Shown piece by piece: positions 1-49,464 of a DNA stretch of 49,464 nt. The DNA lies in the IMG/VR virus record IMGVR_UViG_3300025009_000152, positions 1 to 49,464 of that record; one strand, written 5' to 3'. Origin of the DNA: a virus. The notes below the pieces were generated by a model. It saw nothing but the letters and a program-made list of their open reading frames with translations. It was not told the origin of the DNA and searched no databases. A program made the translations under genes and the position numbers. The stretch's first letter is position 1. Each line of letters starts with the position of its first letter.

Positions 1-43
1 AATAATAACTGATACCTTTTCAGAAAACAAAATAAGAGAATTC

Positions 44-1333
44 ATGACCACCGAAACCGAAACCATATCACTTGACCTTTCCCAGCAGCAAGCAGTCGAC
101 AGAATATCAAGTCTCTCGTCTCGTATTTATCTTCTTATCGGGGCCGGTGGATCAGGGAAGACTTTCACCATTCAGCATCTTCTCGAGCAACTGTGGGCTG
201 ACGAGAGTAATGAAATCACCAACGAGACAACATACCTTGCAGCCCCCACAGGCAAAGCATCGAAGGTAATCAACGATGCTTTCGCCCTGGCAGAGTTTGA
301 AACCTACAACGAGGCGAAGACCATTCACCGGCTCCTCGAGTTCCATCCAAGGTTCGGTTGGACCTTCAACAACGACAATCCCCTGGACGCAACACTCGTC
401 ATTCTGGATGAGGCTTCCATGGTCGACAGTCTTCTCCTTTTCAGGGTGATCGACGCCTTGCCTGAAGGGTGTATTCTCATTCTTGTAGGCGACGAGAACC
501 AGCTACCCCCTGTGGCGCCCGGGCAACCATTCACGGACCTGATTACTTGCGGCAGCCAGGACATTATCAACCGCCTGACCACCAATCATCGCCAGGCCCA
601 AGGCTCACTCATTGCCGATGGTTGCTTAAAGATCCTGGACGGCAAGATGCCCACTTTTGGCCGGCCGGGAGAAAATACCCTTGGCGGCATCCTGCAGGAC
701 GACATGTTCATGATAGAAGAGGACGACAAGGAGAACATTCCGGAAATCGTCGCCGGGATATGCCGGCCATGGCATGAGCAAGGCCTCGACTATGCCGTGT
801 TGGCCCCACAGAAGACCGGCGTGGTAGGTGTCGACGCCATGAATAAATACCTGCAGGAGGAGTTGAACCCGGCAGCCACCAACAAGGCACAGATCAAGGT
901 TGCCTGGTTGACACTCCGAGTGGGAGACAAGGTGTTGCAGACCAAAAATAATTACAACCTGGGCGTCTTCAATGGTTTCGGCGGGGTAATCAAAAAGATC
1001 GGCATGGACTTTGACGGCGAGGAGATCATTGTCGTTGACTTCGATGGGCAGTTGGTCACGTACCGGGAGAGCAAGGATATAAAGGAATTGGCCTTGGGTT
1101 ACTGCATGACCATTCACAAGAGTCAGGGCTCACAGTTTAAGCATGGGGTTTTGGTTTTTCACTCCAGTCATTATTACATGGCCAGCCGCAGTATTTTTTA
1201 TACAGCTGTTTCTAGGTTTCGCCAGGAACTACATATTGTCGGTGACAAGAGAATGATCAAAAGAGGTTTAAGCAATGTGGTGTCTGGTGAAAGAAATACA
1301 TATATCAAGTTAAAGTTAGGTGGTGAATTATAA
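44..1333 (+). CDS. RecD/Dda-like superfamily 1 DNA helicase
   Basis: A 429-residue ATP-dependent DNA helicase of the RecD/Dda group, probably acting in phage DNA replication or recombination. Walker A is GAGGSGKT at residues 33-40. Walker B is ILDEAS with D122-E123, followed by the GDENQLPP motif III. The C-terminal UvrD_C_2-type motif MTIHKSQGSQF lies near residue 355. The start follows a purine-rich AATAAGAGAA site. From about 1125 to the stop the DNA is visibly more AT-rich than the rest of the gene. The last 25 or so residues are duplicated, in diverged form, at 2073-2156 beyond a homing endonuclease gene, so the 3' end appears to have been replaced during endonuclease invasion. Helicase assignment is firm; the exact role is inferred from the primase downstream. 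Confidence 0.93.
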   Translation: MTTETETISLDLSQQQAVDRISSLSSRIYLLIGAGGSGKTFTIQHLLEQLWADESNEITNETTYLAAPTGKASKVINDAFALAEFETYNEAKTIHRLLEFHPRFGWTFNNDNPLDATLVILDEASMVDSLLLFRVIDALPEGCILILVGDENQLPPVAPGQPFTDLITCGSQDIINRLTTNHRQAQGSLIADGCLKILDGKMPTFGRPGENTLGGILQDDMFMIEEDDKENIPEIVAGICRPWHEQGLDYAVLAPQKTGVVGVDAMNKYLQEELNPAATNKAQIKVAWLTLRVGDKVLQTKNNYNLGVFNGFGGVIKKIGMDFDGEEIIVVDFDGQLVTYRESKDIKELALGYCMTIHKSQGSQFKHGVLVFHSSHYYMASRSIFYTAVSRFRQELHIVGDKRMIKRGLSNVVSGERNTYIKLKLGGEL

Positions 1334-1393
1334 GAATATGTGGTACTGTTGACTACATACACCATTAAACAATAACTTAATATAGGTGACGAA

Positions 1394-2071
1394 ATGGGCG
1401 GAAAAAGATTTGTTGAGTCAGATATAGTTGGAGAAAGAAATTACCATACAACCGTTATATCATTCGCTGGTATATCGAAAAATGGGGTTCGTAAGGTGAA
1501 TTATCGTTGCGACTGTGGAACCATTAAAACAGCTGATCTTGTAAACCTAAGACGGGGACAGGTAAAATCTTGTGGCTGTTACGGTAAAGAGTACAGAAAA
1601 ACAGCGACACTTACTCATGGTATGTCAAAGACACCACTACAGAAGGTTTGGACAAACATGAAAAGCCGTTGTTATAACCAGGCGGTTAAAGGTTATGCCG
1701 ATTATGGTGGTAGAGGAATAAAGATATGCCAAGAGTGGCTTAATGACAATCGTTCTTTTTTTGAATGGGCCATCAAAAACGGCTGGAAAGATGGTTTGTA
1801 TATCGACAGAAAAGACAATGACAAAGACTATTCTCCCGATAACTGTCGTTTCGTAACAAGAGATGTAAATAATAATAACAGAAGAACACGTTCTGATAAT
1901 AAATCTGGATTCAAGGGCGTTCACTATGACGGATATAATTTTGTGGCATCTGTTTATTATAGCAAAAACAAAAGGCATTGTAAGGGTGGTTTCAAAACAG
2001 CAGAAGAAGCTGCAAAATATCGTGATCAATATATTGCGGATAATAACCTCGCCAATCAGCCTAATTTTTAA
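1394..2071 (+). CDS. HNH homing endonuclease with C-terminal AP2 DNA-binding domain
   Basis: A 225-residue free-standing homing endonuclease. The N-terminus holds a small zinc-ribbon-like segment (CDCG near residue 39, then CGC near 56). The middle carries an HNH-type nuclease core with YGGRGIKIC and then the IDRKDNDKDYSPDNCRFVT region around residues 137-155. The last 60 residues form an AP2-like DNA-binding domain starting at NKSGFKGVHYD. The gene is much more AT-rich than its neighbours, which fits recent transfer. It lies 60 nt after the helicase stop and is followed immediately by a relic of the original helicase 3' end. Its likely target is therefore the 3' part of helicase genes in related phages. 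An RBS-like AGGTGACGA precedes the start. Confidence 0.9.
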   Translation: MGGKRFVESDIVGERNYHTTVISFAGISKNGVRKVNYRCDCGTIKTADLVNLRRGQVKSCGCYGKEYRKTATLTHGMSKTPLQKVWTNMKSRCYNQAVKGYADYGGRGIKICQEWLNDNRSFFEWAIKNGWKDGLYIDRKDNDKDYSPDNCRFVTRDVNNNNRRTRSDNKSGFKGVHYDGYNFVASVYYSKNKRHCKGGFKTAEEAAKYRDQYIADNNLANQPNF

Positions 2072-2072
2072 A

Positions 2073-2156
2073 GCCGTGAAGAGGGGCTTGAGTAATGTGG
2101 TTAGCGGGGATCGGAATACGTTTTTGAAGTTGGCTTTGAAAGGGGAGGAGGTGTGA
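2073..2156 (+). pseudogene. Relic of the original helicase C-terminal coding end
   Basis: Read in frame, this segment gives AVKRGLSNVVSGDRNTFLKL and seven more residues before TGA. It matches the last residues of the helicase at 44-1333 (MIKRGLSNVVSGERNTYIKL and six more). Third-codon positions differ heavily, and the relic is GC-richer, like the body of the helicase. There is no start codon or ribosome-binding site of its own. The simplest reading is that this is the displaced native 3' end, while the present helicase terminus arrived with the endonuclease by co-conversion. Confidence 0.8.
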
Positions 2157-2216
2157 TTTTCACACTAAATTAAATGGTTATATCGAAAGTAACATCAATC
2201 ACTCGATGGAGCAATT

Positions 2217-2645
2217 TTGAATCCTATTTGGTGGCTAACAAAAGATGGAGATAAAGCGTGTCTCGACCTCTACAACCGGCACTACTCGGCCTACCAATAT
2301 GCTGACGGAAGAGAGAGGAAATTGTTCTGCGGTCCAGGCGAAAAGATCGTGCTGCGAACATGGGAAGGAGACGCCTGCTTTGTGTGGAGAAAGTTCAAAG
2401 ATGATTCCGGTCAAACAGGAGTTAACTGCGCGGTGTTCCGCAACGAGTCAGCCCACCTTAGTAGCGAACTCATACGTCAAGCGGATGCGATTGCTGATTG
2501 CTGCTGGCCTGGTGAAAGGCATTATACCTACGTCAAAAAGGAAGGGGTCAAATCAACAAACCCTGGATGCTGTTTTAAGGTTGCCGGCTGGAAGAGATGC
2601 GGAACGACAAAGGTAAACAAATTGCTCATTTTTGAGCGATGTTAG
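2217..2645 (+). CDS. Small early protein, possible Mom-like/GNAT-fold DNA modification protein
   Basis: A 142-residue protein starting at TTG 2217, with GGAG about 7 nt upstream; no ATG gives a comparable product. It is rich in aromatic residues and cysteines. Motifs include LYNRHYSA near residues 18-25, FCGPGEKIVL near 37-46 and a C-terminal block ERHYTYV...NPGCCFKVAGWKRCG. That last block resembles the terminal beta-strands of GNAT-fold acyltransferases and of phage Mom-like DNA-modification proteins. This resemblance is from memory of pattern only, so the function is tentative. It sits between the helicase and the primase, a place where phages often keep DNA-modification or anti-restriction genes. 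It could equally be an uncharacterised phage family. Confidence 0.7.
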   Translation: MNPIWWLTKDGDKACLDLYNRHYSAYQYADGRERKLFCGPGEKIVLRTWEGDACFVWRKFKDDSGQTGVNCAVFRNESAHLSSELIRQADAIADCCWPGERHYTYVKKEGVKSTNPGCCFKVAGWKRCGTTKVNKLLIFERC

Positions 2646-2726
2646 GAAAGATTGCTACTAACTGAACATTTTCTAAATCTTTAAAATTCTCTGATGTTCT
2701 TGGTTCTTTTTTAAAAAGGGAAATAC

Positions 2727-5240
2727 ATGTCACTCGCCGGGGAAATTGCCCGCTCATTGGGCCATGGTAAAGAAGAGAAGAACGGAGCAGGGTGGGTAAC
2801 ATGTTGCCCGGTCCATGGCGACAAAACACCATCCCTCGCCGTGACCGACAAAGGCAATGGTGATGTCGATGTATTCTGCCATACAGGCTGTAACTTCGCA
2901 GAGGTCAAGGATACCCTGAGAAGTATGGGCCTCTTACCTGAGTGGGCGCCTGAAAAGAAGAACGGGAAGAAATCATCTCATGCCGGCAATCCCCCCTTAT
3001 CTCCCACGGCCGCACCGGAATCCACCGAACACCCTGAAGCACCTCCCGAGAAAACCGAACCGGAAAAGGAATCTTATATCTGGAAGCAGTCTGACAAAGA
3101 CGGCCTCGACCATGCCAAGCAGTATTTTGCCTCACGGGGAATAACGATAGATCCATTGCCTGTTTGCCTTAAATGGAATTCCTATACCGACAAGAAAACC
3201 GGCGAAACGAATAATATGATCGTGGCCGCGGCGTCACAGCCTGCAGACGAAAAGGTTTTCGCCGTCCAGCGCCTGTTCATTGACCTCGACAACCACAAGA
3301 AGACCGGCGCCAAGATGCACGGACCTTGCGACGGCCGGGGAATATGGTTCAACCGCAAGGGAGATAAGGCGGAAATCGTCGTAGGCGAGGGAATTGAAAC
3401 CGTCCTCTCTGTTATCCAGGCCACCGGCAAAAACGGCGTGGCTGCTCTCTCAACGGCTGGGATGAAGGGGTTGATTATCCCGGACGAAACGAACGTTTTA
3501 TATCTGGCAGTTGATTCCGATCCTGTGCGGGAAAAAGAATCATCCAGCATGCCGGGGCAAAAGGCGGCATATGTCCTTGCTGAGAGATTCGAAGCGTCCC
3601 GCGAAGGAAGGAAGGCTTTCTTGGTTTCGCCGGATGATACCTGTTTCTCAACCAACCCGGCAAAACTCGATTTCAACGACCTTCTCAAGACAGATCCTTC
3701 CGGGGGAGGTATCAGAAAGCAGTTCGAGAAAGCAATTCCCTTTACGGCGATGCAATGGAAGCCGCCTGTCCAGGATCCAAATGCACCAGATCAGGCCGGT
3801 GATGACGGTTTTTATCCGCCTAAAACCATCGAGGCCCTGGCCAAGATGAATAAGGAGTATGCCGCGGTGCTTCTTGGTGGAGATTTCCGGATAGCCAAGG
3901 AGGGCTATGACCATGCCGCCCGGAAGCACACTCTTTCTTTTTTAAAAATAACCTCCCTCTACTCATACTTTGCCAACACCCGGGTGGGAGTCCCTGTGGG
4001 CGAGAACAGGGATATTGAATACAGGGAACTGGCAAAAACCTGGATGACGTGGAACGGTCGACGGACCTATGATGATGTTGTCTTCGATCCTTCAGAGAAG
4101 ACCAGGCCGAACGTCTACAATCTCTTCAAGGGATTCCCCCTTGAGCCCAAGCAGGGCGATTGGTCCCTCATGCGGTCCCACATCTTCAAGGTGATCTGCG
4201 ATAGCAATGCCGAACATTTTGCCTATGTCATGGCCTGGATGGCTCGGGCGGTGCAAGATCCAGGTGGAGACAAGCCAGGCGTCGCAATTGTCCTGAAGGG
4301 TGGCAAGGGCATCGGTAAAGGTGTTTTCGTCAACTACTTCGGGTCAATCTTTGGTGAAGCCTTTTTACCAATATCTGATTCCGAGAGTTTTACCGGCCGG
4401 TTCAACATGCACCTATCGAAATCATTGGTGGTATTCCTGGATGAAGCGGTGTGGGGCGGTGACAAAAAGGCCGAGGGTAAATTGAAGCAGCTGATCACCG
4501 AGCCGACAATCCTCTTTGAGCCCAAAGGAATCGATTCAATCACCCTGGGGAACTACATCAATGTCATCATTGCTTCGAATGAGGAGTGGGTTGTGCCGGC
4601 CACCGGAGATGAACGGCGTTTCTGTGTGCTGGAGCCGTCCGAGGATTTCAAGCAGAACACCGAATATTTCGGGAAAATTGCCAAGGAACGCAGAAACGGC
4701 GGGGCAGAGGCGATGATGTACGACCTGATGAGGCATGATTACAGCGACATTGACCTGAGAAAAGCGCCTATCACTGACGGCCTTTCTGAGCAGGTTCAGG
4801 AGTCGCTCCCTTCGGTCCTGGACTTCTGGCACAGCGTGATTGATCGGGGGTATATGCTGTCGCACAAGGAAACAGGAGTGCCGGTAAAATCAGACCTCAT
4901 TGAGGACGTAGCGCCGATCAATGAACTATGGCCTGGAGCTGTCTACAAATACGAGGTTTACGCCGAATATACCCAATGGTGCCGGGTTCAGAATGAGAGG
5001 TATATTAAAAATGAAGTTCATTTCTGGCGGAATACTTGGAAAATTTGGGATGGCGGGCAACCTGAGAGAAGAAAAATGAAAGGCGCCAACGGGAAAGTGC
5101 TGGATTGTTTGTTTCTCCCCGCACTATCAGTTGCAAAAGACGCATTTACACAAACGACAAAAATCAAGTTTGAAGATCAAGAAATTACTATCCTGAATGG
5201 AGCAAAACAAGAGCCACTACCATTCAGTGACCAGTTTTAA
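2727..5240 (+). CDS. Primase-helicase: CHC2 zinc finger, TOPRIM, D5-type helicase
   Basis: An 837-residue bifunctional replication protein. A CHC2-type zinc finger is formed by C27, H30, C51 and C55. A TOPRIM primase core follows, with the conserved glutamate E221 in VVGEGIE and the DxD motif at D263/D265. The C-terminal half is a D5/DUF5906-type helicase: Walker A GGKGIGK at residues 525-531 and Walker B VVFLDEA with D572-E573. The region at 85-120 is a proline/glutamate linker. It would synthesise primers and unwind the fork. The start has an AAAGGG site 8 nt upstream. The AT-rich, repeat-bearing stretch right after it may be the replication origin. Confidence 0.95.
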   Translation: MSLAGEIARSLGHGKEEKNGAGWVTCCPVHGDKTPSLAVTDKGNGDVDVFCHTGCNFAEVKDTLRSMGLLPEWAPEKKNGKKSSHAGNPPLSPTAAPESTEHPEAPPEKTEPEKESYIWKQSDKDGLDHAKQYFASRGITIDPLPVCLKWNSYTDKKTGETNNMIVAAASQPADEKVFAVQRLFIDLDNHKKTGAKMHGPCDGRGIWFNRKGDKAEIVVGEGIETVLSVIQATGKNGVAALSTAGMKGLIIPDETNVLYLAVDSDPVREKESSSMPGQKAAYVLAERFEASREGRKAFLVSPDDTCFSTNPAKLDFNDLLKTDPSGGGIRKQFEKAIPFTAMQWKPPVQDPNAPDQAGDDGFYPPKTIEALAKMNKEYAAVLLGGDFRIAKEGYDHAARKHTLSFLKITSLYSYFANTRVGVPVGENRDIEYRELAKTWMTWNGRRTYDDVVFDPSEKTRPNVYNLFKGFPLEPKQGDWSLMRSHIFKVICDSNAEHFAYVMAWMARAVQDPGGDKPGVAIVLKGGKGIGKGVFVNYFGSIFGEAFLPISDSESFTGRFNMHLSKSLVVFLDEAVWGGDKKAEGKLKQLITEPTILFEPKGIDSITLGNYINVIIASNEEWVVPATGDERRFCVLEPSEDFKQNTEYFGKIAKERRNGGAEAMMYDLMRHDYSDIDLRKAPITDGLSEQVQESLPSVLDFWHSVIDRGYMLSHKETGVPVKSDLIEDVAPINELWPGAVYKYEVYAEYTQWCRVQNERYIKNEVHFWRNTWKIWDGGQPERRKMKGANGKVLDCLFLPALSVAKDAFTQTTKIKFEDQEITILNGAKQEPLPFSDQF

Positions 5241-5526
5241 CAAAAGACAACTACCACTTCAGAATATAAAGCTAGGTGTCTCGGAAAAGATTAAAAAAAT
5301 CAATGTAGTGGCGAGTAAGACACCTATTCGAGTAACTTTTTGGAAAAATTGCACCACGGCGGAAAAACCATTTTTACTAAAAGTTTTTTGGCCTTCCCTT
5401 ATTATTATAATATATCTCTTTTTACTTGTCTTAGTTGTCTTACTTGTTAATTAGTTAGTATTATTGATGAAAAACAAACCGACTAAAAGACGACTAACCA
5501 AGTAAAAAACAGGAAGAGGATAGATA
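5241..5526. other. AT-rich intergenic region with long inverted repeat (candidate replication origin or promoter)
   Basis: No convincing gene is seen. The stretch contains runs of A/T, a perfect TATAAT hexamer at 5406-5411 and a long imperfect inverted repeat. The arms lie at about 5419-5441 (TTTTTACTTG, then TTAGTTGTCTT) and 5486-5508 (AAGACGACTAAC, then CAAGTAAAAA), separated by about 44 nt. A related direct motif, AAAGACAACTA, occurs at 5243-5253. An AT-rich patch with inverted repeats immediately downstream of the primase-helicase gene fits a phage origin, but promoter or attenuator roles for the next gene are possible. Confidence 0.4.
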
Positions 5527-5973
5527 ATGGCAATTCTCAGCTTCGCGCACCTGAAAAACAAAAAGACACCTGAGCAGGAGCAAAAGGTCACTGCTCCCCC
5601 TTCAGGACCTTCTCCCGCTGTCAGGATTCCATCCAGGCCGGCCGGCGCGGTGATGAGTTTTGCATATTTGAAAGCGGCAAAAAAGGAACAGCCGGTCATT
5701 GCCATCACCACTCCCGAACCTTCCTCACAATCCCCCCAGCGCTCAACCTTCAGAATTCCCTCTGTGATGCCCACAGCACTCATTCACGCGACGAACTACT
5801 GCCATGGATGCGGCAGGTTTATCCCGGCTGCAGAATTCGAGAGAGCGGCCGGGAATACATACGGCAGGTGCTTACGATCGATCGACATAGATGCAGACGG
5901 TTTGGAATGTGAAACGTGGAAGGTCATCCCGTCTCACGCCACCGTCTCAAGATGTTTTTTCCATCAAAAATAG
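5527..5973 (+). CDS. Zinc-binding protein with disordered N-terminus
   Basis: A 148-residue protein. The N-terminal 85 residues are basic and proline-rich with two imperfect copies of a short motif (ILSFAHLKNKK near residue 3 and VMSFAYLKAAKK near residue 43). The C-terminus carries four cysteines and a histidine (CHGCG near residue 96, YGRCL near 117, C128, and RCFFHQ at the end), which likely bind zinc. The start has GGAAGAGG about 10 nt upstream. Short FAxLK peptides in disordered tails often bind a protein partner such as a replication factor; here that is only a guess. It opens the set of small early genes that ends at the hairpin near 6.86 kb. Confidence 0.75.
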   Translation: MAILSFAHLKNKKTPEQEQKVTAPPSGPSPAVRIPSRPAGAVMSFAYLKAAKKEQPVIAITTPEPSSQSPQRSTFRIPSVMPTALIHATNYCHGCGRFIPAAEFERAAGNTYGRCLRSIDIDADGLECETWKVIPSHATVSRCFFHQK

Positions 5974-5985
5974 AAAGGAATCGAA

Positions 5986-6240
5986 ATGAGCCAAACAACA
6001 GAAACGATCCATGAAAGCGATGTGCCGGCAGCCTGTACCAGGACGTTAGTAAAAATTCTTGGGGAGAATTGGTATCTCGTCGTCGGGGAAACGTTCGTCA
6101 TGGTCACTGGCCCCAGGGAGAACGACCCGGCGATGTCGGAAAAACGGATTATAGCGGAGGAGCTGTGCGGAGCGATCACGGCGCAGATGGAAATTAGGAT
6201 GGAGAAATGGCTGGCCGCCGAGGAGTCGAAGAGAATATGA
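5986..6240 (+). CDS. Small acidic early protein, unknown function
   Basis: An 84-residue protein with AAAGGAATCG upstream of its ATG. It has a short beta-rich middle (ILGENWYLVVGETFVMVTG) and a helical, charged C-terminus containing EELCGAITAQMEIRMEKW. No family is recognised. Its stop overlaps the next start as ATGA, so the two are translationally coupled. Confidence 0.65.
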   Translation: MSQTTETIHESDVPAACTRTLVKILGENWYLVVGETFVMVTGPRENDPAMSEKRIIAEELCGAITAQMEIRMEKWLAAEESKRI

Positions 6241-6698
6241 GTAGAGAAACCGACCAAACCCTCGTCATGATTGCGACAGTTGCTGGCTGCCTCGAAACCC
6301 TGCGCCAAACCCATGCCTTCGCCCGGGTGGATATCAAGCGCTCGATGACTGACGGATTTAAAGCCTGCCAACATGCAATCATCTATTGGCCGTGCATGAG
6401 CAACCCACGTTGGATCAAGGAGCGCAGAGAGGAGTTCAAACGGTTCGTCTACGATACTCCTGATTCAGGATACTCGGCCTTGGCATTGATCCGGATGTGC
6501 GACCGGGTGATGACTGACCTGATGGAGATCGAGGGCCATAACCCGGCGAGAAAGGCGATGCTCACACCAATTCAGGAGTGTGTCAATACCTTGATCAACT
6601 TTCGCGATCCGGCCGGCGCCGACTTCGGGGCATTCGACAAGGCGGCTTATCTCATCGATGAGCTTTACAGAATTTTGGAGATGAAGGAGTTCGCATGA
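6237..6698 (+). CDS. Helical early protein, unknown function
   Basis: A 153-residue, mostly alpha-helical protein. The start at 6237 is chosen over 6207 because it makes an ATGA overlap with the upstream gene and has GAGGAG/GAAGAG purine tracts before it. It contains six cysteines spread without a clear zinc pattern and helices such as SALALIRMCDRVMTDLMEIE. The family is not recognised. It lies within a run of ATGA-coupled small genes between the primase and the convergent hairpin, typical of phage host-takeover or accessory replication genes. Confidence 0.7.
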   Translation: MSRETDQTLVMIATVAGCLETLRQTHAFARVDIKRSMTDGFKACQHAIIYWPCMSNPRWIKERREEFKRFVYDTPDSGYSALALIRMCDRVMTDLMEIEGHNPARKAMLTPIQECVNTLINFRDPAGADFGAFDKAAYLIDELYRILEMKEFA

Positions 6699-6850
6699 AA
6701 GAGGGAATGAAGGTTTATTGCATCACGGCGAAGAACCGGACGGCACTGGCGCCTATAATTCTCCGGAAATGGAAAGAAGGGTTCTCCAGGCATCGGCGGC
6801 CGGTTGGTATCGGCGGGGCGGTTGTGCAGATGATGGTGGAGAGAAGGTAG
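6695..6850 (+). CDS. 51-residue basic peptide, end of the early operon
   Basis: A short gene coupled by ATGA to the upstream stop, with AAGGAG 6-7 nt before the ATG. It encodes MKEGMKVYCITAKNRTALAP and 31 further residues, net basic, with an RHRRP patch. The C-terminus IGGAVVQMMVERR could be a short amphipathic helix. It is too short for family recognition. Coupling, a good ribosome site and the hairpin starting 12 nt after the stop support it as a real gene. Confidence 0.6.
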   Translation: MKEGMKVYCITAKNRTALAPIILRKWKEGFSRHRRPVGIGGAVVQMMVERR

Positions 6851-6861
6851 CTAAGGAGAAC

Positions 6862-6890
6862 ACCAATGGGGCCTATGCGACCCCATTGGT
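6862..6890. terminator. Hairpin between convergent operons
   Basis: A perfect 10-bp inverted repeat, ACCAATGGGG / CCCCATTGGT, with a 9-nt loop (6872-6880). It lies between the end of the rightward early genes (6850) and the end of the leftward gene (6897). A loose U-rich tract follows on the plus strand (TTATTTCCTTATTTTT). It likely separates the two convergent transcripts. Confidence 0.7.
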
Positions 6891-6896
6891 TGGGAA

Positions 6897-7346
6897 TTAT
6901 TTCCTTATTTTTGCCCCAGCCTCTACCAGTAACTCCCTTGCTGTTAGATCGTTCAGCCGTGGAGATGACCAGAAGCGCGCCGCAACATCCCAAACCGCCA
7001 CTCTACCCACAAAAGTCATCAGCCTTATTTTCTCGGCAAGTTTCAGACATGATACTCCCCATTTTTCATCTAATCCATCAGGCACTGAGTCGGCAACATT
7101 TGCCCATGCAGACTCGGCCTGATCATGGCCGCCGGTGGCGAGAAAAACCCCGCAACCGTTATTGGCGTCGCAGAAGCAGCACCATTCCGCCTCTGTCAAC
7201 TCGGGAGTCGCTTCGGCGGTAATTCTGGCATACCGCTCAACGATAGTTGCCAATCCTCCTGACGTCCCTCTTTTTTCCATTAACCCAAGGGCAGAAAGGA
7301 TTTTCTCAGCATTATCAGGGATGTAAATTGTGGTTTTCTTACTCAT
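6897..7346 (-). CDS. Hypothetical protein with ribbon-like N-terminus, leftward operon
   Basis: A 149-residue protein read leftwards from ATG at 7346, with GGAAA upstream. The N-terminus MSKKTTIYIPDNAEKILSAL resembles the beta-strand plus helix of ribbon-helix-helix DNA-binding proteins. The middle has a CCFCDANNGC cysteine cluster near residue 55. The rest is helical. It is the second gene of a two-gene leftward unit with the larger gene at 7390-8334, from which it is separated by 43 nt. It may be a regulator or a prophage-expressed accessory protein; no function can be stated. Confidence 0.7.
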   Translation of the reverse strand: MSKKTTIYIPDNAEKILSALGLMEKRGTSGGLATIVERYARITAEATPELTEAEWCCFCDANNGCGVFLATGGHDQAESAWANVADSVPDGLDEKWGVSCLKLAEKIRLMTFVGRVAVWDVAARFWSSPRLNDLTARELLVEAGAKIRK

Positions 7347-7389
7347 GATATTTCCTTTGCCGGGATTCCGCCCGGCTCGGTAATTGTGA

Positions 7390-8334
7390 TTATGCTACGT
7401 GGTCTGCCAGTTCGCAAAAGCCTGCGCGGATCTCTCGGTAGTGTCTTCTCAGCCCAACAGCCACTGCCAAGCGGACGCGGTGGGCATCGCCGTTTGCTAT
7501 CGCCAACAATTCGGTGGGGCGGTAATGCTTGGTCGGATTGAGGTTATGCCTATTGGCGAAAGCAATTGTCCCCGCCTGGCAGTTTCCTGCGGTGGTGCTG
7601 TCTTTGACACAGATCATAGCGCCTTCGCGCTCTGCTTTTCGGATTGCCTTCAGATTATCGCGGTCCTGGTTTTTCGCCCGACGTGCGACCCTAGCCATAT
7701 CTCGCTCGGCTTGTTTTCGGGCGGTGTAAAGCCTGTTGATGGTCTGCGCTATAGCTTTTTTACTGTAGTTTCGCAGGTTGTCAGAGTCAGGATGGTAATC
7801 CTTGTCGTCGTTTGTCAAACTGACCAGACGGATGCCGTTCCGGTCTTTCTGCCACTTGTAACCTGCGGGAGCTTGCAGAAAACTCACGGTGTCCTTCCAG
7901 TGGAACTCAAGGCCGAGTTTGCCACGGTCAATAGCCCAGCAGGTGGCCTTGGCGGTGTACTCCCATTTGGTGTATGTGCAACGGGTGGAGTACCGCCCCA
8001 GGCTGTACTCGGCAGTCCATGAGTCATCACGGTCGGCCATTGACGGTTCCGGGGATGTCCAGTTTTTTCGCTGGGGGAAACAGCGGCGTTGTTCTTCGCG
8101 AATCTCGGCTGCGCTGTCGGCACCAAAGGGTATTGCGGATTTCCTGCGGGCTTCTCGGGACATGGTGCGTTTTTCCAGATATTTGGCGCGGGACCGGATA
8201 TCTCTAGTTAACACGCTGCGGAATGGATGGCTCTGACGGGTCAGGATAAATTTATGGGAACCTTTAACGGTGGTACTGGTAGACCCGATGGCTGCGGCGG
8301 CGGCGATAATTCTTGCTTTGATGACGTTTTTCAT
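7390..8334 (-). CDS. Hypothetical basic protein, leftward operon
   Basis: A 314-residue arginine/lysine-rich protein. The start at 8334 (MKNVIKARI) is preferred over a longer frame from 8439 because AAAGGAGAG lies 6 nt upstream, and because the longer frame would overlap the probable promoter. The middle is rich in aromatic residues (residues ~105-170), and a long basic helical segment follows (~195-245). The C-terminal third has conserved-looking CVKDSTTAGNC and HYRPTELLAIANG stretches. The family is not recognised. Its opposite orientation to all surrounding late and early genes suggests expression in the prophage state or immediately on infection. Confidence 0.75.
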   Translation of the reverse strand: MKNVIKARIIAAAAAIGSTSTTVKGSHKFILTRQSHPFRSVLTRDIRSRAKYLEKRTMSREARRKSAIPFGADSAAEIREEQRRCFPQRKNWTSPEPSMADRDDSWTAEYSLGRYSTRCTYTKWEYTAKATCWAIDRGKLGLEFHWKDTVSFLQAPAGYKWQKDRNGIRLVSLTNDDKDYHPDSDNLRNYSKKAIAQTINRLYTARKQAERDMARVARRAKNQDRDNLKAIRKAEREGAMICVKDSTTAGNCQAGTIAFANRHNLNPTKHYRPTELLAIANGDAHRVRLAVAVGLRRHYREIRAGFCELADHVA

Positions 8335-8410
8335 TTTACTCTCCTTTCGCGCTCCCCTTCGGTGCGCTCTCAGCAGTGAGGCTTGGGCTATTCCCTTCCT
8401 CTTGATTACT

Positions 8411-8439
8411 AATGTATTACACATGTAACACAAAATCAA
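8411..8439 (-). promoter_or_regulatory. Leftward promoter with palindromic operator in its spacer
   Basis: On the minus strand, TTGATT (8439-8434), a 17-nt spacer and TACATT (8416-8411) form a plausible sigma-70 promoter about 75 nt before the gene starting at 8334. Within the spacer is the palindrome TTACA-CA-TGTAA (8417-8428). This placement fits repression by a dimeric regulator. Confidence 0.5.
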
Positions 8440-8505
8440 GAAAAAAATGCACTAGTGGAGAAAAAAAGTCCACATTACCTCAAACTCAACACCAAACCTA
8501 AAACA

Positions 8506-8540
8506 TTGCATTTTACGCAACAATCACGTAAAATACCTGT
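8506..8540 (+). promoter_or_regulatory. Promoter for a leaderless transcript, with embedded inverted repeat
   Basis: TTGCAT (8506-8511), a 17-nt spacer and TAAAAT (8529-8534) lie so close to the ATG at 8541 that transcription should start at or next to the initiation codon. The inverted repeat TTTTACG (8511-8517) / CGTAAAA (8527-8533) covers the spacer and -10 box. The 14-mer TTTTACGCAACAAT (8511-8524) recurs exactly, on the other strand, at 27648-27661. Confidence 0.55.
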
Positions 8541-8765
8541 ATGAACAAAGCCATACAACGAGCCCATCAACTAATTGACGCCATCCCATCGATCCCTGGT
8601 TACACCGGAGAGGAGGGCGAGATTATCATTACGATTGGCCAGCACAAAGGCTCGGCCCGGACCGTGGATGTCGTTTTCTCTACGGTCGAAAAACTCAGCC
8701 TGAACAACGGTTCTTTGCAACGTGTCAAGAAAAAAAGAATGAATATTGCGAATCTTGCAACGTAA
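8541..8765 (+). CDS. Small protein at the early/late boundary, probably leaderless
   Basis: A 74-residue protein with no ribosome-binding site. The -10 box of its promoter ends 6 nt before the ATG, so the mRNA is probably leaderless. The sequence is helix (AIQRAHQLIDAIPSI), then a beta-rich part (GEIIITIGQHKGSARTVDVVF), then a basic tail (VKKKRMNIANLAT). The basic tail and a promoter covered by an inverted repeat suggest a self-controlled regulator, possibly the late-gene switch, but no known DNA-binding fold is recognised. A second promoter starts 3 nt after its stop. Confidence 0.65.
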   Translation: MNKAIQRAHQLIDAIPSIPGYTGEEGEIIITIGQHKGSARTVDVVFSTVEKLSLNNGSLQRVKKKRMNIANLAT

Positions 8766-8767
8766 TG

Positions 8768-8796
8768 TTGTTATTTTTGCAACAATGATTTATACT
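8768..8796 (+). promoter_or_regulatory. Candidate late promoter
   Basis: TTGTTA (8768-8773), a 17-nt spacer and TATACT (8791-8796). The spacer contains GCAACAAT (8779-8786), an element shared with the promoters near 8.5, 27.65 and 38.0 kb. TGTTG (8767-8771) is mirrored by CAACA (8780-8784), giving a short inverted repeat. Transcripts would run into the intrinsic terminator at 8852-8893 before reaching the terminase genes. Confidence 0.55.
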
Positions 8797-8851
8797 CACC
8801 ACAATTTATAGGACTCCTGACGACTCCCACGTTGTTCCGGGACTCACCGTT

Positions 8852-8893
8852 AAAGGCTCCAGTTATGCATCGCGCATGGCTGGGGCCTTTTTT
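8852..8893 (+). terminator. Strong intrinsic terminator upstream of the terminase genes
   Basis: An 11-bp stem, AAAGGCTCCAG (8852-8862) / CTGGGGCCTTT (8880-8890) with one G-U pair, and a loop that itself contains ATGC...GCAT, followed by a TTTTTTATTTT tract. It sits about 50 nt after the candidate late promoter and 13 nt before the small terminase start. This is the layout of an attenuated or antiterminated leader, or of a small RNA gene of about 90 nt. Confidence 0.75.
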
Positions 8894-8905
8894 ATTTTGG
8901 GGAAT

Positions 8906-9523
8906 ATGGCAGCAAAAATCAAAGCAGATTGGGAGAAGGTCGCAGCCCATTACCGAGCAGGTAAAAGAACTCTGCGCGATATAGCCGAAGAATTTGGTAT
9001 CACCGAGGGCGCGATTCGCAAGCGGGCAAAAGCCGAGAGTTGGCCGCGAGATATCTCTGAACGGATTCAGGCGAAAGCCGATGACATAGTACGCAAGTCG
9101 TTAGTACGCAAAGGTACGATTGGGCCAACTGAAAGGGAAATTGAGGACGCGAACGCCAATAGCCAGGCCGAAATACGCACCGAGCAAATGGACCGTTCCA
9201 CAAACAATCGCCATGTGGTTGAGGCGATGCTTGATGAGTTGAAAATCCAAAACGCAAGCCTGGAAGAATTGAGCAAGCTCGGGGAATTGATGGCCGACCC
9301 GGAAGCGCGAGTTGATAAACTGTCAGAGATTTATCACAAGATAATCTCCTTCGGCGGCCGTGTTGACTCGGCAAAGAAACTTATCGAGTCGTGGACAAAA
9401 GCGATGGAAAGTGAATGCAGAGCTTACGGGATTGCCGACAAGAGCGCCCCACAGCAAGGCCGTGGCTTGTCTGATATGTCCACCGACGACCTTATGTCAA
9501 TAATTGGTGCGGCGAATGGCTAA
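8906..9523 (+). CDS. Terminase small subunit
   Basis: A 205-residue small terminase, which recognises the packaging site and hands DNA to the large subunit. The N-terminus forms a helix-turn-helix (YRAGKRTLRDIAEEFGITEG, residues ~14-33, followed by AIRKRA). The centre is a long helical oligomerisation region. The start at 8906 follows TTGGGGAA; the earlier in-frame ATG at 8876 lies inside the terminator stem. Its 3' end overlaps the large-subunit start by 8 nt, and the large subunit confirms the role. Confidence 0.88.
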   Translation: MAAKIKADWEKVAAHYRAGKRTLRDIAEEFGITEGAIRKRAKAESWPRDISERIQAKADDIVRKSLVRKGTIGPTEREIEDANANSQAEIRTEQMDRSTNNRHVVEAMLDELKIQNASLEELSKLGELMADPEARVDKLSEIYHKIISFGGRVDSAKKLIESWTKAMESECRAYGIADKSAPQQGRGLSDMSTDDLMSIIGAANG

Positions 9524-11105
9524 AGTCACTCGCCAAGAAGCAGCCGCCGAACTCCTCAGGCGCAAACGTGCCAAAGATTCCCTGCTCGATTATTCAAAAT
9601 TCATTGATATCCCCGGGGTGCCGGTCGATGACGACGAAAGTCAGTGGGAGTTGGCCCCGGTAGAAACCGGCATAGCCGACCACCATGCGCTGATCATGTC
9701 AGTTTTCGAGAGAGTGGTGAGCGGCGAGATTCCCCGCGCTATGTTCTTCCTGCCTCCAGGGTCGGCAAAATCAACGTTTGGTTCAGTCGTTGCCCCCACA
9801 TGGATCATGGGGAAAATCCCCAACTACAAAATAATCCTTGCTTCATACGGTTCTGACCTCGCCAAGAAACACGGCAGGCGGGCGCGACAGATCGTCAGGA
9901 GCAAGAAGTTTCAACACGTATTCGGCACAACCATTTCAAGCGATACCGGCGCCGCCGATTTCTGGGCCATCGACAACGGCTCGGAATATATGAGTGGCGG
10001 CATTCTCTCGGGCATCACCGGAAACCGCTGTAACCTGCTCATCATCGACGACCCGGTTAAGGGTCGCGAGGAAGCCGATAGCGAGACGATTCAGAAAAAG
10101 ACATGGGGAGCATACCAGGACGATCTTCGAACACGCCTCGTTCCGGGTGGCGCTGAAATCATCATCCAAACCAGATGGAGCGAAAACGACCTGTCGGGAA
10201 AAATCCTGCCTGAAAATTACGATGGCGAGACAGGTTTGATCGACTGCCGCGACGGTCGGCAATGGTATGTGGTCTGCATCCCGGCACAGTGTGAGCGCAA
10301 TGATGACCCGCTGGGCCGAAAAATAGGAGATTATCTCTGGCCTGAGTGGTTCACACCGGAACATTTTGAAGGATTTAAAACGCAGGTCAGGACATGGAGT
10401 GCCCTGTTTCAGCAGCGTCCGCAACCGCCGCAAGGCACGTTCTTTCAACGTGATTGGTTTCAGCGATATCGTATTGGCGAGCAGCCGACGCAACTGAATC
10501 ACTACATGACTTCAGACCATGCCCCAGGAGGCGAGGACCACAACGACTATAACTGTTTCCGGATGTGGGGGGTTGATTCGACCGGCGATCTCTGGTTGCG
10601 AACTGGCGGGTTCAGGGCGCAGGAGACTATCGATAAGTCGATTGATAAAGCTCTGGTGATGATCAAGTCACACAAGCCATTTGCCTGGTTTCCGGAGGAT
10701 GACAACAACTGGAAGGCTGTCAGTGGTTTTGTCGGACGGTCAATGATCGAGAAAAAGATATTCTGCAGGATTGAGCCGGTATCTCCGCACGGCAAGGACA
10801 AACCAACCAAAGCCCAGCCTTTCCAAGCTATGGCGGCAATGGGCAGGGTGCATATCCCTGAAGGGCCGGAAGGCGATGCGGTAATTGACCAATATCTCAG
10901 ATTCCCAACTGGTGCAAATGACGATGAGGTTGACGCAGCCTCCATCATTGGCCGGGTAATCGATGAGGCGCACCCGGCAGTGCTTAAGGCGCCGAAAGAG
11001 ATACCGAAGACCACGGCGCAAGAGGATTTCGATATCGTGTTTGGCAACAAGAAATCCAGGGCGAGAAATTTAGACGATGCTTTCCCGGCATCATCGGGGA
11101 TGTGA
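9516..11105 (+). CDS. Terminase large subunit (packaging ATPase-nuclease)
   Basis: A 529-residue packaging motor. The N-terminal ATPase has a Walker-A-like PPGSAKST near residues 80-87 (residue 84 region), and a Walker B LLIIDDP near residue 178. The sensor region IIIQTRWSENDL is near residue 222. The C-terminal RNase-H-like nuclease shows the first acidic motif in MTSDHAPGGEDHND near residue 333 and a later acidic motif GANDDEVDAASI near residue 470. The start at 9516 overlaps the small subunit. Downstream genes follow the usual packaging, portal, scaffold, capsid order. Confidence 0.94.
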   Translation: MAKVTRQEAAAELLRRKRAKDSLLDYSKFIDIPGVPVDDDESQWELAPVETGIADHHALIMSVFERVVSGEIPRAMFFLPPGSAKSTFGSVVAPTWIMGKIPNYKIILASYGSDLAKKHGRRARQIVRSKKFQHVFGTTISSDTGAADFWAIDNGSEYMSGGILSGITGNRCNLLIIDDPVKGREEADSETIQKKTWGAYQDDLRTRLVPGGAEIIIQTRWSENDLSGKILPENYDGETGLIDCRDGRQWYVVCIPAQCERNDDPLGRKIGDYLWPEWFTPEHFEGFKTQVRTWSALFQQRPQPPQGTFFQRDWFQRYRIGEQPTQLNHYMTSDHAPGGEDHNDYNCFRMWGVDSTGDLWLRTGGFRAQETIDKSIDKALVMIKSHKPFAWFPEDDNNWKAVSGFVGRSMIEKKIFCRIEPVSPHGKDKPTKAQPFQAMAAMGRVHIPEGPEGDAVIDQYLRFPTGANDDEVDAASIIGRVIDEAHPAVLKAPKEIPKTTAQEDFDIVFGNKKSRARNLDDAFPASSGM

Positions 11106-11392
11106 TGACTACAGAAATACTCTGGTTCATTTTGGCAATGAGCGCAATGAGCGGGCTCATCGCCATTCTCTCGGCACTCGTTACTGGTTACCTCGTCTCC
11201 AGGAGCAAGCGCGAGAGCCATGAGGCGCTATTTCCGAAACAAATCAAGCGCGGGAAAGGGCCAATAGTTATCGACGAATTTGCCTCAGAAACCAAGCATG
11301 ACAACGAGGATGGATTGCCGCCGATCGTGAAGCAGATGAATGAACGGATGGGCGCGGCGTTGGCTATGGAAGGATTGAGGAAGGAGAAATAA
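11105..11392 (+). CDS. Small single-span membrane protein in the packaging operon
   Basis: A 95-residue protein with one N-terminal transmembrane helix (ILWFILAMSAMSGLIAILSA, residues ~5-24, running to about 30). A basic cytoplasmic stretch (SRSKRESHEALFPKQIKRGK) follows, then an acidic tail. It starts at TGATG, overlapping the terminase stop by one base. The function is unknown. Membrane proteins in this position are uncommon; it could tether packaging complexes or act in early lysis control. Confidence 0.75.
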   Translation: MTTEILWFILAMSAMSGLIAILSALVTGYLVSRSKRESHEALFPKQIKRGKGPIVIDEFASETKHDNEDGLPPIVKQMNERMGAALAMEGLRKEK

Positions 11393-11718
11393 TGGCTGAC
11401 GTAATTTGCCCAAATTGCAATGAGCGATTCCACTCGACAACCGACCGCTATAATCCCGACCTGCCGCCGAATGGCTCAATGTTCAGGCTCAAACAGCAAT
11501 ACGTCGAAAATGGCTGGTCATCGTTCATCGAGGATGAATCAACCATTCAAGATAACCTGATTTGCCCGGAGTGCGGTGGATCGTATCGCGAAGGAAACCC
11601 GGCGCGGGTGCGAATTGATGCGGAGCAATATGCCGATGAGATGGGGCGGAAGGAATGGGCGGGGAATGAGTACACAGCAGTTGAGCCAAAGAAACCAGGC
11701 AGACCGAGGAAGAATTAA
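11392..11718 (+). CDS. Zinc-ribbon protein with AT-hook-like tail
   Basis: A 108-residue protein with two CxxC pairs (CPNC near residue 6 and CPEC near residue 59), forming a zinc ribbon. The C-terminus PKKPGRPRKN matches an AT-hook core (GRPRK) that binds the minor groove of AT-rich DNA. The start is TAATG with AAGGAG upstream. It lies between terminase and portal, so a DNA-packaging accessory role is reasonable but unproven. Confidence 0.75.
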   Translation: MADVICPNCNERFHSTTDRYNPDLPPNGSMFRLKQQYVENGWSSFIEDESTIQDNLICPECGGSYREGNPARVRIDAEQYADEMGRKEWAGNEYTAVEPKKPGRPRKN

Positions 11719-13584
11719 ATGGAAAAGTGGACACTCTCAAATCTCCCGCCAGAAGGCCATCCAGACGTAGGCCGCTGGTTCTGGGACAATTGTTTTATGG
11801 TGTCCGAGGCCGAGAAAGAGAGGCTGTTACTCAAAGAACGCTGGCAGGAAAACCACAGGATATGGCGAGGTGGCGCAGTACAGCGGTCCTTACGAAATAA
11901 ACATGCTGTAACGGCCAACCTCATTTTCAGCAACGTCCAGCGCACCGTCGCCAACCTCACCGCAAAAAACCCTGCAGCTGAAGTCGTTTCTCTTGATGGA
12001 GGATATCAGGTTGACCAGGAAGGACAACCATTGCTCGACCCCAAGACCGGCGAGCCGATCCCCGACGATTCCGACAAGAAAGTCACCGTCCGCATGAAAG
12101 ACTGGTGGAACACCACCGAGCAGATAAACGTCCTCGTTGACTCAGCGCTTGGCATGGAGATATACGGCACCACCATCGAGAAGGGCGTGTATGACTCTCA
12201 CTACAGTGAGTGTTCCGTGGTGGTCATAGACCCGTACAGTTATGTCATCGCCCCCGGCAACTGGTTATCGCCCAACGACGCGCCTTATGTCGGCATGGCC
12301 ACGGCGATACGCCCCGATGCCGTTGAATCGATGTTCGACCTCGAACCAGGCAGTGTCAATGTCGATGAGGTTTATTCAATTCTCGGGGAGGAGCGCGAAG
12401 AGAACCGCCCGCAACCAACCAAGAGTGCCAGCGCCTCGATGTACGGCAGCAAGACCATGCATCCCCGCGCCAACTCCAAGGGGGGTGAGGACAGGGCGTT
12501 GGTCGTTGAATTGTTCGTGCGGGACAACAGCATGGAGCCGATGACAGACGAGTCTGGAGCCCCGGTACTCGCAGAAGATGGCATCACTCCGAAGCAGCGG
12601 AAAAAGTATCCTGGCGGGATACGGATGATAACCATGGCAAACGGCGGAGATCTGGTTTGCGCCGACATGCCGAACCCGAACGTTAATCCTGAACTGTCTC
12701 GCGAGGAACAATCCAACACCTATTTGTACGATCATTTCCCGTACTCTACCGCAGTTTCATATCGCGATCCGGCCAGCCCATGGGGTTTCTCCGCAGCCGA
12801 GCAGGTAGGCGATTTGGCCGAGAAGATCAGCGAGCTTTTAAGCAGGATGTATCGCTACCTGGCTAGGGTAATGCTGCCGCCGTTGGTGCTCCCGCAAGAT
12901 ACCGGGCTCACAGAGGATGATGTCAATAATAATCCCGGGCTGATTCTCACCCCTATAACTGGGAATGCTGGCGCAGGTATCCACTACATCGATGTGCCGA
13001 GCCTACCGGCAGACACTACCAGGCTCATCGAGATGCTGACCGGCATGTTCGACAGAGTTTACCAGATCGAAGACGCCGACCGGGGCGACACGCCGAACAG
13101 AATTGTCGCAGCATCCGCAATCGTTGCCTTACAGGAACGCAACCAAGTCCTGATGCGTCACAAGATCCGGATGGTTGATTACCTCATCCGGCAGCGCGGA
13201 CGCATGGCAATTTCCTTCTTCCAGAATTTCGGCGTCACTACCGACCCCATCAAGGTTGACGATTCCGTGACCGGCATTCGCGGCCTTGACCTCATCGGGC
13301 GCAAGTTCCAGTACGTGGTGGAATCAGGTTCGACCATTACCCAGACATCTCTTGAGGTGAAAGAGCAAGCAATAGACCTGTTCGACAAGGGCGCAATCGA
13401 CTCTCAAGCACTCCTTGAAACCATGAATTTCCCCAACTGGCGGGCAATCGTAGAGCGCATGGCTGAATCAGGCGATGCGCTTGACCAGGCCGCGAAAATC
13501 TTTATCGACGCAGGCGTACCACAAGAAACAATCGTGCAACTAATGGAGTTTGCACGGCAACCCCAAACAGGCGCTACCGCCTAA
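11719..13584 (+). CDS. Portal protein
   Basis: A 621-residue protein in the canonical place between terminase and scaffold. It has the long alpha/beta portal core, including a conserved-looking block (NLIFSNVQRTVANLTAKNPA near residues 67-86) and a long central stem/crown region with EQVGDLAEKISELLSRMYRYL near residues 361-381. A helical C-terminus follows from about residue 450. It would form the dodecameric ring at the capsid vertex through which DNA enters and leaves. The start abuts the upstream stop directly. Family assignment rests on size, order and pattern rather than on a single motif. Confidence 0.85.
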   Translation: MEKWTLSNLPPEGHPDVGRWFWDNCFMVSEAEKERLLLKERWQENHRIWRGGAVQRSLRNKHAVTANLIFSNVQRTVANLTAKNPAAEVVSLDGGYQVDQEGQPLLDPKTGEPIPDDSDKKVTVRMKDWWNTTEQINVLVDSALGMEIYGTTIEKGVYDSHYSECSVVVIDPYSYVIAPGNWLSPNDAPYVGMATAIRPDAVESMFDLEPGSVNVDEVYSILGEEREENRPQPTKSASASMYGSKTMHPRANSKGGEDRALVVELFVRDNSMEPMTDESGAPVLAEDGITPKQRKKYPGGIRMITMANGGDLVCADMPNPNVNPELSREEQSNTYLYDHFPYSTAVSYRDPASPWGFSAAEQVGDLAEKISELLSRMYRYLARVMLPPLVLPQDTGLTEDDVNNNPGLILTPITGNAGAGIHYIDVPSLPADTTRLIEMLTGMFDRVYQIEDADRGDTPNRIVAASAIVALQERNQVLMRHKIRMVDYLIRQRGRMAISFFQNFGVTTDPIKVDDSVTGIRGLDLIGRKFQYVVESGSTITQTSLEVKEQAIDLFDKGAIDSQALLETMNFPNWRAIVERMAESGDALDQAAKIFIDAGVPQETIVQLMEFARQPQTGATA

Positions 13585-13594
13585 AGGATGAGAA

Positions 13595-14065
13595 ATGAGT
13601 ACAACTGACCAACTTGTAGCTGTCGGCGGTGGCAATCCTGTTATCCCGCTCGATACCGACGCCCTGCTTGCCGCGAACAGTGACAAGCGCGTTGCCTCAC
13701 AGAAAGCCGTTAAAGGTTATATCGACACCCAGCTTGACGGATTTTTAACACCTGAAGGCTTGGTATTCCCTGAGTCAATCGTCACAGCGTCAGGTGCCTT
13801 ACCTGATGATTCGTTTGTCCAGTTGAACCTTGCGTCGGCGGGCCTTGCCATGACTCTTGCCACACCCACTAAAGGCCGCTTCCTGGTCATTACCCAGATC
13901 GACGCAGGCACCCACGGCCATACCGTAACTCTCGGCGCGGGAACCTGGGACGGGACGAACGACGTGGCGACATTCAACGCCCCCGGCGAAACGCTCGTGG
14001 TGTTTGGTGTGTCGAATACTCGCTTTGTCATCGTCGAGAACATCGGCTCAGTGGCCTTCAGTTAA
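13595..14065 (+). CDS. Beta-rich virion protein, possible head decoration
   Basis: A 156-residue protein preceded by AAAGGATGAG. The N-terminal stretch DTDALLAANSDKRVASQKAV resembles the short helical repeats that precede beta-structured domains in tail fibres. The remainder (residues ~55-156) is a glycine/threonine/valine-rich beta domain. It sits between portal and scaffold, which suggests a capsid-associated or decoration protein. A fibre-like role is the alternative. Confidence 0.65.
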   Translation: MSTTDQLVAVGGGNPVIPLDTDALLAANSDKRVASQKAVKGYIDTQLDGFLTPEGLVFPESIVTASGALPDDSFVQLNLASAGLAMTLATPTKGRFLVITQIDAGTHGHTVTLGAGTWDGTNDVATFNAPGETLVVFGVSNTRFVIVENIGSVAFS

Positions 14066-14067
14066 TC

Positions 14068-14355
14068 ATGCCACTTTATTCCTACCGCTGTAACTGCGGC
14101 AAAGAGCAAGACCAGTTTTTCAAGATAGCCGAGAAACCTGACACGGTTCCGTGCAAATGCGGCGGGCAGGCCAGAAAGGTTCTCTCGGCAGGATTGGTCA
14201 TCGGTGACGACATGCCCGCATGGATGCGTCACCCGGAAGCGCTCGGATGCCTGCAATGCAGCGGTGATAAAAACAAGATTAAAACGAGAAGCGATTACAA
14301 CCGCTATCTCAAAAAAAACAATATCGTCGAGCAGTCAACGCGGCGAGAAATTTAG
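14068..14355 (+). CDS. FmdB-type zinc-ribbon protein
   Basis: A 95-residue protein beginning MPLYSYRCNCGKEQDQFFKI, the hallmark of FmdB-family zinc ribbons. A second pair, CKCGG, lies near residues 28-32, and a further CLQCSG pair near residue 60. FmdB domains are found in phage head operons and in bacterial regulators; here, between portal and scaffold, it may be an assembly factor. It starts 3 nt after the upstream stop. Confidence 0.85.
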   Translation: MPLYSYRCNCGKEQDQFFKIAEKPDTVPCKCGGQARKVLSAGLVIGDDMPAWMRHPEALGCLQCSGDKNKIKTRSDYNRYLKKNNIVEQSTRREI

Positions 14356-14391
14356 TCGGGTAGCCCGAGAGGTCCGATAAAGGAAAACACA

Positions 14392-15177
14392 ATGGAAGAC
14401 GAAAATAAAGTACCGGCAGGCTCGATCCCTATGAATCCCGTAGCGGAATCCGTAGCGGACAATCAAGAGGCGCCGAAAGAAGAGGTCAAGGTTGAAGCGG
14501 AAGCCCCCAAAGAGGATAAGCAGGAAGCCAAACCTGACGAGAGTATAGCCAAACTCGAAGCGATGTTGCAGGCCAGTCAATCAATGATCGGCAAACAGAG
14601 TTCCGAGATTGGCGCACTGCGGGCCAAGTTTGAGGAAATGACCAGACAGCCAGCAGGGCCGAGTGAGGACGAATTGCTCAACGATCTGTATCAAAAAATG
14701 GATTCAGGTGAAATTGGTATCGCTGAAGGGATGCAACAAGCCCTGGCGATCAATTCCAACCGCACGGCGTCAACGGTTATGAGCCAGTTGAGCCAGCAGC
14801 AGCAGCAGAGCGAGATTGCCAAGATCCAGGGGAAATTTCTTCAGGAAAACCCTGATTATGAGGCAACATTGCAAAGCGGCGTGTTGAAGCCATACCTGGA
14901 TGCAGATCCTCTTGCCGATGAGTACACCGCTTTTCATAAGTTCAAGGCCGATGAGCGGATTAAGACCATCCAACAGGAGTACGAGCAAAAGGTTCTCGCG
15001 GCGAAAGAAGAAGGGGCGAAACTCGCCAAAGGTGCCGAGTCTGCCGGCAAGGTTCTTGGCAAGCAAGGCAGCACGGCGATGGCTCCGACAGTCAATAAAC
15101 CATTCAAAAACACGCAAGAGGCCACCGCAGCAATGATGCAGACTCTGCAGGCGATGCGGGCGGCCAAAGCCCAATAA
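14392..15177 (+). CDS. Capsid scaffolding protein
   Basis: A 261-residue hydrophilic, mostly alpha-helical protein rich in Glu, Lys, Gln and Ala. The N-terminal 50 residues are disordered and acidic, followed by coiled-coil-like segments (SIAKLEAMLQASQSMIGKQS, residues ~49-68) and a polyglutamine patch. The basic alanine-rich C-terminus (MMQTLQAMRAAKAQ) is typical of the coat-binding end of scaffolds. It lies directly before the major capsid gene with an AAAGGAAAAC site. It should be absent from mature virions. Confidence 0.85.
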   Translation: MEDENKVPAGSIPMNPVAESVADNQEAPKEEVKVEAEAPKEDKQEAKPDESIAKLEAMLQASQSMIGKQSSEIGALRAKFEEMTRQPAGPSEDELLNDLYQKMDSGEIGIAEGMQQALAINSNRTASTVMSQLSQQQQQSEIAKIQGKFLQENPDYEATLQSGVLKPYLDADPLADEYTAFHKFKADERIKTIQQEYEQKVLAAKEEGAKLAKGAESAGKVLGKQGSTAMAPTVNKPFKNTQEATAAMMQTLQAMRAAKAQ

Positions 15178-15187
15178 GAGGTAACTC

Positions 15188-16132
15188 ATGGCTTTTACAA
15201 TCGACGAACTTAATGCTTTGACGAACACTTACGTACTCGGTCAGCCTACAGACGTGTACTTCACCACCAATGCACTGCTCATGAAGCTCATGAACAGCAA
15301 ACGCTCTGCAGACGGCGGTAAATATGTTGACTGCCCGTTGGAGCATGGGGCCGCGCATACCGGCGTTTACGGTAATACCACCGTCATTCCGACGACCAAG
15401 ACCGAAACCCATAACAAGGCCTATTTCCCGTGGGGCGGCTACTTCGCAGCTCAGACGGTGGATTTGACCGACCGCGTACAGAACAACGGCGAGGCGGCTA
15501 TCGTCAATCTGGTTGCGGCAAAGTTCGCCAACATGAACAAGTCCATCAAGAAGAAGATGGGTGCCGGCATTTATCTCAACGATGTGGTCGGCGGTGTTCA
15601 GGGCTTTGCCGGGCTCGCAGCCCTGTTCAGTACCGTCACCTCGACCGCATACGGCGGGATCAAGCAGGATGACGTGTCCTTGTGGGCCGCAAACAACAGT
15701 TCGACCGCCACCGTTGGCAACTTCAAGGGCTTCCAGGCTATCCGTCTGCCGGCCATTGTCGACACCACCAACGAAGGAATGCCCGACCTGTATATGACCA
15801 CTCAGGCCATCAAAGATGGTTTTGAGGCTTCCTTGCAGGCGCAGGTTCGTTACAGCGATGCGACCCTCGCCCTGAAAGGCTTCTCCAACGTCATGTTCGA
15901 CGGCGCCCCGGTTGTAGCAGACCTGAACCAGACGGCCAGCTACGTTGATGCACTCAACACCAGGATGCTGGAGTTCGTTTCCCATAAGGATTTCGATTTT
16001 ACTACGCCGAAATGGGAAGCCGACCGCACACAGCCGGACATCTGGACCGCCTCGATCCGTTGGGTTGGTCAGATTTGTTGTAAGCATCGCAAGGCTCACT
16101 CCCGGTTCACCGCAGTATCGGCCCCGGCGTAA
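15188..16132 (+). CDS. Major capsid protein
   Basis: A 314-residue protein immediately after the scaffold gene, with AAGAGGTAAC upstream. Its length, balanced composition and alternating helix/beta pattern fit an HK97-fold coat protein. Recognisable parts are an N-terminal arm, a spine-helix-like stretch (GEAAIVNLVAAKFANMNKSI near residues 105-124) and a C-terminal P-domain-like region. A perfect 11-bp hairpin follows 12 nt after the stop and may stabilise or punctuate this abundant message. Confidence 0.88.
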   Translation: MAFTIDELNALTNTYVLGQPTDVYFTTNALLMKLMNSKRSADGGKYVDCPLEHGAAHTGVYGNTTVIPTTKTETHNKAYFPWGGYFAAQTVDLTDRVQNNGEAAIVNLVAAKFANMNKSIKKKMGAGIYLNDVVGGVQGFAGLAALFSTVTSTAYGGIKQDDVSLWAANNSSTATVGNFKGFQAIRLPAIVDTTNEGMPDLYMTTQAIKDGFEASLQAQVRYSDATLALKGFSNVMFDGAPVVADLNQTASYVDALNTRMLEFVSHKDFDFTTPKWEADRTQPDIWTASIRWVGQICCKHRKAHSRFTAVSAPA

Positions 16133-16144
16133 GCTATTTTAATC

Positions 16145-16173
16145 TTCCGGTACTGTTCATAGCAGTACCGGAA
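16145..16173 (+). other. Perfect hairpin after the major capsid gene
   Basis: TTCCGGTACTG / CAGTACCGGAA is an 11-bp stem with a 7-nt loop. There is no U-tract, so efficient intrinsic termination is unlikely. A 3'-end protecting or RNA-processing hairpin that raises capsid mRNA relative to downstream messages is more likely. Confidence 0.65.
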
Positions 16174-16200
16174 CAGCACTCAACTATTGAGGTAACACAC

Positions 16201-16551
16201 ATGATAATAGTACCCTTTGCAATACCCGCAGGCACAGGTGCAGGTGCTCTTTATATCCCCGTACCGGCAGACATGACCGTTGTCGGATTTGCCGTAACTC
16301 CGTCCGGAGTCACCGGCTCTGTCTCTACTGTGTCGGTTTTGAGCGGCTCCACCACCATGGGCACCGCGGTTCTTGCCACCGACACCGCAGCAGGAGCAAT
16401 CATCAGCGCCACCATGAGTGCCACTCTTGCCACCCGCAAAACCAAAGTGACGGCAACCGTGCCGCTGAAAGTCTCGGTAGATGCGCGGAGTAACAGCGTG
16501 GCTATCTTCGGCTCTGTCTTCCTGGATGAGTTCGCTCTTCAGCGCGACTAA
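16201..16551 (+). CDS. Small beta-rich head protein
   Basis: A 116-residue protein very rich in Thr, Val, Ala, Ser and Gly, read as one beta-sandwich-like domain. It starts after TTGAGGTAAC. The position right behind the major capsid gene and the composition suggest a decoration or head-stabilising protein. There are no catalytic motifs. An 8-bp perfect hairpin follows its stop at 16573-16601. Confidence 0.7.
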   Translation: MIIVPFAIPAGTGAGALYIPVPADMTVVGFAVTPSGVTGSVSTVSVLSGSTTMGTAVLATDTAAGAIISATMSATLATRKTKVTATVPLKVSVDARSNSVAIFGSVFLDEFALQRD

Positions 16552-16572
16552 ATCAGCAATCAAATCTTTCCC

Positions 16573-16601
16573 GCAGGCCGTATCGTCATGGTGCGGCCTG
16601 C
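16573..16601 (+). other. Hairpin between head genes
   Basis: GCAGGCCG (16573-16580) / CGGCCTGC (16594-16601) with a 13-nt loop and no strong U-tract. It brackets the small head protein gene together with the hairpin at 16145-16173, so the intervening message could be released as a discrete RNA. Confidence 0.5.
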
Positions 16602-16612
16602 CTTGAGAAGCG

Positions 16613-17272
16613 ATGACAAAATCTGAATTATTAGCAGCGGCCAGGATAGCCCTTGGCGATACAGTTGTCCCATACCTGTGGAGCGATGCCGAGCTTACCA
16701 GTCATATCCAGGACGCCGAGCAAGAGGCGGCTGAACGGGCAAACCTGATTAAGGTCAGCGGTGTCGAGGCATACTGCACGATTGCCATTCTTGCCAACAC
16801 CGCTTCGTACAGCACACACGCTCTCGTTTACGAGATAGAAAAAGCCAGAATAACAGGTGAGCAGAGCGCCTTGAAGCGGACCTCGCGGGAAAAACTCGAC
16901 TTCCACGATGTGGCATGGGAGGACGAAACCGGCTTACCGAGGGAGTATTTCCTGGAAGGCAACACTATCACGCTCTACCCGAAACCTACTGAGAACGCAA
17001 CGCTCAACCTCGTTGTTTTGCGCCTGCCGGTGACACCGATGGGAACATCTCCGGAAATTCACGCACGGCACCACGTCAGAATGCTCGACTGGGCATATCG
17101 GCAGGCATTCTTGAAAAAAGATGCTGACACTTATAGCGAGTCTGAATCAATGAAATATGAGCGGATGTTTGCCGCATCATTTGGGCAGAGGTGGGATGCC
17201 AACATGCAGACACGACGGACCAGGCGCACCGCCACCCACATGAAAGACACTGCTGGTGGTGATGCATGGTAG
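16613..17272 (+). CDS. Head-tail adaptor-like protein
   Basis: A 219-residue protein whose N-terminus (LLAAARIALGDTVVPYLWSD, residues ~5-24) and following helices resemble the adaptor/connector proteins that sit under the portal. The C-terminus is basic (TRRTRRTATHMKD). The start has GAGAAGCG upstream. It comes directly after the head genes and before the large beta-rich tail proteins, the usual position for this protein. Confidence 0.75.
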   Translation: MTKSELLAAARIALGDTVVPYLWSDAELTSHIQDAEQEAAERANLIKVSGVEAYCTIAILANTASYSTHALVYEIEKARITGEQSALKRTSREKLDFHDVAWEDETGLPREYFLEGNTITLYPKPTENATLNLVVLRLPVTPMGTSPEIHARHHVRMLDWAYRQAFLKKDADTYSESESMKYERMFAASFGQRWDANMQTRRTRRTATHMKDTAGGDAW

Positions 17273-18501
17273 CCATCGGACCCTGGACAAAAGGCATGAA
17301 CAACCGTGCCGAGGATCACGCCTTGCCGATGAGTACCCGGGAAGATCCGGGGGATTCCTGCCGCAATGCCGTCAATGTCGACTTCGACAACACTGGCAAA
17401 GGCAAGCGCCGGAAGGGAATGACCAAGGTTTATTCCGCCACCATGCCAAAAGGCGGATTCTCCTGTCCTGCCGGAATGTTCTTTGTCGAATCCGGGATGC
17501 TGAAGAAGTTCACCGGCAGCTCGGCGGTCGATCTCTGCCCGGTTGCAGGTGATGTTTTCGCCTACGAGTATCATAACGGCATCGTCTATTTTTCCGAAGG
17601 GCTCGTCTGCAAGAAGATCGTCAGCGGAGTGGCGAAGAATTGGGGCATGACTCCCCCGGCCGCACCGCTGGTCTACTCAGTTTCAGGATCATACGGCGGC
17701 GGAACCTATCTGGCTGCTGTCTCATTTGTCGATTCCGCAGGGGTTGAATCCGGGGCATCACCAATCGTCAGCGTCGAGGCGCCTGATGGCTCAGGTATCG
17801 TCTTCTCATCCTTGCCCATTGCCACCGATCAGCAGGTTGCCTATCTGCGCCTCTACCTGAGTATGCCGAACGGCAGTGAACTTTACCATGTGGCCGATGT
17901 CCTGCCAGGGAGCGCACCGTACACGCTTTCAGCCGGCCGATATGATGATAGCAATATCCTCGAACTCGCCTTTATCTCCCCGCCGCCCCCGGGCCGGATC
18001 ATCCGGTTCTACAACGGTCGGGCATACATCGCGGACGATGCCGGTGCTTTCTGGTATTCAGAGCCATTTTCCTATGACCACTTCAGGCTCGGCTCATCGT
18101 TTGAGCAATTCCCGGCCGCACTTTCCATCATGGAACCGGTAACAGGCGGGATCTTCTGCGCGACCGACAAGGAAACGTGGTTCTACGCCAGGACGCCTGA
18201 AGATGGATTCTCGGTCGTTAAGAAATTCGATTATGGCGCGATCTTCGGCACTGGCAAGAGAATCCCAAACTCCGACGATGTTGCCTGGCAGTCGCAGCGC
18301 GGCATGGTGATCGGGACGGCGGATGGAGCCTGCAAAAACGTGCAGGAAAGGCATGTCGCTCCTGATTCGGCAATGTCCGGGGCGGCGATCATCCGGGAGC
18401 AGGACGGAGTGCGGCAATACATCGCCAGCCTGCACAACCCGACAATATCAAAATTTGCGGCCAAGAGTTGGCTAACCACTGAAATTATCAGAAGGGGTTG
18501 A
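17266..18501 (+). CDS. Beta-propeller-like tail stabilisation protein
   Basis: A 411-residue beta-rich protein. The N-terminus reads GPWTKGMNNRAEDHALP and NAVNVDFDNTGKGKRRKGMT, a pattern seen in podovirus tail-hub/needle-stabilising proteins of the P22 gp10 kind. The middle has repeated short blades such as SGSYGGGTYLAAVSFVDSAG near residues 143-162. It begins inside the last codons of the adaptor gene (7-nt overlap). A role in closing the tail beneath the adaptor is inferred from order. Confidence 0.7.
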   Translation: MVAIGPWTKGMNNRAEDHALPMSTREDPGDSCRNAVNVDFDNTGKGKRRKGMTKVYSATMPKGGFSCPAGMFFVESGMLKKFTGSSAVDLCPVAGDVFAYEYHNGIVYFSEGLVCKKIVSGVAKNWGMTPPAAPLVYSVSGSYGGGTYLAAVSFVDSAGVESGASPIVSVEAPDGSGIVFSSLPIATDQQVAYLRLYLSMPNGSELYHVADVLPGSAPYTLSAGRYDDSNILELAFISPPPPGRIIRFYNGRAYIADDAGAFWYSEPFSYDHFRLGSSFEQFPAALSIMEPVTGGIFCATDKETWFYARTPEDGFSVVKKFDYGAIFGTGKRIPNSDDVAWQSQRGMVIGTADGACKNVQERHVAPDSAMSGAAIIREQDGVRQYIASLHNPTISKFAAKSWLTTEIIRRG

Positions 18502-18503
18502 AA

Positions 18504-19004
18504 ATGCTGGATAAAGCAAAGATAGGGTTCATCTACTCATTCGAGTGCTACGACCCTGAAGGAAAATTGGTGTGGGAGCATAAGGTCAAGAACCTACTGC
18601 CCGAATCGAGTGTTGCGTACCTACTCGGGGCAGCGCTGGCCGGCGGGAGTCAACTGACCTCCTGGTATATCGGCCTGTGGACGGCAGCGCATGTTCCGGC
18701 CGGGACGGATACCATGACGACGGTCGTTACCACGGCAGTAGAGGCTACAGCCTACGCCGGGACAGAGCGGCCGGCATTCACTCCGGACGCCATCGCCGGG
18801 GGCGTGTTTGCCAATGTCGGCGCACCGACCGAGATTACCTTCAACGCGCCAACCACCATCCGCGGCGGATTCATTACCTCGAATATCACGCGGGGGAATA
18901 CCGGCGGGTTGCTGCTGTCGGAAGTGGCCCTGCCCTCGCCGGAAGTGGTGAAAATAGGGAACGTTTTGAAAGTGACTGCGGGGCTTTCCCTCGTCAGCAT
19001 ATAA
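18504..19004 (+). CDS. Virion-associated protein, unknown fold
   Basis: A 166-residue protein starting at ATG 18504 with GAAGGGG 6 nt upstream, 2 nt after the previous stop. The N-terminal part (IYSFECYDPEGKLVWEHKVKN) and the phrase TSWYIGLWTAA near residues 52-62 recur in phage structural proteins of unknown role. The rest is a Thr/Ala/Gly-rich beta domain. Probably a tail or baseplate-like component. Confidence 0.65.
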   Translation: MLDKAKIGFIYSFECYDPEGKLVWEHKVKNLLPESSVAYLLGAALAGGSQLTSWYIGLWTAAHVPAGTDTMTTVVTTAVEATAYAGTERPAFTPDAIAGGVFANVGAPTEITFNAPTTIRGGFITSNITRGNTGGLLLSEVALPSPEVVKIGNVLKVTAGLSLVSI

Positions 19005-19016
19005 GGAGACACGCAC

Positions 19017-19421
19017 ATGAGCGGCTTAACCAATCACGCAGAAGACCTCCTTATCACGTTTTTACTGACCACCACCGCTGTCACCCGGCCAACTGCCTGG
19101 TTTGTTGAGCTGCACGATGGTGATCCGGGCGAAACCGGAGCGGACAACAAGATCACCATCGCCGACGATGCCGATTATGTCCGGAAGGCGGTAACATTTG
19201 CCAATCCCGTTGCCGGCAGCGGCCAGTGTCTCAATGATGCCCAGGTCACATGGACCGTGGCTTCTGACTCGCCCGGTTATCAGGTTTCCCATGCAAGCAT
19301 TTGGGATGCCGTGACTGCCGGCAATTGTCTCTTCAAGGGCAGGCTGCAGGCGTCAAGGACCTTTGCGGCAAATGATGTGCAATCTTTCAACGTTGGCGAG
19401 ATCGTCGGCGCACTCGATTAA
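19017..19421 (+). CDS. Small tail-associated protein
   Basis: A 134-residue protein with TAAGGAGACAC before its start. It begins MSGLTNHAEDLLITFLLTTT and contains AWFVELHDGDPGETG near residues 27-41, a pattern common to small phage structural proteins. The remainder is beta-rich. It belongs to a tightly packed structural operon with the genes on either side. No enzymatic motif is seen. Confidence 0.7.
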   Translation: MSGLTNHAEDLLITFLLTTTAVTRPTAWFVELHDGDPGETGADNKITIADDADYVRKAVTFANPVAGSGQCLNDAQVTWTVASDSPGYQVSHASIWDAVTAGNCLFKGRLQASRTFAANDVQSFNVGEIVGALD

Positions 19422-19433
19422 GGAGAAAATATC

Positions 19434-19889
19434 ATGTTCGAATTAGGAATACCGGATAGAAATGCTGCGCTGCTGGCCGTGGCCGCTCTCCATCGAGGGG
19501 TCAGCGTAATTAGGGTTTACGGGAACAATGCGGCCATGCCAAGTTCCCCCGGCGATGCGATCGGGGCGGCCACACTTCTCGCCGTCTTCACAGAGGCAGA
19601 CGATGGGTCAACCGGTCTGAGCATGGCCCTCACTGCAGCAAATGGAGTGCTGCTTAAAGATTCGGGCGAGGTATGGATGGCCACGGTCATTGCGAACGGC
19701 ACGGCGACATTCTACCGCAAGTCAGCGCTGGCCGATGCTGGCGGGGCCTCAATAACGGAGCCAAGGGTGCAGGGATCGGTTGGAGTCGTAAATGCCGACC
19801 TGTTGTTCTCGACCGTCGATTGGATCATAGGTGATGAGAAGCGTATCGATTCGTATGCTTGGGGGCAACCGGAACAGGCGGCGGCATGA
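19434..19889 (+). CDS. Virion-associated protein, unknown function
   Basis: A 151-residue protein with AAGGAGAAAAT upstream. It is rich in Ala, Gly and Val and appears beta-structured in its second half (EVWMATVIANGTATFYRKSA near residues 79-98). No family is recognised. Its stop overlaps the next start (ATGA), so the two are coupled. Confidence 0.65.
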   Translation: MFELGIPDRNAALLAVAALHRGVSVIRVYGNNAAMPSSPGDAIGAATLLAVFTEADDGSTGLSMALTAANGVLLKDSGEVWMATVIANGTATFYRKSALADAGGASITEPRVQGSVGVVNADLLFSTVDWIIGDEKRIDSYAWGQPEQAAA

Positions 19890-20722
19890 CAGCACCATAT
19901 AACCTTGGGCCGGCAGCAGCATATAGCGTACTGAATAACCCGCATGGGTTGTTCTTCCCGGACGATGGCGGATACTTCTATGTCGTCACCGACGATCACG
20001 ATGTGAGCCGCTTTGTTTTGACGGTTCCTTGGGATGTTTCGACTATCGCATCGTTTTCAAAATCCGGATCGATTTTTACAAACTCCCGGCAGCCGTCGGA
20101 TGTGTTCATTTCTCCGGATGGGGTGAACATGTTCATCACCGGGATGTATGCGGGGAATATCGCACATTACACGCTGTCCACTCCGTGGAGTTTGGAAACA
20201 CTGGTATATGTGCGGAAGAAGGTTATCAATCCGGGAGGCACGTCAAGCCCGCGATGTCTATATTTCACACCGGATGGCACCAAACTCTTCGTCGGGTATT
20301 ATTCCGGCGGTGTTGCGATGTTTCTACTACCCACTCCGTGGGACATAAACAGCATCTCCTTAGCAGCTGCGGTTGTCGTGCATGATCCAGATGTTACGGC
20401 CAGGGCTTACAGCATATGGATTTCTCCCGATGGGGGGAAACTGTATCTGTACTCGGATTATTCGAATAAACTCTTTATCGGGACCATGGCCACTCCATGG
20501 GATTTATCTACGGTATCGTGGGTGATGGATGCCGATATGGGCCCGGATGGAGTGCTTGGAGTGACCGGCTATTATCCCTACAACGGGATATTCTGCAATC
20601 CGAGCGAGAGCAGGTTGTTCGTCACCGGGACCAATAGCGGGGCGGCAATCTTCACTCTCTTCGGTAGTGTCCCGGCTGGGCGGTTTTGGACCAATTTCAA
20701 GAACCTGCGGGAAGAGGCGTAA
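19886..20722 (+). CDS. Beta-propeller virion protein
   Basis: A 278-residue protein; the start at 19886 gives an ATGA overlap and is preferred over an in-frame 19859. It consists of five or six repeats with the signature (V)FxSPDG...LxxTGxxxxxIxxYTLSTPWxL, for example ISPDGVNMFITGMYAGNI and FTPDGTKLFVGYYSGGV, each ending in a PWDxxT/S motif. This is a YVTN/SMP-30-like beta-propeller. Such propellers in tail operons commonly mediate surface binding. Confidence 0.75.
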   Translation: MTAPYNLGPAAAYSVLNNPHGLFFPDDGGYFYVVTDDHDVSRFVLTVPWDVSTIASFSKSGSIFTNSRQPSDVFISPDGVNMFITGMYAGNIAHYTLSTPWSLETLVYVRKKVINPGGTSSPRCLYFTPDGTKLFVGYYSGGVAMFLLPTPWDINSISLAAAVVVHDPDVTARAYSIWISPDGGKLYLYSDYSNKLFIGTMATPWDLSTVSWVMDADMGPDGVLGVTGYYPYNGIFCNPSESRLFVTGTNSGAAIFTLFGSVPAGRFWTNFKNLREEA

Positions 20723-22515
20723 TGATCTACTGCGATGGAGACCGGGCAAGGAAGAAACTTTGGTTCGCCAATAAGTCATTGCGCGTTCTTCAGGATCTCG
20801 ATCTGCCGGCCACCGCAAAAGTCCTTGATGGTTTCCGGATAAATGTATGGCAGGACGGCGATCTCCACGGAGGCAATATCTTTTCCCCGGAGGGTATCGT
20901 AATCACCTGCTCGACCGGCGAGGGCATCAAGATCATCGTGGGAGATTCGTTCACTGCCGGGATCACTTCAATGGTTGATCTGTCGGTTCTTTACACTGAA
21001 GGCGAGGGGGTCAGGACCAGCTTGTATGGCAGCATTCCGGAAGATACCGAGAACGATCCGCCGTACCCAGGGATGGGGGTTTATAAGTTTGTGCCGATGG
21101 GTTCGCTTTCCCCGTTCGGCGTGATCGATGAAACCACTTCCGGGGAAACGGTTGTGTGGGAGCAGGACCGTCATCCAATACCCGGTATCATGCCCTTCGG
21201 CGAGGCATTCTGGTTGTCCGTTTCAGGCAATATGTTCATGGACCTGAATGAGAACGGCCTGGCCGATCGGCCGAGAACGACCGTGGAATCTTTCCTGAAC
21301 TTCTACTCTTCCGATGGTTCGGCCATAGCCGGCAGATCCGGGTTCCTGCTGGAGAAGGACAACAACGTCCAGCCTTGGCGGATAATGTTTTCTCTGCCAT
21401 ATGCTGACGGCATCCGGCAGGTCGAGCATCAAACTGGAAGTTATGAGGCGGAAAGCGGCGAGATAATCACATGCAGGATTTTTACCGGAAAACCTGCTGA
21501 CATAACGAAGTCGGTTTACCTGGCGAGTGATATGTGGACCGGACTGCCGGCAGGGCTGAAGGCGATCATGCTGGACCTGGAGCAGGTAACATCGATGTGG
21601 CCGATAGGTGGCTATGCCTACTCACCAGCGCCTGATAGCCCGGCCACACTTCTTCAGGCCGTCAATCTGACCAACACGCTTCCGCTTACCGGGGAGAGCC
21701 CGGCCGAAGAGTGGTTCGACACCAATCCAGGCAACGACAAATTCAAATTGTTCTATTCGATCTTCGACGGAACGACCAATCATCTCGTGGATTCGAGCCA
21801 GTTCATCGGGCTTCTTGATGATCTGGCTGATGTTGATATTCTTGGTTCAGGAACAGACTGGAGCAATGCCAGGAGAATGCTTATTCAGTTGCTTCCCTGG
21901 CCGAACAATAATTTCTACGTGCCGTATGATTCGGCCATGTTCCATTCAGGAAATTCCATCTATTCCTGGACGCGGAAATATGGCGCTGTGCAGTTCACCA
22001 CCTCCGGACTTTTCGCAGCGGAAATAAATCTTCCTGTTGAAATAAACACCGAAGGAGTGCGGCCGTATATAGTATATTGCGGGGATATCTACCTGTGCAT
22101 TTGCGATAGTATCGACAAGATTGAAGCGGTTTATATCGGCTCACCTTTTGCTTTATGGGAAAAACTTACGGCCATAGACCCGCTCTATAAATTGATCCAC
22201 GTTCGCCCCTGCATTGTTGAGGGTGAAATTGACAGCGGAGAAGTGGTCGTTGGTGAAATCATCATGATCGGGATAGCCAAAAAAATAGAGACAGAATCGG
22301 AGCCGGCAGCGTTTTTCTACTGCCTGTTTCGAGAAATGGAATGGAAGGTGATGGGGAAACTTCCCTTGACTGTTGCCGGCAAAGAATCATGGGCGATGTC
22401 ATTGTTCGGTGTGGGAAAGATTACGCGAGGAATGCAGCAATTCCTTTCACCTCCTCATGTATTGCCACAAATGCCGGTTGGTACGTATGACAAATATGCG
22501 ATAGGAATGCCATGA
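20722..22515 (+). CDS. Large tail protein with EF-hand-like loop
   Basis: A 597-residue protein starting at TAATG, overlapping the upstream stop by one base. It is beta-rich and acidic. Around residue 175 it has MDLNENGLADRP, a DxNxNGxxD pattern that fits a calcium-binding loop. No overall family is recognised. The position between propeller and fibre-like genes suggests a tail-spike or adaptor component. It is coupled by ATGA to the next gene. Confidence 0.65.
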   Translation: MIYCDGDRARKKLWFANKSLRVLQDLDLPATAKVLDGFRINVWQDGDLHGGNIFSPEGIVITCSTGEGIKIIVGDSFTAGITSMVDLSVLYTEGEGVRTSLYGSIPEDTENDPPYPGMGVYKFVPMGSLSPFGVIDETTSGETVVWEQDRHPIPGIMPFGEAFWLSVSGNMFMDLNENGLADRPRTTVESFLNFYSSDGSAIAGRSGFLLEKDNNVQPWRIMFSLPYADGIRQVEHQTGSYEAESGEIITCRIFTGKPADITKSVYLASDMWTGLPAGLKAIMLDLEQVTSMWPIGGYAYSPAPDSPATLLQAVNLTNTLPLTGESPAEEWFDTNPGNDKFKLFYSIFDGTTNHLVDSSQFIGLLDDLADVDILGSGTDWSNARRMLIQLLPWPNNNFYVPYDSAMFHSGNSIYSWTRKYGAVQFTTSGLFAAEINLPVEINTEGVRPYIVYCGDIYLCICDSIDKIEAVYIGSPFALWEKLTAIDPLYKLIHVRPCIVEGEIDSGEVVVGEIIMIGIAKKIETESEPAAFFYCLFREMEWKVMGKLPLTVAGKESWAMSLFGVGKITRGMQQFLSPPHVLPQMPVGTYDKYAIGMP

Positions 22516-24872
22516 AACTGATAAAAGATGTTCGGGCGATTGTCTTCAACTATTTCGCAGATTCAGGCGATTTGACCGTACCTGAACAAACCACCAGTGA
22601 AACCGTAACGCTCAATAACCCTGTGGTAGGTTACGGCGATAATATCAATTACAACTCCGCAAGCCCATCTGCAACCGCTGCGACTACGGGGGCGCAGAAG
22701 GCTATCCGGCTTTCGACCGGCGCAGAAAAAGCGGCCATGGCCAGTGCATATACCTATGCCGGGATGGAAAATCTGTTAAAGACTTTCAAGGCGTATGGCA
22801 CCCCGATATATTGGCTGCCCGCGCCATTCCCCAAAAGCTATATCTCAATCTGGTATGGATCATTCGGGCCGAGTTTCCATACGTTTGTCGGGTATACCTC
22901 CGGCTTCCCGAGCCAAGATGTTGTTCCCGACGCAGAAGCCGCCAAAGCTCCCACACAATATGTGTTCAAACCGGAGCAATTGGATCTGCAGGCCCTGGAA
23001 TTCAGTACCCCATGGATCGCGCAAATTACCGGATACGATGGGGCGCCGGTGTATCCTTCGCAGTATTCCTCTATGGGGAAGACATTGTTGGTGCCTGGCG
23101 TCAATGTGCCACCGATCGGTGCCAGCAACATCAATGTGCCGATATTCCCATCCGGCTATACCGTGAAAAGCGCTACGGTGACCACCACCTATCCGGCTCA
23201 TGCACCGATCAAAGGAAGCGGAGAGAGTCCTTCCGAGATTCAGAGGACTTTGTTTTACGATAAAGGTTGGAATTCTTGGGCGCGCAGCATCGACCCATTG
23301 TTGCCCGGGCATTTTTTCCAGGCGAATGTGTCGGAGAATATTGCCGCTGCGTTCTTCGGGATCGGCAAAAAGGGAATGGATGGGCGCAACGTGAACGGTT
23401 TCTCCCATGGAATAATGGTCGACGGCGGCAGTGTTTCCATCTTCGAAGCGGGCCGCGCGCAAAGGACGCTGAACGGGGAACATTTGGCGACTTCGGATAT
23501 CAAGATTTTCCGCGGGAATGACAACCTCATCAACTACGCAATCACCACCGGCAGCGAGACGATAGTTTTGCCGGCCGTCAATTTGGTGGAAGAATCCACG
23601 ATGGAACCGCTCTATGTGTACTGCTATCTGTACTCTGGCGGTGACATTGTACTTGATGCGGAGTTCGCTGAAGGCGCTGTTCAATATGGGTCAGCTGAGT
23701 TTTCCGGATCAAGCAGTTTTGAAGTCCAGAACTGCGATCTGTTCATGGAAGGGACCGGCACCATAACCTTTGGCGCAAGTATGGCCGTCAGGTTCTCCGG
23801 GACCGGCAATCTGCACCTCGATCCAACCTATGCTTTTGGCCGGGCCGACTTCCCGGCGTTCGGGTGTTTTGGCACAGGCGGGATAAGCGAACACTTGGGG
23901 TTCGGTAGTTCCATGTTCCCGGCATTCACATCCGAGGCGATGGGCGATGTCTACGTTCCACCGCAAGCCGGGGAGGGTATAGGCATATTCACTCCGTTCG
24001 TCTCTGTCGGTATCGGCGTGTCGATCAGTATCGGCACCGGATCATCCACGTTTCCGGCATTCTCCAGTAAGGGTGGGGATTACGCCTACGGCGAGGGGTC
24101 GGCATCTTTCCCGGCGATTTTCTCAACCGGGTCCGGCAACAGGATTCCCTTGGAGTTAGACCTGTTTTCTTTCGGGGTTATCCAGTCTGCCGAATATTTG
24201 CAACGGGAGATGGTAATATTCCTCTCGTCGAGCGGACAGGTAGAGAGCATCTTCACCGGCACCACGCAGATCATCGCGCAGTTCCTGTCCTCACTGCTTG
24301 CCGAGTCGTCGCTGTCATACTCATCCGTCCACAGCCTTGAATTGATGTCACCGGCGACGGCCAGAGATTTTGGCTTCGGTTCGCTGGATGATGATATCTC
24401 CTTCGGGGCGCCTGCCAGGGTGTGGGTAGTCAACCTTGAAACCGGGGCCAGCAGTCAATATGACGATTACGGCTTCAACTCGTTCTTTCAGGACGATACG
24501 ACCGGCGAGTATTTCGGGATTGCCGACGATGGAATCTATCGGCTCGATGGGGATGACGATGCCGGGGCGGAAATTGCCGCGCTGATCGACGCCGGCCGCT
24601 CGGACCTTGGCAGTCCCTACAAGAAAGGTATCGTCAATGTGTATGCCGGGGTGAGCTCCACCGGCAAGATGATCCTGAAGGTGGATGCCGACGAACAGGT
24701 CTATTTCTATGAGGCGCGGAGCAATAGCACGGTCCTGAAGAATCACCGCTTTGATGTCGGCAAGGGGCTGCAGGGAAATTATTACGACCTGACCCTGCTC
24801 AATCAGAACGGCGACGATTTCGACCTTGAGATGATAACCTTTGAACCAGTTGTATATTCGAGGAAAATATGA
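22512..24872 (+). CDS. Fibre-like tail protein with FPAF repeats
   Basis: A 786-residue protein. The first 400 residues form an uncharacterised beta-rich region with an aromatic-rich patch (YWLPAPFPKSYISIWYGSFG). Between residues ~445 and 535 lie four degenerate repeats, each built around FPAF or FPAI and a glycine-rich strand (DFPAFG, MFPAFT, TFPAFS, SFPAIF), a pattern known from phage fibre and adhesin shafts. The C-terminal domain (~620-786) is probably beta-sandwich. It is translationally coupled to both neighbours. Likely part of the host-binding apparatus. Confidence 0.7.
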   Translation: MKLIKDVRAIVFNYFADSGDLTVPEQTTSETVTLNNPVVGYGDNINYNSASPSATAATTGAQKAIRLSTGAEKAAMASAYTYAGMENLLKTFKAYGTPIYWLPAPFPKSYISIWYGSFGPSFHTFVGYTSGFPSQDVVPDAEAAKAPTQYVFKPEQLDLQALEFSTPWIAQITGYDGAPVYPSQYSSMGKTLLVPGVNVPPIGASNINVPIFPSGYTVKSATVTTTYPAHAPIKGSGESPSEIQRTLFYDKGWNSWARSIDPLLPGHFFQANVSENIAAAFFGIGKKGMDGRNVNGFSHGIMVDGGSVSIFEAGRAQRTLNGEHLATSDIKIFRGNDNLINYAITTGSETIVLPAVNLVEESTMEPLYVYCYLYSGGDIVLDAEFAEGAVQYGSAEFSGSSSFEVQNCDLFMEGTGTITFGASMAVRFSGTGNLHLDPTYAFGRADFPAFGCFGTGGISEHLGFGSSMFPAFTSEAMGDVYVPPQAGEGIGIFTPFVSVGIGVSISIGTGSSTFPAFSSKGGDYAYGEGSASFPAIFSTGSGNRIPLELDLFSFGVIQSAEYLQREMVIFLSSSGQVESIFTGTTQIIAQFLSSLLAESSLSYSSVHSLELMSPATARDFGFGSLDDDISFGAPARVWVVNLETGASSQYDDYGFNSFFQDDTTGEYFGIADDGIYRLDGDDDAGAEIAALIDAGRSDLGSPYKKGIVNVYAGVSSTGKMILKVDADEQVYFYEARSNSTVLKNHRFDVGKGLQGNYYDLTLLNQNGDDFDLEMITFEPVVYSRKI

Positions 24873-25840
24873 GCGAAGCAACCGACCACATTGACACGAT
24901 AATTGCCAACGCCATCGAGACGGCGGACCTCTACACGACCAAGGCGGGGGATTCGGCCCAAGACCTTATCAACGCTTCGACAGGGTTTTATCTCGACCCT
25001 CCTCCGGTATCGTCAGGGTTCAGCATCGAGGCCATTGAGCCAGGCATTCCGGACGTTGCCGACTCGACCTTGACCTACGAGGCGCAGTTGAAGAAGATGA
25101 TTGCCTTGCTATCCGGGCAGTTGGCGGGATTCTTCGCCACCTATTACCCGCTGGCCAATGATGCTTTCGATGAAGCAACGGCCTGGCTGGTGAATACCAT
25201 CACCAACGGCGGCACCGGTATCAATGCGGCCATAGAAGATCAGGTTTGGCAGCGAGGGCGGGAGCGGATCATTGCAGACGGCAGGCGCACCGAGGCGCAG
25301 ATCGTCACCGGATATGCGGCCAAGGGGCATTTCTTTCCTTCCGGCTCAATGACGCGGAAAATCGAAGAGTCCAGGATGGGCCAGGCGGCCAACAACGGCG
25401 TGGCATCAACCTCCATTGCGGCCAAGCAATTGGAAATCGAGATTGAAACCGTCAAGTTCGCCGTGGGCAAGGCAATCGATTCCCGCACCATGGCCATGAA
25501 TGCCGCAGCCGACTATATCAGGGCAATCGCTTCAACGCCGGATGCCGCAGCCCGGGTAGCCAGCATCAACACTGATGCCAAGGCCAAGATGATGGCAGCG
25601 GCCGGCGACTTCTACCGGGCAAGACTCAGCCGGGACGAAATTGTCTTGCGGTCGAAGATTGCCGATACCGTTGCCGGGATCGACGTTTACAAGCATCGCC
25701 GAGATAATGCTGTCCACAGTAAACAGACGCATGTTTCGGCATTGGCATCGGCGGCAGAGGTGTTTGGCGGGGCGGCACGGGCGGCATTGTCGAGTCTCAG
25801 TAGCGTGGCCTCCACGGGAACCAACGCATTTTCTTCTTAA
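24869..25840 (+). CDS. Helical internal virion (ejection) protein
   Basis: A 323-residue protein. Residues ~130-290 are continuously alpha-helical and alanine-rich (AAKQLEIEIETVKFAVGKAI and AADYIRAIASTPDAAARVAS), with coiled-coil character. The C-terminus is Ser/Ala-rich. Such proteins sit inside podovirus heads and are ejected to form the trans-envelope channel. The gene is the first of three ejection-type genes ending with the giant protein. The start is an ATGA overlap. Confidence 0.7.
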   Translation: MSEATDHIDTIIANAIETADLYTTKAGDSAQDLINASTGFYLDPPPVSSGFSIEAIEPGIPDVADSTLTYEAQLKKMIALLSGQLAGFFATYYPLANDAFDEATAWLVNTITNGGTGINAAIEDQVWQRGRERIIADGRRTEAQIVTGYAAKGHFFPSGSMTRKIEESRMGQAANNGVASTSIAAKQLEIEIETVKFAVGKAIDSRTMAMNAAADYIRAIASTPDAAARVASINTDAKAKMMAAAGDFYRARLSRDEIVLRSKIADTVAGIDVYKHRRDNAVHSKQTHVSALASAAEVFGGAARAALSSLSSVASTGTNAFSS

Positions 25841-25852
25841 AGGAGTATGAAA

Positions 25853-27400
25853 ATGGCATTATTTGAAGACAAACGAAAGCCGGTTGACCTTTACAAGGAA
25901 GGAAGCTCAACGGCGAATGTTCAAGGGAAGATGAATGCTATGGTCGGCAATGTCGCTGACACCGTGACAACTCCAGCGAGGACAGCATTCAACAGGGGGG
26001 CTTTGGTCCCGGCCAAGAAACTGATGACTGACGTTGTGGCTCCTGCTGCACGGGCCGTTGCCGCTCCTATTACTCAGGGCCGGGAAGGTCAAACCCGCTT
26101 TTTGGCCAGACAGGCAATCAACGCGAACAGAACACCAGTAGGTGAGCGCGAAGCAATGGGCGCACTCATGGGGCCGAACTTTGAGAGAAAGCTCGGCTCG
26201 GTAGGCATGGCCTCATCCGCCACCACGCCAATTCCTGCAGCCAGGGCCACCGCAGAAAATCCGCATGGCAAGGTTTCCAATATCGACACGGCAACAGCGG
26301 CCGGACCTCCAGATATTCCTGTGCAGACAACTCCCCTGGCCGTGCCGCAGCAATCCACGGCCGCAACAGCACTCGCCCAAAATGCCGCCGAACCAGCCGA
26401 ACCGGCAGTGCAGACCAAGCCAGTCTTTATTCAGGACAAGAACGGTCGTGTGGTCAGAACTCAGCGCCCGGTAAACACCCTTGGTTCACCTGAAGGCGCT
26501 CAACCATACACAGGAGCCCAACAACTCGGGAAGTCGTACCCGACAAACGGCACATATCGAACAGACAGCGGTCTTGAGATACGATTTGATCCAGGAACAT
26601 CGCCGGAAATTATTGCCGATGTAATGCGACCTTCCGGGGCGAAATCACCTGAAGTACAGGCAGCGCGGGCAAAGCAGCATGAGCAGTTCCTGGCGAGAGA
26701 AGCAGCCAAGGCAAGGCCGGTGTTTACCAGGAACACCGCTTCTTCCCAGCCCCCGAAAGAGATCAAGACCTTTGGCGACATCATCAATGCCAAGCGGGCA
26801 ATGGCCCAACAGAAGATCGACAACCAAAACCGTGAACTTGGCCTGCAAGAGACTCGCATCGGCAATGATCTGGCACTCGGTATCAACCGGGACGTGACAG
26901 ACCGTGATAATGCAAGGCTTTCCGCCAGGACTCAACTGGGCGTGGCCGGGATGAGCGCGGAGTCGGCGGCCGAGCGGAACGCCATCGACCGGGAGAACAT
27001 GGTCGGCCAGAATGCGGAACGTGGCGTGAATATCGAAGGTAAGCGGATGGAGTTGGGGAATGCGAAGAAGTTGCAGGATCTGCAGAATAAATACTTGGCC
27101 GAGAAGGATCCGGTGAAGAAAAAGGCCATCGAGCGAGATTACTTGACCTTGACCGGCAAAGCGCAACCGAAATTCCAGATATCAGCGCAGGAAAGCGTTG
27201 ACCCAGTAACCGGAATGGCCATCAAGAAGTCGTTCGCGGTGAATCCTGACGACCCGACAGAATCTTTCGAGATTGGGGGAGCGGGACAGGTAGAGCAGGC
27301 GCCGCAAGCAGCCAGCGCCAGGGTCAAAGGGAAAGTATATACCAATCCCCAGGGAAAGAGAGCAACATGGGATGGGACAGGATGGGTTCCTGTTGATTAA
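25853..27400 (+). CDS. Coiled-coil/disordered ejection-type protein
   Basis: A 515-residue protein. The ATG at 25853 is chosen because AAAGGAG lies 8 nt upstream; the ATG at 25847 would leave only 1-2 nt. The N-terminal half is Ala/Pro/Thr-rich and mostly disordered. Residues ~300-425 form charged helices (KRAMAQQKIDNQNRELGLQE, then NAKKLQDLQNKYLAEKDPVKKK). The C-terminus NPQGKRATWDGTGWVPVD is a short WDG-type tail frequent in phage internal proteins. Its 3' end overlaps the convergent small gene by 4 nt. Confidence 0.7.
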   Translation: MALFEDKRKPVDLYKEGSSTANVQGKMNAMVGNVADTVTTPARTAFNRGALVPAKKLMTDVVAPAARAVAAPITQGREGQTRFLARQAINANRTPVGEREAMGALMGPNFERKLGSVGMASSATTPIPAARATAENPHGKVSNIDTATAAGPPDIPVQTTPLAVPQQSTAATALAQNAAEPAEPAVQTKPVFIQDKNGRVVRTQRPVNTLGSPEGAQPYTGAQQLGKSYPTNGTYRTDSGLEIRFDPGTSPEIIADVMRPSGAKSPEVQAARAKQHEQFLAREAAKARPVFTRNTASSQPPKEIKTFGDIINAKRAMAQQKIDNQNRELGLQETRIGNDLALGINRDVTDRDNARLSARTQLGVAGMSAESAAERNAIDRENMVGQNAERGVNIEGKRMELGNAKKLQDLQNKYLAEKDPVKKKAIERDYLTLTGKAQPKFQISAQESVDPVTGMAIKKSFAVNPDDPTESFEIGGAGQVEQAPQAASARVKGKVYTNPQGKRATWDGTGWVPVD

Positions 27401-27618
27401 TAGTTTTTCCCTAAGAATTCCTCATCGGTCATCACCGGGAGCGGGAATATTTTCCGGCAAGAATGCGCGACAACCGACACTGCGGCCTGGTTGTTCGCAT
27501 TCTTGACATTTTTCAAGATGCAATCTTCGTATGATTTCGGCTCGGTCATTTTGCCATATACCAAAAAGCCACCAGATAAAGCGGCTATCACTCCAAAGAT
27601 GACAAAGAGTTTGTTCAT
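27397..27618 (-). CDS. Small membrane protein encoded against the late operon (moron)
   Basis: A 73-residue protein read leftwards from ATG 27618, with GGAGGG 5 nt upstream. A single N-terminal membrane segment or uncleaved signal (KLFVIFGVIAALSGGFLVYG, residues 3-22) is followed by a short outside domain with two cysteines (C33, C54) that could pair. It ends in MTDEEFLGKNY. DEEFLG also occurs at residues 24-29 of the giant virion protein encoded divergently next door. It is inserted between two virion genes with its own upstream signals, the hallmark of a moron expressed from the prophage. A superinfection-exclusion role is a hypothesis. Confidence 0.8.
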   Translation of the reverse strand: MNKLFVIFGVIAALSGGFLVYGKMTEPKSYEDCILKNVKNANNQAAVSVVAHSCRKIFPLPVMTDEEFLGKNY

Positions 27619-27647
27619 GCAGCCCTCCGTTTTTTGTTTTGGATGAA

Positions 27648-27676
27648 ATTGTTGCGTAAAAATAGCACAATGTCAA
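27648..27676 (-). promoter_or_regulatory. Candidate moron promoter with shared 14-bp element
   Basis: On the minus strand, TTGACA (27676-27671) and, 17 nt further, AACAAT (27653-27648) precede the 73-aa membrane protein gene. The -10 match is weak. TTTTACGCAACAAT (27661-27648) is identical to the element in the promoter at 8506-8540, which suggests both respond to the same phage regulator. Confidence 0.4.
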
Positions 27677-27690
27677 GCACCTTGTCTGTA

Positions 27691-27719
27691 TTGCAAAATT
27701 GTCAATATTTGAGTAAAGT
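27691..27719 (+). promoter_or_regulatory. Candidate promoter for the giant virion protein gene
   Basis: TTGCAA (27691-27696), a 17-nt spacer and TAAAGT (27714-27719), about 50 nt before the ATG at 27772. The boxes resemble those at 8506-8534 and 38014-38043 (TTGCAT and TAAAAT). An AGGGGAAAAC ribosome site follows. Confidence 0.45.
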
Positions 27720-27771
27720 ATGTTGATTAAAATGCAATAGTCTCTCAGCCCACCTAATACAGGGGAAAACA

Positions 27772-30700
27772 ATGCCGGAATATCTTTCAGAAGAAGAGTT
27801 TATGGGCGGGTCTGGACAGTCTGCCGTCAAGCCATTAAGCGATGAAGAATTCCTTGGCATCAAACCCAAGCGCACCGTCCTCGGCACCGTTGCCGACACC
27901 GGCGTAACCCTGGCGAAAGGTGTTGTCGGTCTGGGCGAGGCGGCAGTCGGCGCGGCCAACCTTGCCACCTTCGGCGGGGCCGGGAAGGTCATGGATGCAG
28001 TCGGCTACGACCCGAAGAAGACGCAGGACACTCTTTCCTCTCTCTATTCCCCGGCGCAGCAATCAGCCAACAAGGAAGTCGACCAGGCCAAAGGGTTTGT
28101 CGATACCGGCAAGGCCATGCTGGAAAATCCCTCCACCATCTATCACGGCATTGTCGAGACGGCACCGGCCATGCTCGGCGGGGCGGCGGTGGCGCGTGGC
28201 GCTCTTCAGGGCCTTGGCAAAGTTGCGCCGAAACTCATGAAAAGCGCGGGGGCCGTGAAGTGGGCTCCTGTTGTGGCGGGTTCTGCAGGAGAGGGCATCG
28301 TCGCAGGCGGCCAGCAGGCAGAGCAGATCCGGCAGGAAACTCCGGACAAATCCATTTCAATGAAACAGGCGGGGCTTGCCGGTCTTTCCGGTATCGGCAC
28401 GGCGGCTTTCGGGTTTGCCGGTGGTTCGCTGGCCAAGAGGCTCGGCTTCACCGATATCGATACCTTCCTGGCAACCGGCGCAACCGGCACGGCCAAGAAG
28501 GAAGGCTTCAAAGGGCTGGTCAAGAAGATCGTCGGCGGCGGGATTTCCGAGGGAGTGTTTGAAGAGATGCCGCAGACCGCGCAGGAAACCATCCTCTACA
28601 ATGCGGCGATGGACAAGCCGCTTATGGAAGGCGTCCCTGAAGGATTGGCGAAAGCTGGCATTCTCGGCGGCGTCATGGGTGGCGGAGCGAATCTTCTTCC
28701 TTCAGGGCAGCGGGCGGCCGCGGTTGATCCGGGTAATGTTGATCCGGCACAAGCAGGCAGTCAACCACCACCTCCACCAGCAAGCACCTTGCCGATTCCG
28801 CGAGGCTTGGGCAATCCTCAATCCACCTCACCGCCATTCCTGCAGAACGGTCTTGCCGCCGCCGCACCGACCGGCCAAATCGGCCGAGCACTCGGGACTG
28901 TCGCTGATACCTTGCCGATTCCAAGGGGATTTGACGCGCCTCCTGCACCGGGAGCGTCGGCCACGCAGCAATTGGGAAATCCTGCCGCACCGACAACCTC
29001 CTCCACATCGAATACTCCCCGGCCGGCAAGACCCACATTCGACACGACAGTACCAATCGGGCAAGGGGTCAATCTCACCTACATCATTGCCGATTACGGG
29101 CCAACAGTCGCAAAGGCGATTCAACAGGCAAGGAAGGCAGGGCAACCTATCTCGATTGATCAGGCTAAAGCCATAGCCCCCGAGATGGATGCCGCCGACA
29201 AAGCGCAGAGAGAAACCGACACCGCGCTGATTGAAACCGGCGATCTGATGAATGACTTTGCCGACTCCGCGCAGGAGGCCCAGCTTGGCGAAGACGTGAA
29301 GTATCGGCGGAATAAGTTCGAGAGGTTGAAGGCGGGACAAACTCAACAGGGCGAAGGGGTAGGCGATGATTCTATTCAACAAACTGGAAATCAGGATCTT
29401 GAGCCAGGGGGAATCAGCGCAACTCCTGAAGCGCCAAATGTCGCCGGCAGCAATGTTGTCGAAACTCGGCCCACCGGTGCCGGGCGAAAAACCGATAGTG
29501 GAAGTGATGCGGCACAACGCTCGGTTGCTGATCAAGGAGCGTCGTTGGTGGCACCTGATCAAATGGGCGAGGGAATTGACCTTGCAAGAGAAGAGACGGC
29601 GAGCAATCAAACTCCCGTAACACCTGAAAACGAAACACCGATTCCGAGGTCAGTACCAATACTCGACCTGAAGGCACAGCATGGCCGCAAAGTTGGCAAC
29701 GAGATAGCCAAGGCCAGAAACTCGAACACTGATATCAGCTTGCCAGAGGCTTATCGTCGGGCTGGCGAAGAGATGCCAATTGGCAATCCGATGGTCGAAA
29801 AGGTCCAAGCCAAGAGAGAGCAATTCGCCGGGGAATATGATACCGGTAAAGCACCTGAAAGTACCCCCTCCGCCTCTACCGTCATTCCGTCATCCGGAAA
29901 CGGAGATACGGCAAGCGCACCGCAGGGGGTCACTTCTTCCCAAGACGACCAGGACCGGCAAGCCCTCTCCATAATCAGGAATCCCAAATACACCACTCAG
30001 CCGACCGAGGAGCAGCGCCCTATCTTCAGGGAATTGGCGCGGAAGGGATATGCTTCGAGTGCGGATGGATTGACTTATACGATTACCAAGAAGGGCGCTC
30101 GGCGGTTGCGGCGGCTGGGTGATGTGCCGGAAGCGAATGTGGTTCAGCCAATAGCCAAAGATGAGCTCAAGGTTGAGCCAAACTCTGGACAAATACCTGG
30201 CCAAACCGTTGAACAAATAACCCCTGCTATTTCTAAAACAGATGTAAATACATCTGGTTATGAGGCGCAAAAACAGACATATAAGCCGACAAAAGGCGGG
30301 ACAAATAACGCAACCGTTATAAATTCAGGTGCAGAAAATAACGGCGCAGATCCCAATGTAACACCAGAGCTCCCAACATTAGCTCCCAACATTAGCGACG
30401 ATAAAAAGGCTATAAACACCACAGCTCCCAACATAAGCACCGAAAAAGAGCCGTGGCAGATGGGGCAAAAAGAATATGTGTCGTGGGCCGCAGACGGCAA
30501 AGACCCCGATAGTAATATTGATTCCCGAACCCCGACCACAATACGTGAAAATGCTGCAACACAGCACAGGAAGAAGATATACAGGGCTCTCCGCGAAGGA
30601 AAGCCAGTACCTCCTGAAGCCCTTGCAGATTATCCAGATTTACAGCCGCCCACGCTTCCCGCAGGCCAGCGCACCCAGGAAACCACCGAGGAGTTGATCG

Positions 30701-33700
30701 CCCCCGGCGCGCGGCAAGAAACGTCTGCTATTTCGCAACAGCCAGTATCGGCGGGCGGTGCACAGGCGGAAAAACCAGCCAAAAAGCCAGGACAAATCCA
30801 CGATTACAGCAACACTCAGGTGAATATCAAGGGTCGCGCTGCAAGGAAAATCAGGAGTTTTGGCAAAAGCATCCCTGACGCAGAACTTTACACCGACCCG
30901 AACGATGATTCATACGGCCGAGAGAAAGAACCGCACATCACCGTCAGATATGGGCTTGATACCGACGATCCGGCCAAACTCGCTGAACTGTCAAAACTCG
31001 GTCCGATAACCGCCAAGATCGGCAAGGTATCTATCTTCGAGACAGATAAATATGATGTTGTCAAGGCGGAAATCGAAAGCGACTCTATGCGGGCAGCAAG
31101 CAGGAAGGTAGGAGAACTTGTTGCCGTTCCTGGCGAGACGTTCAAGGATTACCAGCCTCATGCCACCATTGCCTATGTCAAAAAAGGCGAAGGCAAAAAG
31201 TATGTTGGTGACAAATCCCTTGAAGGCACGGAGATTACCTTTGACGAGATCAACCTGACCGACCGGATAGGGATGAGCCATTCGATTAAATTGTCAGGGC
31301 AACCCTCATCCCCTGCAGTCCCTGAATCGAAAGAAACGCCTGCTCAAGAGGTTAGTGGGGGGAAGGGTGAGCCTACAGGAAAATATCAAGGCTTCTCTTT
31401 TTCGGCAGAAGAAATCCCGTATCAAGCGGCATACGACGCATACCGAGGCAGCAGTTTTTCCCCAGACAAGAGAGCGAAGCAGGTTCAGGAAGGCTACGTC
31501 AGCCACATGCAGGAAGTTGTTGACACGCTCTCCAAACTCGCCAAGACAGACGAGCAGAAGGCCGACTTGCGTTCATGGTTCAACGACTATTACAAGCCGA
31601 AATATGTCACGCTCCTGAAGAGCAAACTGTCCGCCGACTCCCGCACAATGTCCTCGATGATCACCGGACCCGCCAACTTCCCGACGCGCGGCAATCAGAA
31701 AAAACTCGATACTGCTGACAAGAGATCGAAGGAACTATACGAGTGGGCAGATTCGGCATACAGCAAGATGAAGCGTAAGTTGTCCGGCAGAGAGGGAATT
31801 TCTTCAACTGACCCGGAAGCACTCGCCAAACTGAAGGAAAAACTTGCCACTCTCGAGTCATCGCATGAAACGATGAAAGAGGCGAACAAGATTATCAAGA
31901 ACAAGAAACTTTCCGAGGCCGAGAAGATTGCCGCACTCGTTGCAATGAAATTTACCGAGAAGCAGGCCAAGGAAATATTGCAACCTGATTTCGCCGGGAG
32001 AATTGGTCTTGCTCCATACGTTTTTCAGAACAGCAACGCCAATATCAAGACCGTCAAAGACCGCATTGCAGCCCTTGAGCAGAGAGCGGAGAAGGCTGAA
32101 GAGACAGGCGGTAGCGAGACAAGAGAGTTCGACGGCGGCAGTGTCGAGTTGAATTACGGAGACGGTTATGTGCGGATATTCCATGATGACAAACCGAGCG
32201 CAGATGTACGTCAGCAGTTGAAGAGCAACGGTTTCAGGTGGAGCCCGGCCGATAGTGCATGGCGGCGTAAACTGAACAATCAGGCGCAATGGAAGGCTGA
32301 AGAGATCACTGGCGTAAAGTTCGCCAAAGAAGATTTATCCGACCTGAAGAACTCCAAATCCCTCCCCCCACCAAAATCCAGCGCCACCGGCAAACCATGG
32401 AAGGAAACTCTCGAATCAATCGGCATGTTCGTAGATGCCACAAAGCAGGAGGTCGTGAATGAGGCGCAGAAATACGAAAGCGGAAAAATCATTCCTTGGA
32501 AGTTGCGGGACAGTATGGCACGAAGGAATAAGAATGGGAGTGTTAAGGCCACAGGACTTCCCGAAACCGACTTTGCAGCAGCGGAAAGACTTGCGCGAAT
32601 CTTCAATAAAGAGATTGTTTGGGCCACAATAGGCGACCAACTCAAGATTAACGGCTTCATCGTTCGCAATAACCAGAAACTCGCCAATCAGATATTTATT
32701 GATGTGCGATCCAACCTGCCGATGCACACCATTTTTGGTCATGAACTTGTGCATCATATCGAGCAGGATTCGCCAAAGGCTTTCAATGATCTGTTTGCCG
32801 TGGCCCAGCGCTTCATTAAAGACACCGATAAATATGCAGCCGAGCGGAGCCTGAAGGGTTTATCCGAGCGGGATTTACAGGTTGAGATCCTTGCCGACTT
32901 CATGGGTGATAACTTTGCCAATCCGGAATTCTGGCAAGAGGTGCAGGCTCAGGCGGGGGAAACCAGATTCAGGCGTATTGCCAGACGGATTATGCGCTGG
33001 ATTGATAGCCTGCTGGGCAAGACTTCCGGTCTGCGAAGATATGGATCGGACAAGTTTATCAGCGACGTGAAGGCGGCTCGAAGTTTAATGGCCGGGTTTG
33101 TTGCCGGATATCAAAGCGAGAATGCCGGGGTTGATGGGGGCGTCGGGGAGTTTGAGGAATCCGCAGCATTCCACGGCTCACCGCATGACTTCGACGCTTT
33201 CAGGATGGGCAAGATTGGGACGGGAGAGGGCAATCAAGCGTATGGCTCAGGTCTTTATTTTGCATCGAAAAAAAGCGTGGCAGATTGGTATAGGAAATCG
33301 CTTTCAGAGAGTGTTTTTGAAACCACACAGGGCAGGCTTGGCTTATATGAAATAACCGATGAGTTAATGAAGGAGATGGAGCGCGACGGCAATTTGACCA
33401 ATATCTCTACTATGAACAGGATTGCCAATAACGTTATTGACGGAGTGATGGAAAGCGGTTCTGCCCGCAAATATTTCAAGAATTACGACACCGAAATAGG
33501 CGGTGCGTATCAGCGATATTACGAATCAGCGCACAAAGCACTTAAAAGGCTTGATCCCAAAAATTCAAAGGGCAAACTCTACGAAGTAGAACTTGCTCCA
33601 CAGGAAGATGAATATTTGTTGTGGGATAAACCTCTGAGTGAGCAGCCGGAGAAGGTGAAAGAGGCGTGGAAAAATCTTGATTACAAGGGCCTTGGTCTGG

Positions 33701-36700
33701 CGGTAGAAAAAGGGCCTGACGGCAAATACGAACTCGTTGATTCAAAAGGCTTGGCTCGTAGTGGTTCTTATGAGTCTGAGGATGAGTTGCTTGATTGGTG
33801 GTATGTCCGTCCTACTGGCGGAAGATTCTACGAAAACGTGTTGTCCAGCATTCTCGGTTCAGATAGCAAAGCCTCCGAATACCTTCACTCCCTCGGCATC
33901 CGTGGCATCAAATACCTCGACGGCACCAGCAGGGGCAAAGGTGACGGCAACTTCAACTATGTAATCTTCGACGAAAATGATATCTCCATAACCGCCAAGT
34001 ATTCCGTAGCCGGGATGTCCGAAGCATTCCGGGCATGGTTCGGCAAATCGGTCGTATCAAAAACCGTATTCCACGGCTCGCCAACCTTCGGCCAAGGCAA
34101 CAACTTCACCTTCGATGTCAACCGAGTATCCGGCAAGACCTCATCCCCGGGCAGAGGCTTAGGCACCTTCTTCACGGAAGACCGCAACGAATCTCTTTCC
34201 TATGCCGGGGCGTCCGGTGAATCCCTGCCGATCCGGCTGAGAATCGAGAATCCGCTGGAAATCAATTCCTACAACCTGCCCGCATTCAAGACCGTGGAAG
34301 AGGCCAGAGCGTACCGGAAAAGAAAGGAGTTGCAGGGCTACGATGGTATCCACCTGAAAGACCTCGATCATTGGGTAATCTTCGAGCCGAATCAGGCGAA
34401 GTCTGCGGATAAGAACAGCGGGGAGTATAGCCGGGAGAATGATGATATTCGGTATTCCTTCTCCAGCACCGCCAAAGACATGGCCGCGACTTACCGCGAC
34501 CTGATGGCCGACGAGAGTTATATCCGGAAACTCCCCACGGATTCGACGCTTCTCAGCAAGATATTCTCTTCCCCCGAATACACCTTCAAGAAAGCGGCGG
34601 CGGCATGGCGGGCTATCCAGGTCCAATACAACCGGATGGACGCGAAAATCAAACTTGAGAACGATGTCTTTAATACCAAAGTCGGGCAGGACGGCAAGAA
34701 GTCCGGATTCATCCAGACCATGCAGGAAGCCAAGAAGAAATTCAAAGAGGCTTACGAGAAGGCCAACAAGTACCTGCTCGACACCGATCGCACCGGCAAG
34801 GCATTCACCCTGCAGCGCAAGAACAGATGGCAGGTAACGACTCCTGAAGGCGAAACCGTGGGCTATGGCGAGATCAAGACCGAAGCCTACAAGATGGCGC
34901 AGGAGCGGCACAAGCTCGACAAGAAGTCGGCGTACGGCAAGATGGTCAAGGATGAAACCGCCAAGGATGCCAACTTCAAACCGCCGAAGTTTTCCGAGTG
35001 GGACTTCAACGGCAGGCTGATCAACGACTACAAGGTCACGGAAGGCGAGTGGTGGGCGGTGGTCGATAAAAACGGCAAGGAGGTATCGCTACACGAAAAC
35101 GATTCCGACGCGTCCAAAGACATGATGGACCGGGAAGGCGACATGCTCCGGGGCAAGGGCTACGCTGAGAAGGCGGTTACTCTGGTCCGCGAATACCGGG
35201 AGATGACCGGCCGGGCCTTCGACATGATGATTGCCGACCTTCGCAAGATCATTGCCGAGGCGAGAGAGAATGGCCTCGATGAGCCGACTGTCTCAGTGGT
35301 CGATGAGACGAAAAGATTTGCCGTGAGAGAAGACGGCAAGACCATTGCCACATTTGCCACCAAGAAAGATGCCATGAAGTTCGGCGGCGGCAAGCACACC
35401 GTCAAAGAACAGGCAGACGACGAGATCCGGAAGGAAATGAAACTCTCCGAAGTCATCGCCATGATGTCCGACCTTCGCGGCAGTTACTTTGCCCGTCAAC
35501 GCGCCCGAGGGTCAATCGTCCTCCGCGCCGAGAAAGACGGCGAGAAGATCATGAAGAAGTTCGACTTCCACATGGTGGGGGATAAATACATCGATGCGGA
35601 AACCGGTGTCGAATACAACCGGGCTCCGCTCGATTGGATGAAGAAAGCATTTAACTTCACGATGTCGGCCATCCCCGGGACGCTCTCAAAGGAGATGCGG
35701 CTCCTGAAGCGACAGGGCTACACCATCACCAGTGTTGGCAAGGAAACCTCCATGCCTGAATCGGTATTCGAGGCGGCAAAACTGGTTGCTTCCATCTCGG
35801 CAATGCTGACCGAGGCCAAGGAAAAGGCCGGCAAGAAAGGCGTCGACAAGACGCTCATCGAGCAGGCGCACAAGATTCTGATGGGCGAACTCTCCAACAT
35901 CATTAAGCAGCGCGGCTACATGTCCTCACGGCTGAAGAGAAACCGGGATTATGTCAGCGGGTTTGAAGAGGACATGCTTCTTTCAGGGACGCAGTATGGC
36001 CGGGGGCTGGCCGCAGGTATCGCCAAGAAGGAGGCAGCTCGGCAGTTCATTGCGGTTGTCACCGGCACCGACATCAATTTCAACACCTGGAAGGCCGACC
36101 GCCTCGAAGAAGGGCAGACCGGAACCTACGACGAATGGCTTGCCTTCATCGAGAATCGAAAACTCGACCCGCTCAAGCAACCAGCGCTCTACGCTGACGT
36201 AATGGCCTGGGTGAAGGAGATGCTCCGAAACGAAGAACAGGTTGACAGGGTGATGGGAACACTGCAGGGCCTGGCCGTCATCAAGTTTCTCGGCTTCCGG
36301 TTGTCGTCGGCCGCGGTGAATGCGACGAACATGGTCCAGGCTGTTCCGGCAACAATCAGCTCTCATACTGGCGGGACAATCAGCGGGGCGCTCCGGGAAG
36401 TCACCCGGGCGGCGACCGCTTATGGAAAATTCCGGACCGGCAAGGATATCTCCGACAGCGACCGGGCTGTTCTTATGGAGATCGTCAATAACGGCTGGGA
36501 TGAGGCACAATTCAACAAGGATTCCGTCGAGGTGTTGCAATCAAAACTCGGCCGTGGTTGGAATACCTTCTCCGAATGGGCCATGAAAGCCTTCGGGGCC
36601 GTGGAGAAGACCAACCGGGCCGTGACCATCCTGGCCGCCTACAACCAGTTCAGGAAGAATACCGGCTTGTCCCATGATGAAGCCATGCAGAAGGCAAAAC

Positions 36701-37644
36701 ACGCCTCTGACCGGGCGCATGGTGTCTATGGCAAGGCAACTCGGCCTACCTGGACGCGGGGCGCATGGAATCCTCTGCGACTCGCATTCACTTTTGCAAA
36801 GTTCGGTCAGAACTACGCCATGAACATGACCGAGATGGGGCTGAAAGGCGACCACAAGGCGGCGGCGTATATGCTCCTCTCTCCTGCGGTCCTGGCCGGT
36901 GCCGGTGCATCTGTTGCGACTCCGGTCATTGTGGCCTTGGCCTCTGCCTTGGGAGTCGGTGGCGACGATCCTGAAGAGGAATTCTACAAGTGGGCGGAAG
37001 AGACTTTCGGCACTGACCGCTTTACTCGTCATGGCCTGGCCGGACTCGCCGGGGTGAACCTGAAAGGCTCTATCCAGATGAACAACCCGATGCCGACGAA
37101 GATATCAGAATTGTTCGGCGCGCCCGGGGCGTTATTCACAGATGTTGTCAAAGGCGCTGAGAGTTTCCGCAAGGGAGAGGTCTTGAAAGGTGTTGAGGCG
37201 TGGGCTCCTACTGCTCTTGGCACCGCAGTAAAATCCGTCCGCGAGGGAACCGAAGGCATTACGACTGGCAGCTACAGCCCGGTGTTCTACGGCAACGAGC
37301 CAATCAAATCAGATGGCGTGGAAGCATCGATCAGATTCCTGGGATTCAACCCGGCCAGAATTTCCGGTATCCGTGAAAAACAGTGGCGGGAAAAGGTCGT
37401 CGCCAAGAAGTTCCAGGAACGCCGGGATGAAATAAATTCCATGATCAAGAAGACCATCATCTATAAGAAGGGCGATATCATGGATGTCTACAAAGAGATC
37501 CAGCGCTACAACGAATTGGTCGTCGGTAGCGGCCGGCGCGATATATCCTTGATCAATCCTGCGCGGCAATTCAGGACGGTGGTTCGGCGGGCGCAGAATC
37601 CGGGGAAGGTTGAGAGAATGAGGATGGTTGACATGGTAGAATAG
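27772..37644 (+). CDS. Giant polyvalent virion protein (2H phosphoesterase, HExxH peptidase, two ART-like domains, PLxRFAG-like C-terminus)
   Basis: A 3,290-residue protein occupying 20% of the genome, of the large polyvalent protein type packaged in heads and delivered with DNA. In order: a duplicated LS(D/E)EEF(L/M)G motif (residues 5-12, 22-29); a Gly/Ala-rich hydrophobic region (~40-280); disordered linkers with repeated PIPRG, and two related helical repeats (~430-460, ~625-665); a 2H-phosphoesterase-like domain (~1010-1165) with HIT at 1055-1057 and HAT at 1130-1132; a small domain with GFRWSPADSAWRR (~1460-1515); an HELVH zinc-peptidase motif at 1657-1661; ADP-ribosyltransferase-like domain 1 (FHGSP from 1800, YGSGLYF 1824-1830, ending ~2085); domain 2 (FHGSP from 2100, ending in NDDIRYS ~2228); three small W/F-x-V repeats (~2352, 2427, 2515); and a helical C-terminus with NPLRLAFTFAKFGQN at ~3000, resembling the PLxRFAG family. 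Activities are inferred from motifs. Confidence 0.88.
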   Translation: MPEYLSEEEFMGGSGQSAVKPLSDEEFLGIKPKRTVLGTVADTGVTLAKGVVGLGEAAVGAANLATFGGAGKVMDAVGYDPKKTQDTLSSLYSPAQQSANKEVDQAKGFVDTGKAMLENPSTIYHGIVETAPAMLGGAAVARGALQGLGKVAPKLMKSAGAVKWAPVVAGSAGEGIVAGGQQAEQIRQETPDKSISMKQAGLAGLSGIGTAAFGFAGGSLAKRLGFTDIDTFLATGATGTAKKEGFKGLVKKIVGGGISEGVFEEMPQTAQETILYNAAMDKPLMEGVPEGLAKAGILGGVMGGGANLLPSGQRAAAVDPGNVDPAQAGSQPPPPPASTLPIPRGLGNPQSTSPPFLQNGLAAAAPTGQIGRALGTVADTLPIPRGFDAPPAPGASATQQLGNPAAPTTSSTSNTPRPARPTFDTTVPIGQGVNLTYIIADYGPTVAKAIQQARKAGQPISIDQAKAIAPEMDAADKAQRETDTALIETGDLMNDFADSAQEAQLGEDVKYRRNKFERLKAGQTQQGEGVGDDSIQQTGNQDLEPGGISATPEAPNVAGSNVVETRPTGAGRKTDSGSDAAQRSVADQGASLVAPDQMGEGIDLAREETASNQTPVTPENETPIPRSVPILDLKAQHGRKVGNEIAKARNSNTDISLPEAYRRAGEEMPIGNPMVEKVQAKREQFAGEYDTGKAPESTPSASTVIPSSGNGDTASAPQGVTSSQDDQDRQALSIIRNPKYTTQPTEEQRPIFRELARKGYASSADGLTYTITKKGARRLRRLGDVPEANVVQPIAKDELKVEPNSGQIPGQTVEQITPAISKTDVNTSGYEAQKQTYKPTKGGTNNATVINSGAENNGADPNVTPELPTLAPNISDDKKAINTTAPNISTEKEPWQMGQKEYVSWAADGKDPDSNIDSRTPTTIRENAATQHRKKIYRALREGKPVPPEALADYPDLQPPTLPAGQRTQETTEELIAPGARQETSAISQQPVSAGGAQAEKPAKKPGQIHDYSNTQVNIKGRAARKIRSFGKSIPDAELYTDPNDDSYGREKEPHITVRYGLDTDDPAKLAELSKLGPITAKIGKVSIFETDKYDVVKAEIESDSMRAASRKVGELVAVPGETFKDYQPHATIAYVKKGEGKKYVGDKSLEGTEITFDEINLTDRIGMSHSIKLSGQPSSPAVPESKETPAQEVSGGKGEPTGKYQGFSFSAEEIPYQAAYDAYRGSSFSPDKRAKQVQEGYVSHMQEVVDTLSKLAKTDEQKADLRSWFNDYYKPKYVTLLKSKLSADSRTMSSMITGPANFPTRGNQKKLDTADKRSKELYEWADSAYSKMKRKLSGREGISSTDPEALAKLKEKLATLESSHETMKEANKIIKNKKLSEAEKIAALVAMKFTEKQAKEILQPDFAGRIGLAPYVFQNSNANIKTVKDRIAALEQRAEKAEETGGSETREFDGGSVELNYGDGYVRIFHDDKPSADVRQQLKSNGFRWSPADSAWRRKLNNQAQWKAEEITGVKFAKEDLSDLKNSKSLPPPKSSATGKPWKETLESIGMFVDATKQEVVNEAQKYESGKIIPWKLRDSMARRNKNGSVKATGLPETDFAAAERLARIFNKEIVWATIGDQLKINGFIVRNNQKLANQIFIDVRSNLPMHTIFGHELVHHIEQDSPKAFNDLFAVAQRFIKDTDKYAAERSLKGLSERDLQVEILADFMGDNFANPEFWQEVQAQAGETRFRRIARRIMRWIDSLLGKTSGLRRYGSDKFISDVKAARSLMAGFVAGYQSENAGVDGGVGEFEESAAFHGSPHDFDAFRMGKIGTGEGNQAYGSGLYFASKKSVADWYRKSLSESVFETTQGRLGLYEITDELMKEMERDGNLTNISTMNRIANNVIDGVMESGSARKYFKNYDTEIGGAYQRYYESAHKALKRLDPKNSKGKLYEVELAPQEDEYLLWDKPLSEQPEKVKEAWKNLDYKGLGLAVEKGPDGKYELVDSKGLARSGSYESEDELLDWWYVRPTGGRFYENVLSSILGSDSKASEYLHSLGIRGIKYLDGTSRGKGDGNFNYVIFDENDISITAKYSVAGMSEAFRAWFGKSVVSKTVFHGSPTFGQGNNFTFDVNRVSGKTSSPGRGLGTFFTEDRNESLSYAGASGESLPIRLRIENPLEINSYNLPAFKTVEEARAYRKRKELQGYDGIHLKDLDHWVIFEPNQAKSADKNSGEYSRENDDIRYSFSSTAKDMAATYRDLMADESYIRKLPTDSTLLSKIFSSPEYTFKKAAAAWRAIQVQYNRMDAKIKLENDVFNTKVGQDGKKSGFIQTMQEAKKKFKEAYEKANKYLLDTDRTGKAFTLQRKNRWQVTTPEGETVGYGEIKTEAYKMAQERHKLDKKSAYGKMVKDETAKDANFKPPKFSEWDFNGRLINDYKVTEGEWWAVVDKNGKEVSLHENDSDASKDMMDREGDMLRGKGYAEKAVTLVREYREMTGRAFDMMIADLRKIIAEARENGLDEPTVSVVDETKRFAVREDGKTIATFATKKDAMKFGGGKHTVKEQADDEIRKEMKLSEVIAMMSDLRGSYFARQRARGSIVLRAEKDGEKIMKKFDFHMVGDKYIDAETGVEYNRAPLDWMKKAFNFTMSAIPGTLSKEMRLLKRQGYTITSVGKETSMPESVFEAAKLVASISAMLTEAKEKAGKKGVDKTLIEQAHKILMGELSNIIKQRGYMSSRLKRNRDYVSGFEEDMLLSGTQYGRGLAAGIAKKEAARQFIAVVTGTDINFNTWKADRLEEGQTGTYDEWLAFIENRKLDPLKQPALYADVMAWVKEMLRNEEQVDRVMGTLQGLAVIKFLGFRLSSAAVNATNMVQAVPATISSHTGGTISGALREVTRAATAYGKFRTGKDISDSDRAVLMEIVNNGWDEAQFNKDSVEVLQSKLGRGWNTFSEWAMKAFGAVEKTNRAVTILAAYNQFRKNTGLSHDEAMQKAKHASDRAHGVYGKATRPTWTRGAWNPLRLAFTFAKFGQNYAMNMTEMGLKGDHKAAAYMLLSPAVLAGAGASVATPVIVALASALGVGGDDPEEEFYKWAEETFGTDRFTRHGLAGLAGVNLKGSIQMNNPMPTKISELFGAPGALFTDVVKGAESFRKGEVLKGVEAWAPTALGTAVKSVREGTEGITTGSYSPVFYGNEPIKSDGVEASIRFLGFNPARISGIREKQWREKVVAKKFQERRDEINSMIKKTIIYKKGDIMDVYKEIQRYNELVVGSGRRDISLINPARQFRTVVRRAQNPGKVERMRMVDMVE

Positions 37645-37676
37645 TCGAAAAATATTTCAAAACAAGGACGTGAACA

Positions 37677-37967
37677 ATGAAAACACTACACAATTCAGAC
37701 GTATCAGGCGCAAGGCAGAACGTAAAAGACATCAAGGTAGTCGGCAACGGAGATATGTTCAGGCTGCTCTGTAAAGCCTCAAGTGAAAATGAAGGATGGA
37801 TGAAAAGCACCAAGGCTTGTGAAGTTCCTGATGGTTGCATTGTTCAAGTGACTACTCAGCAGCGGAATACAGATGGAACATATGCTGTTGCGGAAGCATT
37901 GTCTTACGTCCCTGGCGTAAAAATTGCTGACGATGAAAACAACGGAAGGAAGTTGGTTCGAATTTGA
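37677..37967 (+). CDS. Small conserved-looking virion-cluster protein
   Basis: A 96-residue protein with AAGGACGTG upstream. It begins MKTLHNSDVSGARQNVKDIK and continues as a compact beta domain with WMKSTKACEV and a C-terminal GRKLVRI. I recall this pattern from other phage structural modules, but know of no function. It follows the giant protein gene and precedes a terminator-bearing leader, so it probably closes that transcription unit. Confidence 0.7.
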   Translation: MKTLHNSDVSGARQNVKDIKVVGNGDMFRLLCKASSENEGWMKSTKACEVPDGCIVQVTTQQRNTDGTYAVAEALSYVPGVKIADDENNGRKLVRI

Positions 37968-37983
37968 TAGTTTGAATTAATAT

Positions 37984-38043
37984 TGTCACAAACACGCCAA
38001 TATAGTATCATTGTTGCATTGAGTATTGCAGTACCAGTAAAAT
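37984..38043 (+). promoter_or_regulatory. Overlapping candidate promoters upstream of the host-recognition genes
   Basis: Two alternatives are seen. TTGTCA (37984-37989), a 17-nt spacer and TATCAT (38007-38012); and TTGCAT (38014-38019), an 18-nt spacer and TAAAAT (38038-38043). The second matches the phage-type boxes at 8506-8534. ATTGTTGC (38010-38017), the complement of GCAACAAT, lies between them. Confidence 0.5.
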
Positions 38044-38106
38044 AACAGATCCACCAGCCTCCTGCCTTCACCGGCAACGGAACACCGGCAGGACTTACTG
38101 GAATCG

Positions 38107-38150
38107 GCCTGGCATCTTCATCACATCGAAGACGCCAGGCTTTTTTATTT
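38107..38150 (+). terminator. Strong intrinsic terminator in the leader of the tail genes
   Basis: GCCTGGC (38107-38113) pairs with GCCAGGC (38134-38140), extended by CTTC/GAAG, and is followed by TTTTTTATTTT, the same tract as at 8888-8898. It lies 15 nt before the next start and about 60-100 nt after the candidate promoters. An upstream CCTGCC/GGCAGG stem (38061-38092) precedes it. It may end the upstream unit, form an antitermination leader, or end a small RNA. Confidence 0.75.
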
Positions 38151-38164
38151 TCAGGGGTAAAAAC

Positions 38165-38464
38165 ATGGATACGATCATTACCTTCGGCACTGCGGCGCAG
38201 TCAGGCGAAATGGAATTTAAACGGGGCAGTGTTCCGGCCTCGATCATCCTCGACATAGCCGCAGATTTTGCCGGGGCTGAAACCATCCCGGCTTATTATG
38301 TCGGCGCCGATGGTATCCGCCTGACTCCGGTCCTGAATGCTGACGGCGATGCCTTCGCCCTGTCGCTGACCAATAAGGTTCTGCCTATCTATTTCCCCTG
38401 CAAGGTCAGATTGGTGAAACCTGAAAGCGTGGCCGGCATGGGCGCCAACTGGTTCTCGAATTGA
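38165..38464 (+). CDS. Small beta-rich tail protein
   Basis: A 99-residue protein after AGGGGTAAAAAC. It is a compact beta domain (IITFGTAAQSGEMEFKRGSV at the N-terminus, FPCKVRLVKPESVAGMG near the C-terminus) without membrane or catalytic features. Position and composition suggest a tail or fibre-linked component. The family is not recognised. Confidence 0.65.
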   Translation: MDTIITFGTAAQSGEMEFKRGSVPASIILDIAADFAGAETIPAYYVGADGIRLTPVLNADGDAFALSLTNKVLPIYFPCKVRLVKPESVAGMGANWFSN

Positions 38465-38465
38465 T

Positions 38466-40064
38466 ATGATCCATCCAGGTATTCAGTCAGTATTTCCTCT
38501 TGGCATAAAAAGCGGCTTTGGTGTCCCTGGGTTTGTCGGCGGGTCAGGTGTCCCCGGCGATCCTATTGCACTGTGGGAGATAAAAAACGGGGTTCTGCAG
38601 CCCGATGTTATCGGCTTATCAATCAGTGAGGTATATCCGCTCACCGACCCAGCTCTGCGGTCGATTATCTCTGCCGATGACGGGGCGACATGGCGGGATG
38701 CCGCCGAGATTATCACTCTAGCCCTTGCCCATGCTGATCTCAACAGTTCGACAATGGGTGGATCTGAGGCTAAAGGGATTTTCCTTTACGATTACCTGAT
38801 GGTCCCTGTCGTAGCACCGGCAATCACACTGACAAAAGCCTGCAAGGTCATGGGGGCGACATATACCCCGCCGACCGGGCCTGATGCCTTTGCCTTTACT
38901 GATGCGACCGGGGCGGAACTTACCGCGCTCACAGAGTCGAACGCCATTACTCTTGCTGGCAGCACGGTAGCTCTACCATTTACCGTCACTGGTGGCACCG
39001 CTCAGATTGATGGGGCTGGAGACTGGGTGACATCGGGTATGGCTCCTGCCGGATGTACGATCAAAGTCCGTCGGACCAGCTCTGACCAGTACGAGACTGC
39101 CGCCTCTGTGGTCCTTACTATCAACGGTGTGAGTGACACATTTACGGTGACGACACGGGCAAATGCGCTGGAATTTACAGTAATCAATTATAACGCAGCA
39201 TGGACACCGCCATCAATTACCGCCGCTACGCTGACAGATGCAAATGTGATTTGGACTCGGCCTGACCTCACTACATTTACCGGCAAAGCTCCGGCGATGA
39301 CCAATTTTTCACAGACCGGGGTATATAGATGCGTGGTAACGAATTGGGCTGCTGTTACCTCGTTTTCGTTCTATCCTGGTTCGACACAAAGCTGGATATC
39401 ACGGCTCAATTTTGTAACTATGCTGCCGTCCATGACGGGGTTAACCTCTCTCGTCATTCGCAATATCCCATCGCTCGTTGAAAGCATTACTAATCTGGTT
39501 TTCCCAAGCAGCCTGACGAGCCTGTCATCGTTCCTGGTACTGTGTTCCGGAATAACTGGGAATATTACCAATATAGTAATCCCAACAGGTGTAACAAATT
39601 TATCATCATTTTTGTATGGCTGCACTACCTTAACTGGCACTTGTCCTAATCCATCTGCTCTAACCAGCTGCACAACATATTCCAACATGTTGAATGGTTG
39701 TTTGTCGGTGACTGGTGATGTATCTACGTGGACATGGCACACCAACATTACCAATGCCGCTATGCCGGCAACCAGGCTGACCTATGGGACAGGGCAATCA
39801 CTCAGGGCAAACGTCAGGAGTCCGCTCACATTCTCGCTCGATAACTGCGATCTTCTTCAGGCGGATGTGGGCAGGATACTGATTGATCTAAATATTTCGG
39901 GTGCAACTGGCGGAACGTGTGCCCTTAACACTAACAATGACGCCCCTGATTGGGGGACTGAAGGTTCCCCCAGTGACGTGGCATACGCTGTAGCTGATCT
40001 TTACGCAAAAAGCTGGGTTGTGACTCCTACCGGGGGTGTCCCGGCATGGGTGCTTTTACTCTAA
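38466..40064 (+). CDS. BspA-like leucine-rich-repeat tail/host-recognition protein
   Basis: A 532-residue protein starting 1 nt after the previous stop. Residues ~150-240 read as an immunoglobulin-like beta domain. Residues ~255-400 hold BspA-type leucine-rich repeats (LTSLVIRNIPSLVESITNLV, then FPSSLTSLSSFL, IPTGVTNLSSFLYGC, NPSALTSCTTYSNM). These repeats form adhesive solenoids in many surface proteins. The end of the C-terminus (VAYAVADLYAKSWVVTPTGG) is typical of surface-layer-like phage fibres. A receptor-binding role is inferred from the repeats and from the proteins around it. Confidence 0.75.
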   Translation: MIHPGIQSVFPLGIKSGFGVPGFVGGSGVPGDPIALWEIKNGVLQPDVIGLSISEVYPLTDPALRSIISADDGATWRDAAEIITLALAHADLNSSTMGGSEAKGIFLYDYLMVPVVAPAITLTKACKVMGATYTPPTGPDAFAFTDATGAELTALTESNAITLAGSTVALPFTVTGGTAQIDGAGDWVTSGMAPAGCTIKVRRTSSDQYETAASVVLTINGVSDTFTVTTRANALEFTVINYNAAWTPPSITAATLTDANVIWTRPDLTTFTGKAPAMTNFSQTGVYRCVVTNWAAVTSFSFYPGSTQSWISRLNFVTMLPSMTGLTSLVIRNIPSLVESITNLVFPSSLTSLSSFLVLCSGITGNITNIVIPTGVTNLSSFLYGCTTLTGTCPNPSALTSCTTYSNMLNGCLSVTGDVSTWTWHTNITNAAMPATRLTYGTGQSLRANVRSPLTFSLDNCDLLQADVGRILIDLNISGATGGTCALNTNNDAPDWGTEGSPSDVAYAVADLYAKSWVVTPTGGVPAWVLLL

Positions 40065-40081
40065 TTTAAACGAGGTGATTT

Positions 40082-40513
40082 ATGTTTACTGTCCCGAATA
40101 TGGTCTACAATGCGCGGCGCGGCTATTATCTGTATGTTTCTGGGGCAATGGTTTTCAGGCTCCTCGGAAACGGCGTAATTGTGGATGGTTCCGTGGTGCT
40201 GAATACCACCGTAAGCCAAAAATTATTTCTGGAAATTAGTACCGATTTAATCCCAGCGGGATCAACGATGGAGCAGGCACAGGCGCTGCTTACCGCGTAT
40301 CTGGCTGGTTCCGAAATCACTCCAGAGGATATTGGCCTCTTCAAGCAGGTTTACCCGGATTGGGCGGCAGACACAGAGTATCTTGCAAACATTGGCTGCT
40401 CATACGGCATGACCTGCTATATCGCGGCCGTTGATCATACATCTGTTGCGGGCGATGTACCTCCGGCGCATCCTGAGTTATACGCCACACCGTTTGCTCC
40501 ATTTCAGTTTTGA
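40082..40513 (+). CDS. Tail-associated protein with CBM5/12-like C-terminus
   Basis: A 143-residue protein after ACGAGGTGATTT. The N-terminal half is beta-rich. The C-terminus YPDWAADTEYLANIGCSYGM, then CYIAAVDHTSVAGDVPPAHPEL, resembles the small carbohydrate-binding modules of the CBM5/12 type (W...Y...G..V.Y...Y....AHTS pattern). It would suit a fibre tip or fibre-assembly factor binding cell-surface glycans. The similarity is by eye only. Confidence 0.65.
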   Translation: MFTVPNMVYNARRGYYLYVSGAMVFRLLGNGVIVDGSVVLNTTVSQKLFLEISTDLIPAGSTMEQAQALLTAYLAGSEITPEDIGLFKQVYPDWAADTEYLANIGCSYGMTCYIAAVDHTSVAGDVPPAHPELYATPFAPFQF

Positions 40514-40911
40514 TGATGACATCGCGTTACATCGCTATAAATGGCACGGAGGAGCAACAGACCGCACTCCGAGCCAAATTACCGATGCCATTAGACGAGG
40601 TTGTGGAGCGGGTAGAGACCGCCCTCGATATGTGGCCTGATAATCTCTGCATTGTATTTTTGCTGCGCGACACAGCAAAAGGGGTGCAGGATATCTACCG
40701 GCAACGGTACGGCAAGGAGTGCGATTACAAGGCTTTTATCTCGCTTGGCAGGCTGGAGATTGTGTTGTCGGTGGCTGATGCCTCGCTCAAAGTTCTGGCT
40801 CATGAGATCGGACATGCCATTGTTGAGCGATATTTTGGCAAAGAAAAGCGTCCACCGTATCGCATCCATGAGCTACTCGCTCAGTACGCTGAGAAGCATT
40901 TCAGTGATTGA
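40513..40911 (+). CDS. Small HExxH zinc metallopeptidase-like protein
   Basis: A 132-residue protein starting with an ATG that overlaps the upstream TGA by one base; the next ATG, 3 nt on, is also possible. It carries LAHEIGHAIVERYFG with H97-E98-x-x-H101, the zinc-peptidase motif, and E120 or E127 may be the third ligand. The HEIGH form is typical of small Met-zincin-like proteases. Located between fibre and lysis genes, it could process virion or cell-surface proteins. No signal peptide is seen. Confidence 0.75.
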   Translation: MMTSRYIAINGTEEQQTALRAKLPMPLDEVVERVETALDMWPDNLCIVFLLRDTAKGVQDIYRQRYGKECDYKAFISLGRLEIVLSVADASLKVLAHEIGHAIVERYFGKEKRPPYRIHELLAQYAEKHFSD

Positions 40912-40961
40912 TACTTAACTACAATATGGCAGACACCATAACAAAATTTTGAGGTGAAAAC

Positions 40962-41294
40962 ATGAAACGAATACCCAATATCCTTCTCGCCGCAATCATC
41001 GCCATGTTGCTCTCCAGTTGCACGGTAAAATACACCAGCGTAACCTTCAATCAGGAGGCAGACACTGGCGGCATGACGGACCTGAACCTAAACGCCAACG
41101 GTTCTAGTCTTGAAACTGATACCGACCAGACTGCTGACGGCAGTCTAGATCTGTCTGAGGTTGTGAAAGCTGCAAAGGCCACCAAGTCGCTTGGTATTCT
41201 GGATAAGGCGGCGGAAGTTATTGGCAGTGGCACAGAGAAAGAGGCCGTCCTTTCCATGGTTTCTCCGTCCAGCCAGATTGAGGAGGTAGAATAG
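40962..41294 (+). CDS. Small lipoprotein
   Basis: A 110-residue protein with TTGAGGTGAAAAC upstream. It has a basic N-terminus, a hydrophobic segment and the lipobox LSSC with the lipidation cysteine at residue 20. The mature part is Thr/Asp/Asn-rich, then helical. It lies upstream of lysis genes and could be an outer-membrane spanin partner, but no matching inner-membrane spanin is evident. A lysogenic-conversion lipoprotein is the alternative. Confidence 0.8.
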   Translation: MKRIPNILLAAIIAMLLSSCTVKYTSVTFNQEADTGGMTDLNLNANGSSLETDTDQTADGSLDLSEVVKAAKATKSLGILDKAAEVIGSGTEKEAVLSMVSPSSQIEEVE

Positions 41295-41989
41295 TGAGTC
41301 ACATTCTCATTCTCGTTGCCGTGCTGCTGGCGCCGGTTTTGGCCCAGGGCAAGACCATGGACGATACCATGCAATGCCTTAATTCATGCCTAGATGCAGT
41401 TGAAAGCCAGGCTGCCCCTCCAGTCGAGAAACCGGTCCAACCAGCGAAGATCTTTCCGCACAAAATCACGTTTGAGCGGGAGTCCGATCAGGGAAATGGG
41501 AATGGTGCCGTGGTCTATTTCTCCACTCTTTCCGACTCCGAAATAACTGCGGTATCTGTCAACGGTGAGGTTGCTATAAAGGGCAATCCTTGGCAAGGCC
41601 ATCCAGTGTTTAAATTATCGAAAACCGGGGATCTATACACTCGACCTCTGAAGTTCTCGATCACGTATAACGGGGGATTCTATGGAGTCGAGCAGAGCCC
41701 CAACATAGAATCCCCCGCGCCGTCAGGCGGCAATAGCGAGACTACGAAACCAGACGGCTATGCAAACGGCGGCAGAGGTAATGCCAGGTTTAAACACCCC
41801 GGCTCATGGTATGGCAAGAATATTGAGGTCTGGATTGATGGCGTCAAAAAGTTGTCAGTGCCTGATGGCTCCAAGAGACAGGAGGGAAAGAACGGCTTGG
41901 TGTGGAAGCCAATCTCGGAAAACGATAAAAAACTCGTAGTTATTGGGGAGTATAACACCCAGTTCGGCAGCTGTACCATTAAGTGGTAG
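41294..41989 (+). CDS. Secreted protein of unknown function
   Basis: A 231-residue protein starting at GTG 41294, overlapping the lipoprotein stop by one base. A signal peptide is clear (ILILVAVLLAPVLA, cleavage likely after residue 17). The mature protein has CLNSCL near residues 28-33 and is otherwise beta-rich, with a Gly/Asn-rich linker near residue 140-160 and a final strand FGSCTIKW. The two halves resemble immunoglobulin or carbohydrate-binding beta-sandwiches. Co-translation with the lipoprotein suggests a joint envelope function. Confidence 0.75.
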   Translation: MSHILILVAVLLAPVLAQGKTMDDTMQCLNSCLDAVESQAAPPVEKPVQPAKIFPHKITFERESDQGNGNGAVVYFSTLSDSEITAVSVNGEVAIKGNPWQGHPVFKLSKTGDLYTRPLKFSITYNGGFYGVEQSPNIESPAPSGGNSETTKPDGYANGGRGNARFKHPGSWYGKNIEVWIDGVKKLSVPDGSKRQEGKNGLVWKPISENDKKLVVIGEYNTQFGSCTIKW

Positions 41990-41991
41990 CT

Positions 41992-42069
41992 ATGATCTGC
42001 GACCGCTGTGGCCATTATTTTGCCGGCTCGTCCTGCCCGCTCTGCCAATGGGCTCCGGATGAGTGTTGA
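41992..42069 (+). CDS. 25-residue zinc-ribbon micropeptide (candidate)
   Basis: ATG 2 nt after the previous stop encodes MICDRCGHYFAGSSCPLCQW and five further residues. Two CxxC pairs (C3-C6, C15-C18) give a complete minimal zinc knuckle. There is no clear ribosome site, so expression would depend on coupling to the upstream gene. The motif density makes chance less likely, but the gene is not certain. Confidence 0.4.
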   Translation: MICDRCGHYFAGSSCPLCQWAPDEC

Positions 42070-42143
42070 GACTGATTTAGCTTGGCGGCGCTGAGTTAAA
42101 ATAAGACTGACGGTTATTTTAGGTTGAGAGGCGAAAGCAAAAT

Positions 42144-42335
42144 ATGAGCGACACCCACCACCACGGTAGACCGCAGAAGCACAAAAATAGTTGCGGCACT
42201 GATCTATGGTCGAGGCGTCCACTCTCCGGACATCCCTATACTGCGAGTTTTAAGCGCATGTCTCGACGGCTTGAGCGGGCAATGCGGCGGCGGATTATCC
42301 GGAATGAAATGATATTGAGCGAGGTGGTGATATGA
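42144..42335 (+). CDS. Small basic protein ahead of the holin-like gene
   Basis: A 63-residue protein, strongly basic (RRLERAMRRRIIRNEM near residues 40-55), with three histidines at the N-terminus. GAGAGGCGAAAG lies upstream. A 7-bp inverted repeat, AAAATAA (42098-42104) / TTATTTT (42114-42120), precedes it and may be a promoter-linked site. Its stop overlaps the start of the 54-aa membrane protein (ATGA). The function is unknown; nucleic-acid binding is possible. Confidence 0.6.
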   Translation: MSDTHHHGRPQKHKNSCGTDLWSRRPLSGHPYTASFKRMSRRLERAMRRRIIRNEMILSEVVI

Positions 42336-42496
42336 ACAGCGCCACCAAATATTTCTTCGTCTTCTGCACCTTCATCGCCTGGGGCTTTTTTGTCTATCAG
42401 GGCATGACTCCAACTGCCGAGTATATCCAGGCACTTCGCGAATTGCTACTGGCCCTGGGCGTCTATCATGCAACTCTGACCAAACCGGGAGCGTGA
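42332..42496 (+). CDS. Holin-like small membrane protein
   Basis: A 54-residue protein coupled by ATGA to the preceding gene, with GAGGTGG before the start. It has an N-terminal transmembrane helix (KYFFVFCTFIAWGFFVYQG, residues 6-24) and a second hydrophobic helix (ALRELLLALGVYHATL, ~34-49). The size, two-helix layout and position just before phospholipase-like and endolysin genes fit a holin that times lysis. The short conserved-looking TPTAEYIQALRELL is seen in small phage membrane proteins. Confidence 0.65.
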   Translation: MNSATKYFFVFCTFIAWGFFVYQGMTPTAEYIQALRELLLALGVYHATLTKPGA

Positions 42497-42499
42497 GGA

Positions 42500-42853
42500 A
42501 TGAATCTACTGGCCCCGCCTGAATACTTTGCACTCACACCTGAAGCAAAAGCAGACATCTGCAACGGTTGCGGCCCGCTTGGATGGAAGGGGATGTTGGT
42601 CCCTGATGATCTCCTCGGGGCAGACATAACAGAGCCATGCAACGTCCACGACTACCGCTACCATTGCGGGGGAGAGGAGGCAGACAGATTTGTTGCCGAC
42701 CGCGAATTTCTCTCCAACATGCTCAATGTTGCAGAAAGTGATTCGTTCGACTCGGCACTGGAGGAGGTGAGGCGAGAACTTGCCCTCCGGTATTACTGCG
42801 CCGTAAGGGATCACGGCAGATCATATTTCTCCTTCCGACAACAGGCTGCATAA
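42500..42853 (+). CDS. Phospholipase A2-like protein in the lysis block
   Basis: A 117-residue protein with GAGCGTGAGGA upstream, 3 nt after the holin-like stop. It carries CNGCGPLGW (residues 21-29, a loop like the calcium loop) and CNVHDYRY (47-54), matching the PLA2 active-site pattern CxxHDxxY with H50-D51 and Y54. Cysteines 21, 24, 47 and 56 could form disulphides or bind metal. There is no signal peptide, so it would reach membranes from the cytoplasm or through holin holes. A role in membrane disruption at lysis is inferred. Confidence 0.75.
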   Translation: MNLLAPPEYFALTPEAKADICNGCGPLGWKGMLVPDDLLGADITEPCNVHDYRYHCGGEEADRFVADREFLSNMLNVAESDSFDSALEEVRRELALRYYCAVRDHGRSYFSFRQQAA

Positions 42854-43182
42854 TGACACCGGACCAATTCAGCCAGTTATTGGCCATGCTCTCAAAGATC
42901 ATTGAGAAACAATACACCATAACCAGCGCCACAGATTGGCCCATGCTGGTGGTGTTGTTTGGCTGTTTTGGCACCATAATTGTAGCCCTCATCTGTTTTA
43001 TGTGGGTGGATCTCGGCAAGCGGTATGACGGACAGAAAACTGACGACAAAGACGCGCATGAAGCGATAGACAAGACCATCAATACGCTGAAGGAAGATCA
43101 TGAAAAAGTTCATGCTGCGTTATGGAACTCGATGAAGTCTTGCCAGGATGATTGTTGCCCCCGAGGAGAAAAAGCGCGATGA
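42853..43182 (+). CDS. Membrane protein with coiled-coil tail
   Basis: A 109-residue protein starting at TAATG. A transmembrane helix (MLVVLFGCFGTIIVALICFMW, residues ~31-51) is followed by a charged, probably coiled-coil region (AHEAIDKTINTLKEDHEKVH) and a cysteine cluster near the C-terminus (CQDDCC). The topology resembles inner-membrane spanin-like or accessory holin proteins. Together with the lipoprotein at 40962 it could span the envelope, but they are not adjacent. Confidence 0.7.
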   Translation: MTPDQFSQLLAMLSKIIEKQYTITSATDWPMLVVLFGCFGTIIVALICFMWVDLGKRYDGQKTDDKDAHEAIDKTINTLKEDHEKVHAALWNSMKSCQDDCCPRGEKAR

Positions 43183-43352
43183 CCGCAATCGAAGCAATAG
43201 AAAAACTGCTCGCCACCGAGCAATCAACCACGGAGCGAGACGCGGCCGGGATAATCACCCCTCGCGGTATCGACGCGGCGGTGAGAATTCGAACCATCAA
43301 GGAATGCTTGTCGGTTGCCCGGCAGACAGAGGAAAAATATGTTCAACGCTGA
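43179..43352 (+). CDS. Small helical protein in the lysis block
   Basis: A 57-residue protein; the start at 43179 makes an ATGA overlap with the upstream gene, with GAGGAG about 12 nt before it. It is helical and soluble (MTAIEAIEKLLATEQSTTER, then IKECLSVARQTEEKYVQR). Its 3' end overlaps the endolysin start by 14 nt. The function is unknown; a lysis-timing or antiholin-type partner is possible. Confidence 0.6.
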   Translation: MTAIEAIEKLLATEQSTTERDAAGIITPRGIDAAVRIRTIKECLSVARQTEEKYVQR

Positions 43353-43824
43353 AGCAATCCGCCAAATAATCCGAATCTCCCTGCAACCGCTCACCGCCTC
43401 ACGCCATCCGCTCTATTCCCCGGCAGCCGAAGAAATCTTGATCATGATCGCCGCGCACGAATCGGGGTTCGGCCGCGACCTGCAACAGATCGGCGGGGGG
43501 CCGGCGCTGGGGCTTTACCAAGTTGAGATGAGGACGCTGTATGATAACTATAATAACTTCCTCGACGCCAGGAAGCAGCTTGCCAGGCAGATCGAAGATA
43601 TTTCAGGGGCCAATGGTCCAAGCGCAAAACAACTGCAATACAACCCTATCTACAGCACCATTCATGCTAGGCTCAAACTCTACCGCTCTCCTGGCGCCCT
43701 GCCGGATGCCGGTGACACCGCCGCCATGGCCTCCTACTGCAAGCAACATTACAACTCTCCCGGCGGCTCCGCGACGGTCGATAAATACCTGTACGATTAT
43801 TTCCGGCTGGTTGAGGCGGCGTGA
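43339..43824 (+). CDS. Endolysin, lytic-transglycosylase-like
   Basis: A 161-residue muralytic enzyme. The catalytic region reads LIMIAAHESGFG with glutamate E41, followed by GPALGLYQVE near residues 54-63, the arrangement of SLT/lysozyme-fold enzymes (ES motif then G-L-x-Q). The tail carries conserved-looking HYNSPGGSATVDKYL. ATG 43339 is used because GAGGAAAA precedes it; 43315 lacks a site. No signal peptide is seen, so export depends on the holin-like protein. Confidence 0.82.
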   Translation: MFNAEAIRQIIRISLQPLTASRHPLYSPAAEEILIMIAAHESGFGRDLQQIGGGPALGLYQVEMRTLYDNYNNFLDARKQLARQIEDISGANGPSAKQLQYNPIYSTIHARLKLYRSPGALPDAGDTAAMASYCKQHYNSPGGSATVDKYLYDYFRLVEAA

Positions 43825-43830
43825 TAAAAC

Positions 43831-44010
43831 ATGGAAGCCGATCCGCGAGAACAGAAAGTCAAGTCACCGACGCCTGAACAGATGGCAATTCTGCTCCGTT
43901 ATCGATTGAGCAACGAACAGTTGTCGGCATTGAGGGGAATGTTGCTTGACACGGAATCGCGAGGTGAGCTTATTTTGGCTCTTTCTAGCCGGGAAAACGG
44001 TATGAAATAG
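43831..44010 (+). CDS. Small helical protein after the endolysin
   Basis: A 59-residue protein beginning MEADPREQKVKSPTPEQMAI, with a helical second half (LSNEQLSALRGMLLDTESRG). The ribosome site is weak. Its last codons, and the bases after them, contain two GTATGAAA copies 10 bp apart, part of a repeat set reaching to 44162. The function is unknown. Confidence 0.45.
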   Translation: MEADPREQKVKSPTPEQMAILLRYRLSNEQLSALRGMLLDTESRGELILALSSRENGMK

Positions 44011-44162
44011 TATGAAATTCCGTGGTGACGTTCAATCCTGTAAGTGATTGTTTTGATTGTCTATCGACTTACAGGCTGTTGCCTTTTTAAGTCTCGGGGT
44101 TTCGTGTATACTGTATTGAAATCCTTTGTAATTACGAACAAATAATTTCATACGGTATGAAA
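44000..44162. repeat. GTATGAAA repeat cluster (candidate operators) and hairpin
   Basis: GTATGAAA occurs at 44000-44007, 44010-44017 and 44155-44162, with its complement TTTCATAC at 44146-44153. The last two form a perfect inverted repeat with a 1-nt centre. Another TTTCATAC lies at 46561-46568, just upstream of the repressor gene. Between them is a 9-bp hairpin, CCTGTAAGT (44037-44045) / ACTTACAGG (44067-44075), with a short U-run 8 nt later, and a TATACT box near 44108. The set could be regulatory sites or scars around the inserted endonuclease gene. Confidence 0.45.
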
Positions 44163-44163
44163 C

Positions 44164-44652
44164 ATGAACGAGAGTAGCGTCAAAGAGTCCCTTTTGGTTC
44201 TCTACCCAGAGTTTGAAGTCGTCTATGGTCCTTACCTTAGAAAAGATGGGAGGAAGCATGTTGTCTTGCATCACTCCAATGGGAAGAATCGGACTATCAG
44301 TTGGCCGAAGGCTATAGTCGAAGCGGCGCGTGGTAAAGTGCTGGAGAAAAACGAAACCGCCGATCATATCGACCGAGATTTTACGAACGACTCGCCGGAT
44401 AACCTGCAGATATTGAAGCGACCTGACCACGCAAGAAAGGATGCGATAAGGGTATTGCCAACTGTTGTTACGTGCCAATCGTGCGGCAAGGAATTCATCG
44501 CTTCTAAGGCGCAGCGGGCGAAGTGTTACGCATCAAAAGCAGGGCCATTCTGCAGCAGACAATGCGTCGGGCTTTACGGCGCAGAGCTGCAAAACGGCAG
44601 GATGGTAAAGATGGAACGAGCAGAGATTGCTCTTGTCTATTATCAAACTTGA
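44164..44652 (+). CDS. HNH endonuclease between lysis genes and tRNA
   Basis: A 162-residue HNH homing-type endonuclease. The nuclease core is ETADHIDRDFTNDSPDNLQI around residues 63-82 (DH...N...N pattern). The C-terminal half carries a zinc-finger-like set: CQSCGKEF near residue 101, then CYASKAGPFCSRQC near 117-130. There is no ribosome site; a perfect TTTCATAC-G-GTATGAAA inverted repeat covers the leader. It lies in a non-essential gap beside the tRNA and integrase, where selfish endonucleases often settle. Confidence 0.85.
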   Translation: MNESSVKESLLVLYPEFEVVYGPYLRKDGRKHVVLHHSNGKNRTISWPKAIVEAARGKVLEKNETADHIDRDFTNDSPDNLQILKRPDHARKDAIRVLPTVVTCQSCGKEFIASKAQRAKCYASKAGPFCSRQCVGLYGAELQNGRMVKMERAEIALVYYQT

Positions 44653-44656
44653 AAAA

Positions 44657-44744
44657 TGGTAGCGCGGGCGGGATTCGAACCCGCAAGGCCCTAACAGACC
44701 GAAGGATTTTAAATCCTTTGTGTAGACCGTTCCACCACCGCGCC
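44657..44744 (-). tRNA. tRNA-Leu (anticodon UAA), with encoded CCA
   Basis: An 88-nt tRNA read leftwards. The acceptor stem is GGCGCGG / CCGCGCU, the D-arm contains GGUGGAACGGUC, the anticodon stem-loop AAGGAUUUAAAAUCCUU carries UAA, and a long variable arm (GGUCU...AGGGCC) is typical of leucine tRNAs. The T-arm is GCGGG UUCGAAU CCCGC, followed by A and CCA. It lies 6 nt beyond the integrase stop on the same strand. In temperate phages this place is usually the attachment site, with the 3' part of the tRNA matching the host copy. Confidence 0.95.
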
Positions 44745-44750
44745 ATTTCT

Positions 44751-45764
44751 TCATATTCTCCCAAACTTCCCGCGCACCTCTTTGATTATCGCCTCGCTCG
44801 ACAGGGTGGTGTAAATCTCTGTCGTTTGGCTGGTCGTGTGACCCATGGCATACTGCAGGGACCGGAGATTGACGCCGGCCTGCGTGGCATGGGTGCCGAA
44901 GGCGTGTCTTAACAAATGGGGATAAAAATGTCGAGTCAAACCAGCACGGCCCTTTGCCAGCTTGATAATTTTTTTCAGGTCCGTAATCCTCGCTCCGCTT
45001 CTTGACGACCACAACAGACCACCATCCTCCACTTCACCGATCCGCCGCACCAGATAGGGCCGCAACTCGTCAACGATAGGCACCGGACGCTCCTTATTGC
45101 CCTTGCCACGCACGATCAGGATGCCGTGGTCGAGATGCACCTTATCGGCGGTCAGGTTCGCCGCTTCACTCTTTCGCAGGCCGGCATAGTATAGACAGGC
45201 AAATAGTCCGCACTTGGGCCAGATCATGCAATCTATCAGGGCAAGCACTTCTTCTCTCGTCGGCACATTGGGTAGCGGTGCCTTGGTCATCTTCGCCGGA
45301 AACCTCTTGATCTTCACCTCCTGGCAATATCCCTGATCTACTGCCCATTTAAGCAAACCAGATAGTGCCGACAATTCTTTATTTATGGAGGTAGGCGCTA
45401 TGCCATCTGCGATCCTGCGATGCTTGTATTCCTCGACTGTAGCCGTGCTGATGGTTGCAAATTTCAGCTTCCCGATGATCTGCGACCACCGGGCCATATA
45501 TCGTGCCATAACCTCTACGCCTGAAGAAAGATGTTCCAGGCGGTAATGGTTGACAAAAAGAGGGATGGCCTCTGCGATGGTTGGCAGAGGCGACAGTTGG
45601 TTCCCGGTCGTTTTCGATTCTCGGCGCAGGTCGAGCTCAAAAATTCTCGCGTCATCGATGGTCCCTCCCTTGAGCGTGAAAACCTTCACGCCGCCCTTTT
45701 TGCCTTCAGGATAATATTTTATTTGCCACCATCCTGGGTGGGTCGGGTGCGGGTGGATGCTCAT
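44751..45764 (-). CDS. int: Tyrosine recombinase (phage integrase)
   Basis: A 337-residue site-specific recombinase that integrates and excises the phage at the attachment site. Catalytic residues are visible: R197 in YAGLRKSE, H283 and R286 in HLLRHAFGTH, H309 in MGHTT, and the nucleophile Y318 in EIYTTL. The N-terminal part (~60-150) is the SAM-like core-binding domain; the first 50 residues are an arm-binding-like segment (GWWQIKYYPEGKKGG). The start at 45764 has GGAGGG upstream. Direct adjacency to tRNA-Leu marks the likely attP. Confidence 0.95.
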   Translation of the reverse strand: MSIHPHPTHPGWWQIKYYPEGKKGGVKVFTLKGGTIDDARIFELDLRRESKTTGNQLSPLPTIAEAIPLFVNHYRLEHLSSGVEVMARYMARWSQIIGKLKFATISTATVEEYKHRRIADGIAPTSINKELSALSGLLKWAVDQGYCQEVKIKRFPAKMTKAPLPNVPTREEVLALIDCMIWPKCGLFACLYYAGLRKSEAANLTADKVHLDHGILIVRGKGNKERPVPIVDELRPYLVRRIGEVEDGGLLWSSRSGARITDLKKIIKLAKGRAGLTRHFYPHLLRHAFGTHATQAGVNLRSLQYAMGHTTSQTTEIYTTLSSEAIIKEVRGKFGRI

Positions 45765-45786
45765 TTGACAACCCTCCTCGCCTCAA

Positions 45787-46545
45787 TCAAATATTTTTAT
45801 CTTCTTCCCGCCTGATATCGGCGCGCCTATCCCTTCGGAATCCGCCGACAGTTTCATTAACCTCTGTGCACGTTACAATAAAAATATCTCGGCCGTCATA
45901 TCGAAAAGGGGAGGCGACAACCTTGTAATAGTCATCCCTGATGTATTTACACACACTCGATTCCTGTTTCGTCTCTATCGCCATCTTCAATGGGCAATCA
46001 TCACCGTCATCGCCATCGTTAAGCTGCACTTCATGGATTGACTTGCCAGCGATCTTGCCCCATATCTCGGACGGTTTGTTCTGGTGAATAACTACCTCGT
46101 TTTCGACAATCAATGTTGGTGATGGCAGCATATCAAATATTTCTTTCCACCATTTCTGGTCTTTGTCGGCCTTTCGGTACTGAGTAGCAAGCGCCCATGA
46201 AGCTGCGAGGAAGTTATCTACGTCGACGTGGTCAGGGGTGCGCTGCGCAGTGGGAGCCGGTGGGGGCGTCGTTTTTTTGTTCAGCGCATCCCTCCCCATC
46301 ATCACGATATCTGCCTCGGTAATATTAAGAACTTCGGCGTATCTTCTGATTGTCTCCTCTCTCATCCTTTGCCGGTTGTTGACATGCTTCGAAAGTGTCT
46401 CTGGCGGGATACCAATAGCAACCGCAAAATCCTTCTGCGTCTTGTACCCAGACTTCTCGATTGCCGACTTCAGCCCAGCCACGAAAGCGTTGTAGGTTTC
46501 GTCATTCATGCCATTATCGCCGTATAAAATTTCTGTTTGTTCCAT
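45787..46545 (-). CDS. XRE-PAS phage repressor
   Basis: A 252-residue leftward regulator. The start at 46545 (MEQTEIL) has GGGAGG 6 nt upstream; the ATG at 46566 lacks a site. Residues ~18-75 form an XRE/CI-type helix-turn-helix (TQKDFAVAIGIPPETLSKHV). After a proline-rich linker, residues ~125-235 read as a PAS domain (IFDMLPSPTLIVENEVVIHQ, then NKPSEIWG..AGKS, CPLKMAIETKQESS, YYKVVASPFRYDGRDIFIVT). No S24/LexA peptidase or Ala-Gly cleavage site is seen. Position next to int and opposite a Cro-like gene marks it as the lysogeny repressor; induction may be by ligand or redox sensing rather than RecA-stimulated cleavage. Confidence 0.82.
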   Translation of the reverse strand: MEQTEILYGDNGMNDETYNAFVAGLKSAIEKSGYKTQKDFAVAIGIPPETLSKHVNNRQRMREETIRRYAEVLNITEADIVMMGRDALNKKTTPPPAPTAQRTPDHVDVDNFLAASWALATQYRKADKDQKWWKEIFDMLPSPTLIVENEVVIHQNKPSEIWGKIAGKSIHEVQLNDGDDGDDCPLKMAIETKQESSVCKYIRDDYYKVVASPFRYDGRDIFIVTCTEVNETVGGFRRDRRADIRREEDKNI

Positions 46546-46837
46546 CCTGACCCTCCCCGCTTTCATACTCTAGTTATTTACCATGCACAAGTAGATTGCC
46601 CCTCTTTGACATTAATACATTAAGATTTGCGTTAATGTCAAATAATATTTTAACATGATGATAAAGTATTAATACAACAATACGATTACATACACTAGGA
46701 GCAATATAGTTAAGATTAACGTCAATAACACGGAAACATCACAAAATAATTGTTGAATTGATGAAATTAGAGAGGTATGTTAACGCTTAATGATTTGGTA
46801 TTAATGATGGCGAACACTTAACGAGGTGATTGACGAC
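46546..46837. promoter_or_regulatory. Immunity region: divergent promoters and operators
   Basis: An AT-rich gap between the repressor (leftward) and Cro-like gene (rightward). It holds a perfect 11-bp inverted repeat TTTGACATTAA (46605-46615) / TTAATGTCAAA (46632-46642), a one-mismatch copy TTAACGTCAA (46716-46725) and a related TTAACGCTTAA (46780-46790). On the minus strand the right arm provides TTGACA, with TATTAA 18 nt further as a possible -10 for the repressor. These are the best candidates for repressor and Cro operators. TTTCATAC (46561-46568) is also present. Confidence 0.6.
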
Positions 46838-47080
46838 ATGAACGAGGAATTTATCACAAGCCAAAGGGCCTTGGCATCGGTGGTCGGGTACACGCCGGAA
46901 CACCTAAGTTCTTTTAAGAACAGAAAGATCGGCGGAAGCTACGAGCTTGCCTTGGCGCTCCACAAGGCAACAGGCATCCCGGTGAAGTTGTGGATAAAAG
47001 GGGATGTGTCAGAACTTAACAAGAAACTCGAAAAGTTTTTTGTTAAGGAAATGACCCGCAAAATCAATAGCGAGGATTAG
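46838..47080 (+). CDS. Cro-like helix-turn-helix protein
   Basis: An 80-residue protein starting at ATG 46838 with GAGGTGA 8 nt upstream; an in-frame GTG at 46826 is less likely. It contains a helix-turn-helix (SQRALASVVGYTPEHLSSFK, then NRKIGGSYELALALHKATGI) followed by a basic helix. Facing the repressor across the operator region, it most likely acts as Cro, favouring lytic growth. Confidence 0.8.
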   Translation: MNEEFITSQRALASVVGYTPEHLSSFKNRKIGGSYELALALHKATGIPVKLWIKGDVSELNKKLEKFFVKEMTRKINSED

Positions 47081-47083
47081 GAC

Positions 47084-47620
47084 GTGGGACGGGTTAGCCA
47101 GGAAACAATAGACAGGCTTAATGCCTTTATTGAGACATTGCCGGTTGAGGCCAGGAAGAAGTGTGCCCTATGCAATGAAACCCTCACTCACATCGTCAAG
47201 CATGCCGAGGTAGAAACGCGCGCCGGAACAGCCACAGTGACGCGCGCGCTGGCGGACAAAATCAACGAAACTGCCGCCCCTCAAGACATGATCACAAAAG
47301 AGCAGTTAAGGGGGAGAGTGCAGCGCAATGACGGAACTGTTGACTGCACGAAACATGCAAATAACCTGATCGCGCCAAAGGAGGACACTAGAAAGGAGAG
47401 CGAGTCAAGGACGAGCAGGATAAACCAGTCAGCAGAAAACCCCAAGGCAGAAGAAAAGCCGCAATTACCAGCAGCACCATTTTCAACAGCGAAACAATTC
47501 TCAATGATGGCTATCAGCCAATTAACGAGGATTAGACAGGAAGACCCCCAGAGGGTTGCAGCCCTCATGGAGGTCAGAGATTACATCGACAACCAATTAT
47601 CTAAAGAGGATCGTCAATGA
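47084..47620 (+). CDS. Early protein with Cys/His cluster, unknown function
   Basis: A 178-residue protein starting at GTG 47084, 3 nt after the Cro-like stop, with GAGGATTAGG upstream. Residues 23-36 carry KCALCNETLTHIVKH, a possible zinc site (CxxC plus two histidines). The middle (~100-130) is charged and disordered, and the C-terminus (MMAISQLTRIRQEDPQRVAA) is helical. It is coupled by ATGA to the ParB-like gene, so it may assist that protein; no family is recognised. Confidence 0.7.
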   Translation: MGRVSQETIDRLNAFIETLPVEARKKCALCNETLTHIVKHAEVETRAGTATVTRALADKINETAAPQDMITKEQLRGRVQRNDGTVDCTKHANNLIAPKEDTRKESESRTSRINQSAENPKAEEKPQLPAAPFSTAKQFSMMAISQLTRIRQEDPQRVAALMEVRDYIDNQLSKEDRQ

Positions 47621-48399
47621 AAGCACAACTCAAGGTTACTACCAATTACAAAATGTTTCAACTACTCGATTTCAACCGCGACGTGAAGAAAACGCGCGAC
47701 CTGGAAGCGTCGATGAAAGAGCATGGGTTCATTCCAGCGTATCCGCTACACGTTGTCAAAGATAACGGCAAGTTAAAAATCAAAGGTGGTCATCACCGCT
47801 TTACCGTGGCTTCAAAACTCGGATTACCAGTCTATTACACAATTTGTGAAGATAGCGCATCGATCTATGCCCTGGAAAAGGGGACAGTGCGCTGGAGCCT
47901 TAACGACTATTTGACGTCTTCCTGCAGAAAGGGCGACACTGATTGCCTGGTGGTCGCGGAATACTGCCAACGGACAGGGATCGGAGCAGGGTTGGCAATA
48001 GCCATGCTTGGTGGCGAGAGTGCTCTCGCCACCAACAAGCGAGATTTGTTGAAGCAAGAGACGTACAAAATAACCGGATCTGCCCATGCAGAAGCAGTGG
48101 CCACGATTGTAGGCACCCTCAAAACTCTCGGATTTAAGTGGGCTACCGCGAAACTCTGCGTTGGTTCCTTGTCAAGGATCGTCATGGCCGGCCATGCGAA
48201 CCTTTCTCAGTTGCAAAAGAAAATTACCACATTCCCTTCGCTTTTGCAGAACCAGGCTACGCTCAATCAATTCACGGATATGTGGGACACCATCTACAAC
48301 CATAACGCACGGGGCAAGCGTGTCCCGGTTGGGTTCCTCACCAATGAAACCATGAAGGAAAGGGCGAAATCATTCGGCAAAAACAGTGCGAAGAAATAA
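47617..48399 (+). CDS. ParB N-terminal-like domain protein
   Basis: A 260-residue protein coupled by ATGA to the upstream gene. Residues ~25-75 match the ParB/sulfiredoxin-fold nuclease core: DLEASMKEHGFIPAYPLHVV and KIKGGHHRFTVASKLGLPVY, with the GHHRF version of the GxxR motif. The C-terminal 160 residues are helical without a clear helix-turn-helix. Phage ParB-like proteins can act as CTP-switch DNA clamps, nucleases or regulators. With no ParA nearby, regulation or DNA processing is likelier than partition. Confidence 0.78.
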   Translation: MKAQLKVTTNYKMFQLLDFNRDVKKTRDLEASMKEHGFIPAYPLHVVKDNGKLKIKGGHHRFTVASKLGLPVYYTICEDSASIYALEKGTVRWSLNDYLTSSCRKGDTDCLVVAEYCQRTGIGAGLAIAMLGGESALATNKRDLLKQETYKITGSAHAEAVATIVGTLKTLGFKWATAKLCVGSLSRIVMAGHANLSQLQKKITTFPSLLQNQATLNQFTDMWDTIYNHNARGKRVPVGFLTNETMKERAKSFGKNSAKK

Positions 48400-48404
48400 C
48401 CACC

Positions 48405-48608
48405 ATGCCTAAACCACGAACCATAGAGCAGCGTCTTGACGCCATCGAAATAATGCTGGCAACGATTTGCAACAAGCTTTCCGCGTCACCTGATACGGCG
48501 AGTTCGCTCAAGGAGTTCGTGGCGGCCGGGAAGGCCAAAGGTTACTCGATGCCTGAAATACTCAAGCAGTACAACCAGCATCTTCAGGAAAGGGGGCAAG
48601 TCGCATGA
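48405..48608 (+). CDS. Small helical early protein
   Basis: A 67-residue protein with a weak ribosome site, 5 nt after the ParB-like stop. An N-terminal helix (TIEQRLDAIEIMLATICNKL) looks like a short coiled coil, and the C-terminus (EFVAAGKAKGYSMPEILKQY) is helical. The function is unknown. It is coupled by ATGA to the 29-aa membrane peptide. Confidence 0.6.
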   Translation: MPKPRTIEQRLDAIEIMLATICNKLSASPDTASSLKEFVAAGKAKGYSMPEILKQYNQHLQERGQVA

Positions 48609-48694
48609 TCCAAACAATCAAATCAATCGCCTACAGATGGTCATTCCCGGTCATGCTGATCATGACCTACGCAATTATCGGAGGAATGGAATGA
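48605..48694 (+). CDS. 29-residue membrane micropeptide
   Basis: ATGA-coupled to the preceding gene, with AGGGGGCAAG upstream. It is a 29-residue peptide with a short hydrophobic helix (SFPVMLIMTYAIIGG, residues 13-27). Coupling at both ends and a good ribosome site support translation. Tiny early membrane peptides in phages often modulate host membrane enzymes or block superinfection. Confidence 0.5.
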   Translation: MIQTIKSIAYRWSFPVMLIMTYAIIGGME

Positions 48695-48801
48695 GGAAAA
48701 AACTCACCGGCTGGGCAATCGGCGCCATCGCAGTAGCAACGTGGTGTTTTGCGTATTGGGCATTCTTTCTCTTCATTTTATCAAAGGCATTCTCTCAATG
48801 A
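48691..48801 (+). CDS. 36-residue membrane micropeptide
   Basis: ATGA-coupled on both sides, with GGAGGAATGG directly upstream. It encodes MRKKLTGWAIGAIAVATWCF and 16 more residues, giving a basic N-terminus and one transmembrane helix rich in Trp, Phe and Ala (residues ~7-31). Together with the previous peptide it could form a two-component small membrane complex. Confidence 0.55.
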   Translation: MRKKLTGWAIGAIAVATWCFAYWAFFLFILSKAFSQ

Positions 48802-49464
48802 AAACAGCAAAAAACAACATCATTAATGGGTTCAAAGCGACTGACAAAGATTTGAAGTGCAGAGGATTCCAATACGCAGTTGGCGAAATATATGAGCATG
48901 ATGGGAGTATCAGCCTATGCAATAGTGGCTTCCATTTCTGTCAAAATCCACTTGATGTTCTCGACTTTTATGACCTGTGCGACAGCGAGTTTCTGTCTGT
49001 TGAGGCGCATGGTGCTTATGAATCAGATGATAAAAAGACGGTTACGAATAAACTTAAAGTTACTGCATCTATAGGGCTTCCTGGGTTGATTAAGGCATCT
49101 GTAGAGTGGATTATCAATAGCACGAAGAAATCAAAGAAGAAAGATTCCAGCCAACTCGCAGCTTCAGGCTATTACAGCAAACTCGCAGCTTCAGGCGATT
49201 ACAGCAAACTCGCAGCTTCAGGCGATTACAGCAAACTCGCAGCTTCAGGCTATTACAGCCAACTCGCAGCTTCAGGCTATTACAGCCAACTCGCAGCTTC
49301 AGGCGATTACAGCAAACTCGCAGCTTCAGGCGATTACAGCAAACTCGCAGCTTCAGGCTATTACAGCAAACTCGCAGCTTCAGGCTATTACAGCAAACTC
49401 GCAGCTTCAGGCGATTACAGCAAACTCGCAGCTTCAGGCGATTCCAGCCAACTCGCAGCTTCAG
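48798..49464 (+). CDS. DUF7666-like protein with nine-residue tandem repeats (runs off the window end)
   Basis: Open to the end of the window (222 codons plus one base). The N-terminal ~105 residues (KCRGFQYAVGEIYEHDGSIS, then CNSGFHFCQNPLDVLDFY, then VTASIGLPGLIKASVEWIIN) match the layout I recall for DUF7666 proteins, which carry a CRGFQY...SGFHxC..PLD core followed by short tandem repeats. From residue 116 come twelve copies of (D/Y)(Y/S)S(K/Q)LAASG, likely a solenoid. If the window is circular, the next bases give GAA then TAA TAA, so the full protein would be 223 residues. It is ATGA-coupled to the micropeptide upstream. The function is unknown. Confidence 0.8.
   Translation, partial: MKTAKNNIINGFKATDKDLKCRGFQYAVGEIYEHDGSISLCNSGFHFCQNPLDVLDFYDLCDSEFLSVEAHGAYESDDKKTVTNKLKVTASIGLPGLIKASVEWIINSTKKSKKKDSSQLAASGYYSKLAASGDYSKLAASGDYSKLAASGYYSQLAASGYYSQLAASGDYSKLAASGDYSKLAASGYYSKLAASGYYSKLAASGDYSKLAASGDSSQLAAS
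49143..49464 (+). repeat. 27-bp in-frame tandem repeat, 12 units
   Basis: Eleven full units and 25 nt of a twelfth, with consensus GATTACAGCAAACTCGCAGC + TTCAGGC. Variation is confined to three positions: G/T in codon 1 (Asp/Tyr), A/C in codon 2 (Tyr/Ser) and A/C in codon 4 (Lys/Gln). From unit 3 on, codon 1 alternates in pairs (D D Y Y D D Y Y D D), giving a 108-bp higher-order period. Assembly may have collapsed or truncated the array. Confidence 0.97.

Follow-up and report, generated by a model that had tools for sequence, protein, structure and literature searches.

The locus analysed here raises the question of what one very large gene beside the virion genes of a phage encodes, and how its product might be brought into the phage head and act in the next host. 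P1 DarB is a founding virion-delivered antirestriction protein, and we know of no account that resolves how the giant proteins of podophages are recruited into the capsid. The window, by which we mean the whole 49,464-nucleotide stretch of viral DNA, contains one uninterrupted ATG reading frame that encodes 3290 residues. A stop-free frame of this length is not chance, and the original prediction that such a gene takes a fifth of the genome holds for the contig, which is possibly incomplete (9873/49464, 20.0%).

Upstream of the giant gene lie genes for TerL/terminase, portal, major head protein and an Hc3-type head-closure protein. Since the contig proteins tested included no recognisable tail-tube or tape-measure protein, the phage is probably short-tailed. 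A tRNA-Leu adjoins a tyrosine-integrase ORF on the minus strand (contig 44657-45764), which suggests a temperate phage and likely marks its attachment site. Two further observations concern the contig itself: a separate 133-aa protein with a HEIGH motif (40510-40911), without a PHROG match, is a possible second metallopeptidase of the phage; and 27-base tandem repeats with KLAASGDYS-like 9-residue units (49140-49464) reach the contig end, where the assembly may have broken.

Matches to Pfam, PHROG and NCBIfam families place at least two biochemically unrelated domains in this one chain, and the gene is encoded together with portal-terminase virion genes. Phage-type polyvalent proteins combine several unrelated enzyme domains and are expected to be injected (Iyer et al. 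2017, PMC5512222). These matches, the end domains of relatives and the gene layout support well the original assignment to the large polyvalent proteins, and the protein is a further member of this known class, with another architecture. Two narrower identities were rejected: neither a methylase nor a helicase is among the Pfam, PHROG and NCBIfam matches, as a DarB methylase-helicase identity would require, and the same matches contain no RNA polymerase family, as would be expected of an N4-like virion RNA polymerase.

The class is recognisable by its ends. Profiles of individual blocks, run over the ORFs of about 240 fetched loci, place the start of the N-terminal domain never more than 176 residues from the ORF start. 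In 23 of the 24 proteins whose 3' end is complete, 37-53 residues separate the PLxRFG domain from the stop (window included; the exception is vir555, with 128); PLxRFG also lies near the C-terminus in ten ORFs of isolated phages. The conserved Gly-rich N-terminal domain, which the original prediction had passed over, is ~37% identical to its counterparts in F116-like Pseudomonas phage giants and recurs in proteobacterial prophages, and both end domains are common to F116-like and "DarB-like" podophage giants, always at the chain ends. The giant protein of phage 8P, which shares them, carries the annotation "structural". The F116 annotation (L245 14839-26200) distributes the giant over two adjacent ORFs, with the N-terminal domain in gp59 and PLxRFG in gp60; this could be a natural split or a sequence error. 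As for the predicted PLxRFAG-like C-terminus, the NCBIfam family NF032893 'PLxRFG domain' is matched above its cut-off (5.7e-35; 120.9 bits vs 100), although the literal motif is only PLxR-like (PLRLAFTFAKFG at 3001). This domain contains the sole strongly hydrophobic stretch of the protein, a possible membrane hairpin.

Table 1. Features of the giant protein gene and its upstream neighbour (window coordinates)
Feature	Position	Strand	Basis
Whole polyvalent protein gene, 3290 aa	27772..37644	+	Single ATG ORF
Tag copy 1, LSEEEFMG, residues 5-12	27784..27807	+	Self-alignment p=0.02; class-wide excess
Tag copy 2, LSDEEFLG, residues 22-29	27835..27858	+	Codon differs from copy 1 at 4/6 identical residues
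Gly-rich N-terminal domain, residues 41-310	27892..28701	+	phrog_30335, tblastn, alignment, genome matches
Small W-x-M...P domain, residues 892-957	30445..30642	+	Recurs in other giants
2H phosphoesterase domain, residues 1008-1177	30793..31302	+	Pfam PF13563, AF2 + Foldseek
DUF3560-type plus RW module, residues 1270-1512	31579..32307	+	phrog_6744 and phrog_19458
Zincin-like metallopeptidase domain, residues 1615-1780	32614..33111	+	HExxH...E conservation, predicted helix/strand order
ART1, residues 1798-2078 (H1801, Y1829, candidate acid D2070)	33163..34005	+	Pfam ART-PolyVal, BFVD Foldseek
ART2, residues 2097-2229	34060..34458	+	Pfam ART-PolyVal, best stretch 2097-2218
Small repeat 1, residues 2353-2379	34828..34908	+	
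Small repeat 2, residues 2428-2454	35053..35133	+	
Small repeat 3, residues 2515-2540	35314..35391	+	
Conserved domain preceding C-terminal domain, residues 2650-2761	35719..36054	+	Profile matches
C-terminal PLxRFG/tail-700 domain, residues 2832-3247	36265..37512	+	NF032893 above cut-off
Hydrophobic stretch, residues 3030-3066	36859..36969	+	Kyte-Doolittle 1.98 over 19 residues
73-aa small membrane-type ORF ending ...MTDEEFLGKNY, third tag copy	27397..27618	-	Just upstream, opposite strand

Between these ends the cargo changes. The set of domains in the window protein was found in none of the giant relatives compared, so that the domain order was rightly called unfamiliar, and such turnover is the rule in the class. 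Some combinations do recur: a zincin-like domain stands directly before ART1 in the window and in six other loci (L112, L113, L119, L121, L137 and L144); the 2650-2761 domain was found by profile search in 11 giants, always ahead of PLxRFG when both occur; and the profile of the small W-x-M...P domain matches 12 ORFs, 11 of which have at least 1500 residues. The three predicted W/F-x-V repeats are weak, yet exceed shuffles (p 0.009, 0.03 and 0.02). Single-sequence scans of viral contigs with the C-terminus and with a 524-aa block around residues 1230-1753 returned no relative; both regions were later reached through other loci and alignments.

The 2H-phosphoesterase signature noted at the outset is borne out by two HxT motifs (H1055/T1057 and H1130/T1132) and by a match to Pfam 2_5_RNA_ligase2 (PF13563) at 2.6e-6, 28.0 bits vs a cut-off of 27. 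An AF2 model of residues 1005-1540 (mean pLDDT 80) likewise agrees with the predicted fold, and Foldseek relates it to a phosphodiesterase of phage BCSR5, Usb1, LigT and Acb1, with probabilities of 0.93-1.0 and E-values of only 0.003-0.07. The cassette is 58-83% identical across relatives and lies, in 11 of 11 loci (near-copies included; about seven are distinct), within a large ORF with a differing set of other domains. Because such similar cassettes sit inside giants with other cargo, we take this as evidence that the 2H cassette is mobile. No match to the family was obtained in the bacterial genomes searched. In L012, one of the relatives, the second histidine of the 2H domain has been lost; and two near-identical contigs share a 2H giant gene that reads through for 2308 aa in L003 but in L002 is interrupted downstream of the 2H domain (1006 + 1331 aa).

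The presence of Acb1 among these matches raises the question of whether the 2H domain is a virion-delivered anti-CBASS nuclease of the Acb1 family. All seven aligned 2H members match the Pfam Acb1 model (best E 5.6e-6), Acb1 (7t26) has the highest target-normalised TM-score of the Foldseek matches (0.61), and destruction of signalling nucleotides by such domains was proposed by Iyer et al. (PMC5512222). However, with 24.2 bits for Acb1 (PF23474) the window protein stays below the family cut-off of 27 and below its 2_5_RNA_ligase2 score of 34.3, and Usb1, LigT and the BCSR5 phosphodiesterase are Foldseek matches as well. Acb1 shares the 2H fold and the two HxT motifs but is free-standing, whereas the 2H domain of the window is embedded in a giant protein. 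We consider the reading as a virion-delivered anti-CBASS nuclease of this family unlikely.

The DUF3560-type module with its 'RW' part, absent from the original prediction and without mention in Iyer et al. 2017 (PMC5512222), belongs to a large phage family with 345 related stretches in viral contigs. Among 84 ORFs of the fetched set that carry it, 67 are shorter than 600 aa, mostly ~310-aa free-standing proteins, and 13 have at least 1500 aa; free-standing gene and part of a giant protein are therefore alternative states of this module.

For the zincin-like domain, HExxH at 1657-1661 (H1657, E1658, H1661) and a glutamate 44 residues past the second histidine (E1705) are invariant in aligned relatives, and the model has a plausible helix/strand order with a core pLDDT of 75-91. 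Thus the HExxH motif named by the original prediction belongs to a conserved HExxH...E family, although the zincin fold itself gained no significant Pfam or PDB match. The combined zincin and ART model also had no significant match in the PDB by Foldseek; its top match, a cyanophage pre-ejectosome, was rejected (probability 0.60, TM-score at most 0.16). Against predicted viral proteins (BFVD), the same model matched ART-PolyVal and 'large polyvalent protein associated domain' entries with E down to 8.5e-19.

Both expected ADP-ribosyltransferase-like domains are present: FHGSP blocks lie at 1800 and 2100, Pfam ART-PolyVal (PF18760), the Tox-ART-HYD2 type, is matched over two stretches at 4.3e-15 (57.1 bits vs a cut-off of 31.2), and the fold agrees with the ART-PolyVal models of other phages. 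Across 79 sequences of ART1, H1801 and Y1829 are 100% conserved and the candidate acid D2070 91%; in ART2, by sequence inspection, F replaces Y and there is no clear strand-2 tyrosine. Relatives of ART1 occur in several settings: as a free-standing gene flanked by portal and scaffold genes in phiGT1, a Sulfitobacter phage (phiGT1_5, L246 4918-6081); in a giant protein beside an annotated internal virion protein in vir555 (L153 6549-12473), a virus assigned to Methanomicrobiales, hence to an archaeal host; and directly followed by an HExxH-like segment in L093 (7995-8777), L094 and L095, an arrangement resembling a peptidase domain interrupted by ART1.

These patterns of conservation bear on whether the giant protein is an enzyme carrier at all or chiefly has a structural role in ejection, as a pilot protein that builds the DNA channel, with decayed enzyme-like domains as passengers. 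Such a role would accord with the end domains being the best conserved parts, with the missing strand-2 tyrosine of ART2 and with the histidine lost from the 2H domain of L012; the invariant HExxH...E of aligned zincins, the full conservation of H and Y in ART1 and the high identity of the 2H cassette amid unrelated surroundings speak against it, and we regard it as very improbable.

What lies ahead of the Gly-rich domain had escaped the original prediction. The protein begins MPEYLSEEEFMGGSGQSAVKPLSDEEFLG, in which a short acidic and aromatic tag occurs twice. Related giants likewise carry a motif twice within their first ~70 residues, e.g. YLSDEEVF, DFDxWDKEI, NPLxKYRDMDAA, LLSDADIFG, DEWWLEAPV or, in USP_25 and 8P, SDQKPWESF. 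Most motifs differ from each other across giants, and the two copies are a median of 18 residues apart. In 29 of 63 related giants the duplication reaches p<=0.05 against same-residue shuffles, compared with 7/140 internal windows of the same giants (5%) and 14/113 N-termini of other ORFs; the Fisher values of 1e-11 (vs internal windows) and 1e-6 (vs other N-termini) overstate the significance because the counts treat related phages as independent. In an independent set of 38 prophage homologues, collected from named bacterial genomes by the N-terminal domain only, the counts were 29/38 vs 1/38 for internal windows (3%; Fisher 1e-11, again overstated by kinship). In a hand-picked motif set the tags are 30% acidic, 17% aromatic and 3% basic, vs 14, 7 and 13% overall. 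A recent tandem duplication was rejected as the cause of the pairs, since half of the identical residues with degenerate codons (161/324) differ in codon between copies; the pairs must thus be old and held at the protein level. Our search of open-access papers turned up no account of this duplication, and the tag is apparently a general and undescribed feature of the class.

The tag and the domain behind it have separate histories. At 87% identity in the N-terminal domain, L265 and L269, both from Acinetobacter, nevertheless differ in their tags, with KKPWEQNW twice in one and LKPFTGxLD twice in the other; the Delftia prophages L277 and L272 share 84% and also differ in their tags; the LKPFTGxLD pair, in turn, is common to Acinetobacter and Delftia prophages with a domain identity of only 49-55%. 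These comparisons indicate that the tag is exchanged as a pair, independently of the adjacent domain. As the copies are alike within a phage and differ between phages, the pattern suggests that both may bind one partner that varies between phages.

The search for that partner covered the genes nearby. Among the genes within 20 kb upstream in 12 prophages with different tags, none varies along with the tag, and no further tag copy stood out elsewhere in that interval. In the immediately upstream virion gene there is a weak excess (4/23 at p<=0.05, combined p 0.017), too weak for a systematic link, which was rejected. In USP_25 and 8P (L244 15784-16959, L247 3736-5712) the adjoining upstream virion gene ends ADQNNWEKI, like the SDQKPWESF of the giant, a resemblance not significant against the whole shuffled proteome. 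In the window, the third tag copy in the small 73-aa ORF scores 32 (shuffled-proteome mean 22.1, sd 2.0, max 27.5); no homologue of this ORF was found in the phage collection.

The tag may be a label that gets the giant protein loaded. Our tentative reading, which we would place slightly short of an even chance, is that a duplicated, phage-specific and recombinationally exchanged address tag decides virion loading of the giants of short-tailed phages, as a plug-in pair separate from delivery domains and cargo, and that a resident prophage may copy the tag in a small membrane protein. The upstream survey and the third copy in a neighbouring membrane-type protein would also fit a tag that acts after ejection, by docking the protein to a host envelope or cytoplasmic factor or by helping to build an ejection channel. 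The same tag in Acinetobacter and Delftia prophages, however, means that the tag does not simply follow the host, and the packaging signal of P1 DarB occupies the same place; action after ejection thus appears somewhat unlikely.

The first 30 residues of P1 DarB carry a reporter into the capsid (PMC9024508), i.e. an N-terminal signal can suffice to package a foreign protein. Mass spectrometry of purified virions of Burkholderia podophage JC1 ranks a DarB-like 4515-aa protein (gp69) second by score, on 51 unique peptides (PMC9144972); the comparison with the window protein is made at the level of the DarB-like class. Given the gene position, the end domains and the JC1 mass spectrometry, the window protein is likely packaged and injected. 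We think it likely, overall, that the phage, temperate and probably short-tailed, encodes here a polyvalent protein in which a constant shell loads and delivers and an exchangeable cargo acts in the first minutes. The shell (tag pair, Gly-rich domain, and PLxRFG with its hydrophobic hairpin) would recruit the protein into the head during assembly, with loading through the N-terminus; the protein would leave through the portal with the DNA, and the end domains would help it across the envelope. Iyer et al. proposed self-processing by zincins, modification of host proteins by ARTs, and for 2H domains a role in either cleaving RNA or destroying defence nucleotides (PMC5512222). By analogy with these families, the zincin would probably cut the chain into units, so that the ARTs, the 2H domain and the DUF3560-type module act separately; the ARTs would modify host proteins; and the 2H domain would cleave RNA ends or defence signal nucleotides, two alternatives between which the present data do not discriminate. 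On this scheme, the giant protein may act against host defences before transcription.

A class-wide tag could matter more than the one arms-race architecture that this protein adds. It is a short, phage-specific sequence open to deletion, swapping or reporter fusion, and the rule of constant ends and variable cargo offers a way to find early-acting phage enzymes, by reading between the two end domains.

Compared with known systems, the window protein resembles the polyvalent proteins of Iyer et al. in joining zincin, ART and 2H domains in one polypeptide encoded with virion genes, and differs in its own combination of cargo and in the duplicated tag, undescribed there (PMC5512222). It shares N- and C-terminal domains with the giants of F116, 8P and USP_25, an ART2 relative with F116 and USP_25, and a duplicated tag with 8P and USP_25; the F116-like giants differ in most of the middle, yield no 2H domain with the profile used and have no DNA-level similarity. 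With Parlo, ZX1, Pavtok, PBC5, POI1126 and related podophages the likeness is the C-terminal PLxRFG domain in the last large gene before the lysis genes; the PLxRFG proteins of Parlo, ZX1 and kin are ~24% identical to the window protein, in the C-terminus only, and records of 'DarB-like antirestriction' or PLxRFG proteins name a methylase and helicase cargo, both of which it lacks. Finally, P1 DarB and the capsid-targeting sequences of T4 send proteins into the phage head by a short N-terminal peptide (PMC9024508), and the tags described here sit in the same place; in contrast to DarB, which has no duplication, the tag of the window protein is duplicated, phage-specific and swapped between phages as a pair.
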